The translations under genes were made by a program, and so were the position numbers. Below, piece by piece: positions 1 through 64,000 of a stretch of 64,000 nucleotides of DNA. Within the stretch, counting starts at the first letter, position 1; each line of letters opens with the position of its first letter. The notes below the pieces were generated by a model. It did not search any database, was not told the origin of the DNA, and saw nothing but the letters and a program-made list of their open reading frames with translations. Source of the stretch: Epinephelus fuscoguttatus (Eukaryota; Chordata; Actinopteri; Perciformes; Serranidae); contig NC_064759.1 in the NCBI RefSeq assembly GCF_011397635.1, positions 17,756,428-17,820,427 of the forward strand, in the 5' to 3' direction.

Positions 1-300
1 CGAGTGCCCTTGTTGATGATAGATTTTGGCTTCCCCTATTTTGTAGCCTCAGTGCAGGCAACATTTGAATTAATACATGACCATTTTCTGAGTGGGTTTG
101 TAACCTGAGACCATTTTGTCCCATCACTGTATCCTGGAGAAATTACTATCTTTATGACTTGATGTCCAGAGGCTTTAAGTAGAAAGACAGGCAGCAAATT
201 TCTGTTGTGTGTCAATGCCAGCGCCTTAATAAAAGTCCAACTGACGAACTCCTCATTTCAGCTTGTTTTTAATTTAATCTTCTTATACTTGTGCTTTTGT
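1..300 (+). other. Possible 3' end of an upstream transcript
   Basis: No coding frame of note is present. An AATAAA poly(A) signal lies at 228-233 and is followed within about 60 bases by T/GT-rich sequence, as expected downstream of a cleavage site. This could be the last part of a 3' UTR of a gene that starts before the window. Nothing identifies that gene, and a chance AATAAA in AT-rich DNA is a real alternative. Confidence 0.3.
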
Positions 301-351
301 AAAAGATGCTTCAGTTAGTCTTGCACACTGCCAGTTGGTGTACGCTTAAGG

Positions 352-1138
352 CTAGTTCACATTACACGATTTTCACCCCGATTTTACGTCGTAGAGACTA
401 TCGTAATTTTCTGAGTGTTCGTACCTGGCGATGTGTGTTTCTGTCATCGGGAGTCTCTCCAGCTGCGTTACGACCTGTGTGCACACCATAAGATTTCTCC
501 ACAGAGCCCTTGACGACAGAGCCCCAGATAACACCTTGGAGAAGACACATCGTAAAGGCATGGATATTCTTCCCAGTGTTGAATCAGATCTGCCTCCAGG
601 GCCTGGGTCCAAACTCAATTCGCTCCCTGTGATCCTGTGGACGCTGCCATTGTTGTTGCTTGCTGACTTGTCAGTGTTGCCTGATCTCGGGAGAAGAACA
701 AGCAACCAGGGCTATGGAAACAAGCCCAAAAGAAGCGACAGAGAGCAAGCCCAAATAAGCAACTCCACATTAGAAACAAGCCCAAAAAAACGCAAGCCGC
801 AACTACCAATATTTGTAAGTGACTTTACAAAAAACCGAGCCCAAAGTCGCGGCTAATAAGCGGACCTGGAAAACCCTGCAGCTTGTCCTCCTCACATTTC
901 TTCCGTCCTCCTGTGTGCCGACATGGGACGTATCCATAGCTGATGCTCTTTGTCGTGTCAGACTTGTTCAGTTTCCTAGCATTTCTAGTCACAGACTAGG
1001 GGGCGACTTGCTTGTAGGCTTGTTCGAACTTGAGGACTCATCGTGTCAGACTATTTGCTGACTCGCCTCCAACCCAAGGTGGCTCTCAAGATCCTTGTGA
1101 CGTCAAAGTCGAGCTAAAAATTGTGTAATGTGAACTAG
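352..1138. mobile_element. Non-autonomous DNA transposon with inverted ends (hAT-like)
   Basis: The left end CTAGTTCACATTACACGATT at 352 is matched in inverse orientation by the right end at about 1113-1138 (GTGTAATGTGAACTAG). The flanking 8-mers GCTTAAGG (344-351) and GCTTTAGA (1139-1146) agree at 6 of 8 positions, which fits an aged 8-bp target duplication of hAT type. The open frames inside, on both strands, resemble no transposase I know, so this looks like a non-autonomous element. Confidence 0.6.
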
Positions 1139-1560
1139 GCTTTAGAAAGCAGGATACTTTAAGTGTAAATGTCACATACAAAAAAAAAGTTCAGTTCAGG
1201 TTTCAGCTGTTGTTAAAATTCTCTGCCAATTTTTTTATTATTTATTTAGTGATTGCTTTGGAAGGTGGGGCCCACTTTGAAACCACAGACTTTGCAGAAA
1301 TTTTAATACTGCTTTTTTCTGCTTTATAACATTTGTCAAATGCATGTGGTGTATTCCTGGACATTATCTTCTTAAAAATGTCCACAAAAATTCCCATGCA
1401 TGCCTAGGTTTTATTTATTTATTATTTAATATTTATATTTACATACTACTGCAGTGTAAGTATACAGTTTGTAAATGTAACCATACACTAAGGGCCCTAA
1501 AATAGGTGTACCCTTGGAATGTCATTCAGCAGAGATTGAATGAAACCACCGTTGAGCGAA

Positions 1561-1752
1561 TGAGCCCCTTCATACGTCATTTAAAGGGGACGGTCCCAGC
1601 AGCAAAATCAGCCAATAGCGTTTGAGATGAGATGTACGTCAGCCAATCGGCGGACAAGTATCTGAAAATAGGCGGGCACTGGTCAACTACGGTCAGGGAC
1701 GTTGTGGTGAACTTTACCGGTGTTGAACTACCCCTGGACCCAAACCGTCAGC
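1561..1752 (+). promoter_or_regulatory. tomm40: tomm40 promoter and untranslated first exon
   Basis: Two CCAAT boxes in the same orientation lie at 1612-1616 and 1643-1647. A GGCGGG box is at 1671-1675, and there is no clear TATA box, as is usual for a housekeeping gene. A good donor (GC|GTGAGTAG) follows at 1752/1753 and can join an untranslated first exon, starting near 1680-1710, to the coding exon whose acceptor is at 4697. The exact transcription start cannot be read from sequence. Confidence 0.6.
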
Positions 1753-3468
1753 GTGAGTAGCTAAACCGTTAAATTGCAGGAATATTTTTTATAATAAGGA
1801 GATAGTTGGGAGTGTTAACCCGCTATATATCATATTCTTAGTTACTGTGTTTTAAACATAAAGAAGAAGAGATCTCGTGGTCGACTCCACATGGCTACCT
1901 AGCCAGTTAGCTAACCAGCCTACCCTGCTAGCTTACATTAGCCTTCACAGGTTAAATACTGCCAGCGGATAGTTTTGCCGGCTTAGCTTCAAATGTGGCC
2001 TCTGTAGCAAACCACGAATCGCAGCTCGATATTTCTTGTGGTTATCAGGCTCCTTTTTAATCAATTATATATATCATGAGTCTGACTGAACTGGGCCTGA
2101 GCTACAGCCACCCTGCTGTAGGACAGATCAACCACTGGAGCTAGCCAAGTTAATGGTAGCTGAGTAAGTGAGCTAACGCTTCTGAAGCTAGCTGTACCCA
2201 AGTGCATTGGATACATTGTGAGGAGGTGGTGATTGTATGCTTAGTACAGTGTTAATATGTTTATATCAAACCTTGCAAGTCATGCCGTGGTGGAAAAAGT
2301 ACTCACATCTTTTAGCTAAGTAACAGTAGCAGTACCACAGTGTAGAAATACTCTGTCACAAGAAAAAGTCAAGTCAATTTTATTTATAAAGCACATTTCA
2401 TAGGACAAGTGTAAACTCAATGTGCTTAAGATGCATCATGCACGACAAACATAAAAATATCTTAAAAGATAAAATAATATTACATATATAAAAACAAGCA
2501 GGACATTATAAAAACAAACAAAATAAGAAGGTATTATTATTCTCGAAAAATGGGGAGATAAACAATAATAATAATTCCTAAAACAAATAAAAATGTACTT
2601 AAGAATCCAAAGCTTGTGAAAAAAGATTTGCTTAGTCCTGATAAGCAAATATTTTATATAATGACTAAAAGCACCATGAGCTGATTCAGAGTTGATTTTA
2701 CATACAGTGAGTAGACCTTTATTTGATAATCTAAGGCAGGGACGTCAAATTCATTTTAGTTCACAGGCCACATAGAGTCCGATTTGATGACAGGTGGGTT
2801 GGACCAATAAAACCATTGCATAATATCCTATAAGTAACAAACATCCCCATATTTTCTTGTTTAAAGAAGTACATTTTAAGAACGCTCATCGATTTATAAA
2901 ACAGATGACGAAAAGCCTATGATGTCTTCAGAAAATTAAATTAAATTTAAATTTAATTTTCTTAATGTCAACTACTCACTGTGCAAAGTGAAAGAAAAGA
3001 ACTGTACGCTGGTCAGGGTGGAAAAGCTTCTCACTGTTTAACTTGCTCCTGAAACTTGGTACTTCCTAACCTTCTCAAGTGCTTCACCATTAGTTGTACA
3101 AAATCATCCAGCGGGCCGTATAATTGACGCCCCTGATCTAAGGGATCTCTCTGTTGTGTACTCTGTGAGCATGTCAGCAACACAGTAGGGAGAGAAAACA
3201 TTTAAAAACAATAAGAAGTATTTGAAAAAAGATTCTCTGTTTTATTGGGGGCCAGTGAGTTATGTACTCGGACCTTTTTAGTATTTGTTAAAACTGGCTG
3301 CTGCACTCTGAATATATACAATAGAAAGTAGAAGTCATGCGTTTAAATTGCACATAACTAAAAGTACAGAAGTCTAAGTATCAAAATACTTAAAGTACCA
3401 CAGGGGAACATACACATTCTTAAGGGACCATTTCGGAGTAATGGAACGTGATATGATATGGTTTTATT

Positions 3469-3829
3469 TAGGGCTGCAACGATTAGTCGACTAATCGATT
3501 ATTAAAATAATCGGTGACTATTTTAGTAGTCGAATAATCTGAGTCATTTTTCATAGAAAAGTACTATAAAAGTACCCCAAAATACTCTTATTGCAGCTTC
3601 TTACATTCAGATATTGGCAGCTTTACACGCTCTCCCATGACGGTGTACTAAAACCCTTTGGGGTGAGTACGAAACAAGACATTAGATGACATCATTTTGG
3701 GGTTTGGGAGAGACAGACCGACATTTTTCAACATTTTAACACATTTTTTGATAAAATGATTAATTGACTAATCGAAGAAATAAGTGACAGCTTAGTCGAC
3801 AATGAAAATAATCGTTAGTTGCAGCCCTA
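3469..3829. mobile_element. 361-bp hAT-type MITE
   Basis: The ends are inverted copies: TAGGGCTGCAACGATTAGTC on the left and GTTGCAGCCCTA on the right. The element is flanked by a perfect 8-bp direct repeat, GTTTTATT, at 3461-3468 and 3830-3837. The 8-bp duplication and terminal TA/G pattern are those of hAT elements. No coding capacity is present, so it must have been moved by a transposase from elsewhere. Confidence 0.85.
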
Positions 3830-3993
3830 GTTTTATTATAAATACGAATGCACTGATGTGTTCATCACGTGGAGCCAATTTTTACTACTTTGTATAGGCT
3901 ATAGCAGTGCAGCTTGTAAATTCCCACCCTGAGGAACAATACATACTTATGTTAATCTATTATCATAGTTTATTTGTTAATTGTATTTTGTAT

Positions 3994-4324
3994 TAGTGTG
4001 GTAAAAAAATATCAGTTTATCGATACTGAATATTTAAAAAAGGTTTCAATACCCATTTTCCACAGTATCGATACACTGGCACCAACTGTGCCTTTATGCT
4101 CTCTCTAATTGTTATTGTGAAGTGCAGTCATTCAGCTGTTCTATGCCAATAACCAAGGAAGGACAGGCCATTGTTGTCACTTTATAGCCTTGTCATAAAG
4201 GTACTGATTTATCTTTTAATAAAAATCTATGCTCTCAATGTCAATATTCTCCTTGGTCTTGAAAATGCTATTGGATATCAAGGTATTGTATCAAAGAAAA
4301 AATTACAGTATCATGACAACACTA
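3994..4324. mobile_element. 331-bp hAT-type MITE
   Basis: It begins TAGTGTGGTAAAA and ends CATGACAACACTA, which are imperfect inverted ends. A perfect 8-bp target duplication TTTTGTAT lies at 3986-3993 and 4325-4332. A related left end (TTAGTGTTGTCATGGTACC) occurs near 7912 inside another element, so the family is present at least twice in the window. It is non-coding. Confidence 0.8.
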
Positions 4325-4716
4325 TTTTGTATTATTAATCTAAATATGTTATTCAATTTCAGCTGATTACATTTTATTTTAAAGCCCAATATCTCAAATA
4401 ACAAGTGCCTCAGATGGCCTTGTAACTAAACTTATCACAAATGTATTGGATTAAAAACTCCCAGATTGCAGTGGAGGGGAGGTGTGAGGTAACATAAAAT
4501 GAAAAAACTTAAGTACAGTACTTGAATAAATGTACTGTACTTTCCACCACTGGTCAAATGACACTCCTCCAATTTTGACTCACACCTTTTCAAGGATTAT
4601 CTTAACAGTCAGCAGCCTGCAGCTGTGTGATTGAATTACGCTGATATAATTAATGAATCACATAAATTATTCACCCCCCGTCTATCTCTTCTTCCAGTCT
4701 GTTACAGTCTCAGAGT

Positions 4717-7700
4717 ATGGGCAGTGTGTTGGCTGCCGCCTCCCCCAGTCCTGCCCCAGCTGCAGCTGGAGGTAGTCAAGGGGTCCCAGGGTTGGTGTCC
4801 GTCCCTCCAGGGTTCACTATGCCCTCAGTGTCTTCCGTCCCTCCAGCATCTGGATCTGGCCAGCAGTCAGCAGAAGGAGATTCCCCGCTCCCAAACCCAG
4901 GCACATATGAGGAGTGCCACCGCAAATGTAAAGGTCAGAAAATCAGTTGTTGAATTGTGCGAGATGTGCAGGTTATTCCTCACATTTGTTCACCTTTTTA
5001 AGTAATAATTTTGGGATTGTTATAACAGTGTTATTATTGTCATATGATCGTCTGATGTTGAGTTACAAAGATCTTTTTGTCCCCCTTTCCTGCTTTAGAG
5101 GTGTTCCCTCTGCAGATGGAAGGGGTGCGGTTAGTGGTCAACAAGGGCCTGAGTAACCACTTCCAGGTCAGCCATACTATTACCCTCAGTACCCTGGGTG
5201 ATTCTGGCTATCGATTCGGTTCCACCTACGTCGGCAGTAAACAGACTGGACCAGCAGAGGTAATGATAGTTTTCCCATCTGTTCAACAAATCCCTAAAAT
5301 GCTGTTTATATATAGAACTTTTGGTTTGAATCTTCTTGGCTATAGTCAATCTGATGAATGGATGAAAATTAATCAATAACTCAACCTTTTAATACAGATG
5401 ACAAGACTTCAAATGTTGTCTACATGACTTGAAAGCTGATGAATGTGTGTTTTGTCCCCCTCAGTCATTCCCAGTCATGGTTGGAGATATGGACAACACT
5501 GGTAGTCTGAACGCCCAGATCATCCACCAGCTCACTTCTGCTGTACGCTCCAAAATAGCCATCCAGGTATGTAGACTCGTCGTTGTCTGTGTGTCTTCTC
5601 TCAGCTTTTCAAGTGTCATTGACGTGGTCGTTCCCCCATCATAATTTTTGTTGTACTTTTTGTGTGCTGCAGACTCAGCAGCATAAGTTTGTGAACTGGC
5701 AGTGTGACATGGAGTATCGTGGCGAAGACTTCACCTCTGCTGTGACGCTTGGAAATCCAGACGTGCTTGTTGGATCTGGTACGTTAATTTTCACTAAATT
5801 GTACGTGAGGTTTTGTTGTATATATTGCTAATAACAAGTTCAACAACAGGTATGCTGTGTGTGAGATCAGTGATAAGATATAACCATGGTTTACAGCTGG
5901 GTGATAGGGCTGACATTAATATCGCATAATAAGTAGGGATGTCTGAGTCAAGTATTTTTCTCCCTAATCAGTCCTTTAATATAGATTGTCTGTGGATACA
6001 GTCTTTTTTATACACATGTATGTATGATTTTTCCCCCCTTTCTTACCATGCAACAAACAGAAATAAAAGTATAGACATGACAGAATAGGACAAGACAAAC
6101 CAAACTGCCAACTCACAGAAAAAGTGCACGTATTCATTTCAATCCACACAATGACTGAAATGAGGGTCAGGAACAGAGGCAGTGTAACCAAGACCAATTG
6201 AGGTCGAGGAACGCCCAAGATAAAGGCTAGATAACTGAAATCCTGGCAGATCAAAGCAACACAACAGTACAATGCAGTCCAATAAAGTTAGTTCACAGAT
6301 TGACACATCTCTCTTCTGACATGTTCAATAAAGGGGCCCCAGATTTTAAGAAACTTGGGGTGGGCTTTGGATATATATGTATACCAGATTTCTTCAGTTG
6401 AACCAGTACTTGTTAAAGCTTACCTAAAAGCCAATTAAATGTGTATCTGACATTAAAGTAACGGCCAAGCCTACTAAATCTGACGCACCTTATTTTTTAC
6501 AAACTACTCAAGCCAAATACCAGAAGCTCTGGTCTAAAAATATTTATAAGCTTAGATTATTGATATGAATGAAAGTTTAACTGAGAGAATTTCAGGAGGG
6601 GTTCTGCTAGAAAGAAACTGCAGGAACATTCATTCTACTTGCAGCTGTACAGCAGAGTTACACTAACAAGCTGTGGCTGAGACAGGCTTCAGAGAGCACT
6701 TTAATCAAACCACAAGCACGTTTAGTCTTGGCCTGTCAACAACTTAGTCATGGAATTACCGTTAATACGCGGCAGGTGTTGAGGATTACTGGTGAGCGAC
6801 GTTTTCATTTTAACTGTTAAAAATGAGAGTGTGATTTAAATGTTCTGCACATTGTACATCTTTGCTATTAAGAGGAGAAATGACAGATAAGGGATTTGTT
6901 GGTGTCGGAGCAAATCTGTGTCTGAGCTCGCTGTGTAGAGGGAAGTATCAGCAGTCTACACAATGTTCAGACACTTCTATACTAAAAATACGGATGAGAA
7001 GGGACTACACATTATAATGGAGACTCCTTTACTACTTTCCCACAGGCATTTTGGTGGGCCACTATCTCCAGTCGATCACACCAGCACTGGCTCTGGGTGG
7101 TGAGCTGGTGTACCACAGGAGACCTGGGGAGGAAGGAGCTGTCACCTCCCTCTTAGGCAGATACACAGGTAAATCTCCACTCTGTGTGTATTGAACCATG
7201 CACTGCACTGATTCCTGAATTCATATTTTACTGTCTTGCTTTGTTCACTTAATAATTGTGTATTTGTCAAATTATAATTGTGGTTAGTTACTTTGCTGTT
7301 CTGTGACCTGGATTTAAATTGAGTGGTTCTTAATTCCATCTCATTGTTTTATGTTGTCAGTGTGATAGATGTTTAAATCCCCTTTTTCTCCTCAGGGGAA
7401 AACTACGTTGCGACACTGACTTTGGGTGGAGCGGGAGCTCATGCTACGTACTATCACAAAGCCAATGATCAGGTACCTAACATTAGTGAACGTGTGTGGG
7501 TATAGTTCTGTTGGTCATGTTTTGTCTTACAAAACTGCTCAAATGCAGTGTTTTGGTTCCATCCCTGCATATTTGCTTAAAGGAAAGGCTTGCGTCTTTT
7601 GAAGTCTGTCTTAAAACAACACGCATGCCTTTATTTACACTGAAACAGTATGTGGTCACTGTGAAGCCCAGTTCAGACCGAAGATTTGCAACGAGATGAA

Positions 7701-10424
7701 GCCATTTTAGAATGCTGCAGAGAAAAGTTGCATAAGTTTGAACTGGCCGTCTGAGCTCGGCTCAAGCCGGCTGATGTTGTCACCTGCAACTAGGGATGCA
7801 CCGAAATGAAAATTTGTGGCCGAAGCCGAATAATATTAAACGCTTGGCCGAATACCGAGTACTGAATACCGAATATCGTTGTTTAGTTTTTGCAGATGAA
7901 CCCCCTCCAGATTAGTGTTGTCATGGTACCAAAATTGGATCCCACTGTACGATACCAATGAAAATATCATGGTTCTGAGTAGTATCACGATACCACAGCG
8001 AAAATGAGACAGATGTGCCTTTTGTCATTTATAAAAAGATAAATCACTTTTCTATAATACATCAATGATATTTCAATGGAATAAATTACTTATTGACTTG
8101 TTCATACTTCAAAAACAGCATCAATAAGTGATTAACATAGGGGGGATCAAAATAAATAAATAAAATAAGAATCAACCAGCCACCCTCCTCCTCTGACAAG
8201 TCCCTTCATAAGTAAAGAACAGTCCCTAAAGTGCGGTGAGGTTTGAGGGCCGTGAACGGCTCGTTTCTCCTCTGACACCTCACGTACCTGTGTTCGGCTG
8301 GCTCAGCTGTTCAGGTTTTGGGCAGTCCACACGCCAAGAAGAGCCGACTTGTCCGTCGCCGCTAAGCCGATGGCCGTTGTATTTGACAGGAATACATTAC
8401 TGTCTGTGTCTGTGACCCCCGTTCAACCCACAACCGATGGGATTCGCCTTTTGTTTCTGCTGCTGGTTGAAATCTGTAGGCTGCTCGCACAACAAATGAT
8501 TTAAGCCTATTTTGCTCGCTCAAAACTATTTTTAGTCGCAAATGCGAGTGTGGTAACTGATTGATCGCCACACTGCTGACATTTTACTCCGCCCATCATG
8601 GCACGCTGTTTGTTTGCGTTATCAAAACATGCCGCTATTATTCGGCCTTGCTTTTAACTTACTCCACTGCATACCGAATGTGTGTTTTTTTGCAATATTC
8701 GGCCGAATATATTCGGTTTCTGAATATTCGGTGCATCCCTACCTGCAACACAGATAGTCAAATTGACAGCAGCAGCTGGTTTTAGAACGTAAAGCACATC
8801 ACCTGTTTTCCACGGTCAGTCAGTTTGTAGTGAAGTCCCCTGGTCAAGTGAAAATGACTGCAGACGGCATGTTCACTTGCTGCTGCCAGTGCTCCATCCC
8901 TGCGGAGCCCTCTGTTTTTGTCCTCACGTGTGTGTGCCTGACTGCTAACTTACAGCATATTATTGTGGCCTGTTTATTATGAATACAGTCCATCTGATTC
9001 TCGTTTTGTTTTTCACCACTACAAATATAGCCACAGCCATAGCCAGTATCTCACTATCACTATCCTCATTTATATTTTAAGAAGCTACAAATTATATTCA
9101 GCCACAAAATAAGACTGAAAAGGTAAAAAAACACAGCAGAGGTACAGGGAGTTGTTGTGTTGGGATGATACACCATTTCATCTCGTTGAATTGGTGTGAA
9201 CCGGCAGGTTTTTAGATCGTTGCAGTCCTTGTTCTATGCAGAAAAATTCTAAAGTTCGGCTGAAGGTAATGTAAGGCTTTATTAGTTTGGGGTAAACAAG
9301 TCAAGTAGTTATCTTCCGAAGTTAAAGTCCTTGTAGGACAAAGAGTTCTCCTGTGTGTTAATAACTCTCCTCTTGCAGCTGCTGTCTGTGGAAACACAAA
9401 GAGGAAATGATGTGCTAAAAAGCAACTGTAACTTTGGAAGATACCACTCAGAAGCCTCACATTACGTAGCTTCAGTTGATTTTAAAATAACCTTTTCTAC
9501 ATTAAAGGAAACCTGTGGATTTTAACCCCCAATTGTTGGCAGATACGGACAAATTGGCAGACATCGGATGAGGATGAGATTAAGGAGGATGATTTGCTAA
9601 CTATTTACGGATGAGAGAACATGATGAGCCTCATTTAATGCAATGAAAGAGTCACCATCAATGATGACCTTAAGACAAGATTGGTTATGTGCCACCACTG
9701 TTCAAAAGCTAGGTAGGCCTTCCTGACAGTGACAGACATTCACATATCTCTGCTGCACGTTTATTGGAAAGGTGTGACGTCAGTGGTGATGGATTGTAAT
9801 TGGCAGTTTTGTAGAACTGTAAATGGGAACTGGCCTGCACTCTGTCAGTGGACACCTCACTAATGCTGTGTTTGGTTTATACCTTCAAATACTGCTTGGA
9901 GTAGGGAGGTAGGAACTATGAGCAGGGAGCTGAGAGCTCAGGCTAAGAGGTGGGAAACAAAACTGAGAAGTGATTGCATTCTATTGATATTGGCATGTGA
10001 GTATTGTATTAAGACAGGCTCACATCTATTCAAGTCTACCCTTTAACTTCTGCTTTTTAATACAGTTGCAGATAGGAGTTGAATTTGAAGCCAGCACAAG
10101 GATGCAAGACACCACAACATCCTTTGGTTACCAGTTGGACGTTCCCAAAGCTAACTTGCTTTTTAAAGGTAAATAGAGTATAAATACACCAGTAGCTACG
10201 TCAGTTAAGTGACTATTTATTTTTAAATTGCTAATTAATATCAAATGTCCTGAAATTCTTCTACGTTGTCATCTATCTCTACAGGCACGGTTGACAGTAA
10301 CTGGGTGGTTGGGGCAACCCTTGAAAAGAAACTGGTGCCGCTGCCTCTCACACTGGCCTTAGGGGCTTTCCTCAACCACCGTAAGAACAAGTTCCAGTGT
10401 GGCTTCGGTGTCACCATTGGCTAG
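4717..10424 (+). CDS. tomm40: Mitochondrial import receptor subunit TOM40
   Basis: TOM40 is the beta-barrel pore of the TOM complex, through which nearly all nuclear-encoded precursors cross the mitochondrial outer membrane. Eight coding exons close in phase: 4717-4933, 5099-5259, 5465-5566, 5673-5778, 7046-7168, 7396-7472, 10066-10168 and 10285-10424, for 342 residues, near the usual vertebrate length. The start [10 protein letters not shown] is followed by a Pro/Ser/Gly-rich tail of about 65 residues, typical of vertebrate TOM40. The Porin_3 barrel starts near [10 protein letters not shown] and runs through [14 protein letters not shown] and [12 protein letters not shown]. It ends in [10 protein letters not shown], which fits a C-terminal beta-signal. 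The untranslated exon lies near 1.7 kb and a poly(A) signal is at 10767. The N-terminal start favours TOMM40 over the paralogue TOMM40L, which I judge less likely. Confidence 0.95.
5779..7045 (+). other. Fifth coding intron of tomm40 without further gene
   Basis: This 1.27-kb intron is AT-rich and includes a purine/pyrimidine-biased patch near 6030. I see no exon, RNA gene or clear transposon ends in it. Confidence 0.4.
7668..9208. mobile_element. Older inverted-repeat element split by a younger hAT
   Basis: The left part near 7668-7710 (GTTCAGACCGAAG, then CAACGAGATGAAG) is matched in inverse orientation near 9170-9208 (CATCTCGTTGAATTGGTGTG, then AACCGGC). The two arms are interrupted by the 951-bp hAT-type element at 7791-8741. 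The boundaries are approximate because the ends have diverged. It lies in the 2.6-kb intron between the seventh and eighth coding exons of tomm40. Confidence 0.55.
7791..8741. mobile_element. 951-bp hAT-type element with perfect target duplication
   Basis: The ends are inverted copies, TAGGGATGCACCGAAAT and ATTCGGTGCATCCCTA. A perfect 8-bp duplication CCTGCAAC lies at 7783-7790 and 8742-8749. Subterminal GGCCGAATA motifs recur in both arms, as is common for hAT ends. The interior contains a piece related to the 3994-4324 MITE family (from about 7912). No long transposase frame is present. Confidence 0.85.
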
Positions 10425-10800
10425 AGGTGCGAGGGGCTGCCTGGAGCCAGCTCGCAGGCCACAGCTTGGACCGGCACAGAGACACACAGGAACCTGGACT
10501 AAGTTTTAGAAATTGGATTCAGAGACTCTCTTACAACTGTGATTTCTGGGGCAGACAGAGAGACAAAGACAACTACCAAGGAGCCAGGACTGGCCAAGCC
10601 ATGCCTACATTCTGTAGCACAAATGTCTTTCCTTTATGGTGTATTGGAGATACCCAGAGGCTAGAGAGATGTATATCAGAGGGCATCAGTGATGCATGAG
10701 AACATGTGATGTGAAATCAAAGTAAGTGGGTAGACCTAATATATGGTGAACATGTATGATGATTAAAATAAATGTGATTACTTTTTGTAAAAGTGGGTTG
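10425..10800 (+). terminator. tomm40: tomm40 3' UTR with poly(A) signal
   Basis: The stop codon at 10422-10424 is followed by about 340 bases without exon signals, then AATAAA at 10767-10772 and a GT-rich stretch from 10785. This places the likely cleavage site near 10785-10795, just before the minisatellite begins. Confidence 0.7.
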
Positions 10801-13800
10801 TGATTTATATTAAAGATACTATATCGTGCCATCAAAAGTCATAGTATAGTAGGTCAGAAAGAAATGTTATATTAAATGTCATGGTATATTAAGTCATAAG
10901 GAAACTAATGAAAAAAGTTCATATAAAAAAAGTAATATAAAATGTCTTTGTATAGTATGTCATAAAATTATTGATTAAAAAGATTGTACTATAATATGTC
11001 ATAAGAAATGTAATGAAAGAAGTTGGAATATAGTAGGCCATAACAATCTTGTATAAAAAGGTCATTGTATAATATGCCATAAACATTTTGTATGAAACGT
11101 CATAATACATTATGTTGTCAAAAAATGTGATGAACGTCATAGTATAGTATGTCGTCAAAAAATGTCACCAAAAACGTCATAGTATAGTATGTTGTCAAAA
11201 ATATGATTAAAAATGTCATAGTAAAGTAGTGATGGGCAGATGAAGCTTCATGAAGCATTGAAGCTTTTCATCAAATTGGTTCACTCAAGGGCAAAGCTTC
11301 TTGATGCTTCATTTGCTCTACTAAGCCATCTACTGGACAAAAAAAGCTATTACACTTAGTGGTTTGTATATATAGATCTGAACCACTTCCCGAACCAGTC
11401 ACGTGGTACAGCCGGCCAGCAAGGCTTCGGACGTCACCAATGACATCACTCGTCTGAAACGACACAAGCCTCGATACACACATTGCGGAAACACTTCCTG
11501 GATTACTCGACACGCTTCGAAACCTCGGCACGGCAAGTCACATCACTATAGTTAAGTATGGCATCAAAAAATGTTATAAAAACATCATACTATAGTATGT
11601 CGTTAAAAATCTTATTAAAAACATAGTATAGCATGTCATTAAAAATTTCACCAAAATGTGATAGTATAGTATGTATAAAATGTCATAGTAGTATGTCGTC
11701 CAAAATGGCACCAAAATATCATAGTATGGTGGGTCGTCAAGGATGTAATGAAAATATCATAGTATAGTATTTCTTCGAAAATGTGATAAAAAATATAGTA
11801 TGTCATCAGAAATGTCTTCAAAACGTCATAGTATAGTATATCGTAAAAAATGTGACAAAAACGTCATAGTATTGTATGTCGTCAAAAATGTTAAAAAAAG
11901 AGCCATACTATAGTATGTTGTCAAAAATTTGATTTAAAACGTCATAGTATAGTATGTCGTCAAAAATGTGATTAAAAACGTCAAAATATAGTGTCGTCAA
12001 AAATATCACTAAAATGTAATGCGTGTAATCAAAAATGTCACCAAAATGTCATAGTATAGTATGTTGTCAAAAATAGGATAAAAACATCATAGTATAGTAT
12101 GTCGTCAAAAATAGGATAAAAATGTCATCATATAGTATGTCATCAAAAAAAAGATAAAACGTCATAGTACAGTATGTCATCAAAAATGTGACCAAAATGT
12201 CATAGCATATTATTTCGTCAAAAATAGGATAAAAACGTCATAGTATACTATGTCATCAAAAATGTCACCAAAATGTCATAGTATATTATTTCATCAAAAA
12301 TAGGATAAAAACGTCATAGTATACTATGTCGTCAAAAATGTCACCAAAATGTCATAGTATAGCATGTCGTCAAAAATAGAATAAAAATTTCACAGTATAG
12401 TATGTCGTCAAAAATGTCACAACAATATCATAGTATAGTATGTCGTCAAAAATAGGATAAAAACGTCATAGTATATTATGTCATCAAAAATGTGACAACA
12501 ACGTCATAGTATAGTATGCTCTTAAAAAATGGGATAAAAACGTCCTAGTATAGTATGTTGTCAAAACTGTGACAAAAATGTCATCTTATAGTATGTCGTC
12601 ATAGTATGTTGTCAGAAACAGGATAAAAACATCATAGTATAGTATGTCGTCAAAAATAGGATAAAAATGTCATAGTATAGTATGTCGTCAAAAATACGAT
12701 AAAAACGTTATAGTATAGCATGTTGTCAAAACTGTAACAAAAATGTCGTCGCATAGTATGTCGTCAAATAAAATGAGAAAAACGCCATAGTATAGTATGT
12801 CGTCAAAAATGTCATAAAAATGTTATAGTATGTCATCAAAAATTTCACAAAAACATCATAGTATAATATGTCATCAGAAATAGGATAAAAACATCATAGC
12901 ATAGCATGTCGTCAACAATTTCACCAAAATGTCATAGTATATTATGTTGTCAATGTTGAGATTAAAACATCATAGTATAGCATGTTGTCAAAATTGGAAT
13001 AAAAACGTCATAGTATAGTATGTCGTCAAAAATAGGATAAAAACGTCACAGTACAGTATGTTGTCAAAATTGGATAAAAACGTCATAGTATAGAATGGCG
13101 TCAAAATGTCACCAAATGTCATAGTATAGTATGTCGTCAAAAATTTCACCAAAATGTCACAGTATAGTATGCTGTAAATTCTGAGATTAAAACATCATAC
13201 GTAGTATAGTATGTTGTCAAAAATAGGATAAAAATGTCCTAGTATAGCGTGTCGTCACAACTGGGATAAAAGCGTCATAGTAAAGTATGTTGTCAAAAAT
13301 GTCACCAAAATGTCATAGTATAGTATGTTGTCAGTGTTGAGATTAAAACGTCATCGTATAGTATGTCGTCAAAAACAGGATAAAAATGTCATAGTATAGT
13401 ATGTCGTCAAAAATAGGATAAAAACATCATAGTATAGTATGTCGTCAAAAATAGGATAAAAACATCATAGTATAGTATGTCGTTAAAGATAGGATAAAAA
13501 TGTCATAGTATAGTATGTCGTCAAAAATGTGACAAAAACGTCATAGTATAGTATGTCGTCAAAAAAAGGATAAAAACGTCATAGCATAGCATGTCGTCAA
13601 AAATAGGATAAAAACGTCATAGTATAGCATGTCGTTAAAGATAGGATAAAAATGTCATAGTATAGTATGTCGTCAAAAACAGGATAAAAACATCATAGTA
13701 TAGTATGTCGTCAAAAATAAGATAAAAACGTCATAGTATAGCATGTCGTTAAAGATAGGATAAAAATGTCATAGTATAGTATGTCGTCAAAAATGTGACA

Positions 13801-14515
13801 AAAACGTCATAGTATAGTATGTCGTCAAAAACAGGATAAAAACGTCATAGCATAGCATGTCGTAAAAATGTCATAGTATGGTATGTCGTCAAAAATTTCA
13901 CCAAAATGTCATAGTATGTTGTCAAAATTGGAATAAAAACGTCATAGTACAGTATGTCATCAAATATAGGATAAAAACGTCAGAATACAGTATGTCGTCA
14001 AAATTGGATAAAAACGTCATAGTATATAGTATGTCGTCACAAACAGGATAAAAACGTCACAGTATAGTATGTCGTCAAAAACAGGATAAAAACGTCATAG
14101 TATAGTATGTCGTCAAAAATGTGACAAAATTGTCATAGTATAGTATGTCGTCAAACACGGGATAAAAACGTCATACTATAGTATGTCATCAAAAACAGGA
14201 TAAAACGTCATAGTGTAGTATGTCGTCAACATTGGATAAAAACGTCATAGTATAGTATGTCGTAAAAAATGTGACAAAAACGTCATGGTATAGTGTGTAG
14301 TCAAAAATTTCCGAAAAATGTCATAGTATAGTATGTCGTCAAAAATGTGACAAAAATTTCTTCGTATAGTGTTGTCAAAAATTTCACAAAAACGTTATAG
14401 TATAGTGTGTCCCCAAAAATGTGATAAACACGTCATATGTCTATGTCGTCAAAAATGTCACAAAATGTCATTGTGTAGTATGTCCTAAAACGTGTTAGAA
14501 ATCATAAGAGAGTAT
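10800..14515. repeat. 38-bp minisatellite, roughly 90-100 units
   Basis: The core unit reads TATGTCGTCAAAAATAGG followed by ATAAAAACGTCATAGTATAG, 38 bp. Successive copies of TATGTCGTCA sit at 12643 and 12681, giving the period directly. Units near the middle (12.6-14.3 kb) are nearly identical, while the left flank (10.8-11.9 kb) is degenerate. One 322-bp element interrupts the array. There is no long open frame. The array sits between the convergent 3' ends of tomm40 and the meprin-like gene. Confidence 0.95.
11227..11548. mobile_element. 322-bp element inserted in the 38-bp array
   Basis: The sequence breaks the repeat pattern completely. It begins TAGTGATGGGCAGATGAAGC and ends CACATCACTA, so short ends are inverted. 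The flanks TAGTAAAG (11219-11226) and TAGTTAAG (11549-11556) match at 7 of 8 positions, consistent with an 8-bp duplication of an array unit. It contains clustered GAAGCTTCATGAAGC-like palindromes. It is probably a non-autonomous hAT-like element that arrived after the array had formed. Confidence 0.65.
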
Positions 14516-14693
14516 ATCGTTAAAAAAAATCAAACAACACAAAACATTTTGCATGCATTTTCTTTTATTCTTAAATATGCTTGTTGAATCAGAATCACAG
14601 TACAGAAAGAGCTACAGAATTTCACCTCCTATCATAAACCTAGAGTATGTATGTATTTTTTCATGAAAAAATAAAAGGGCTCAAAGTAACCTT

Positions 14694-14910
14694 TTTATTA
14701 GCCAGTTAAAATCAAGTTTTTTTTTCGTTTCTTTGATGGTCTACTATTTTGTAAGAAATCAAAGTACAGTTTCAACATTAGCCCAAAAAAGAAAATCCAA
14801 ATATGAACAAATATATGGTCCAAACACCACAGTAGTACAGACATTTCATTACCGCCAATACACAGCATCTACAATGAGTTCTTTACCCATTCCTTTTTTC
14901 CTTTTATTAG
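14694..14910 (-). terminator. Candidate poly(A) signals of the meprin-like gene
   Basis: On the minus strand AATAAA occurs at 14910-14905 and again at 14699-14694, with another at 14569-14564 at the edge of the minisatellite. The first gives a 3' UTR of about 150 bases after the stop at 15049. Which one is used cannot be decided from sequence alone. Confidence 0.45.
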
Positions 14911-15048
14911 TTCAAGTTTTTATTATATCCACAGAAACCACAAGAAAAGAAGAATAAAAAATAAAATCTGCTGAATTTCTCAGCCAGTGGCAGATCTTCT
15001 GGTCCTGTTCATGTGCAGAGGTGAGATGTGCCCGGGAGGAGACGTACA

Positions 15049-15127
15049 TCAAGGTATTAAAAGCATCAGTGCCAACAAGAGGGTGAGGACAGGAGAGCAC
15101 ACCAAAGCAGCAGAGGAGCCAAAAATG
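15049..15127 (-). other. Last meprin-like exon: hydrophobic C-terminal tail
   Basis: The acceptor CTGCTGCAG|C at 15128/15127 joins the donor GACAG|GTATTC at 15474/15473 exactly in phase (AG+C = Ser). It encodes about 26 residues, [19 protein letters not shown] and so on, ending LLIP-stop. Small residues (DDS, GSSA) followed by an unbroken hydrophobic run up to the stop match the general form of a GPI-attachment signal. A transmembrane anchor without cytoplasmic tail is the alternative. The exon is inferred from splice signals and phase only. Confidence 0.65.
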
Positions 15128-18100
15128 CTGCAGCAGGAGGAAAGGAATGGATTATGGAATGGATTATAGTACTTTGGAAAAGGCCCTATGACACCTCACT
15201 AAAAAGGCTGCTGTGGTTTATAGGAAAATAGTTTGTGTAGTCTGCAGGTTACTAGTAGCTGTGCGCCGATCTTACTGTTATTCTGCATTGTATTGCAATC
15301 ATATATCTACTTACTGCAGCCTTTGTTGCACTGCAGTGTTTCTATATTTTTTTTTGCTTAATATGAACATACACACCTGTTTAGCCCCAACAACATCAAA
15401 TTAAACTTTTCAAGCCCACTGTGTTCATAACTAACAGTGAGTTGCAAGTGTATGTGTGAGTAAATCTGAATACCTGTCATCTGTTGTTCTAGGTGGATGA
15501 CGGGTGATCTCTGGATGAGTGGTGATTTCTGGATGAGTCGGGGGATATTGAGGAGTGGTGTTTTCTGGATGAGTGGTGGGATGTGGATGAGTGGTAGGAT
15601 GTGGATGAGTGGTGGGATGTGGATGAGTGGTGGGATGTGGATGAGTGGTAGGATGTGGATGAGTGGTGTTTTCTGGATGAGTGGTGGGATGTGGATGAGT
15701 GGTGGGATGTGGATGAGTGGTGGGATGTGGATGAGTGGTGTTTTCTGGATGAGTGGTGGGATGTGGATGAGTGGTGATTTCTGGATGAGTGGTGGGATGT
15801 GGATGAGTGGTGCTTTCTGGATGAGTGGTGGGATGTGGATGAGTGGTGTTTTCTGGATGAGTGGTGGGATGTGGATGAGTGGTGGGATGTGGATGAGTGG
15901 TAGGATGTGGATGAGTGGTGTTTTCTGGATGAGTGGTGGGATGTGGATGAGTGGTGATTTCTGGATGAGTGGTAGGATGTGGATGAGTGGTGTTTTCTGG
16001 ATGAGTGGTGGGATGTGGATGAGTGGTGGGATGTGGATGAGTGGTGGGATGTGGATGAGTGGTAGGATGTGGATGAGTGGTGTTTTCTGGATGAGTGGTA
16101 GGATGTGGATGAGTGGTGTTTTCTGGATGAGTGGTGGGATGTGGATGAGTGGTGTTTTCTGGATGAGTGGTGGGATGTGGATGAGTGGTGATTTCTGGAT
16201 GAGTGGTAGGATGTGGATGAGTGGTGTTTTCTGGATGAGTGGTGGGATGTGGATGAGTGGTGTTTTCTGGATGAGTGGTGGGATGTGGATGAGTGGTGTT
16301 TTCTGGATGAGTGGTGGGATATGGAGTAGAAGTCATTTCTGGATGAGTAGTGGGTGATGGAGGAGTGGTGGGTACAATCCTGTAAAATGCATAGCATCAT
16401 TTGAAAGGCATATTAAAATCAAATAATTTTCATTAAGTTTTGTTTTAAAATGAGAAGTTGTTCAAGTGCTGAAAGTGTACTCAATTTGATAACACAATGT
16501 CCTACCGTGGTGAGCACGGGGCGTTATCCAGATCTTCAGGCGGATGTGTCATCATCACCGGTTCCACTTGAGGACATGGAAGAACACTTCCATTAACCAG
16601 AGGAGTAAGATCTAGCATAGGAAGGAAGTGTCAGTAATGATATACAACAAAACGTCCACTTAGGTGTACAGTAATGTTTCAAAGTTAGTTGTAGAATTCC
16701 AAGCAAAACAGTTAGACGGTTAAACAGTAAAAAAAATAAAATAGAGTAAAATAAAATATTTGCCTTGGAAGCTGAAGACAAAAACGACACTCCCTCCCTT
16801 GAGGAAGTTTCTGGTTTGTATTTCCTCAGAATCAGCAAAATAAAGTTTGCCAAGCAGAGGTCCGACAAAGATGGTCTCATTATTGTCATCTACATATGAA
16901 ATTCCAATCTCACGAGGATTGTCCCATAAATAGGTACCTGTTTACAGAAAGCATACAGAACATTCAAGATAACCGGTGAGGAGATGCTGTTACTGACTTT
17001 TCATTCAAGAGTTAATGATTTTTTAACCATTTCTTCGTGCTCTTTAAACTTACCATCATCGGATGTGCCTAGGTCAGTGGTGATACTTGCTTGTTTGGAC
17101 ATCTGCAGCTGGATATTGGGGTTCTGATCCAGCATTTGGAAGGTCACCTGCCTGTTTATGCAAGGCCACTCCAGATGGTCATCATTTTCACCAGACATCA
17201 GTTGCACAAACAGTCCAAAATATGTCCCATACAGCCCAACTCCAAATGAGTAAGCATAGCCCCCACTGGAGTAGTGCCGAGGGCTGTTTAGAATGGTTGC
17301 ATATGCACTCGTGGTCAAAAGGTTCTCAAAATCATCAATCTGCATGGTTACGTCTGGACATTCAAGTTCAGACAGATTGATGTCATCAATTGAGAAGCCG
17401 CCTGATGATGTTCCTGCTCCTCTACGAACCTCAAACTCCACCCGGAAGTGCTTGGTGGCATTCAGGGAAACATGGTGGAGCTGCCAGTGAGATGTTGGTT
17501 GACCTGGAGGGAGAGTTTTGTGATGACTGTATTACATCACTTGAATACTAATGGGTGATATATGAGGTAAAGCTTCAGTCTTAAATACTTTTAAGAGCAG
17601 ATGATAGCAGACAATCATATAACTTTACATTACCAGTGATCTGTCCCATGAGATGGAGGGTTCCCATGGGGTCCCATTCATCTTGAAACTCTCTGATCCA
17701 GATGTTCAGCTGGTCTGACTGGTTTCCGCTATGGTAGTAGTAGAACTGGAGACACTGGACATGACAATCTCTATTAGGACTCATTGTGTGGGTCTCCAGC
17801 CGGGCTGAGTCTCCCTCCATCCCGCCCGCTGTGCTAGCATGCATGAAGTAACCTGTATCTTGACCTGGAAAATTGTTGTCCGGAATGAAAGTGTTATGGC
17901 AGATCTGCATGGAAAAGGTCCCCAGCTGGTTGGGAACCATATACTGTATACAATAATGGAAGTAGCTTCTATGGACCTGTTTTGAAGCCTAGAATTCAGC
18001 CTTTCGGCCATCACTGTCTTGATTTTTTTTGGAGCCAGAAGTGAATGAATTTGGACAAGAGGATGGAACTTTGGAGCAGCGAGGGGTGGATCTGACTCTA

Positions 18101-21100
18101 GACTGTGGTAACTTCGTGCAGACAGCCGGTCACATAAAACAGCCCTGTGCTTAATTTTGTGTAACTGAAAGCATTACTAAAATGTAAATGGGTGCGTTAC
18201 ACTATATGGACAAAAGTATTTGGCCACACCTGTTAATTATTGAATTCAGGTGTATAAAATCAACCACCTCGCCATGCAGTCTCCATTTGCAAACATTTGT
18301 GATACAAAATGGGTCATTCTGAAGAGCACAGAACTCAGGAAAAGAGTTTGACACTCAGACGAGTCGACAGTCTGACGCTGGCTGATTTGTTAGTTGCTTT
18401 GAGTCATTGAGTTAGTGACATGTGGTTTAACCAGTGGCTGCTGTGCTCTTCAAGTGTGGTACTGTGATAGGATGCCGCTTTTGCGATAAGACATGCTCGT
18501 ACTCGTACTCGTTGTCCTCTGCTTATCTGGGTCCGGGTCGCGGGGGCAGCAGCCTCAGCAAAGAAGCCCAGACAGTTCTCTCCCCAGCCACTTCCGTCAG
18601 CTCTTCCGCGGGAACCCCAAGGTGTTCCCATGCCAGCTGGGTGATGTAGTCCCTCCAGCGTGTTCTGGGGCATGGACATGCCCGAAACACCTCCCAAGGG
18701 AGGCGTCTGGAAGGCATCCTTACCAGATGCCCGAACCACGTCAACTGGCTCCTCTCGATGTGGAGGAGCAGCGGCTCTACTCCGAGTCCCTCCCGGATGT
18801 CTGAGCTCCTCACCCTATCCCTAAGGCTGAGCCCAGCCACCCTGCAGCGGAAACTCATTTCAGCCGCTTGTACTCGCGATCTCATTCTTTTGGTCACTAC
18901 CCAGAGCTCGTGACCATAGGTGAGGGTTGGAATGTAGATCGACCGGTAAATTGAGAGCTTCGCTTTCTGGCTAAGCTCCCTCTTCACCACAACGGACCGG
19001 TTAAGCTCCTGCATCACTGCTGACGCCGCCCCAATCCGCCTGTCAATCTCCCGCTCCATCCTACCCTCACTTGTGAACAAGATCCTGAGATACTTAAACT
19101 CCTCCACGATAAGACGGCTTGTAAAATTTCACCCCTGCTGGATATTATTAGAAAGTGGAAGCGTTTTGTGGTCTTCCACAAAGCGGAAGACCACATAAAA
19201 TCACAGAGCGGGGTCAACGACTGCTCGGGCGCATGTTGCGTAAAAGTCGCCAACACTTTGCTGATTCCATCGCTGAAGAGTTCATGGAATGGGTTGCCAT
19301 GGCTGAGCAGCTGCATGCAAGCCTCACATCACCAGGTCCAATGCCAAATGTTGGATGGGGTGGTGTAAAGCACACCAACACTGGACTGTGGAGCAGTGGA
19401 AACGTGTTCTGTGGAGTGACGAATCACACTTCTCTGTTTGGTAGTCAGATGAATCTGGGTCTGACTGCAATGTGCCAACTGTGAAGTTTGGTGGTGGAGG
19501 GATAATGGTATGGGGCTGTTTTTCAGGGTTTGGGTTAGGCACCTTATCTCCAGTGAAGGGCAATCTTAATGCTTCAGCATACCAATACATTTTGGACAAT
19601 GCTATGCTTCCAACTTTGTGGCAACGGTTGGGGGAAGGCCCTTTTCTATTCCAACATGACTGTACCCCAGTGGTCAAAGCAAGGATTATTGATGAGTTTG
19701 GAAGAACTTGACTGACCTGCACAGAGCCCTGACCTCAACCCCATTGTGCACCTTTGGGATGAACATCAGTGCCTCACCTCATAAATGCTCTACAAAATGA
19801 ATGGGCACAAATTTCCACAGAAAAACTCCAAAATCTTGTAGAAAGCCTTTTAAGAAGTGTGGAAGCAGTTATAGCTGCAAAAGGGGGATCAACTTCATAT
19901 TAAAGTATATGTATTTGAATACAATATCATTACAGTCCCTGTCAGTATAATGGTCAGGCGTCCGAATACTTGTGTCCATATCATGTAAATTCACCCCCTG
20001 AACAGTTATCATAAATGCTGACATTAGCTGTAGAGACCAAAACCATTTTATGCACCAGGCTGTAAACATGTTTATTTCTGCTGTAAAGTTGGGCATTTTA
20101 ACATGGGGGTCTATGGGGATTGACTCGCTTCTGGAGCCAGTCTTAAGTGGGCCAATTACGGAAATGCAGGTTTTGGCACTTCAGCGTCGGCTTCATTTTT
20201 CATCCCTAGAGGTTGCTGTTTAATGGAAACAGGGAATATTGTGGTTCATGGTCAGAACCTTAACCAACAGACATGAAACCCCAAAAATTGTATTTCATTA
20301 AACTTTTTACAATAAACAACTGTAGACTTTTAACTTTAAAATTCTGAAATCTTACTATGATTAGAAGTGCCACTGGGTAGACTGGTGTGGTCAGATGTAG
20401 GACCCCCGGGAGCATGTGTTACCATTTCCCAGCCACTGCCACTCTGTGAACAGCCATTCATTTGACACATGTTCCCGTCAGAGAAGCTGCAGTGCATCAT
20501 AAATGCAATGGTTGAGTCTGTAGAGGTGAAAAAGAACACAGAAATGACTATTATTCATTGAACAGTGAAAGCATCTCAGTTTATTAAAGTCTGTAGCAGA
20601 TGAATCAGTGGATGATCTTTATAGCTGCAGTTTGAGCTTAGGTTGTCATTAATTTATTTAGACTTTTACACAAAAACCTTTTAGGAACCCCTGAACTTGC
20701 TGTGCACCACAGCCATCACAGTATAACCTTATAGTTATCCCAATTAATCAACCTTAACCAATCCCAATTATCCCAATTAGTAGACAGAGGGGTCTACAGT
20801 CTGTGTTTGAAGGATATATCCAGGATGTCAAACTGACTCAGCAGCAACAACAGGTTAAAAAGACAAAGATAGTTAGAAGCTAAAGCTGAACTATAGGCTA
20901 CAGATCACAGTGTAAAAGTGAACCACCACATCACTGCTGATCGCCACACAAGACAATGAATATAAAGGGAAACTTTGCTGATATTGAACCAGCTGTGTGG
21001 CATCGCAGTGTGTGCAGATGAAAGGTGTTTGGCTTTGCCCTCGTGCTGCTGCCAGGACCTGGGCCTCTACCGCCAAATGGGCAGGGATTCCAGGGGAAGT

Positions 21101-24100
21101 CAAACTATGACGATGACACACAGGTTGTTGAATATCAGCAAAGTTTCCCTGCTTCTCTCCACTGGTTCCTGTACAGCAGGGCCGGTCTTTTTTCACTGTT
21201 ATAATAATTAAAATGCAAAAGCAGCATGTGTATACATTCAGTAGGCTGTATCTTCAGTAGCTAGCTAGCTAACCCTACACTTTCCAGGGTTTGATTTTGG
21301 TTTTGGAACAGGGAAGAAACGTATATCTTTTTCCAACCTCTCCAGGTAACGAGTGTCATTAATACACGACGTGCCCCAGGCACAACATTTAGCTCCAAAT
21401 CCACAAAACCAGCCTGAAAATGAAGGAAATCTGAAACGATTGCATTAGAGTCAATGGAGCACAGCTGTGTTGTTGTCAGACTCAGGTCAGAGCCGGCCTG
21501 ATGCTACATTATGATTGGCCAGTCTGCGTCTGGGGGCAGGACATAGTGAAGGGTCAATTACTTTTTTAGTCACAGGAATAAACAATACTTCCAAACACTT
21601 ACTGCAGCTGTAGAGGAGGTTCAGCTCCTGAACATCACTGGGACTCATTTCCAGTCTTTGACCAATAACATCCTGGAACTCTGGGTCAATGGTGATAATT
21701 GTTGATCCATTGCCATTGCTGAATGCATCTTTGCCATAATGCATCACTGAATTGTAGTCATACGGGACTCCATGGGTGGTGCTGGTTTCATTGCTGACTT
21801 TATCAAAATTATGCTCACGACCTAGATAACACATATAAAAGCCAAACATCAATTACAGCATAATGTAGGCCTATTAAAAAATCTCAAGAGCAGCATAGGT
21901 GCTTAAAGCATAATTCACTTATCACTGTTTCAACCAGTGGTTCTCAAACTTTTTCTTAAAATAATGTACCCCCTTTGAAAAAGTTTTTCAGCCATTCAAC
22001 ATTTTTGGTAGAAAAAAATAAGCAGGTACAATTCAGCAGAGAGTCAGAGTTAGGAAACAACAACCTGAAAACACTGAAATGATACATTTAAAATGTTCAG
22101 AATCCATTACAAAATTCATGGCAAACCATTTTTTTGGAATCATGCAGTGACACTAAGAAAGCATCATAGTTTCATTAAACTGCACCCTTAAGTTGCACTT
22201 TCACTTTGGTGATATGATTGTTCTAGGAATTATGAATGATTAATATTAAAAAACAAAACAAAAAAAACAATCTCACATACCCCCTGCAGTACTCCAAAGT
22301 ACCACTAGGGCTACATGCGTACCCCTTTTCAGAATTGTTTAACATATTAATTTTGACATTAATTGACTGATTAATTTGTAAATACTCTTGATAATCCTGC
22401 TTATAGTTTAACAATTACTAAACTGATTACAGGTTAATGAACGTATTGCTGAATGAATCTATTCAAGGTCCTTCATACACCTTGATGTAACACATATAAA
22501 GAAGAGGAATATTATAATGAAAGTCTTAATGAAACCTTCTTCGATGTTCTCGTAGACAATGGTCACATGCTCATCTCTGTCATGTCTGGACTGTTCATGG
22601 TAGAAGCCAAAAGCATGGAGGAACTCATGTTCAACGGTGGAAATTTCATCACAGTACCTCCCGATGGAAAGGACCTGTCCGTTGGGTAGTACTCGGCCAA
22701 TATATGAAAAACACCTACAATGGAAAAAGCACTCATCAGTAACAGCTCATCACCTTTAAACCTTAATGTAACTGATCTGACCAGGGTCTTTATTTATCAA
22801 AGCAAACGTAGAGTGAGTTAAACATCTATGCATGAGAACTTGTTCAGTTACTTGTAGGCAAAAGTAGCAAACAACTGTCATTGGAAAACATGCAAAGTAA
22901 GAAAACCAAACGTACCCGTCTAACTTTTGGACAGAAATGTAATAGGCCTCAGAGTCCCTTGGTTTGAAGTCAATGCATGACTTTAACCTGAACTGGTTGA
23001 AGGCTCTCAGGGTGACTCCTTTGGCATTTAGCTCTTCCGTTGTTCATGGACGTTATGTTACAGGAAAGAACAAAGAAATGACAATGTAAATGTAATGCAA
23101 TTGATAATCCTGCGTGTGTGCATTATTCTGAGACTCTACTCTCACAAAATTCCTCTGTGTATGCTCAGGTGGAGGGGTGGGGTGGTTGTGTTGCACAACA
23201 GGATGGTGTGAAATGATGTTGACATGACAGTAAGCCACGTCGCTTTGTTTAAATCAATGAGCTGCTGGTTTCTTTCTCCACTGAGGGGCATTGTTATGTG
23301 GCTCCTCGCTGGTTAAAGCTTCCAGCTGATTGATGCCTATTCAACCATACTGACTGGTGTACAATCGATGTCACAAATTTCAATAGTTACGTAACATGTC
23401 CCAAAGACGTGCTCCTCCTTAAATTTAGACAGACATTATTTGTTATAAACCAGAAAAAAATATATTTACCAAGGCCATTGTCCAAAACATATGCGACTGG
23501 GGAATCCCACAGGCTGTCCACATCAGTAATGGAACTCCTTTGTATCCCTGGATTCTAAGAAGATTTATAAGAAATGTGTGGGGTGACACACACAATCACA
23601 GATACATGTTTATCATTTAAGTAATTCACTACAAACTAGTCCATACCCATTGGTAGCTTTGTCACCTTCTACCTATGCCAGTCCTCAGTGCCTATGTGCA
23701 GTTTCACATAGATTGACCACGTCAGTGAGTAGAAAAACGTGGGACAGACAGAATGACTGACTGACAGAATGACACACTGACAGTTTCCGTGATTATGTAC
23801 AACATACCATACCATGACTTAGCCTAAAACTTAGAAAAAAACCCCAAAACATTGGGCCACAGGGGGAGCCACAGCGATTGGTCACATTTTAGCCATGTTT
23901 AAGCATTTTTCTGTTGTTATAGCGCCACCCAGTTGCCACTTAGAGTTAAATTTCTCCAGTCACCTTGAGGCGCCCTGTTCTACATATCTACCAAGTTTAG
24001 TAAAAATCGATATGGTGGTTAGGCCTAGATAAGCAATTAGCTCTCTAGTGGCCCCATTTTGTTTGATGGGGTCAATAATGGAGGGGTCCCCTCAGATTAT

Positions 24101-25894
24101 GTGTGGTCATATGTCTACAAAGTTGCGTGGTGATCGGTGAAACCCTTGAGATGTTATACACCTTTATGTGATGAGCCACGCCCTCCTCAATATTTATTGC
24201 CTTATAGAAGCTCAGTTTTAGTAAGTTTTCCAACTTTTGCCAAGAGGGAACTTTAGATATTGGTCCCTAGATTATGTTCACAGAGTTTCATGCAGATCGG
24301 TCAAACTTCCTAGGAAGAGATCGATCTGAAGTGTTTTTCAAAAAATTCAAAATGGCGGAAAATCTATATAACCAGAAGTTATTGAGGCAAATTTGTTCCT
24401 CGTGAGGAGAGGCATCTCTGTGCAAAGTTTCATGACTCTACGACATACGGGGCATGAGATATGCCCATTCAAAGTTTGCAATTTCAATCGGTTGCTATAG
24501 CGCCCCCCTTTGGCCAATTGATGTAATATTGCTTCATTCGCATCCTTCCATGACCCTCTACCACTGTGCCAAATTTCACATGGATTGACCAAGTCAGTGA
24601 GAAGAAAAACGTGGAACAGACACACAGACACACACATAGACAGACAGAGTTTTCGTCATTATATAGTAAGATAAGATATGCTAAACTCACCTCCAGGATA
24701 TCATCTTCCAATGAACCATCTGTGTTTTTTTGAGCAAAAAAATTAATAACTAATAGTTCACAACACTGTGAAGCCACAACAAAGCTGCTCGGCCAAACAA
24801 AACACAAAACACTCTCACCACATGAACTATTTAATGATACAAAGATTGTTGTCCTCACTCTTGTTTGCTGTTATAATGTCCTTGTCTTCACCAATATCTA
24901 CAAAAAAACAGATGAGATGCTGCCTTATAATGATACATTGATTAAATACCAATAATTGAGTTGAATTAATTTTATGAAACAAAATTAATGTTAAATAATG
25001 CAACTTACTCTTTATGAGTGCTCCATTCTGAAAAAACAAACAAACAAACAAACAGATTTATTGCATCAACATATAGCAATGTAATTCTCAGATATACAAC
25101 ATGAAATATGATGAATGGCATGGTAAATGGACGGCACTTGTATAGCGCCTTTGTTGTCATATGACCTCTCAAAGTGCTTTTTATACTACGAATCACATTC
25201 ACACACCGGTGGCCGAGGCCGCCATACAAGGTACCACTTGCCACTTGTGAGTGCCAACACACTCACATACCAATGGAAAAGCCATCAGGAGCAAACTGGG
25301 GTTCAGTATCTTGCTCAAGGATACTTTGACATGCGGACTGGAGGAACCGGGGATCAAACTGCTGATTAGTGGACAACAACCTCTTCACATGATTGCATGA
25401 TTGCATTTCTGTGCTACGCTGGTCTAAAATGAAAATGTACACAATTTGAAGTCAGGCGGCCTCAAAGCTCATGATTCTGAAGTTTTTCAAATGTGTCATA
25501 AAGTCCAATTTTCCATCAAAATAAATACTTTGTTATTCATTCATTAAATTTAAGGTAATAAAAAGTACTTAAGAAAATGTGAAATTTGTAGCATTAAATA
25601 CGTCATAATTTATGCTGGTCTAAAAGGAAAATGTACTCAATTTGAAGTCAGACCGCCTCATAGCTCATGATTCTGAGGTTTTTCAAATGTGTCTTAAAGT
25701 CCAATTGTCCACCAAAATAAATACTTTGTTATCCATTCATTCAATTTTAGGTAATTAAAACACCTAAGAAAATGTGTAGGATAAAATACGTCATAATTTG
25801 ACAGAAAGCAAAACAGTAAAGTCACTCTTACTGGGTTTGGGGAGAATGCTGCTGAAACTGCCAAGTTCACAACAAGGAAAATGCAGCCTTTCAT
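15049..25894 (-). CDS. Meprin-like astacin metalloprotease with repeat-encoded mucin stalk
   Basis: A secreted or membrane-tethered zinc endopeptidase of the meprin family. Fifteen coding exons close in phase (952 residues): 25894-25832, 25027-25009, 24897-24859, 24719-24691, 23554-23470, 23033-22916, 22714-22536, 21821-21603, 20517-20356, 17864-17634, 17503-17054, 16937-16764, 16611-16506, 16379-15474 and 15127-15049. The signal peptide is at 1-16. In the pro-part, LEDD (44-47) stands where meprins have the FxGD aspartate switch, and activation after QR (55-56) is plausible. The astacin domain is at 57-253 with zinc motif [12 protein letters not shown] (147-158) and Met-turn SVMHY. MAM spans about 260-430 and MATH about 432-590. 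A Thr/Pro/His repeat stalk follows at about 629-926, then a hydrophobic tail. There is no EGF module, no basic stop-transfer and no cytoplasmic tail, unlike classical meprins. The exon ending at 16764 has a GC donor. Alpha or beta type is undecided. Confidence 0.88.
15500..16345 (-). repeat. Coding 18-bp minisatellite: about 45 hexapeptide repeats
   Basis: This array lies inside the 906-base exon of the meprin-like gene. Read on the minus strand in the gene's frame, it gives 42 clear units of TTHPHP or TTHPEN (rarely TTHPEI or TTHPES) and about three degenerate ones. Twelve TTHPEN units create the N-glycosylation sequon N-T-T, and every unit offers threonines for O-glycosylation. Because 18 is a multiple of 3, unit gain or loss keeps the frame. 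Both strands therefore stay open, which produces a false frame on the plus strand. Confidence 0.9.
18200..19985 (+). mobile_element. Decayed Tc1/mariner transposon
   Basis: The left end CACTATATGGACAAAAGTAT is preceded by TA (18198-18199). The right end is an inverted relative (ATACTTGTGTCCATATCATG) followed by TA (19986-19987). Frame fragments on the plus strand (19168-19711, for example [16 protein letters not shown] and [15 protein letters not shown]) are Tc1 transposase, broken by frameshifts and missing parts. A LINE fragment has been inserted at 18493-19106. The element sits in the meprin-like intron between 17864 and 20356 and is antisense to that gene. Confidence 0.9.
18493..19106 (-). 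mobile_element. 5'-truncated LINE inserted into the Tc1 element
   Basis: The minus strand encodes the C-terminal part of a non-LTR reverse-transcriptase polyprotein ([20 protein letters not shown], then [20 protein letters not shown]). Its 3' end is a short hexanucleotide tail of CGAGTA type. A perfect 9-bp target duplication CGATAAGAC lies at 18484-18492 and 19107-19115. The frame is close to intact across about 190 codons, which suggests a fairly recent insertion. It is the same family as the copy at 31513-32688. Confidence 0.85.
23690..24665. repeat. Interspersed repeat with two related ends
   Basis: Two related blocks, near 23700-23800 and 24565-24660, share TTTCACATGGATTGACCA, CGTCAGTGAG and AACGTGG with runs of CAGACAGA. 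The stretch between contains the A-TAGCGCC-ACC type phrases frequent in fish repeats. It fills the intron between the 29-base exon (24691) and the exon starting at 23554. No coding frame was recognised. The class is uncertain. Confidence 0.5.
25115..25805. repeat. Interspersed repeat followed by a 196-bp tandem duplication
   Basis: The part from 25115 to about 25380 (GTAAATGGACGGCACTTGTA, then TAGCGCCTTT) is a common fish interspersed repeat. After it, a unit starting GCTGGTCTAAAA is present at 25418 and again at 25614, giving a period of 196 bp. The two copies are nearly identical apart from small changes. Both lie in the first coding intron of the meprin-like gene. Confidence 0.65.
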
Positions 25895-26165
25895 CCTTGC
25901 AGTGCGTCTTGGACCAAACTTAAATCATACAACAGAGGTTATATGAAGAAACATGAAAACCTCAAAGACATATTTACTATTACTGAAACACAATAAAGCA
26001 TCTATAGATTTTTCATTTAACATCATCTGAAATACCCGTTGTTTAACTTGTATCTATAGAGGATAAAAAAAATGCCCATCAGTATTTACCTGCAGCAGGC
26101 CCGATGGTCTGTTCCTCAACTGCACGCAAGATGCTTAGGCTGTGACAAGGGCTTTTTAGTGGGCA
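25895..26165 (-). promoter_or_regulatory. Meprin-like promoter and 5' UTR exons
   Basis: The start codon is at 25894-25892. Just upstream, an acceptor (ATTTAAG|T at 25919/25918) is paired with a strong donor CTGCAG|GTAAAT at 26090/26089, giving an untranslated first exon that runs from about 26125 to 26090. A TATA-like CTAAAAAG lies about 25-30 bases before that start, near 26150-26157 on the minus strand. Confidence 0.55.
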
Positions 26166-27050
26166 TGGCGAAAACAAAAAAAGGTTTTATACTTCCCGAC
26201 AATTGTAGACAACTGTAGTCCTGCAGCATTGTTTAAATTCTTTCCAAATACAATGGCTGTTGTAGTTGCAATGCTGTCAAGATTAACATCTTTGTCATTG
26301 TCACTCGTCAGGCCATGAGCTTCCAACACATTATCAGAACCAGAATCAGAATTGGTTTTATTGCCAAGTAGGTTTTCACATGAATATAAAATATATAAAA
26401 AATACAGAGTAATTAGAAGCATACGTATAAAAAGGAAATAATATAAACAATTAAATATAAAATCGGAATGCAAATAATAATATAAAAAGTAGAAAAAATA
26501 TGTACACTGTAAACATGAATAGGGTCGCCTACAGCCCTGTGGTGGTGAGTCGTGTTTTGCCTCCAGCTAATAAAATGACATTGTGACGTTGGCCTTTAAA
26601 AGGGTCTATTAGACTTCATAGAAGTGGAACTCTTACACTCTTGTCACAGAGTAATGCAATAGACAAGCAAAAGTCAATTGGTGTTAAAATATCTGTATAC
26701 ACCACCATGACAAACCTGTGTTAAGACTCATGGCTAATAGTTTTGGTATTTGGTAAGGTATTATTTACTGAGAGGGTGTCTGAATGAACAGGTCTGCCAA
26801 CTCTTCAGCTTAGTTTGTAGTGAGCTCAGGGTATCTGTGAAGTCATTTTATGAGTAGGCCTTCTGTGACATAACCCACCACAGGGGTCAGGATCATCACT
26901 CCAAAAAATCATGACCAGTAAGGAGTAAATATGGTTGATCAGTTTAATAGCCATGTCCAGACACCATCGGCTGATTGATGATGCTGAGTTCATTTAAGAA
27001 GTTGAAACCAAGCGGCAACCTCCAGGGCTTAAAAATGGAGTCAACACAAA
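26166..27050. other. Intergenic, no gene seen
   Basis: AT-rich sequence. A phrase near 26335-26375 (CAGAATCAGAATTGGTTTTA) is a widespread fish repeat tail. I see no supportable frame or RNA gene. Confidence 0.4.
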
Positions 27051-27565
27051 AACACATTCTCACCCCAACCTTGTCACACATTGATGTTCTGGTCATGGAC
27101 CTTCCACATCCTAATACTTCGTGCAGGGTGCCCCAGGGTGTGTTGGTTGTTGACATTCTGGGACACAGTGTCAAGTTCTCTTCTTCCAAGAAACACTTGC
27201 ATTTTCACAGGAAATTTACTGTTTACATACAGTCTCTTTCAAAGTAAATGCACTACGTTGGTACAACACAGCAAACTGACTTTTTTTCCCGTCAACAACA
27301 AAAACACGTGGTTAGGTTTAGGAAAAAGAATAGGGTTTAGCTTCAGAATGTTACAGGATGCGAACACCACTCTCTCGGGTGAAAGTCAGTGTTTGTTGGA
27401 CCCATCCACCCCCACTCGGACTTTCACCGCCTTAACTTTCGTCCTTGTTCCACCATGTTTCCCCCTGATGATATTATGGAACACCTTTTTTCGTTGGTTT
27501 CTGACGCCGCAAGTCACTGCCCAAGCGCCGGATTTCAACGACTTTGCAACTCCTGTCTGAACTTT
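27050..27565 (+). repeat. Interspersed repeat family A, copy 1
   Basis: This sequence is shared with about 36650-37250 and 50395-51060. Common landmarks in order are the CACATTGATGTTCTGGTCAT region, GTTGGTTGTTGAC, TACATACAGTCTCTTT, GTGTTTGTTGGACCCA, then GCCGCAAGTCACTGCCCA. Copy 1 lacks the segment around CCGTTAAACTATAA that the other two retain. There is no transposase frame. The class is unknown. Confidence 0.7.
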
Positions 27566-27751
27566 TGCTATTTTTAATGATTGTTTTTTTTAAATTGTAA
27601 ATCAAGTAATTTTAAGTAATTTTTCCTTTATTGTTTTATTGTAAATCTGTATTCTTTATTATGTTTATATTTTATTGCTCTGTAAAGCACTTTGAATTGC
27701 TCTGGTGTATGAAATGTGCTATACAAATAAAGTTGCCTTGCCTTATGTCTA

Positions 27752-28176
27752 AAGGTGCAGACACACCAAACCGACATCAAAGAACTAGTGGCGACGAAAG
27801 CCAGCTGTTGTGTCGTCTACATCGCCTCACGTCCCCCTGTGTCAGTTGCATATGAACACACTACACGGACTACATCCGATGGCCAAGTAGCATGTACGTT
27901 CTGTGCCTGCGTGAAAAAAGCGGAGTGACAGAGTGGTACATCCTGTCAGCTGAGGGGTTTCCTGTTTGTGCAGCCGAGCACCGCAGCATCTCCATGGACT
28001 ATTACATCCAGACGGTCCCGGTGTTTCCTCCGCACGCTCCACTTCACTCAGCTTCACTCAGCTTCACTCAGCTGCCCGATAAACCCGCTGCTTCTTTCCA
28101 CTTTAACCTGAATAACAAACCAGGGCTCGGTGCTCCGGTTGGATCCAACCGTCTGCTTGGTGTGTCAGGGCCTTAA
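27752..28176. mobile_element. MITE with CTGACACACCAA-type inverted ends
   Basis: The left end AAGGTGCAGACACACCAAAC and the inverted right end (in reverse, AAGGCCCTGACACACCAAGC) match over about 26 bases with few changes. The interior includes a triple TTCACTCAGC repeat near 28040-28070. No clear target duplication was found. A related phrase occurs near 50330, so the family is repeated in the window. Confidence 0.65.
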
Positions 28177-29277
28177 GCTTAAGAAACAGGAGAATGGTCT
28201 CAAAAGAACCCTTAATCCTTCGGTTTATCAAAACAAATAGAAAAAGAAAGAAAGAAAGAGAGAAACAAGGATAACTTGGGTGACATGGGAAAAATAATTT
28301 GTTTAATAAGGTTTGTACAAAACAACTGAAAATAGTGAAAGAGAAGAGTTAAAGCAGGTGCTTTAGCATGTCCAGCTATAATAACATTAAAAAACAAAGC
28401 CTTTCAAATGTCACGATTTATTACTTTTCTATTCTATGTGTCATTATGAATTGAATATATTTGTGTATTCGAGTAGATGATCAGTCAGACAGAGGTAAAA
28501 AATGAAGGAGTGGTGACTGCGCTTTTTCCCATGCCTTCAGAAGAGGTAAGGGTTTTTACTGGTTTTGTAATACAAGATTTTCCACATTCTTTGGCTCACA
28601 GTGTCCAATGAACCATTACATCTTTCAACATACCCATATGTATTTTGTTTTTTTCTGCAACCTTTGTCTGTCAGCTGCATCTCTGATGGCTGGTTTAGCC
28701 GGGTGCCCCTATCATCTTTTCTGCATCGCAGTCACATGACTCAGGGGGTTAGGCTCAGCCAGGTCTCAGCTGCTTAGCACAAGACTTGGTAAAGCTGTAA
28801 ATCAAAGAAAGAAACAGGTGTGTCATATTTCTAGTCATATGTTTTTTGCTTGGGCTGATGTCAAAAAGATAAACATGTCTTTAACATGAAATATTATTTG
28901 TGAAGAAATTTCAGGCCAAATTACATGAACATGTAAACATGCAAAAATGAAGATTATTTCCCATTTGATGTAGCAGTGCAGCTTTAACAACAAGCAGATA
29001 CATAAAATATCCAGTGTAACTACTGTACTGTACGTTAAAGGTGCTTAAGGGAAAATTTAAGGGGAGGCCTGGGTTTTTTAAGTACTATAACACATACTCT
29101 TGAAGCACAGCATGAATTTCCATCAGCTCTCATGGCACTGAACCACAGAATTTTAATGGATGCCATGCTGTATTTCCTTCACATGATTTAAATAGTGTAG
29201 ACGATTAAATGGCATTTAACTAAGCTATTCAGCTCAGGTCTAATTTTAAGACAGTAGGGTCAGGATGCAATTGCAAG
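28177..29277. other. Intergenic, no gene seen
   Basis: AT-rich unique-looking sequence without a supportable frame, RNA gene or transposon end. An A-rich/GAAA-type simple stretch lies near 28240-28265. Confidence 0.4.
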
Positions 29278-29595
29278 TCACATGATGGTGCAGTGGTTAG
29301 CATTGTCACCTCACAGCAAGAGGATTCCTGGTTCAAAGCTGGGGAGGAGGATGCGAACCCTGGGGTGGGAGTGCTTGCATGTTCTATCTGTGTGTCAGCA
29401 TGGATTTTCCTCCCACAGTTCGGTTAATTGGTGACTCTAAATTGGCTGTAGGTGTGAATGTGAGTGTAAATGGTTGTCTGTCTCTATGTGTCAGCCCTGT
29501 GATAGTCTGGTGACCTGTCCAGGGCGTATCCTGCCTCTCTCCCAATGTCTCCCTGGCGACGCTAAACGGATGAGTGGTTACGGAAAATGAATAAA
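29278..29595 (+). repeat. SINE-like repeat family, copy 1
   Basis: It starts with GTGCAGTGGTTAGCATTGTC and CCTCACAGCAAGAGG and continues through GGTGACTCTAAATTGG and GTGTGAATGTGAGTGT. It ends with CCTGTCCAGGG-type sequence and GGTTACGGAAAATGAAT. This is a very common fish interspersed repeat. Two more copies follow, one inverted at 29741-30067 and one truncated at 34225-34475. Copies 1 and 2 form a potential long hairpin. Confidence 0.75.
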
Positions 29596-29740
29596 TTAAG
29601 TTTTAATCTGAGTGTGGCAGTGAAAGAGTACTCAAGTTGATCTCGTTGACGTCAGCAACACGTCGGATGACACTTCTGAAGAAGACTGGAGTCACAAGCC
29701 CCTTTTACACTGCTGGATTTTCTGCGAATGTTGGGCCATT

Positions 29741-30067
29741 TTGCCGGCAAGCTGGGGGTCATGGAGCCCCTCCCAGCTGACATTGGGCAAGAGGCAGGGC
29801 ACACCCTGGACAGGTCGCCAGACTATCACAGGGCTGACACATAGAGACAGACAACCATTCACACTCACATTCACACCTAGGGGCAATTTAGAGTTAACCT
29901 GCATGTCTTTGGACTGTGGGAGGAAGCCAGAGTACCTGGAGAAAACCCACGCTGACACAGGGAGAACATGCTAACTCTGCACAGAAGGGCTCCCCAAGCC
30001 CAGGTTCAAACCAAGAACCCTTTTACTGTGAGGCGACAATGCTAACCACTGCACCACTGTGCCACCC
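29741..30067 (-). repeat. SINE-like repeat family, copy 2 (inverted)
   Basis: The reverse complement of this block matches copy 1 along its length, including the CAGTGGTTAGCATTGTCGCC head near 30050 and the CCTGTCCAGGGTG region near 29805. It retains the CTCCCTGTGTCAGCGTGGGT segment that copy 1 has lost in part. It lies about 145 bp from copy 1 in opposite orientation. Confidence 0.75.
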
Positions 30068-31500
30068 CTTCTGTGTAAACTTAAAATTAAATTGAAAAGT
30101 CGAAAAGTCAAAAATTTTCAATCATAATAATATTTTATAAACTTGCTTGAACTGCCCCATGCCACACTGTTAATGTTGCTCATGCAGCTTTGTGTTTCAT
30201 GCCACCTGCACCAGAGTATGACTCTGTACACATATCCCGCTGTTGAAGGACAGCTTTAAAAACCTGTTTCGGCTTGAACAGGACCACAAACAACAAATGT
30301 GGGAATACAGCCTTATCACACCACCACTCACACACACCTGACTGAGAGCAGTCACAATGACTTAAACTGTTCAGTTGTTGATGACCTGCTACATGAGAAA
30401 CATGTCAAACGTCTTCTCCTGTAAGCCTGTTTCTTCATTTGATGCTTCCAGTGAAGTTCCTTTAACTGACCCTGACAAAGAAATGCACAGTATTAATTCT
30501 CATAAACAGATCTCAGGCAGGTCAAACACCCTGCACCCTCTCTGTTCTAAACAAAGCTTTATAAAACACCAGTAACATATATACAAATGGACCAATCACT
30601 ATATAGAACATATGAAAATCCATCGTGAACTAATGTGTAATTTTCTCCAGCTGACTTCTGAAACATGTCATGAGATCAAAATTATGATAATTATACATTT
30701 TTTATAAGCAATTATAATACAAATAGAGATGGTTGTGAAGTACCAAGCTGTTGTTGGCCTTTGTTTCTCTTTCAGAGTGGCTGATGTGTGAAAGGAATGA
30801 AAGGAACAAGAAGTTACAATCAGTACATCTGTTACAGTGTCTTTATGTATGAAGGTTTGTCATTCTTATTATTCCATTTATCTGTGCAAACGGAACGGCT
30901 AAGGCTTGATGTTTTGCATTTTCTTGGACAGGAGCTCATGTTGACAGAATTATCTCTCATCCATCTCACTCTTGTTTGAATACTGATTAGACTTTGCGTG
31001 CACTCCTTCTGTACATGTCATAAGACTGAAACTTGATATGATCAGTATCATACAAGCCTTTTCTTCTGCAAACTGCTGTGTCATTGCTTCAAACTCACTG
31101 TATCACACTAATATAAAGATGTCCTGTGGTCACATTCTTACCAATCTGCCCTTAAACCCCTCAAAACTTCGTACAAAAGCAACATTCAAGGTAAAAGCTG
31201 AGAAATCAATGCTTCCCTAGGTATTACTTATTTAGAGTTTTACAATCAGAACTCAACTAATCAACTTCATTGGGACAGTGTGGGTGTGATTTGATCAGAT
31301 TTTCTGTGGCAACAACAACAAACAACTCATTAGACGATCGCAGATAAAAACACATATCAAGAAATCTAGCATTTTTCACATGATGACTAAAACATTAACT
31401 GATGTCAGCAGGAAATGTCGTGTTCGTTCTGGAACACAGCGCTCCTAGTTAGGAGCTAAGATATAAAAACTCAGCTAAAAATTTCCTTTGGTACAAAGAC
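30068..31500. other. Intergenic, no gene seen
   Basis: Unique-looking AT-rich DNA. The short open frames here show neither homology that I recognise nor codon-like bias, and I see no splice-consistent exon chain. Confidence 0.35.
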
Positions 31501-31512
31501 GAAAGAAAGTTA

Positions 31513-32688
31513 CTCGTACTCATACTCGTACTCGTACTCGTCATCCTGTGCTTATCCGGGTCCAGGTCGCGGGGGCAGCAGCCTCAGTGAAGAAGCCCAG
31601 ACACATCCTCTCCTCAGTCATTTTCGTCAGCTCTTCTGAGGGAATCCCGAGGCATTCCCAGGCCAGCCAGGCGATGTAATCCCCCCAGCGTGTCCTGGGG
31701 CGGCCCCGAGGTCTCCTCCTGGTTGAACATGCCTGAAACACCTCCCAAGGGAGGCGTCCAGAATGCATCCTTACCAGATGCCCAAACCACCTCAACTGGC
31801 TCCTCTCGATGTGGAGGAGCAGCGGCTCTACTCCGAGTCCCTCCCGGATGTCCGAGCTCCTCACCCTATCCCTAAGGCTGAGCCCAGCCACCCTGCAGAG
31901 GAAACTCATTTCGGCCGCTCGCGATCTCGTTCTTTTGGTCACTACCCAGAGCTCGTGACCATAGGTGAAGGTTGGAACGTAGATCGACTGGTAAATTGAG
32001 AACTTTACTTTCTGGCTAAGCTCCCTTTTCACCACAATGGACTGGTTAAGCGCCTGCATCACTGCTGACGCTGCCCCAATCTGCCTGTCAATCTCCCACT
32101 CCATCCTACCCTCACTTGTGAACAAGATCCCGAGATACTTAAACTCCTCCACCTGAGACAGGACCTCCCCCCCGACCTGGAGTGGGCAATCCCCCCTTTT
32201 CCGGCTGAGGACCATGGCCTCAGACTTGGAGGTGCTGATTCTCATCCCAGCCGCTTCACACTCAGCTGCAAACCGTCCCAGTGAGAGCTAGAGGTCACTG
32301 TTCGATGGAGCTAGGAGGACCACGTCATCCGCAAAAAGCAGGGATAAAATCCTCCCGTCACTGAACCTGACCCCCTCCACCACTTGGCTGCGCCTAGAAA
32401 TTCTGTCCATGAAAGTTATGAACAGAGCTGGTGACAAAGGGCAGCCCTGGCGGAGTCCAACCCTTACCAGGAACAGGTTCGACTTACTGCCGGCTACGCA
32501 AACCAGACTCACGCTCCTTCGGTACAGGGACTGGATGGCCCTTAGCAAGGGGCCACCAACCCCATACTCCCGGAGCACCCCCCACAGGATGCCCTTGGGG
32601 ACACGGTCTTAAGCCTTCTCCAAATCTACAAAACACGTGGACTGGTTGGGCAAACTCCCATGCCCCCTCCTTTGTTTGTTTTTTTCAA
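31513..32688 (-). mobile_element. 5'-truncated LINE with 12-bp target duplication
   Basis: The minus strand carries reverse transcriptase. The fragment at 32578-32288 includes GLRQGCPLSPALF and the catalytic FADDV box. It is followed in another frame (32245-31541) by [20 protein letters not shown] and [18 protein letters not shown] frameshift or stop near 32280 separates them. A perfect target duplication GAAAGAAAGTTA lies at 31501-31512 and 32689-32700, and a CGAGTA-type hexamer tail marks the 3' end. It is the same family as 18493-19106 but longer. Confidence 0.9.
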
Positions 32689-32913
32689 GAAAGAAAGTTA
32701 AATTGAACAAAAAGTATCATATGAATGGACAGCAAAACAACAACAACAAAAAACAAAATGCTTTTATCACACTTACATTGTTACAGTTATTAACTGGATA
32801 TTCTCCCTTTACATAACTCTCACAGTGAGTGATACATTAAGATCAAAAAGAGTCACAGTTTATTAAAGCTGGTTATTAAAGCTACAGTGACATAGGATTA
32901 AATAAATCAGTGT

Positions 32914-33740
32914 ATGGGGAACGATGGGTTACTGTATGGGACGTGTGCATGGAGCAGTTTCCATTTGTTTGCAGATGATACTCAAATCTATTTAAGCTGC
33001 GACTCAACAAGTGACTCAAAAATCAAAAACATGACTAACCTGTTAAGTTGCATTCACAAGAGGATGTCACAAAATTTCCTGCAGCTTAATGCTGACAAGA
33101 CAGAGATATTGATCATTGGACAAGATGCAAGATGTGCAAATGTTCAAATATCAAACAATCTCAGTTCCTTGTCCTACTTTGTCTGGCTTCCATCATCTCA
33201 GAAATATGCCCAGAATATAATCATTCCTTATCAACAAACATCTGGAAATTGTTATTTATGCATTTGTAACCAGTTGTTCAGATTATTGCAGTTCCTTGTT
33301 CTCTGGTATCAGTAAAAAAAAATCCCTGTCACGCCCCCTGCTCATCCAAAACTCTGCTGCTGCCAGAATCTTAACTCGCACTAGAATCACAACTTCCCTA
33401 CACTGGTTATCTGCTGCTTTTAGAATTGATTTTAAGATATTATTGATTACATACAAAGCCCTGAGAGGCCTTGCCCCAAGTTATATAACAGATCTTTGAT
33501 TGCCCTTTGTTCCTTCTCACACCCTGAGATCCTCAGATGCATCTTTTCCTTTTGTTCTAGAGGACTAGATTAATTCACAAAGGTGACAGAGCCTTTGCAG
33601 TTAGAGCTCCTTGACTGTGGAAAGACCTGCCTGAGGAGATCAGGGCTAAAAACTCTGTCTCTTCTTTCCCCCCTGAAAACCTACTTGTTCAAAACTGCCT
33701 TTGGTAATTTTAACTGCATTATTATGTGTTTGTTTTACTC
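32914..33740 (+). mobile_element. Degenerate L2-like LINE fragment
   Basis: The plus strand has broken reverse-transcriptase pieces: FADDTQIYLSCDSTSD followed by NFLQLNADKTEILI (32914-33120). In a shifted frame come QNSAAARILTRT, SLHWLSAAFRIDFKILLITY and KALRGLAPSYITDL (33296-33499), then a KTYLFKTAFG tail near 33690. Order and spacing match the end of a non-LTR retrotransposon of L2 type found in fishes. It has several frameshifts and is certainly inactive. Confidence 0.85.
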
Positions 33741-33779
33741 TGTTATGTGTATTCTATTTTTACTACATTCTTTTATATA

Positions 33780-34085
33780 CTTTATTAATCCCCCTTAGAG
33801 AAAATTCAATTTTTTCACTCTGTTGTCATATACACACAGACCTGAAATACACACATATGCACAAACAAGACCTATACATGCATTAAATGGAGAGATGTCA
33901 GAGCGAGGGGGCTGCCCATGGACAGGCGTCCTGAGTGGTTGGGGGTTCAGTGCCGTACTCAAGGGCACCTCAGCAGTGCCCAGGAGGTGAACTGGCACCT
34001 CACCAGCTACCGGTCCACCCTCCATATTTGGTCCGGGTGGGGACCCAACCCAAGTCCCTATGGACTGAGCTACTGCCGCCCCTGC
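33780..34085 (+). repeat. Interspersed repeat ending in GAGCTACTGCCGCCCC
   Basis: The sequence TTTATTAATCCCCCTTAGAG through AGTGCCCAGGAGGTGAACTG to CTGAGCTACTGCCGCCCC is a common fish repeat, often the tail of a retroelement. Its last about 38 bases (CCCAAGTCCCTATGGACTGA, then GCTACTGCCGCCCC) recur exactly at about 34870-34905, without the rest. Confidence 0.6.
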
Positions 34086-34862
34086 ATCAAATCGACGCCA
34101 TACCTGCTTCGATGCAGAGCCTACATCGTACCCTATGCTGTAGCCTGATCTGCACCCCCCCAGAAATGTAACTATACTTCTTGGTGACGCAGACTTCCTG
34201 TCTGTTTTTGTAAGCTGAATAAAGCGTGGGTTTTCTCCAGGTACTCCGGCTTCCTCCCACAGTCCAAAGACATGCAGGTTGGGGATAGGTTAATTGGTGA
34301 CTCTAGATTGTCCGTAGGTGTGAATGTGAGTGTGAATGGTGTCAGCCCTGTGATAGTCTGGTGACCTGTCCAGGGTGTATCCCGCCTCTCGCCCAATGTC
34401 AGCTGGAATAGGCTCCAGCCCCCCCGCAACCCTCAAGAGGATAAGCGGTTACAAAAATGGATGGATGGATGAACAATGAAGCCTCCACAAAAATAGCAGT
34501 TTAAGTCTTGTGTGTAATTTATCCTTCGGGGATTTATACTTGAGGATTTATCTTGGCTCCATATGAGCAGAGTATCTTATACTTGTTTGGAAAACGTGTT
34601 TAGTATAAGTCGGTTGTTTTGTTGGTGAACCTTGTGAGTTGTAATGGAGCTAAATTTTGTTTGTGCTAATAACATTAGCATGTTGTATTTGTAGGGAAAA
34701 TGTGTCCAGATAAAGACAAGTGCTTTGTCTGTGAATGCTGCAAGTTATGATGAAGCTGATTTGTGTACTTGTGTTTGAAACTGTCCCTATTGAGCCATGT
34801 TTAAATTGTGTTTTGGGTGTATTCTAATCAACTAAACTTTACAGCACTTCACAGAAACCTCC
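34086..34862 (+). repeat. Repeat family B, copy 1, split by a SINE-like insertion
   Basis: The parts 34090-34222 and 34478-34862 together match the block at 37805-38505. Shared landmarks are CAGAGCCTACATCGTACC-type head, CTGTTTTTGTAAGCTGAA, ATGAAGCCTCCACAAAAATA, AAACGTGTTTAGTATAAG and TGTTTGAAACTGTC. The piece between, 34225-34475, is copy 3 of the SINE-like family, so that insertion is younger than this copy. Confidence 0.7.
34225..34475 (+). repeat. SINE-like repeat family, copy 3 (5'-truncated)
   Basis: It matches copies at 29278 and 29741 from GTGGGTTTTCTCCAGGTACT onward and ends with AAGAGGATAAGCGGTTAC and a GGAT repeat. It lacks the GTGCAGTGGTTAGC head. It sits inside repeat family B, copy 1. 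Confidence 0.7.
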
Positions 34863-34905
34863 ATCACCAACCCAAGTCCCTATGGACTGAGCTACTGCCG
34901 CCCCA

Positions 34906-36150
34906 TTTATCTTGTTTTATTTGCTTTGTCTTTTCATCGGGTTTATAAAACACAAGGTTCCATATATATAAAGAATATTATCATAATTATTATTATTATG
35001 CCTGTGGTCGCCTGGTGGGAGGGTCTTTGGACAGAAAGAGGAGGGGGGAGCTGCAGAAAGAGGGTGTATATTAAAAATCTGCCTTTTTTGTCTTTTTTTT
35101 TTCCAGATTTCTGCCTATTATTTTTATTTTTTTTTAAATTTTTTGCTGATCTTATTTAACGGTTTTAAAAGAGCTAATCATCAATATAACACCATACAGC
35201 ATGTTTTTAATAAGGTAGCGAAGTGGTTAGAGTGATCTTGAATGGTGATTGCATATAAATTCAACAACATAGTTATTTAGCTGATGCTTTTTAACCTAAA
35301 AATCCTACTATATAAGTGCAGTCAACCATGTGGGTATGACACAAAAAGCGCAAGAATCATGCAAGTACATCCATTTCATCAAATATGCCAACAATACAAA
35401 ACGCTATGCTACACAAATTCTAGACATGTGACTTTAGTAAGACAAGTGAACCTCTATCTGCTCATGCCTTCTACATTTTCTGTCCTGACACTGTGAGATC
35501 TTTATTCACACTCAAGACCTAAACACTGCTCTGTCACTGTTTCACCACTGGGTGGCAGTGTAGCCTCTTCTATTGGCACAGAGAACACTGGCAGTGTTGC
35601 ATGATAAATCACAGAGTGATCAAAGATGAATTCAAGTCATTTACTTGAGTAAAAACAGGGACACCATACTATGGTAGTACTCTATTAAAGCACAAGTCCT
35701 AGTCAAAATTCCACTTCAGTAAAAGTACAAAAGAATCATCGACAAAATGTACTCCAAGTATCAAAAGAAAAAGTGTTAATTTGTTAGAATGGGTTCTGCC
35801 AGTGTTGTATCATTATATAAGTGGACCATTTTATTGCTGCATTAACATTTAAGGTTATAGGTGGAGCAAATTTGAAATGCTTTATATGCTTTTGGGTGGT
35901 TAAATCTATAACACAACATCCTGTTTTCTGTACTGATCATATGTTTTGTTTGTTGTAGACTTATATTGATCCAAAAGGTTTATTAGTGACTACAGGTGTC
36001 AAATAAATGTAGTGGAGAAGTGCAATATTTGCCTCTGAAATATAGTGTGGTAGAAGTATAAAGTAGCATACAAAATACTCAAGGTACAACATATGTACAT
36101 AGAAACTGTATTTAAGTACAGTACTTAAATAAATGTACTTTTTTGGAATC
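34906..36150. repeat. No gene; MITE-like AAGTACTTAAGTAC repeat in the right part
   Basis: No exon is seen. From about 35620 the sequence shows arms rich in ACTTGAGTAAAA, AGTAAAAGTAC and CAGTACTTAAATAAATGTAC motifs. These resemble those at 2285-2330, 4500-4550, 55600-56850 and 63800-63900. They are arms of a very common AT-rich fish MITE class. A poly-T tract lies at 35088-35145. Confidence 0.5.
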
Positions 36151-36645
36151 ATTTTATATGAACTAACACGTAAGCACTACTTCAATGTCGAGTTGGAGCA
36201 AATTTTGACTGTTTCTCAATACTGGTGGGTAGTTCATCCCAAAATAATATATCATATCTTATAAACCAATCATTAGACCACATTAGAACCTTTGCCATTA
36301 CTGTGCTAGTTTACTGCTTTAACCAGTAAAGCAGAGATAAAGACACAAGCCCCACCTGTGGAATCCCCAAAGCCACTTTCTAAATGATATTCACCCCTGC
36401 TTTTCTATGGCCACATACATACAGTGCTGAAGGACTGCCACCATCACCAATCTGTCCAATTCACATGCTAATTATGTCTTTAATATAGAGGCAGCTTTCT
36501 TGACAAGACACTCATCTACCAAACTCAAACTTATCTAAAGCTACAAGTTCCCTGACGACTGGACAACAGCTTTGGTTACCCCTATCTTCAAGTCAGGTGC
36601 AGCAAACCTGGCAACAAATGATTCCTGTACTTTCTATAGTCTCCA
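36151..36645. other. Intergenic, no gene seen
   Basis: No frame, exon chain or element end recognised. A phrase near 36540-36600 (TTCCCTGACGACTGGACAAC) is reminiscent of a decayed LINE but is too short to call. Confidence 0.35.
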
Positions 36646-36647
36646 AA

Positions 36648-37255
36648 GCAACACATTCTCACTTTGACATCATCACATATTGACATTTGGTCATGGACTT
36701 TCTACATCCAGATACGACATGTAAGGTACCCTGGGTGCGTTGGTTGTTGACGTTCTAGGACGCCATGTCTAGTTCTGCCATGTTACATGCATTGTCCTCT
36801 TTCAAAATACACTTCTGTTTTCACAGGAAATTTAACGATGACATACAGTCTCTTTGAAAATAAATGGTCTACGTAAGTACAACTACGTCCAACTACGTCC
36901 TCCAACAACTAACGCACATGGCTGGGTTTAGGCAACAACAACACATTGTCAGGTTAGGAAAAAACAACAGGGTATGGCTTTCTAAGCTTACAGGACCTGA
37001 ATGCCGCTCTCCCAGGTGATAGTCGATGTTTGTTGGACCCACACACCACCCCTTCGACCCCCCAACTCAGATTTCGCCACCTTAACTTTTGTTCTTGTCC
37101 CGCCGCGTTTCCCCCCTGATGCCACCGAGTGCCGTTAAACTATAACGGCAACCAGTGCGACCATGCTGATGTCAAAGGACAGCTTTTTTGTCAGTGTCTG
37201 ATGCCGCAAGTCACTGCCCACTGTGCCAGATTTTGAGAACTCCGGAGTGAGACCG
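36648..37255 (+). repeat. Interspersed repeat family A, copy 2
   Basis: It matches copies 1 (27050) and 3 (50395) through GACATTTGGTCATGGACTTT, GTTGGTTGTTGACGTTCT, TTAACTTTTGTTCTTGTCC, CCGTTAAACTATAACGGC and TGCCGCAAGTCACTGCCCA. It has no coding potential. Confidence 0.7.
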
Positions 37256-37399
37256 AGCTCTCCAAAGTCTTAGAAAAGATTGTACCACAGTAATTAATGT
37301 CATATTTGGGTGATAATACTCTGCACCCAAATCCATTTAAAAAAATCTAAAGCTTTTAGGATCAGGGGAATGTAGTTACAGCAGTCTTTCTAGACCATT

Positions 37400-37545
37400 C
37401 GATGAGGTGCCCATTAGCTCACCTGCTAGAGCAGGCGCCCCATGTACAAAGGCTCTGTCCTGGCCACGGTGGCTGTGGGCTCGATTCCAAACTATCGCCC
37501 TTTGCTGCATTTTTGGCCAAGACACAGCAACATGAGGCGACGCAG
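37400..37545 (+). repeat. tRNA-derived SINE
   Basis: The block contains an A-box-like TTAGCTCACCTGCTAGAGC and, about 60 bases on, a B-box-like GGCTCGATTCC, after CATGTACAAAGGCTCTGTCC. The order matches tRNA-derived fish SINEs with an internal pol III promoter. The cloverleaf is not intact (GATTCCAAACT arm), so it is not a functional tRNA gene. Confidence 0.7.
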
Positions 37546-37804
37546 CAGGAGGCTTTTGTCACCGCTAGTTCTCCGAAGTCGGTTTGGTGTGTCTGGGCTT
37601 CAACACTCTAGGACATCAGAAGGAAACTGTAGAATCAGATGCTCTAATATTTCCTTTGCACAAACTGCCTCATCAATAAAAGGAACCAACCCCTGGAATT
37701 CCCGACTTGCTGGCTCAAAGCAGGTTTAGGATTTTAAAACGTTTACTACAGCAGCTGATTTCTGGTTAAAACTTGAGTTTTAACCAGTTATGTGGGATTC
37801 ATTC

Positions 37805-38505
37805 ATCTGCATTGAATAGGCTCTATGTCGATGTAGAGCCTACACCGTACTGAACGCTGTAGCCAGACATGCACCTCCCTAGAGATTTAACTGCACGTCC
37901 AGTGACGCAGACCTCCTGTCTATTTTTGTAAGCTGAAACTATTTCCCTCAGTGGTAACGAAGCTTTTATTTACTGTAATTTCACAGATAAGAAACAATAA
38001 GTTTTGAAGATAATAAAGCCTCCACAAAAATAGCATTTTAAGTCTTGTGTGTGATTTACTGTGACTGGCCTCATATGAGTAAAGGAAATCTCTCTATGCT
38101 AATTTACACAATGCAAATAACGTTAGCATGTTATTTGTTTAGAAAACGTGTTTAGTATAAGACAGTAGTGTTGCTGGTGAACCATGTGAGCTGTAATGGA
38201 GTGGAATTTTGTACCATTACCTTTTTTTAAATGTTAGTTCTGTCCCTGGCTTCATATGAGTATAACCGCTAGGCTAATTTATACAATGTAAAATGCCATA
38301 GTCTTGTGCTAAAAACATTAGCACGTTGTATTTGCGGGGAAAATGTGTCCAGCAAAAGACTTTGTCTGTGAATGCTGCGAGTTATAATGAAGCTGATTTG
38401 TGTACTTGTGTTTGAAATTGTCTCTATTAAGCCATGTTTAATGTGTGTTTTGGTTGTGTTTTGAATTAACTAAACTTTACAGCACTTCACCGAAAACCCT
38501 GCCAC
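37805..38505 (+). repeat. Repeat family B, copy 2
   Basis: It matches the split copy at 34086-34862. It includes a partial internal repetition: TAGTATAAG..GTTGCTGGTGAACC and TTAGCATGTT phrases occur twice (38130 and 38310 regions). It has no coding frame. Landmarks common to both copies are TGTTTTTGTAAGCTGAA-like, GCCTCCACAAAAATAGCA and TGTGAATGCTGC. Confidence 0.65.
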
Positions 38506-40840
38506 CGACTAGTGTTTGGAGGTGTAACTGCAGAGTGACACAGACACACGATCACACAAGTATAAATGCTGAAGGTGTAGGCCACGTGCGTAGGCCCCAG
38601 ATAGAGGTCACGCACAAGTACACAAAGTGTCGACTTGTTGGAGATGAATAGTGTAAGCTGATTCAGGAAATACAGGGAAATGGATTGATTCATAGCACAC
38701 TTTTAAATAACCTACTTATGGCCAAGCCAAGGGTTCAAGTCCAAGTGAAGTCAGGAGTCATTGGTCGTCCAAGTCAAGTTCCAATTTGTCGATTGCTGAG
38801 ATTGCTTGAGTCTAAAGACATCAACTTTGTGTACCCAGTCTTACTTGAGTCCTAGTCATGTCCACACCTCTGTCTTCAGCTACATACACATGTACATTAC
38901 ATTAGACACTGCTTCTACAGCTGTCAGTGTGTCTCCAGTCGCATAAATAAACTCATAATAAATTAATGATATTATGTTATTAAACTATACTGTGGTCTAA
39001 TGTAATTGCTCTCCAACAAACACGACCTTTGTGAAGCTCACAGTGGTCAATTTTTGTTTGGGCTGTTGATTAAAGGCAGAACATTTTGATGCTATCAATG
39101 GAAATATAGCTCCTGTCACCGTTTCAACAAAGTTTATACAGTAGCTTTACATATTTCTTGCACAGCTGTTGGATTTACTTAAACTAAAGATGTTCGCCTC
39201 CCAAAGAACATCATCTTACCATCCTGTCCTCTCAAAGAGAACAACAAAGGGGAGCAAAGAACACATCCTATGAGCATTTACAAGACCCACGGACACAAGA
39301 CAGCCATCTTTTCATCTTCACAGGCACTGATCTGCTTATCAAACCTGCAGCGACAGTCTAGTAACAACCTCTCATCTACATCAAAACAACACTGAACCTC
39401 TGTTTGTCACTGCAGTGATTAAGGCAAGATGTGTCTTGTTCAAAGAAACTCATGTGCGTCAAACAACACCTCACTCCTCTCAGTGGTCCGTGGTGAGGAG
39501 TTTGAATGGGGCAGACGTCAGTCTAGCCGTGTTGGAAAGTGGCTGTTGGGATCAAGGCCTTAACGATTCCTTTTGGCTGTTTCGACTGACAATGCAGTGT
39601 GAAGAGCTTTTCCCGGTGCTCACACAAGTGCTAATCAGGTGTGAAACAGGCAAGAGCATGAAAATGTGAGATCAGATTTTGCATTTGTAAAGTCTCAGGG
39701 AGCTCTGCAGGGCAGATTGAATTGTAGGAACTTTCAGTGCAAATTCAGGCTTTATCCTGTAAGTACCTAAATTGTTACTCACTGCAGTCTTTTGAAGGAT
39801 CAGTCAAAAACCAAAATTATTCCCTGATCTGCGCTTCTATCTTCAAAAAAAAAACAACCTCAATCTACCACACAAGATTCAACTAGTGATTCTAGTGATT
39901 TGAGATATCCAGCTATTTCAAGAATGACCCTCCCCCCCTTTTTTCCATGCAGTGTTTGCGGTGTCTGTTTTGATGTAGCCAGGGAACAAATATGCATTGT
40001 ATGTGTGTGTGTGTGCATGTGAGTGTAAATGTAGTATTGTCGTTGGACTCTGAACCTCCACGTTGGATACTGGCACTGTCAACAGAGGGAGGATAAGGCT
40101 TTGTGTTGCATGTTTACATCAATAGGAGGTTTTGCAATTGTTTTTTTTAATGACAGAAGGAATTCTGTAGTTTTCAAAACACCAAAACACGTCATTTTAT
40201 AGAATAAAATAAGAATGGATCTGATTTTTCAGAGCAGCACACATTGCTTTATCTGAAATCAAATGGTATAAATCCATATGTGACTTGTCTAGACGTCTCC
40301 CGCATCACGTTGGTCACCCACGTTTTTCCCAGCCACTTCTCTATTTTAGTGTTGACACCAGGAAAGTGCAGTTTCATGGCAAGCGTTGACAAGTACCAGG
40401 TTTAGAACAACAGTCTGCCTCTGGTTAAAAGTCAGAGACGAAACTGTGACTGGAGCCAGGACATGTTAAGACACGGGAGACGAAGTGAAAATATTAATTG
40501 CCTCCTGGGAGAAAAACAGCACGTGTCCCACTGCGGCTTGTGACCACAGTAGTCCCACTGCATGTTTATGTACTTTCATCAGTAGTGTGTAACGTCAGGA
40601 TGGCGTGTCAGCACACTGTTTACACTAATATAGGCAGTGTTGTAGAAACAGATTTCTAGTAGACTTACATATTTTGTAAAAGACTGCAAATAGAAATTAA
40701 TATTTGCCAGATTCATCTATTTATTTTTGATAACTTACAGAAATTACAAAACAAGTTACAGTTTCCAACTCAACAACACACAGTAAAAACTTTGTATTTA
40801 CATTTCTGGCAAACGCAGAGATTTGCTTTGCACCCAGCAA
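38506..40840. other. Intergenic between repeats and apoA-IV copy 1
   Basis: 2.3 kb without a supportable gene. The frame at 39415-39669 (84 codons) has no recognisable domain, signal peptide or splice partner. A GT microsatellite lies near 40002-40025. The right end is the 3' flank of the minus-strand apolipoprotein gene. Confidence 0.4.
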
Positions 40841-40856
40841 TAAATATTAGTTTAAT
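40720..40856 (-). terminator. apoA-IV copy 1 poly(A) signals
   Basis: On the minus strand ATTAAA occurs at 40856-40851, about 100 bases after the stop, and a canonical AATAAA at 40725-40720. Either would give a short 3' UTR like that of the plus-strand paralogue. Confidence 0.5.
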
Positions 40857-40955
40857 TTGACTTACAGTACAATTCAAACATTTTATGCTTCAAACAGAGG
40901 TAGACCAAACAAGGCCAGCATCTTTATAAATGATGGAGCAGGTGTGGAAGTTGTC

Positions 40956-42271
40956 TTAGTTGCCTTTGACAAAGGACTGGTAGAGGGACATCAACTGGGC
41001 CTGGAGGTCCTGAGCGTAGGGGTCCAGCTTTTCCCTCAGGTCCTCAGCGTAGGGGGCCACCATCTGTTTCACCAGATTGGCTCTCTGACTCAGCTCAACC
41101 TGGACCTTCTTGGTCAGGGGGGCCACACTTTCCTGGAAGTCCTGCAGGTGCTGGTCCACCTTCTGCTTCAGGTCATCGGTGTAGGGCCCCAGCTGAGATT
41201 GCAGGTCCTTCACACTCTGCTCCAGGCTGGTCTTCAGCTCCTCGCTCTTCAGTATCAGGGTGGTCCTCAGGGCCTCAGAGTCCACGGATTCTGCGTAGGG
41301 GGCCAGCTCCTGTTTGAGCTGCTCCACCCTCTGCTGGATCTGGGCCTTCATGTCCTCGGTGTAGGGCTCCAGCTTGTCCTTGACGGTGCTCAGCTCCTCG
41401 GTCAGCATGCTTCTTAGCATGTCAGCCTCTGAGCTGATCTTGGTCATCAGATCCTGGGCTGCAGGGGGAAGCTGCTTCTGCAGGGTGACTGCATACTTGC
41501 TGGCTATGTCGGTGCTGTCTGCCAAGCGGGCACTAGAAGATAAACAAAGAAATGGTCAGATAATCAGAGGTTTGACTAAACCCATAGGGATCTTTATCAC
41601 CATGTAACACATGTCACTATAACCCTATTCACAGTCCTGCGTGTCACACAACTTACTTGACTTCCTGTCCAAACTGTGATTTCCTGATCATCTGGAGGGT
41701 GTCATCCGCTGTTTGGGTGGCTTTGGCAATGTAGTCCCAGAAAGCATCAGTCAGCACTTCCAGCTGTGGCTTGGGTGCATCGGCATAGAAGAGGTTGGCA
41801 TGACAGCCTGTTGGATTAACAGGAGAACAGGTTGAGAACAGTGATTTTTAGCAATTCAGTTCATTCTGACTGCTCTAAGTTGCTCAGTAGGGCTGGGAAA
41901 TATATCGATATTATATTGATATCATGATATGAGACTGAATATCATCTTAGATTTTGGATATCATAATATCTGTGTTGACTTTTCCCGAATTTAAGGGCTG
42001 TAGTACAGTAAAGAGGTGTTCCAGCTGTTCTGTTATTTGCCTTTACAGCCATATTACTGCTGATTATTTTTCATAAATCTCTTTATTTAAACATTTTGTG
42101 AAAGCACAGATAGTCAACACTACAATCCTGTCCCAATATAGATATTGGTGTGATGTTTGATTTAGTCCATATTGCCCAGTAGAAGAGTAGAAAAACACTC
42201 AGAAATCCAAAACAAAAAGCTTGCAACTTACCAGACAGCACTGCAACGGCTAGTACAACGAACACCTTCAT
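40956..42271 (-). CDS. apoa4b: Apolipoprotein A-IV-like, copy 1
   Basis: A secreted exchangeable apolipoprotein that coats lipoprotein particles. Three coding exons, 42271-42232, 41807-41657 and 41532-40956, give 255 residues. The start MKVFVVLAVAVLSGCHA is a signal peptide. The mature N-terminus NLFYADAPKPQLEVLTDAFW is that of fish apoA-IV. The large exon encodes 11/22-residue amphipathic helices marked by proline: LEPYTEDM, LAPYAESVD, LGPYTDDL, VAPYAEDL and LDPYAQDLQ. Length and intron phases (1, 2) are the same as in the plus-strand copy at 47837, with roughly 70% identity by eye and no gaps. An untranslated first exon (about 42432-42388) and a TATA box precede it. ApoA-I is less likely because of the N-terminus and lack of its propeptide. 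Which fish apoa4b copy it is cannot be told. Confidence 0.9.
41889..42181. mobile_element. MITE in the apoA-IV copy 1 intron
   Basis: The left end TAGGGCTGGGAAATATATCG and the inverted right end (CCATATTGCCCAG) match the well-known fish class with TAGGGCTGGGCAATAT ends. The interior contains repeated GATAT/ATATC palindromes. The last bases of the right end seem lost. It separates the signal-peptide exon from the next exon. The plus-strand paralogue has only a 129-bp intron here. Confidence 0.65.
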
Positions 42272-42387
42272 GACTGCGTCAAGCTGAAAAACATTTATAA
42301 CTAGTTAACAGTCAAGGTGCATTACAAATGCTGCAAGATTTAAATTTGTTTCCTTAAGTTTGTTTTGAGATAAAGTGTAATTCTCAC

Positions 42388-42511
42388 CTGTTTTTGCCCT
42401 GTGTATCTCTCAAGGTTTGGCGTGTTTGTGAGCGTGTCAGACTGGCGCTTCGTCTCCGCGTATATATACTGATGCCGCATGACAGTTGTAGTCGAGAGCC
42501 CAAAGTCCAGG
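42388..42511 (-). promoter_or_regulatory. apoA-IV copy 1 promoter, TATA box and HNF4-type site
   Basis: Read on the minus strand: CCTGGACTTTGGG at 42511-42499 contains CAAAGTCCA on the other strand, the HNF4-preferred motif. About 30 bases on is TATATATA (42468-42461), then an untranslated exon ending CAAAAACAG|GTGAGA at 42388/42387. The same 13-mer stands at a similar place before the plus-strand paralogue. Confidence 0.75.
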
Positions 42512-43735
42512 AGTCCCTTCCATGTTGTCACAATGCCTTTGCTTCTCCGGGCTACACATCACATGGCCGCTACCTTTACAATGCAAACACAATCTTAACA
42601 GGATATTACGCGGCTTTCCAACACCTTGCTCCAGTTCCCCTCTGACCCCAGAAAGCCTTTAGGAAGAAGTAATTAAGTATCCACGTTGTCCAGTTCCAAC
42701 AGTTTGCAGATAACTCCAGATAACCTTGGTATGCTGACACCTGTGGACTCTGTGCTTGGGTCAAGCAGCGTTAATAATAAAGCAGCACAAGGCACTAAGA
42801 TGTTTTTGAATGTTGTTGTAGTGAAAAAGGGTTCACACAATCACACAGTTACTAAACTATCCAGCAGTTTATGAGTCAGTCAGTAAATCAGTCACTTGCC
42901 CAACCTTCTTTCAGAAACACAGATTTTCCAGCTGGCTGAAGCACTGTCTTTCAATTTCAGGCCTTCATAATGGAACTCGTCAGATTGTGAAAGACATTTT
43001 GCCAGCGAGATTAAAGAGGACCATTTATTTTATAAGAGCACACAGTGGTCATTCTCTGTCTGAGACGACGGCATAAATAGATAAGGGCTGTAAAAAGAGA
43101 GAATTACCAGACAACATTTTTTTTTACAGGTTTTACACTACTGAAGTAACACAAATCTGCAGGGACACTGAAGCATAACCAGGAGCTGGCGCAAACCACT
43201 GAAACAACTTCACAGTGACAGAACACATCACACAGAAATGCATTTTTCCTTTCACATCAAAACAGGTCACATATGGACGTCTATGGACAAACTGTATGTT
43301 TGATGATTTAAAAGGGAAAAATGCTCAATATAATCTCAAAAAGTGTGAGAAGCAACCAAATATAGACTAAAGTCTGATTTGCTAAATATACTTTATACAA
43401 CCTACACACCCTGACAGTGAATAAGAAACGGTTTTCCTCTTTAGTGTCTTCTTCAAGATGGCTGTCCCTACTGCTAGCCTTGTAGTCACATCATTTTAAA
43501 CAGACTAAATTAGCTACTTTTGTATTTGCAGCAGTTCGACAAACAAACTGTGTATTAGTCTCTTGAACTTAGCTTAATAGAATGTGTCAGTGTTGAAGTG
43601 GATTTTATTTGGATGTAGCTGCCAAAGACTGTGGTTTCGCAGGCTTTTCCATGATGGCTTGTTTACACTTAGTTCTTTTCAGGAAGTGGGACACACTGTT
43701 AGAAATTCCAGATCGGAGTTACTGTGTGAACATGA
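42512..43735. other. Spacer of the divergent apoA-IV pair, left part
   Basis: No gene is seen in this stretch next to the promoter of copy 1. A phrase near 42535-42570 (GCAAAGGCATTGTGACAACA on the minus strand) may extend the regulatory region, since GGCA..GTGACA..CATG also precedes copy 2. Confidence 0.4.
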
Positions 43736-43739
43736 CATT

Positions 43740-45070
43740 AACACTATGGGTGTTACGATCCATCCATCTGGATCGATATATCGATTCAATGATCAACGAT
43801 CCAGCATCATTCATGCAAAGTGAAAACATCAATCTAAATTGTCATCTATTGGATAGCTGTGTCACTGTCAAACAGCGGCAGATGGCAAGAAGCCGAGAGA
43901 AAGATGATGAAGGTATTGTTATTTACTGTGAGCATTGCTGGTTATGTAGCCTGACAACAGCGGACAGGAAGGACCTGCGATAGCGTTCCTTCACACACTT
44001 TGGGTGAATCAGTCTATCGCTGAAGGAGCTCTCCAGAGCTTTTATCTCCTCCTGCAGAGGATGGGAGTCGTTAGTCCTCAGGGATGACAGCTTGGCTGTC
44101 ACCCTCCTTTCTCCCACCACCTGCACAGAGTCCAGAGAGCATCCCACGACAGAGCTGGCCTTCTTGATCAGCTTGTCCAGTCTCTTCCTATCTGCAGCCA
44201 AGATGCTGCTGCCCCAGCAGACCACTCCGTAAAAGATGGCTGATGCCACCACAGTGTCAAAGAAGGTCTTCAGGAGCGCCCCCTACACTCCAAAAGACCT
44301 GAGCTGCTTCAGCAAGTAGAGTCTGCTTTGGCCTTTCCTGTGTAGTGCTGTTATGTGATTAGTCCAGTCCAGTTTATTGTTAAGATGAACACCCAGCTAC
44401 TTATAAGATGTCACCATCTCAATGTCCTTTCCCTGGATGTTCACCGGTGTTGGGGGGAGGAGTCTGCGCCTGTGGAAATCCACCACCAGCTCTTTGGTTT
44501 ACTCCTGTGTTGATCTGAAATAATAAATCGGCAGTGTGGAAATAATTTGGATTTCGGAGAAAATACTGGTCAACAGACAGAGTACATGGCATATTTTACA
44601 ATGCCCTTACAAGACAAAACACGATGTAATGTTTCCTGCCTGGTCGGGAATCTCACTCTGCTAACTTCTTCCTACGTCAACATTAGCTGCTCTGTTTCAA
44701 CAAAGTTCGGCTGAAAAAACATGCGGGCAGGCTGAAATTCAAGTGAGCTGTTCTGTCGGGAGATGTAGTGACTTAAACCAATGGTGAGCAAAAACAGACA
44801 TAATGTTATCTGTAATTTGTCATGCTATAAGTAGAGGAATAACGAGGTCCACTAGGCGCTAGGCTAATTTATGCAGTGTAAACATGCCTAAGCTAAAAAT
44901 GGGTCACTATGGGCAGCTTCTTCTGTACCAGATTGTGTTAAAGGGGCATATAATATCGTGTCATATCGATTGCAGGCCCCTAAATTGCATCGAAATGAAA
45001 TTATATCGTGGCAGGCATTGTAATATCGGCAAATATCGTATTGTTGTCCAAAAAACTGAAATAAAACTGG
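43740..45070. mobile_element. Palindromic MITE split by a LINE fragment
   Basis: The left arm GGGTGTTACGATCCATCCAT with GATCGATATATCGATTC lies at about 43747-43800. AT-rich ATCG repeats reappear near 44950-45040 (ATATCGTGTCATATCGATTG). Between them lies a LINE piece (43923-44500). The arms are likely remains of one or two ATCGATAT-type MITEs. The exact borders were not resolved. Confidence 0.45.
43923..44500 (-). mobile_element. LINE 3' fragment
   Basis: The minus strand encodes VVASAIFYGVVCWGSSILAA, then DRKRLDKLIKKASSVVGCSL and, at the end, RYRRSFLSAVVRLHNQQCSQ. These are characteristic of the C-terminal end of a fish non-LTR polyprotein, different from the family at 18493 and 31513. More of the frame continues upstream (44250-44500) with a stop. 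It is inactive. Confidence 0.8.
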
Positions 45071-46018
45071 TGATATATAACTCTAATTACTATAGAGCTA
45101 GTGGTTTTATATTTCATTCTTTTCCTTTTACTCTTACAGACTCAATTTGTCGCTGTGTTCCACATTTAAAGCTGTTACTTTATATGATGACTTATGGTTA
45201 ACTTTGAACGATGATATTCTGTTTATGTCTAACATGAAGCCCAGTGTAACTAATCTGACAGCTGGTCTGTAACTTTATGAATGCAAATTCCTTGTCAGTG
45301 GGCTAATTCAACACCTTTGGTTTAACTACTGTTTATGGTTATCCATCTTTTTTTTCTGATTTATTATCATTAATTGAATATGCTTTCCAGTAACTTTATC
45401 ACGTGTTTACCAGTGTTTCCAGGTGAGCAAGCAGCTGTCTTCAGCCTTTATTATTGTTTGGCTTGCTGCATAGCTGTGTACCTAAATAGGCAGAGGAGTA
45501 GCCAAAGTATTTTTAGTCATAGTCATATCAATATTCATTGCTAATGCCTTTTAGAAGTTTCGTGTCAAGACTGTCCTTCAAAATACAACCACATGGGCTG
45601 TTTTTACAAGCAGAAAGTACAATCCATCTTTATGTTTTTTTGTTGGGTGGTGACCTCTATTGGCTGTAGTGCTTATTGCGGGAAAAAAGGAGAAGGTCAG
45701 GCAACAATATAAAGAGCGAGAAAGTCCACTTAGGGTGGGAGGGAGTTGAGGTGGATAGGTAAAACATGCACCGGACTTTCACCAAGGAGTTAATTTAACA
45801 ACAAAATGTGTAATGTCATGTTACGGATTTCACATGATGTCGCGTGAGATAGGTTACCTTACCTCAGTAACAAACGTAGTTATTTTATGTCAAACCATGA
45901 TGTTTTATCTAAACCTAACCCCATAGTTTTGGTGAAACTGTGACTGGTTAGCTACGTCTTTAAACTGCGACCATTAACAGTCATATGCGCTATTCTGTTC
46001 CATCAGTAGGTGAGCAAA
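45071..46018. other. Spacer of the divergent apoA-IV pair, middle part
   Basis: No gene or clear element ends recognised in about 950 bases. The sequence is AT-rich. Confidence 0.35.
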
Positions 46019-46707
46019 TTTAAGGGTGCTTTCACACCTACCCTGTTTGGTTCAGTTCAGTCAAACTCAAGTTCGTTTGCCCCCCAAGTGCGGTTCATTT
46101 GGGCAGGTGTGAACACAGGGTGCACACCAAAACAACTGGACAGAGACCTTCTTGAAGAGATGGTCTTGATCGGGTTACAAACAAACTGTGGTGCAGTTCG
46201 CAACTGCAGTCACATGACACATTGTTTGGGTTAAACATGAGCATGTTACAGTCCTGGAGGATTATTAATGTGCACCTCCTCCTGTACTGCCTTAATATGC
46301 ACATTCAGCACATCCAATGCATCAAAACATTGTTTTCTAGTTGGAGCCGCGCCTCGTTTTCAAACTGTATGGTTTGACTAAAATGAACAATGGCAGCAAT
46401 ATAGTCCACGATGAGCAGCGCTAAAATCAACCTGCGTAGTTGTCCCTCCATTGTGACATTAGAAAGTGTCACATTTATCGTGCAAGTGTACTCTTCTTCA
46501 ACGTTTGGTTTACTTCCTGGAATTTTTCCAGCATGGAAATTCTGACCAATCAAGAGCAGCTTTCTCAAGTAAGACATTTTATGTGGTCCACTTGTAAATG
46601 CTGCCGTGAGAACACGAACCAACTCTAAGCAATTATGCAACTTTGAAACAAAATTAATCCCTGATTCGGACCAAAGCAAGACAACTCTAGGTCTGAAAAC
46701 AGCCTAA
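46019..46707. mobile_element. Inverted-repeat element, possible TTAA target
   Basis: The left end GGGTGCTTTCACACCTACCC follows TTAA at 46019-46022. The right end in reverse reads GGCTGTTTTCAGACCTAGAG and is followed by TAAA. The interior shows inverted GGTTC/GAACC and CAATGG patches. A piggyBac-like TTAA target is possible, but the right TTAA is not intact. There is no transposase. Confidence 0.5.
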
Positions 46708-47600
46708 AAACACTCCTAAAGGTCACTTGGTTGTATGGGTTGGAGGACTCTTTGATCATGTTAGTATTCATTCAGTGGTGTTTCTAAAACTGCTTTAACC
46801 TTCAAACTGTTACCCTGCACAATTTATCACTGAGAGGAATAATTGGAATAAGTCGTTGAGAATCGAATAATTAAATGAAGCAGGTGATAAACTGATTTCA
46901 GCACACTTGCATAAATGTCTTGAAGGACTCTCAGGGCAAAATGATTGAAATCTTTTCAATAAAATGTTCGAGCTTCAAGTATGAGATACTGTGAGGATCT
47001 TTCCTCGTCTGAAGAAAAAATAAATGAAACTGAAATGCTGCTCTTCCAAAGTGGGTTAAAGACAAGTGAACTTTGGTATCTCTACTTTGTCCTTCAGAAG
47101 CTGGATGTGTTTGAGTGGACCAACCTTTGGCCAAACTGACACATAGGAAAAAGCATGACACAGAAACTAGAACCATGAGTAACTGTGGCGTTGGCTGGCA
47201 AAACATCAAGCTAATAGAGACAATAACACACCCACATATCTAATCAAAGCTGGACATGAAAGAAATAAGGGAGAGAGGCTGTCTGTCTTGGCAGAGAGTT
47301 ATCTGTGGCTACTAAAAGCTAGCAGCTAAGTGATTACAGACAGGTTTATGAGGACAAGGTTCATTTTAGGTTAAACGTCAGGATTTTGTCCCATCCTAAG
47401 ACTGAATCGCAGCAGGCTATAAACACCAAGTAAGGCAAATAAAAAGCTATTTGGTAGATGTTCACTAATATATATAGCTGTAGAATATTGATTATATACT
47501 TAGCATGTGTGTGTATTGGTGTAACAGTGGGTCTGTGCATGTGTGCCGCGTGGATTCCTTGGCACAAGGTGTAAGTGAGGACAGCAGGGTGAGGCAAGGT
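46708..47600. other. Upstream region of apoA-IV copy 2
   Basis: No gene is seen. The stretch leads up to the promoter elements at 47619 and may contain further regulatory sites that cannot be identified by eye. Confidence 0.35.
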
Positions 47601-47618
47601 GACAGCATGACACGAGCA

Positions 47619-47718
47619 CCTGGACTTTGGGATCATTACAGTGTGGCTTGCTATAAAAGCTGCAGAATCTCACCAGCTGAACACAAGCGCTTCCAAGTGG
47701 ATACACTTGCAAACTCAG
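47619..47718 (+). promoter_or_regulatory. apoA-IV copy 2 promoter, HNF4-type site and TATA box
   Basis: CCTGGACTTTGGG at 47619-47631 is identical over 13 bases to the element before copy 1. A TATAAAA box lies at 47652-47658. An untranslated first exon, starting near 47680, ends at the donor AACTCAG|GTAAGA (47718/47719). Upstream, GGCAAGGTGACAGCATG resembles the sequence at the same place in copy 1. Confidence 0.8.
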
Positions 47719-47836
47719 GTAAGATGATGACGAATTAGCTCAGTGTAGCATCTGAGATTTTCATTTCATAAGTACTTCTTGGTGACCATGCTTTGCTAAC
47801 CAGAGATACATGTCCATGTTATAGGATTAAACAGCC

Positions 47837-48855
47837 ATGAAGGTCCTTGCTGTGCTCGTCCTAGCCGTTTTCAGTGGTGAGCATGTTCTTTTTTTGGAGC
47901 TTGAAAAAGTATCTACTGATATGATCAAGATAAATAACTGAACCTTAAATCAGGCTGTTATGCATGGCTGAAACATTTCTAACTGCTTTTGTGTCTATCC
48001 AAAAGGCTGTCATGCCGACCTTTTCTATGCTGATGCACCCAAGCCACAGCTGGAAGTGCTGACTGATGCCTTCTGGGACTATGTTGCCAAGGCCACCCAG
48101 ACAGCTGATGACACCCTCCAGATAATCAAGAAGTCTCAGTTGGGACAGGATATCAGGTAGGTCCAACAAGACCATGGTGATTATTGTCGGCATGCTTATG
48201 ATGTTAAAATAAACAGTGGTAACTGACATGCAATCACTCCTGACAATGAACTAAAGACAAACTCATTCTCTTGTCTAGTGCCAGTCTGACAGAAGGTGCT
48301 GAAGTGGCCAACAAGTACGCACTCAGCCTCCAGGAGCAGATTTCCCCTGCAGCCCAGGACCTGATCACCAAAGTCACCGCAGAGACTGAAGTGCTGAGAG
48401 AGCGCATGAAGCAGGAGCTGAGCACCGTCAAGGACAGGCTGCAGCCCTACACCGACGACATGACAGCCCAGATCCAGCAGAGAGTGGAGCAGCTCAAACA
48501 GGAGTTGGTCCCCTACACAGAAACCGTGGACTCTGAAGCCCTGAGGACCGCCTTGATGCAGAGAAGCGAGGAGCTGAAGACCAGCCTGGAGCAGACTCTG
48601 AAGGACCTGCAGACTCAGCTGGGGCCCTACACTGATGACATGCAGGTGAAAGTGGACCAGCACCTGCAAGACTTCAAGGAGAAGGTTATGCCCCTGACCG
48701 AGAAGGTCCAAGGCGAGCTGGCTCAGAGAGCCCATCAGGTGAGAGAAATGGCTGCCCCCTATGTTGATGAGGTGAGGGGAAGGCTAGACCCCTATGCTCA
48801 GGACCTCCAGAGCCAGCTCACCTCCCTCTACGAGTCCTTCGCCAAAACCAACTAA
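47837..48855 (+). CDS. apoa4b: Apolipoprotein A-IV-like, copy 2
   Basis: A secreted lipid-binding apolipoprotein, paralogue of the gene at 40956-42271 and in opposite orientation. Three coding exons, 47837-47876, 48006-48156 and 48279-48855, give 255 residues. The signal peptide is MKVLAVLVLAVFSGCHA. The mature start DLFYADAPKPQLEVLTDAFW is almost the same as in copy 1. Proline-marked helices include LQPYTDDM, LVPYTETVD, LGPYTDDM, AAPYVDEV and LDPYAQDLQ. The codons are strongly G/C at third positions, and the frame on the opposite strand is a shadow. The introns are very compact (129 and 122 bases). It is likely expressed in intestine, liver or yolk syncytial layer, as known for fish apoA-IV. 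No premature stop or lost splice site is seen. Confidence 0.93.
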
Positions 48856-49080
48856 GTCAACCTCCACCTAAACAGAGAAAACTGTTTCGTATCCCTGGAA
48901 CACGCCAATGTTTTAACAATGTGAAAACACAAGATCACCAGTTCTGAATGTTGAAATGTCTTTAGATATATTTTTAGTATTAAAACGAAGTATTAAAGAT
49001 AAATACAGACTATTACGTGTTGGTCTGTGACCACACACTGTGTTCTTTTCCTTTATTATGGAAATAAAAGTAAAAGCAAA
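48856..49080 (+). terminator. apoA-IV copy 2 3' UTR with poly(A) signal
   Basis: After the stop at 48853-48855 there is ATTAAA at about 48980 and a canonical AATAAA at 49063-49068. A T/GT-rich stretch follows from 49085. The UTR is about 230 bases. Confidence 0.7.
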
Positions 49081-49089
49081 ACATGAACT

Positions 49090-50390
49090 TGTGAGTTTGT
49101 TGTGTTGTTTGCAAAGTCCTGATGAAATTTTAAACGAGTGTCCTTCAGGTTTGAGGATGCAAAATGTGTTTCTTGCAAAATGAAGCAGGTGAAGACAGAA
49201 TATCCTTTAAATTCAAATGAAAACAGACAAAAAACAAGTGCAAATCATCAATATGAAATATGGAACCTAGAAACTGTGTCTCCAATGTGGTCACTCACAC
49301 ATGCATGATTGACTAGATTAGCTTTAAATCTGTAAAGAATTAGTGCCATCTGGTGAACATATAGAGTCACTTCATCGTATGTGTTCCTGTGCAGATATGG
49401 GCAGCATAGCGGCCTGCCATTTTCAGTGCTTGCATTTCACTTTCGATAGTCACAAGAAAGCAAGACATGTTCTAAATCAGCTCCACAGAAAAATAAGTGG
49501 GGAATAAATCCTTTCCTGTTTGTTCAGTTCAGGTTGCAAAATCTTGCCCCCCTGCCACGCCCGTCTAAGATTCAGTTGTGGGTCTTGGACGGGGCATGTT
49601 CAGGTTTGTTTCTGCAAGTCTGAAAGCTCACATAAACACATCCTGCTTCCACCTTGTTTTTTAGTTTTCCTTTAGTGCCTCCATCCCCGCTGCCAGATCG
49701 CTCCCACGCTGCCTTACCCAGTGGCAAACAACATTCCTCTGTTCTGCCCCCAGCTGTCACAGACTACGCTCACCGTTAACCCTCAGAGCGCACACTCAGC
49801 TCTGATCTCTCATTATGTCCCATTATGTGAAGCTTTTTGGTTATATTCCAAATCTGCATGTTAAATGTTGTAATACCTTTTTGGTGTATTAATATAAATG
49901 CTTACAGGGTTTTACTGGACTAAAGACCCACCTTTCCCCCTTTCTTTTACTTTTCTTGTTCTCCTCTTACAGTTGTTTGGATTGGACCTGCAGCTTTAAA
50001 ATGTGAGGATTCACGAATTAAGAACCCCATTATTACATAATTATTCAAGAAAAATAACTTTGTAGATTCTGAAAAGCCAATCTAAGGAAATGATGGCCAG
50101 ATAAAATGAAGAAAGACAAGTGAAAACTTGCATGCCATTGTGGATCACTTATAATTACTTGTGATGTTGTGCAATGTAGATTCTCAAAGCAAGAAACTCA
50201 TGGCTTTGTTTATGACAAAATAATCTGCTGGTGAATGTTTGTCTTTGTCATATATGCTGATAAATGTATAAATCAAAGGAAGAAGATTTGGAGTACACTG
50301 GCATGTTTTGGATGAGTTACATCCTTTTGGCCCTGACGCACCAAACCAGCATTGAAGAACCAGTGGCGATAAAAGCTGACTACAACACAT
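49090..50390. other. Intergenic, no gene seen
   Basis: No supportable frame. A CT-rich patch lies near 49930-49975. Nothing else stands out. Confidence 0.35.
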
Positions 50391-50394
50391 TTGT

Positions 50395-51062
50395 ATGCCA
50401 ACTTTGTCACATATCGACATTTGGTCATGGATTTTTCAAGTCCAGATACAAAGTGCGAGGTACCCTGGGTGCATTGGTTGTTGACGTTCTGGGACGCCGT
50501 GTCATGCTCTGCCTGTTACATGCATTGTCTTCTTTCAAAAAACACTTTAACATACCATTAACATACAGTCTCTTTTAAATAAATGCACTATGTCAGTACA
50601 ACAACGCGAATTGATGTTTATTTTCCTCCAACAACTAACGCATGTGGTTGGGTTTAGGAAAAAAAAGAACAAGGTTTGGCTTTATGATCTTATGGGATGC
50701 TGACCACCACTCTCCCTGGTGAAAGTCGGTGTTTGTTGGACCCATCCACCACCACTCCCACCTGCCCTACTTTCGCCGCCTTAACTTTCGTTCTTGTCCT
50801 ATGGTGTCCCCCTCTAATGCTGCCAAGCACCGTTAAACTATAATGGCGACCAGCTGCGTATCATGCCGACATTAAAGGACGGCTTCCTCGACAGTGTCTG
50901 ACGCCGTAAGTCACTGCCCAAGCGCCGCATTTCAGTGTCTTCGGAGTGACACCAGGTTGGTTGCTTAGCCTCATGTCACCTGTGTCTGCGCACCTACACT
51001 TGAACACATCGCACAGACTACAGCCAGCTAGCATGTACGTTCTGCACAAGCGTGAGAAGAAA
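50395..51062 (+). repeat. Interspersed repeat family A, copy 3
   Basis: It matches the copies at 27050 and 36648 in order and orientation: TTGTCACATATCGACATTTG, GTTGGTTGTTGACGTTCTGG, GTTTGTTGGACCCATCCACC, CCGTTAAACTATAATGGCGA and GCCGTAAGTCACTGCCCA. It then continues to a TAGCATGTACGTTCTGC phrase, which is also at about 27890. It is preceded near 50330 by a CCTGACGCACCAAACCAGC phrase that resembles the end of the 27752 MITE. Confidence 0.7.
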
Positions 51063-54000
51063 TAACTCTATATCCACAGGCGACAATACTCTATATTCGT
51101 CACTCAAAAGGGGAAACCGCAAGACCGACCAGATGGATTCAAGATGCTAGTTAGCTAGTTAGCACATTAACATCACAACCTGGTGCGAACAATAACACAG
51201 TTATGAACCATTGTCGCTAAAGAGCTCAGTGGCTAAAAAACATGATTAAATCTAATATAACAAGGTTGTTTTGGTCTCGTGCCCTCTTGACTTTAGTTGC
51301 TTCTTTGCTCCCCTCACTTCCTTTCACGGTGATTTCATTCGCCGACGAGCTCTGCCTGTGTCTGCTGCCGATTCAATGTGCTGAATTGGGCGAAATAAAG
51401 CCGTCATGGGTCGACTAGAGGAAATGGCACAGGACACAGTGCAAAGGTTTGGGTCTGACATTGACCAACGGCTGACCTTCGGCTCGGTGCATCTGGGCCC
51501 TTTACTCTGTGTCTGAGTATAAATCAGTCAAGTTTCATTAAATTTTTTCAACTGTCAGAAAATTTATGAAAGAAAATGCACGAGACAAATAGCTCAACAT
51601 TTGGGGAAATTAACTTATCAGCTTTCTTGCAGAGAGTCAGATGAAGATCAGTTCCACTGTCCTGTCTATACAATTAATATGAAGCATGAAAACAACTTGG
51701 TTCTGTCCGACGCTAAAAGACACACCTATTAACAAGTTATATCACAAGTATTGGATCCAGGCTAGCTGCTTACCCCAAGCCCCCAGGAACAGTGCCAAAC
51801 AATACTTTCTCCCATATATTAACATTGTGAAAGAGACGTCTGTTTATCAGTGGATACATTTTTTTGAGCGTCACCACCTGCATGAAACAACTTGTTTCAC
51901 TATCAGACTTTGATCCATTTGGTCCCAAAAGATTTCAGCTGTCCAGAAGAGCTGCATGGTTAAATCATTTTATCCCCACTGAAGTTAGCGGAGGGCTGGG
52001 AGTTAGCCGCTTAGCAACCACAAGTCTCTGGTGCGCTTGCTCTCTGGGCCCCATGGTGCAGAAGATCTGGGTAAATTCATACCACAGAAATCAAGCTTTT
52101 TTTGGCTTCATGCACCACTGAGCAACTTTCATAGGCATGATCGGAGTCTGGCCTCAAATGCTGTGGCAAGTTCTCTTTATACATCCATGCTTTCTGTCTT
52201 TGTGCTAAGCTAAGCTGACTAACTCTTGGCTGAAGCTTCATTTTAACATAGGCAAAAGAGATGTATCAAATGTATTCCTAAAATGTCAAGCTATTTCTTT
52301 AATTAAATGTAATCTATACTAATTTAAAATAACATTCGGCCTAATAACATATTTTAAAGGAACATGTTGCCAACCAACCAAGTTCCTGCACAGCTTGAAC
52401 TCTTCAGCAGACATGAGGCTTTTGTTTTTTGGCCTAAAAGAATAAGCACACAATTATCCTGCCCTCTTACCCTGAGCACTGTACAGGGAACAACAGCAGG
52501 CAGCAGTGTGACTCAAGGTTACCTTTGTTGATGGACACGCATGAGCTGCTGCATGCATTAAACCTGTGACCCCTTCATTACAGCGAGACAATGCTATAAA
52601 CACACATCAGCCCCACTCAGACATTTGGCTCCGTTGGCACCCCTCCCCATCAGCTGATAACTCTGACTCAGAACTAGATGATGGGGGGACGCTACAGGAA
52701 AAACACTCAATTGTGAACTTGGACGTCCAGTTCAACAACTTTCAACCCACAGACATTAACTGCAGTAACCTCGCTGACTCGTTGAAACAGATGTTTGCCT
52801 GTTCAGAGGGATGAGATCATCCAGACATAACCAAAAACCAAAATCTTCCACAGAACAACATCATCAGGCCGGGGTTACTTTTGTTCACACTATTTTAAGA
52901 TGCCCTTACACACACTGGCTCACAGCAGACATTGGACATTGCGTCTGGTGGTGTGGAGCAAAAGGAGAAGAGAAGCGGCTGCAGTTTAGATGACTGTGTC
53001 AGATTTTTTTTTTTTACTGTATTACCTCACGGTTCTTCTTGAGTCTAACTGTTTCACTTCCCCGTCTGTCCTCTGCCTCTTTATCCTGGAGGTTCAGCAG
53101 CAGAAGGTACGGCATTGTGGGTTTGTGTGCTGTGGCCTGTCACCTTCGTTGGTACATGTGTATAGCGTGGTCGCCATGGTCCATCAAATCTGCACAACAC
53201 AAACACACGTTCAAGTTTATATCTGTTATCTCCACAGTGGAAATGCATCTTGGTAGCTAGTGACGGTGAACGTTTTACACAAGAGAGTAAACATGTTCCT
53301 AACATCTGATTACAGGGTGCAAAAAAATCCTAAAACAAAACAAAAAAGAATCATTGCGTGACAAACTTTATGCAGAATGGTGGGATTATACTACTGATCT
53401 TGATTTGTTTGTGTGCTTGAACTGGACTGGACTTGTTATCTAGCTGAACATGCAGTATGTCTCTGTGTGTGACACACCTCCTGCAGTGACACACACACTA
53501 TTGTCGTGGAATATCAGCGTCAAAGGTCTTGTTTTTATCACCTAAATGTCTTGACTTTAAACTGGAAATTTTATATTTCATCTAAGTCTTGATTATCATT
53601 TAAACATTTTCATTCCTACATAGCTGAACGATGCATTCAAGTACAGCCTCCTAATCACACAACACCGTTGACCCATGCGGGGTTATCACACAGTCATGTT
53701 ATCATGCTGTCAAACTAATTACCTGACCATGCCAACCGATTTAAACTTTGTTCCTGTGTAAAGTTGGGTTTCTGTGAAAAATGACAACAAAGAGGCCAAG
53801 TCCTAAAGGACAAAGGGTATTACATGCGGGCTGTGATGAAATCAGAGCTGTTGTTTTATCATAACTAACAGCAGAAAAACAAGGGTAGGGTAAACATGTG
53901 GTGCTCTATTTAAAGTAAGTCACTTTACAGTCATCTTACAACATCAATTCACAAAATATTACTGTTCATATGGCAGAAGAGTTACAGTATATGACCCTAC

Positions 54001-55590
54001 CTTTAATGTGCTGCTAACAAGAGCTCAAGGCTGTATTCATACAGAGGTGACAGTGGTTCAACATAAGCTCACTAGTTTCTGGTTTGATGTTATGTGTGAT
54101 CAAATGGTAAAGCTCACACTGTGAATAGGGAAGTCGGAGTTTGAGTTTGTGCAATCTTCGTCAGAACAAAAAAATATATTTTTTTTGCTCATGTTCTGCT
54201 ACTAAACAAATGTATTGCTCAATAAGCTGAGGTCAACTCTTTCTTTCTGCATCAAACATCCCCTTTCCTGTGCCTATTTCAAAATCTTAGAAATTTCTTC
54301 CTCAACATCAGAGCAGATGTGATTTCAGTTTTGTTTTTGTAGAATTACTTCTTTTGTTCAGCGTCGGGTTTACAGGTAATAAAACACTTCATGTTCTCTG
54401 TATTTTATTACCTGTAATCCTTCTTTTGTAAAGTGGGCTCGCTGTACCTGAGTGTCCCCCAAGCCCCAACATGCCCACCTCGTGCTGACAGCTTCAGGCG
54501 CTAACTGGTAATTTAAAGCTCTGTGCTATGAAAAAGTACAAATACAGTACATAGAAAATACTCTCTGGTGCACTCACATATGCACCATCCACAGCTTGAA
54601 ATATGTGAGTGGGATTGACATGCAAAGAGGCCATATGTGTTGGGGGTTGTGTGTCTGTAGGGGGCGGATAGGTGGGGTGTCAGTAGTCGACGCTGCATTT
54701 CAATATGGATTGAAATGCATGTGTGAAAGAGTTGATGCTAATGATCTGGCAACAACCTGCAAAGTTGTGGTCACTTGGCAGAAAACCTGTGATGTTCAGA
54801 AGCAGGAGAATGGCTCAAACAAGTTACCTGCGTAAAAGTAGCCATACCACCATAAAAAAAATAACATTAACTCAAATTACACTTTAGTATCAAGAGCACA
54901 GATGTCACTTGTGAAATTACAGTTTTGGTCACACACTGTTGCTAAATCCATGTCCTTTATATACAGTTGCATAACGCTCTGAATCATTCCATCACGCTTA
55001 AAAGTTACTCATTCATCTGATAAGTGTAAAAAAAAAAAAAGTCTTTTTTTAGTTTTCAGTGACGGACTGTAACTACGTACATTTACTAAAGTGGTTTTAT
55101 TTTTTAGCGTGTGTCCTTGTTATGCATTTTATTAATTTTTTCCCCCACTTTGTTGACTGGATTTTCAAGTAGAACAACATTATAGGATTATTGCACTTTT
55201 AAATTGTTTGGCAAAAATGGAAAAATAGAACATTAACAGCAGCAAATGAAACAAAACCAGACAAAAAACAAACAAAACAAACAAAAGATTTAAAACAAGA
55301 ATTTACAGGTCAGTTAGATCAAAATTTAACAAGGCAGGCCTCTTGCATAGACAACAGAAGATGTATTAATCTGGAGAGGCATTTACTCGAGTATTGTACT
55401 TGAGTAGACTACACATGTAAGATCACTGTGGTTTAAATGAGTGTTTAATTTTTATGCTATTTCCACTCCCCAAAGGAAACATTGCGCCTTACACCGCACC
55501 ACGTCGATTTTCTTTATTTGGCAGCCTTATAGTGACTTTACAGATTCACACAAATCACGTGCTCCGCTTGAAAATAGTATATAAGCAGTG
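51063..55590. other. Intergenic 4.5 kb between apoA-IV copy 2 and apoEb
   Basis: I see no exon chain. The frame at 52566-52814 (82 codons, acidic stretch DNSDSELDDGG) has no signal peptide, domain or splice partner that I recognise. A poly-T run lies at 53008-53017 and a poly-A run at 55028-55039. An apoC gene, common near APOE in vertebrates, was sought by its signal peptide and helix pattern and not found, though small exons could be missed. Confidence 0.4.
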
Positions 55591-56235
55591 ATGTAATGTA
55601 ACATAGTACTTAAGTATTTTTTGAGAGCATGCAACTTTACTTGAGTTTTTATATTTCTGTCACCTTTTACTTTTACTCCAATGCATTTCCCTAAAGGATC
55701 TTCATTGCTTATTGATTGCAAAAAAAAGGAGGGAGGGAGGAAAAGAAATGAAGGAATGGAAAAACTGGATTTTGTTTTTTAAATTCTTTAAGTTGTGAAA
55801 AAGAACCTTTTTTTCTTGAAGTATAATTTAGGCTCCATTTTAAGTAAAAAGAAGAAATGAACTTCATAAGTCTTCAAATTCTGACCGCTTGCTTTTTTAT
55901 GAACAGCTTTTACTTGTACTTCAAATTTCAGTACTTCCCCAGATATATATATGTAATATATATAATATTGTAAGGCAGGTTTCTGTCTCCTGTCTTACCT
56001 ATGAACATACCAGTTACTGAATTAACTACCAAAGGAGGTGATGTGAGAGAACAGGCACAGCTCCTCTGTGTAACTTGATCCACTTTAACGTCCCAAAAAG
56101 AATGTGGGACAACTGAACATCTACAACAATAGTGGCATCTCACATCTTCCATATATCACTCCGCCAAACTTCCTAACCTAACTCTCATTACCTGCACGTA
56201 AGGTGCACAATATTAAATAGTTCCAAATTTAATGT
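55590..56235. repeat. AAGTACT-type MITE arm next to the 155-bp array
   Basis: The motifs ACTTAAGTATTTTTTGAGAG and CTTTTACTTTTACTCCAATG are those of the AT-rich MITE class seen at 35620 and 63780. There is a GAGGGAGG purine run near 55728. It has no coding frame. Confidence 0.45.
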
Positions 56236-56855
56236 AAATGTATCTGTACTTTACAATTAAATAGATTTAATATCTTAGTTTTGATACTTAAGTAGTTAGT
56301 ACTTTTACTCAAGTAATATTGTAAAAGGTGACTTTAACTTCTACCAAAGCCATTTTCTGGTAAGATAGCTGTATTTTTGCTTTCAATTTTAAGTAGATTT
56401 AATGTCATAAAATTAATTTTGGTACTTAAATACAGTAAATATTAGATACATGAATACTTTTACTCAAGTAATATTGTAACATGTGACTTTAACTTCTACC
56501 AAAGTCATTTTCTGGTAAAATATCTTTACTTTTATTTCTAATCTTAAGTAGATTTAATTTTATAGAATTAGTTTTGATACTTAAGTACAATAAATATTAG
56601 ATATATTAGTATTTTTACTCAAGTAATATTGTAAAAGGTGACTTTAACTTCTACCAAAGTCATTTTCTGTTAAAATATCTGTACTTTTACTCTCAATTTT
56701 AAGTAGATTTAATGTCATAAAATTAATTTTGGTACTTAAATACAGTAAATATTAGATACATGAATACTCTAGTCAAGTAATATTGTGACATGTGACTTTA
56801 ACTTCTACCAAAGTCATTTTTTGTTAAAATATCTGTACTTTTACTCAAATGTGGC
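56236..56855. repeat. 155-bp tandem repeat, four copies
   Basis: The phrase AAGTAATATTGT followed by GTGACTTTAACTTCTACCAA occurs at 56311, 56466, 56621 and 56775, with spacings of 155, 155 and 154 bases. Copies differ at few positions. The unit consists of the ACTTTTACTCAAGTAA-type sequence of the neighbouring MITE arm, so the array seems to have grown from the element's end. It lies about 500 bp before the apoEb promoter. Confidence 0.85.
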
Positions 56856-57297
56856 GTTCAGGTACTTCATCCACCCCTGTAAATAAGGCTGTTCAGGTTC
56901 AGCTCTATGTTGAGTAGCACATCTCATGTATTTTCATCTCTGAGTGGACTAAAGAATAAAGCAGCACATAAAGTATCCCTAATTACTTTACCAGAACATG
57001 TACTTCACTACTTTCTACATCTGGCAGCAACACATGAAAGTTTCGCTGCTTTTGAAACTTTGTAAATTCCGCTGTGTTAAAAACACAAACACTGAACGTG
57101 AAACTTTCACCCTGTCACTCTCGTTGCAGCCTGATTGCTCAATCACCCGCTCACACAATGCAATGGAAATGCAAATCTGTGAGAACTTCGGACGTGGTGT
57201 TGGTGCTGGCAGGTTGCGTGGAGGCAAACAGGAATCTGTGCGGACAAATCATCATCACCACGTGAACGCGCGCCTCCTCCCCCCCTCGCGCCACACG

Positions 57298-57387
57298 CGC
57301 AGCAGCAGCAGCAGCAGTAGTCTCCTGCCACTGTATAAAAGCCGTCAGTCACCGTCCAGGGAGCACGGAGGAAGCTCAAGCTCACAG
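57298..57387 (+). promoter_or_regulatory. apoeb: apoEb promoter and untranslated first exon
   Basis: A CAG/GCA triplet run (57299-57318) precedes a TATAAAA box at 57334-57340. The untranslated first exon starts near 57365 and ends at AGCTCACAG|GTGAGT (57387/57388). The region is GC-rich with several CGCG/CGCGC sites near 57268-57300. The HNF4-type 13-mer of the apoA-IV promoters was not seen here. Confidence 0.7.
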
Positions 57388-57661
57388 GTGAGTGGAAGGA
57401 GCGCATCGAGACCTCGCGGCATTTTATTTAACACCACTCTATGTAGAAGCTTTCTGTCTAGATTGTCTTTTCTGTTTAATGCTCAGATAGAGGCTGTGTT
57501 TATTTACATCTGTTAAAACTTTGACTGAATTGTGCTTTCTATGAAACATTTTCTTGTAGTTAGATGGAGTTAAAAATCCATCTCTGCTGCATATACTTGC
57601 ATCGTTGTTGATTGCTCACATTTCTCCTGCTTTAATCCACAGGTGTATCTGTCCAACAATC

Positions 57662-58835
57662 ATGCAGGCTGTTGCTTTGATCCTTGCTTTGGCAGTCATC
57701 ACAGGTAAGTGCACTACTGATAGAAGACTAACATTAACTATTTTTATCAAATCTGATGTCTAACCACTTCACATGTTCCCACAATAGGCTGCAATGCCCG
57801 TGCTGTGCGCCAGGCTGATGCCACCCCAAGCTGGGAGGACAGCGTAAACCGCTTCTGGCAGCATGTGGCTGACCTGAACGACAAAGTCGAGGGAGCTGTG
57901 AAAGACCTCAAGGCCTCTCAGCTCAGCAGGGAGCTAGAGTAAGTGAACTTCATCATCCTCTTGTCGACTTTTCAGTGAGCTTTACTTCCACGTCTTCTCT
58001 TTCCTAGTTTATACATTTGTCTCTGATTTCCAAATCTTGTCCTCCCTGGCCTCTCGGTATGCTTACATTTGCCCTCATGTCTGATCATCTTGTTTTCCTG
58101 CTTCCAGGACTCTGATCAATGACAGCATGGCAGAGCTGACAGCATACAGAGATGACATCCAGACCAAGCTGGCCCCCTACACTGATGCCTCCACCGGCCA
58201 GCTGTCTCAGGACCTGCAGCTCCTGGCCAACAGGCTCCAGAAGGACATGGTCGACGCCAAGGAGCGCAGCACCGAGTATCTGGGTGAGCTCAAGACCATG
58301 GTGGAGCAGAACAGCGACGACGTCCACGGCCGCATCACCACCTACACCAACAAGCTGAAGAAGCGCCTGAACAAGGACACAGAAGAGATCCGCAAGTAAG
58401 TTTTGCGGAGGCTTGTGCACTTTTAAATCTTTCTTGTCTTTGTTAATATGAACTCTAAATGTCTTTTTCTTCTACCCCCCTCACTTCAGCACTGTGGCCA
58501 CCTACCTGGGTGAGCTCCAGTCCCGCACCACCCAGAACCTGGATGCTGTGAGGGGACAGGTTGAGCCCTACGTCCAGCAGGCCAGTGAAACCGCCAACCA
58601 GAAGCTGAGTGACATTTCAGCCCTGCTCATGACCCAGGCTGAGGGCTTGGGCCAGCAGCTGGAAGTTCAGGCTGAGAGCATCAAGACCCAGCTGGAGGCC
58701 ACCGCCCAGGACCTGCGCACCTCCCTGGAAGGCAAGATCGACGAGCTGACACAGATGCTCTCCCCCTACGCCACTCAGTTCCGTGAGCAGATTGAGAACG
58801 TCATGGATAAGGTCAAGGAGACCACCACTTCTTAA
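57662..58835 (+). CDS. apoeb: Apolipoprotein E (fish apoEb type)
   Basis: A secreted lipid-transport protein and ligand of LDL-receptor family members. Four coding exons, 57662-57704, 57788-57938, 58108-58395 and 58490-58835, give 275 residues. The signal peptide is MQAVALILALAVITGCNA, followed by RAVRQAD. The 22-residue helices carry proline marks: LAPYTDAS, VEPYVQQA and LSPYATQF. The basic helix KLKKRLNKDTEEIR starting at residue 147 corresponds to the LDL-receptor/heparin-binding segment of mammalian apoE, which is what separates it from apoA-I and apoA-IV. The extra intron in the repeat region, absent in the apoA-IV genes here, also fits fish apoE genes. An untranslated first exon lies at about 57365-57387, with a second 5' UTR part at 57643-57661. 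All exon phases match and there are no signs of decay. Confidence 0.94.
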
Positions 58836-59585
58836 AGACAGACTCTGATTTCTTATCACCCTGGCAAAGAGGGGGGAAGAGGGGGAGTTGAGAGTTACTG
58901 ATGATATCTTCAGTGGGGTGCTTTTTTGTTAAGGATAAGAGGGTTGATGAGCTGAAGGAGGGAGGATGAGGTGTATCTTTTACAGAGCAGTCAGCAGCTA
59001 AACGTCTGTTTGGGTTCTTCTGCACAGTCACCCTCTCTTCTCTTATCAACTCCCTTCATCACTGAACACAGGCACCCCAGTCAATAACAGCCTTTAATAC
59101 ACAAACAGGAGACAATTATTTGTAATATGCTTCGCTTTTCTACTTTTAATCAACTGTTCTAGCTGCCCCACCCCCCCAAAACGTTTTGTATTGAATTTTC
59201 TACATTTTGTTTGGTTGTAAATATAACTGCTGAGCCTCACAGGCAGGGATCCAAGCCCATATCATCCCTAAATGCACCAAACACAAGTGTCTTTCATTTC
59301 AATAAATGCACTGAATAATGCTGACGATCAATCGATACATACAGTAACGTGTGTGTTTTTTATTTCTAAAGGTGAACCACTAAAATGCCCTTCTGTATTG
59401 TTTGCATTTCATGTTGTGCTTCGCAGAGAAGTGGAATGTAAAATGACTCCATGCATTTCTGACAAGTGTAATGCTGCCTGTCTGTTCTTCAGTCTCTCGT
59501 GAGTCACATGTCATATGCCCACCATGCTGCTCACTGTAAGTACACTGTCGGTGCGCTGAACAGTGCTGAGTGAATAAAAAACCTA
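58836..59585 (+). terminator. apoeb: apoEb 3' UTR with poly(A) signals
   Basis: The stop is at 58833-58835. AATAAA occurs at 59301-59306 and again at 59573-59578, so the 3' UTR is about 490 or 760 bases. The UTR contains a GAGGGGGGAAGAGGGGGAG purine tract near 58869. Confidence 0.6.
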
Positions 59586-59599
59586 GAAAAAGACGCTCT

Positions 59600-60545
59600 G
59601 CTTCCACTGCTTGTTTTTCCTCTGATCAAACATTAAAGAGTGATCTATTATTTAGGGTGAGGTTCAGTTACACTTACAAGTCTTCACAAAGCTAATGCTG
59701 GTCCAGTGGTGTATGTTTAGCCTCAAAAGCAGTTTGAATATGTCTAAAATAATCTCAAGAAGAATTGCAGTCTTAAAGGCACTACATGTGCTATTACTAT
59801 AGCTTGAGCAGCCTATGAGTTATGAGTTAAATCAATACAGATTACATTTATCACTTGCTGGATATAATGTCAGGGGCTAGTTATATAAAGCATGTACCTG
59901 AAGCACTTACATACCTCCTAATGCACACACACATGATCACAGAGGCCCGTGCCTTCTTTGCTTCATCCAGTCTTAACTTTTGTGACAGGAGCAATGAATC
60001 TAGCTCTCTGTACCTGTACTCCACCCAAAGTTTCGGTCTGCTCTCCCCATACAGACAACCCCCCCACAATTTCTCAGCCTGCTATTTCTAGCCCAGACTT
60101 GTAAAGATCTGTTCCCAGATTCCTTTCTCTTGATCCATGCAGGCTTTTAGGAACACGCTGTGCCCTTCATTGAATTCTCATTACGGGGACACTATCATTT
60201 CCACCTTTATCTCGGCTCAGATCACATTATAAGCCTTGCATCAGAGCATTTACAAACACACAGATGTGCTCAGACACGCCAATAAGATAGTCCTACGACC
60301 ACAGATAGGGTTTTCAGACAGTGTGCCCACATGCACGTTTAAGTTTGCAAGCATGTGCATCCTGGTGGCCTCGAGGTTAAGATGCATATCATTAAACTGC
60401 AGTGTTAGTTTCTGGAAGGAGTTTGCTGTCTGTCTTCCAACTGTCAGCTATTGAATAAAGGCAAAGTGCCAAAAAAGGATATGTTTTCTGACAGGTCTTA
60501 CAACCATTAAAGGAAAACTTCACCCACATAATGAGCCTTTTTTTT
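59600..60545. other. Intergenic, no gene seen
   Basis: No supportable frame or RNA gene. A poly-T run lies just before the element that starts at 60556. Confidence 0.35.
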
Positions 60546-60555
60546 TTATATCAGT

Positions 60556-61391
60556 AAGGCCCAATCCCAATACCCCCCCCCCCCCCCCCCCGTCCACTAC
60601 CCCATAGCCCTTGGCCCTACCTCTAGCCCTTGCCCACTACCTTGGGGTAGTGGGCAAGGGCCTCGAAATGAAGCAACGATGGGTAGGGGTTGAAATCACG
60701 TATACGTAACTATTTTAAACAGGAAGCTGTGAGCCATCTACATTTCCATCTACAATGGGGTCTCCAGGTGAGTCCATCCTACCGATTGCGTTTGCTGTAT
60801 TCATCATACTTTGTTTGATGAATGACAGACGGCGAAATGACATGTACAACAGGGGACTTCTGCTAGCTAGCTAACCAGCTAACATTACGAGCGCTGGTGT
60901 GCTATCATAATGTAAAAAATCCGACAATTTTGCAGAACAGGACAGATGACAGATGCCAGATAGTGCGAGCTAGCTAGCTAGCTAACAAGCAACCTGACGA
61001 CGGTGAGGTTAGCTAGCTGGCTAGTTTTCTGTCAACTCCAATCCTGACTAGCAATAAAAAATTGGTATACCGTTCTCTACACAAATACACAGTTATTCGA
61101 AAACGTTTTCACAAAAGTTCCATGTTTATTTGCGAAATTATACGTACATGCATAAACTTTTTTCCCTGTCTCTTGCTCGGTGGTAGCCATGGCGACGTCT
61201 ACCCCTCGCTGGCAAGTCAGCATCTGTAATCCCTCGCTCCGAAGAGCTAGTTTCATATCCACTACCCCTCGTTATGCCCCCTACCTCTAGACGCAAAAAG
61301 GAATTGGGACACCCTTACCCCTCGCAGGAATGCGCAAATCTAGGGGTAGGGCCAAGGGTTAGGGCTAAGGGGGGTATTGGGACGGGCCCTT
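60556..61391. mobile_element. 836-bp DNA transposon with long inverted ends
   Basis: The left end AAGGCCCAATCCCAATACCC, followed by a C run and CCCTTGGCCCTACC, is matched by the right end GGTAGGGCCAAGGG, then GGGGTATTGGGACGGGCCCTT. Both sides are flanked by AGT (60553-60555, 61392-61394). Such a 3-bp duplication fits PIF/Harbinger-like elements, though their target is usually TWA. An inner inverted pair (CCCTTGCCCACTACC/GGTAGTGGGCAAGGG, 60629-60662) forms a perfect hairpin. There is no transposase frame. Confidence 0.75.
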
Positions 61392-61394
61392 AGT

Positions 61395-63720
61395 CATGGT
61401 GTGCTACTGTAAATACATACAGAAAACTTGAATTCAAAGTATGACAAACGGTTTATTACATAACATTATTAAGTACCAACAGTGAAACTATATAAAAACA
61501 TCTGTTTACAAACTCTCACACAGCTCGTGCAGTCTAACCCAAGTCTCATTTATCCAGTCGGATGCTCAGTGCTTCCCAAACACATGCATTATCACTACAA
61601 AAACCCTTTCACTGGAGTCTGGCTGTGAAGAGAGCATAAATAAGTTTCCCTTTCAGCCGAGTCTTAAGTAATAAGGTTGGAAAATTCATGTGTTTGGGAA
61701 GTACTGAGAAAACAAGTGGATAAATGGGACTTGGACTTCTCCATGAATGCAAGGTTACACAGCATGACTAAGTGACACACAAATGGTCATGTTGTGTGTG
61801 AAGCATTCCTTGAAGAAACAAATCTGTCCCCAATCGGAAACCTTCCCACACAATAGTGACTGCAAGGGATATAAATCCAAAAGAGATTTTAGGCCTGCTA
61901 CACATCTGAACGTGCATGAGAGGAAAAAGATGGCTATGATTGTCCTAAACTCAGATCACTCACTTGTCCAATAAAAAAAAAGTTATGCTTATGAGACCCA
62001 GCAGGATTTTTCCTTTGAAGTGCAGAGCAGAGGCCAGCAGAGGACACCATTTGTCCCTTGATCATATCCTCTCCTCTCCTCTGACCCCTCCACTTGAATC
62101 CATGCCGCACCAAGATGCAGCTGTGTTTTCGTTTTTGGGAGATAAAGTAAACTACATTCACCTCATAAAGAAACACAAACCTTGTGAGTTTCAAAAGCAG
62201 AACACACATACTTTTCCAGAGATTTTAATCAAGGAGCTAGTGACAGTTTAAAAGTCTCTCTGAGGTGTGTAAAATTAAGATAGAAGTATGAAATAAGAAT
62301 TCATGACAACTTGAGAATTAGTCTAATAAAACTGATACTTGCATGTCATGATAGTGAGTTTGAGCTGGGCTGTTACTGTGGCCTGAGGGTCTGCTACTGA
62401 ACATCCATAGATTGAATCAGACTGGAGACCTTTGTTGGATATCAGCCGTCTCTCTCTGTCCTCACATTTCCTGTTAAACTACCTACTGTATGATATCAAA
62501 ATTAAAGGCAAATGCCCCAAAATAATCTTATGTAACATGTATATGCTAAGTTAGTTGCACATTGGTCTCTGAAGTCAATCATTTATTAATATAAGCCTCT
62601 CTCCTTTACAAAACAACCTCATCGTGTCGCAAGAAAACATGTTTATCCTTTCTATCTGTGTTAAAGGGCACTGCATGTAAAGTGAAAGAATGACTAACAC
62701 CATGACTATGTGTTTGTGCCTTATGATATCATTCCTGTCAGGAACCTGTGTTTATATAGAAACAGACAAGTGAAACTCCTACATTAAACTGTCTGTTGTT
62801 GCAAGGAGCAGTCATGGATGGTAAAAACAGGAAAACCACAAGCATCCTGCCAGATCAGCACTTCTGCTCCGTCTGCTCCTATAGGGTGTCTGCACTCTGA
62901 GTACTGCCCAGCAACTAATAAAAAAAAAAAAGTCCCAGCAAACTCGCAGGTGCTAGCTAGCCCATGACTGCAAGTAACCCTCCCAAAAACACCCCATGCA
63001 GAGATTTTACCTCCTATTACACCCCCCTCTCTTCTTTCCATCCTTTCCCTCCCCTTCAGAGCTGGCACACAAAATCAGTCACCACAGGAGCCCTCGGCCA
63101 AACACAAAAACAGCCTCTTTGTAAGCTTGTTATTGCAAATTGGGAGCACGCAAGACGTGCACTTTCACGCTGTGTGCCTCCTACAATTATTCAAGAGAAG
63201 CTCATATGCACGCAAGCACAAGCTCATACATAAACTCACTGGCCACTTCATGACAAAAGAGATGGAGATTTAGCCTTTCAGAGGTAATGTGTGGGTGTTG
63301 AAGCATGTGAAGGCTCGTTTAACTGTGGGCTATTCATCATAGCGTTAGCACCTTATAGGCCGAGTCATCAGCAGCAAATGGGCATTTGGCCCTTTGCAGC
63401 AGACCACTCGGTGTGAAAACAGATATGTTAAGCAGTGATGAAGCCTTCCGACCATCAGACACAGACTTCCTGGTGCTAACTCAGGTAACACTTGTAATGA
63501 GAGGTTACTGCAGTTCATCTGACTGTACTGTTTTTCTGTTGCATGCTAACTTACAAGATGGACCATGGGGCATTGTCTGACCTGCTTCCCTTTAAAAAAG
63601 GGAAGGTCTGGATAAAAAAGAACTTTGAATGAGACAATGGGATTCTTAGAAGAACAGCAAAGGGACACAGTACAGCAACACAGGATAGCAGTCTGCTTCA
63701 GAGTGAAGACTATCACCTCT
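61395..63720. other. Intergenic, no gene seen
   Basis: About 2.3 kb with only short open frames that show no recognisable domain, no signal peptide and no consistent splice sites. A poly-A run lies near 61972-61981 and another near 62919-62931. Confidence 0.35.
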
Positions 63721-63724
63721 GCCC

Positions 63725-64000
63725 CATTAACATTCAATACATTCAATACATGCAATACATGCAATACATTCAATAAGGCCAGGGTGTAAAGTAACTACAT
63801 GCTGTGGCCTACATTTCCAGGTGCTTGTACTTTACTTGAGTATTTCCATTGTATGCTAATTTATGCTTCTAGTCCACGACATATCAGATGGATTTATTGA
63901 ATTTATACTACATAGCTACCAGTTAATTTTCTAATGAATATTTTACAAACCAGAATACCATCATCTTACTGCATAGTCACAGATTCATTCATAATTCAGT
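63725..64000. repeat. Short CATTCAATA tandem repeat and MITE arm
   Basis: Five imperfect 10-bp units of ACATTCAAT/ACATGCAAT type lie at 63728-63774. From about 63780 (GGTGTAAAGTAACTACATGC, TGTACTTTACTTGAGTATTT) the sequence is the AT-rich MITE class also seen at 35620 and 55590. It runs to the window edge. Confidence 0.5.

Follow-up and report, generated by a model that had tools for sequence, protein, structure and literature searches.

How is a meprin-type protease held at the cell surface if its gene runs, after the MATH domain, through a long minisatellite exon and ends in a short exon coding solely for a hydrophobic tail? Mammalian meprins carry an EGF domain and a transmembrane helix with a short tail. 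The reach of a meprin depends on whether it is membrane-bound or secreted. The gene lies in the window, by which we mean the whole stretch of 64,000 nucleotides analyzed here (C8:17756428-17820427 of the 1.047-Gb assembly of Epinephelus fuscoguttatus). We consider it probable that it encodes a divergent meprin with a rebuilt C-terminal module, in which a repeat stalk and a GPI-attachment signal stand in place of EGF, transmembrane helix and cytosolic tail. As read from the sequence, the protease is of a known kind and what differs is the stalk plus the GPI-type end.

The gene model, joined by splice signals and homology, comprises 15 exons on the minus strand from 25894 to 15049 in a single 953-codon frame with 13 GT and one GC donors and 14 AG acceptors, and the gene appears intact. 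Its product consists, in this order, of a signal peptide, astacin, MAM and MATH domains, the part encoded by the repeat exon and the hydrophobic tail. Exon 1 (25832..25894) contains the start codon and the signal peptide, the latter recognized by eye, and exons 2 (25009..25027), 3 (24859..24897) and 4 (24691..24719) encode propeptide, with LEDDI of exon 4 aligning roughly with human FEGDI. The propeptide ends and astacin starts in exon 5 (23470..23554), also placed by alignment with the human protein, and astacin continues through exon 6 (22916..23033), exon 7 with the zinc site (22536..22714) and exon 8 with the Met-turn and the S1' arginine (21603..21821), the last two supported by Pfam and the human alignment. 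MAM is encoded by exons 9 (20356..20517) and 10 (17634..17864) and ends in exon 11 (17054..17503), which also holds the first part of MATH, exons 10 and 11 both resting on the gene model and Pfam; exon 12 (16764..16937) continues MATH and has the GC donor (AAG/GCAAAT). Splice sites were scored with a rough matrix, by which the acceptor of exon 6 (32nd percentile, boundary set by homology), the donor of exon 7 (52nd) and the acceptors of exons 4 (71st) and 10 (79th) are poor. Intron 1 harbors a tandem duplication (25418-25776, period 196 bp, 1.8 copies, 90% match). Within intron 9 (18526-19708) an apparent reverse transcriptase-type ORF fragment on the minus strand and an apparent Tc1-like transposase fragment on the plus strand were noted by eye; Pfam assigned neither fragment to a family.

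The initial annotation took the product for a meprin-type protease, which the domain searches confirm. Pfam places astacin at residues 66-251 (PF01400, 210 bits), MAM at 260-431 (PF00629, 113 bits) and MATH at 434-539 (PF22486, MATH_2, 39.5 bits; PF21355, 35.9 bits), and among solved structures human meprin beta (4gwm) is the top match with 508 bits over residues 30-606, compared with 373 bits for meprin alpha. The zinc motif HExxHxxGxxH, the Met-turn SVMHY and the S1' arginine (IGQR) are intact and align with those of human meprin beta, which suggests that the predicted enzyme is probably active. A preference of meprins for acidic residues is ascribed to the S1' arginine in the available text of Marin 2015 (PMC4545420); as this arginine is kept, the predicted preference should persist. 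Of the components by which Marin defines a meprin, the astacin domain with zinc motif and Met-turn is present, as is a single MAM followed by MATH, and the place of a transmembrane region near the C-terminus is taken by a terminal hydrophobic segment followed by one residue and no lysine or arginine. By this definition (astacin, MAM, MATH and transmembrane region) the predicted protein is a meprin in everything except the anchor.

The eight cysteines forming the four intramolecular disulfides of the human protein (four astacin cysteines and two MAM pairs) are kept. The inter-subunit Cys305 of the human enzyme is missing, since GQC(305)QG lies opposite TSNHSQDTG, a cysteine-free stretch encoded in exon 9. 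According to the available text of PMC8197800, Cys305 joins two subunits of human meprin beta, so that covalent dimerization in the human manner is unlikely. Beside this loss, the MAM domain has two extra cysteines, Cys273 (exon 9) and Cys338 (exon 10), which might possibly form a replacement disulfide.

Sequence comparisons lead us to class the gene, tentatively, as a divergent meprin that is closer to beta than it is to alpha. The MATH domain is 37% identical to that of human beta, 32% to that of human alpha and 28-36% to those of six paralogs of the same genome (C10_a left out (N), C21 partial), and scores 104.5 bits against human beta and 73.5 bits against human alpha. The whole-ectodomain scores given above also favor beta, whereas the best MATH matches in the own genome are alpha-like copies on C11 (71 and 56 bits), followed by the C15 copy of MEP1B (42 bits). 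In a MATH tree the protein sits on a long branch of 1.5 changes per column with no supported place. This long branch, together with the missing Cys305 and the lack of an EGF domain, is what would be expected of a decaying meprin copy whose divergence and odd end result from relaxed constraint; given the intact 953-codon frame over 15 exons, the conserved catalytic motifs and the eight kept disulfide cysteines, we regard such decay as very improbable. Tandem meprin copies next door were rejected, because a tblastn search with the 625-residue ectodomain over 264 kb, reaching 100 kb to either side, returned the window gene alone. The neighborhood contains three ORFs of the apolipoprotein A1/A4/E type (Pfam PF01442) at 40959-41555 (minus strand, 180 bits), 48250-48852 (plus strand, 173 bits) and 58085-58396 (plus strand, 97 bits), a Pfam-supported piece of trypsin about 63 kb below the window and, about 6 kb below it, a helicase piece with weak Pfam support (DEAD, 21.2 bits compared with a cut-off of 26). 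These neighbors differ from TRAPPC8, RNF125 and RNF138, the neighbors of MEP1B in the available text of PMC4545420.

After MATH, exon 13 (16506..16611, minus strand, phase 1 to 2) encodes a linker, DLTPLVNG...CSPR, in the slot of the exon for linker and first EGF half of MEP1B. It is followed by exon 14 (15474..16379, minus strand, phase 2 to 2), whose 906 bp equal 302 codons and encode a 301-residue stalk (residues 626-926). The coordinates and lengths given by the initial annotation for an exon consisting almost wholly of an 18-bp repeat are right. Tandem Repeats Finder reports an array at 15512-16372 with a period of 36, i.e. twice the 18-bp unit, 23.9 copies, 90% match, 0% indels and a score of 1062. 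The array translates into 44 in-frame TTHPxx units, 26 of them TTHPHP and 11 (by peptide split) or 12 (by codons) TTHPEN. The stalk consists of 33% Thr, 27% Pro and 24% His (98 Thr and 72 His, but only 3 Ser), with 26 HPHP motifs, 12 N-glycosylation sequons and 21 acidic compared with 2 basic residues. Among the 44 units, which were chosen by starting with TTHP so that changes in these four residues, as occur in units at the edges, are left out, variation consists of a single ACT replacing ACC in codon 1 and otherwise falls into codon 5 (CAT, GAA or GAG) and codon 6 (CCC, AAC, CCT, ATC, ATG or AGC). This is too little variation for a selection test.

The argument that the frame runs unbroken through the array is weaker than it appears. 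The array is indeed open in the coding frame, but as all three sense frames are open, an open frame says nothing about coding, and we rejected it as proof. Evidence that exon 14 is an exon comes instead from its splice context, its phases and its non-repeat edges, which are rich in Thr, Pro and His in the same frame. If the array were a non-coding intronic minisatellite, the mRNA would join exon 13 to exon 15 or end otherwise. The triviality of the open frame, the symmetry of exon 14 and a large 38-bp satellite just downstream (11794-14484) are compatible with this. However, the array is flanked by a fair acceptor (92nd percentile) and a modest donor (90th percentile, rough score), and its diverged edges keep the Thr/Pro/His-rich frame. 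Moreover, all 45 gaps between its 46 CATCCA motifs measure 18 or 36 bases, and its indel rate of 0% compares with 4% in the older-looking satellite, so that a non-coding array seems rather unlikely. The symmetry of exon 14 (phase 2-2) also means that skipping keeps the frame, and transcripts devoid of exon 14 are therefore compatible with the anchor. The satellite itself has 71 copies with 77% match and starts just downstream of the poly(A) signals.

A genome-wide search for exact matches to one TTHPHP pattern listed 81 matches, of which 26 lie in the array and the rest are scattered; the reversed control gave 75. Further TTHPHP arrays in the genome were rejected on this ground. Eight of the scattered matches, exact copies of ACCACCCACCCTCATCC, occur at C17:38878459-38956963 within 80 kb at distances of 5-17 kb and perhaps belong to a tandem gene family.

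Across the last intron (15128..15473, minus strand), exon 14 splices in phase to exon 15 (15127-15049), which spans 79 bp including the stop codon (phase 2 to stop) and encodes solely the hydrophobic tail, just as had been claimed. By the rough score the acceptor of exon 15 ranks at the 99.9th percentile of all AGs on the minus strand of the window. Between 15473 and 14950 five acceptors reach at least the 80th percentile; that of exon 15 scores highest, and no other gives a hydrophobic tail. Of the acceptors having a pyrimidine tract, 4 of 332 on the minus strand (exon 15 itself included) and 9 of 369 on the plus strand lead into a GPI-like tail, as do 201 of 30,656 in shuffled sequence, i.e. 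an overall chance rate of 0.7-2.4%. This splice setting, with the best acceptor in phase and a kind of tail that is rare, supports exon 15. One mRNA is predicted to carry both exon 14 and exon 15. Two AATAAA poly(A) signals (14903..14924, minus strand, first bases 14924 and 14908) follow the final base of the stop codon at distances of 125 and 141 bases.

If exon 15 were rarely used, if the last intron were retained, upon which the frame ends in another short tail, or if the stalk were cut, the protein would be mainly secreted. The donor of exon 14 (CAGGTATTC, 90th percentile) is modest, ends without a transmembrane segment occur in three of seven paralogs (C11_A, C10_a and C10_b), and, according to the available text of PMC4545420, cleavage and secretion are the rule for meprin alpha. 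Against predominant secretion stand the strength of the exon 15 acceptor, which is the strongest locally, and the lack of poly(A) signals (AATAAA or ATTAAA) within the last intron; below the array such a signal first occurs at 14924, past exon 15. We consider a mainly secreted protein unlikely.

With regard to the anchor itself, the proposed tether by GPI or by a tail without cytosolic part is borne out in its chemistry, and GPI as such is the likely, predicted form of attachment. GPI-type tails were called with a home-made rule. The rule looks for small omega residues, a short spacer, a hydrophobic end and no cytosolic tail, all of which the exon 15 end shows. Among eight C-termini (without the seventh paralog, C10_a) the exon 15 tail was the only one to pass; the ends of six paralogs and the end with the retained intron failed. 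After its best 19-residue hydrophobic segment only one residue follows and no lysine or arginine, whereas the transmembrane segments of four paralogs are followed by 4-33 residues including 2-7 lysines or arginines. Small residues before a hydrophobic end fit GPI attachment sites. Here DDS, GSS, SSA and SAA lie 20-27 residues from the protein end, and D925, G930, S931 and S932 are candidate omega residues of the probable signal. An uncleaved membrane helix on the same stalk, making the protein type I without a cytosolic part or only loosely held, would agree with the hydrophobicity of the end, which equals that of the paralog transmembrane segments (best 19-residue mean 2.63 compared with 2.23-2.84). 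The lack of basic stop-transfer residues after the segment and the fit of the small residues to GPI sites by the rule used make such a helix improbable. We rejected the idea that exon 15 derives from the transmembrane exon of a paralog, as in four tries the alignment was no better than shuffles (79, 296, 725 and 878 of 1000 shuffles scored equally well).

The view that the stalk occupies the place of EGF agrees with the searches for the domains expected there. Pfam found no EGF in the tail, the query omitting the central part of the array. As the EGF domain is split over two exons in two paralogs, a whole-EGF pattern for one exon is blind to it, and patterns for the half-exons were used instead; they recovered both known split EGFs of the two paralogs. 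The scan of the minus strand extended from 16505 to a point 100 kb below the window and found no second half of EGF. The first-half pattern gave three chance-like matches in 116 kb, none of which looks like EGF. Transmembrane segments with basic residues were likewise absent downstream on the minus strand of the window part. A continuation into EGF and transmembrane exons on this strand was rejected by the split-EGF scan. In the available text of PMC4545420, EGF is undetected in about 22% of meprins, mostly of fish. Since EGF loss is common in fish meprins, the unusual part of the protein is its stalk and GPI-type tail.

The paralogs of the same genome allow the architecture to be placed. A MATH search gave 14 matches, three from the window gene and 11 from seven other genes (two on C11, A and B; one on C15; three on C10, a, b and c; one on C21). 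Eight meprin genes are a lower bound, and the paralog ends were mostly read by eye. Protease and MAM exons were found near all seven paralogs, within about 23 kb; the other matches were further astacins. Astacin-type clusters lie at C2:11.1-12.2 Mb, C2:42.2 Mb and C4:43.65-43.68 Mb, with several hits that cover two or more exons of the window gene in one stretch, and are perhaps hatching-enzyme-like. EGF is kept in two of the seven paralogs and a transmembrane segment in four. The C15 copy (MEP1B) ends with a Thr/Pro linker, EGF, transmembrane segment and basic tail, C11_B with EGF, transmembrane segment and KRAQ, and C10_c and C21 with a transmembrane segment and basic tail but no EGF. C10_a and C10_b (C10:34543983-34547433) have short ends without a transmembrane segment, and C11_A (C11:39905009-39908329) stops 16 codons into the exon after MATH. 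Pfam scores EGF at 22.3 bits in C11_B (cut-off 21.5), at 19.5 bits and hence below the cut-off in C15, and not at all in the window tail and C21. C-terminal remodeling is thus frequent among the meprins of this genome. A stalk or GPI-type end occurs in none of the seven paralogs, and the lineage-specific architecture suggested earlier may hold, the comparison covering this one genome.

The last exons of the C15 gene run from phase 1 to 2 (linker and first EGF half, 193 bp) and from phase 2 to the stop (second EGF half, transmembrane segment and cytosolic tail), and the printed junctions of C11_B agree. Exons 13 and 15 have just these phases and so fill both of the older slots, and exon 14 (phase 2-2) was evidently added between them. 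The linker of C15 is short and carries TTQPPPS twice at the place of the stalk. Thr/Pro repeats therefore occur here without an array, although their sequence differs.

We propose that the extra phase 2-2 exon grew by tandem duplication of the 18-bp unit and set the 301-residue Thr/Pro/His stalk between MATH and the membrane, the last exon acting as a GPI-attachment signal that replaced EGF, transmembrane helix and cytosolic tail. The enzyme would be secreted as a zymogen, with the propeptide removed by a trypsin-like cut. GPI would tether it to the outer leaflet, most probably on the apical face of an epithelium. There it would be carried at the tip of a stiff arm bearing O-glycans and in part N-glycans, the glycosylated brush of the initial annotation, and might cleave proteins of the mucus layer or of neighboring cells before acidic residues.

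The most peculiar feature is the richness in histidine. One could imagine that the His-Pro stalk of the GPI-anchored metalloprotease is functional as an arm responding to zinc and pH. With a weak negative charge around neutral pH, it would be able to keep zinc close to the catalytic domain; acid would make it strongly positive, so that it stretches and sticks to anionic mucus. Reach and activity would then follow luminal pH, with the repeat number tuning them between individuals, and the enzyme, devoid of Cys305, would act from a tether in a raft, either as a monomer or as a loosely paired dimer, a mode not met for meprins in the papers examined. We offer this as a rather doubtful idea.

Four or five C-terminal designs exist among the eight meprin genes: EGF with transmembrane segment and long tail, EGF with transmembrane segment and four-residue tail, a transmembrane segment without EGF, no transmembrane segment, and a repeat stalk with GPI-type end. 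The membrane module is hence evolutionarily labile, and the body of protease, MAM and MATH is kept. The genome also offers a natural test of the effect of stalk length and anchor type on proteases at the cell surface. In it one can see how a coding minisatellite gives rise to a stalk. In the open-licence literature, titles and abstract starts among the matches listed contained no description of a GPI-anchored meprin; no paper was found there for TTHPHP or for a fish meprin expansion with mucin and intestine, and the listed matches for astacin with GPI-anchored and mucin-like concern sand flies only. The terms GPI, glycosylphosphatidylinositol, mucin and threonine-rich do not occur in PMC9848320.

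Compared with meprin beta (human MEP1B, PDB 4gwm/7aq1, and the C15 copy), the predicted protein has the same order of signal, propeptide, astacin, MAM and MATH, and zinc site, Met-turn, S1' arginine and the C-terminal exon phases of C15 are common to both. It differs by the lack of EGF, transmembrane segment with cytosolic tail and Cys305, and by the possession of the 301-residue repeat stalk, the GPI-type end and the extra Cys273 and Cys338. Surface proteases anchored by GPI include MT4- and MT6-MMP, prostasin and testisin. They share with the protein a catalytic ectodomain on GPI, but belong to other protease families and have no long repeat stalk. Histidine-rich glycoprotein, with its HHPHG units, also has a His-Pro tandem repeat, but it is a plasma protein without a protease domain, and no homology is claimed. 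Mucin-type coding minisatellites likewise encode Thr/Pro repeat stalks, which here contain 24% His and hardly any Ser and lie behind a protease. Meprin-F (Marin 2015, PMC4545420), compared by its description in the available text, is like the window protein an extra, divergent meprin of bony fish, the window protein being nearer to beta by whole-ectodomain score; we do not assign the window protein to meprin-F. That description includes neither a repeat stalk nor a GPI end, and the window gene, unlike meprin-F, stands without a tandem copy within 100 kb on either side.
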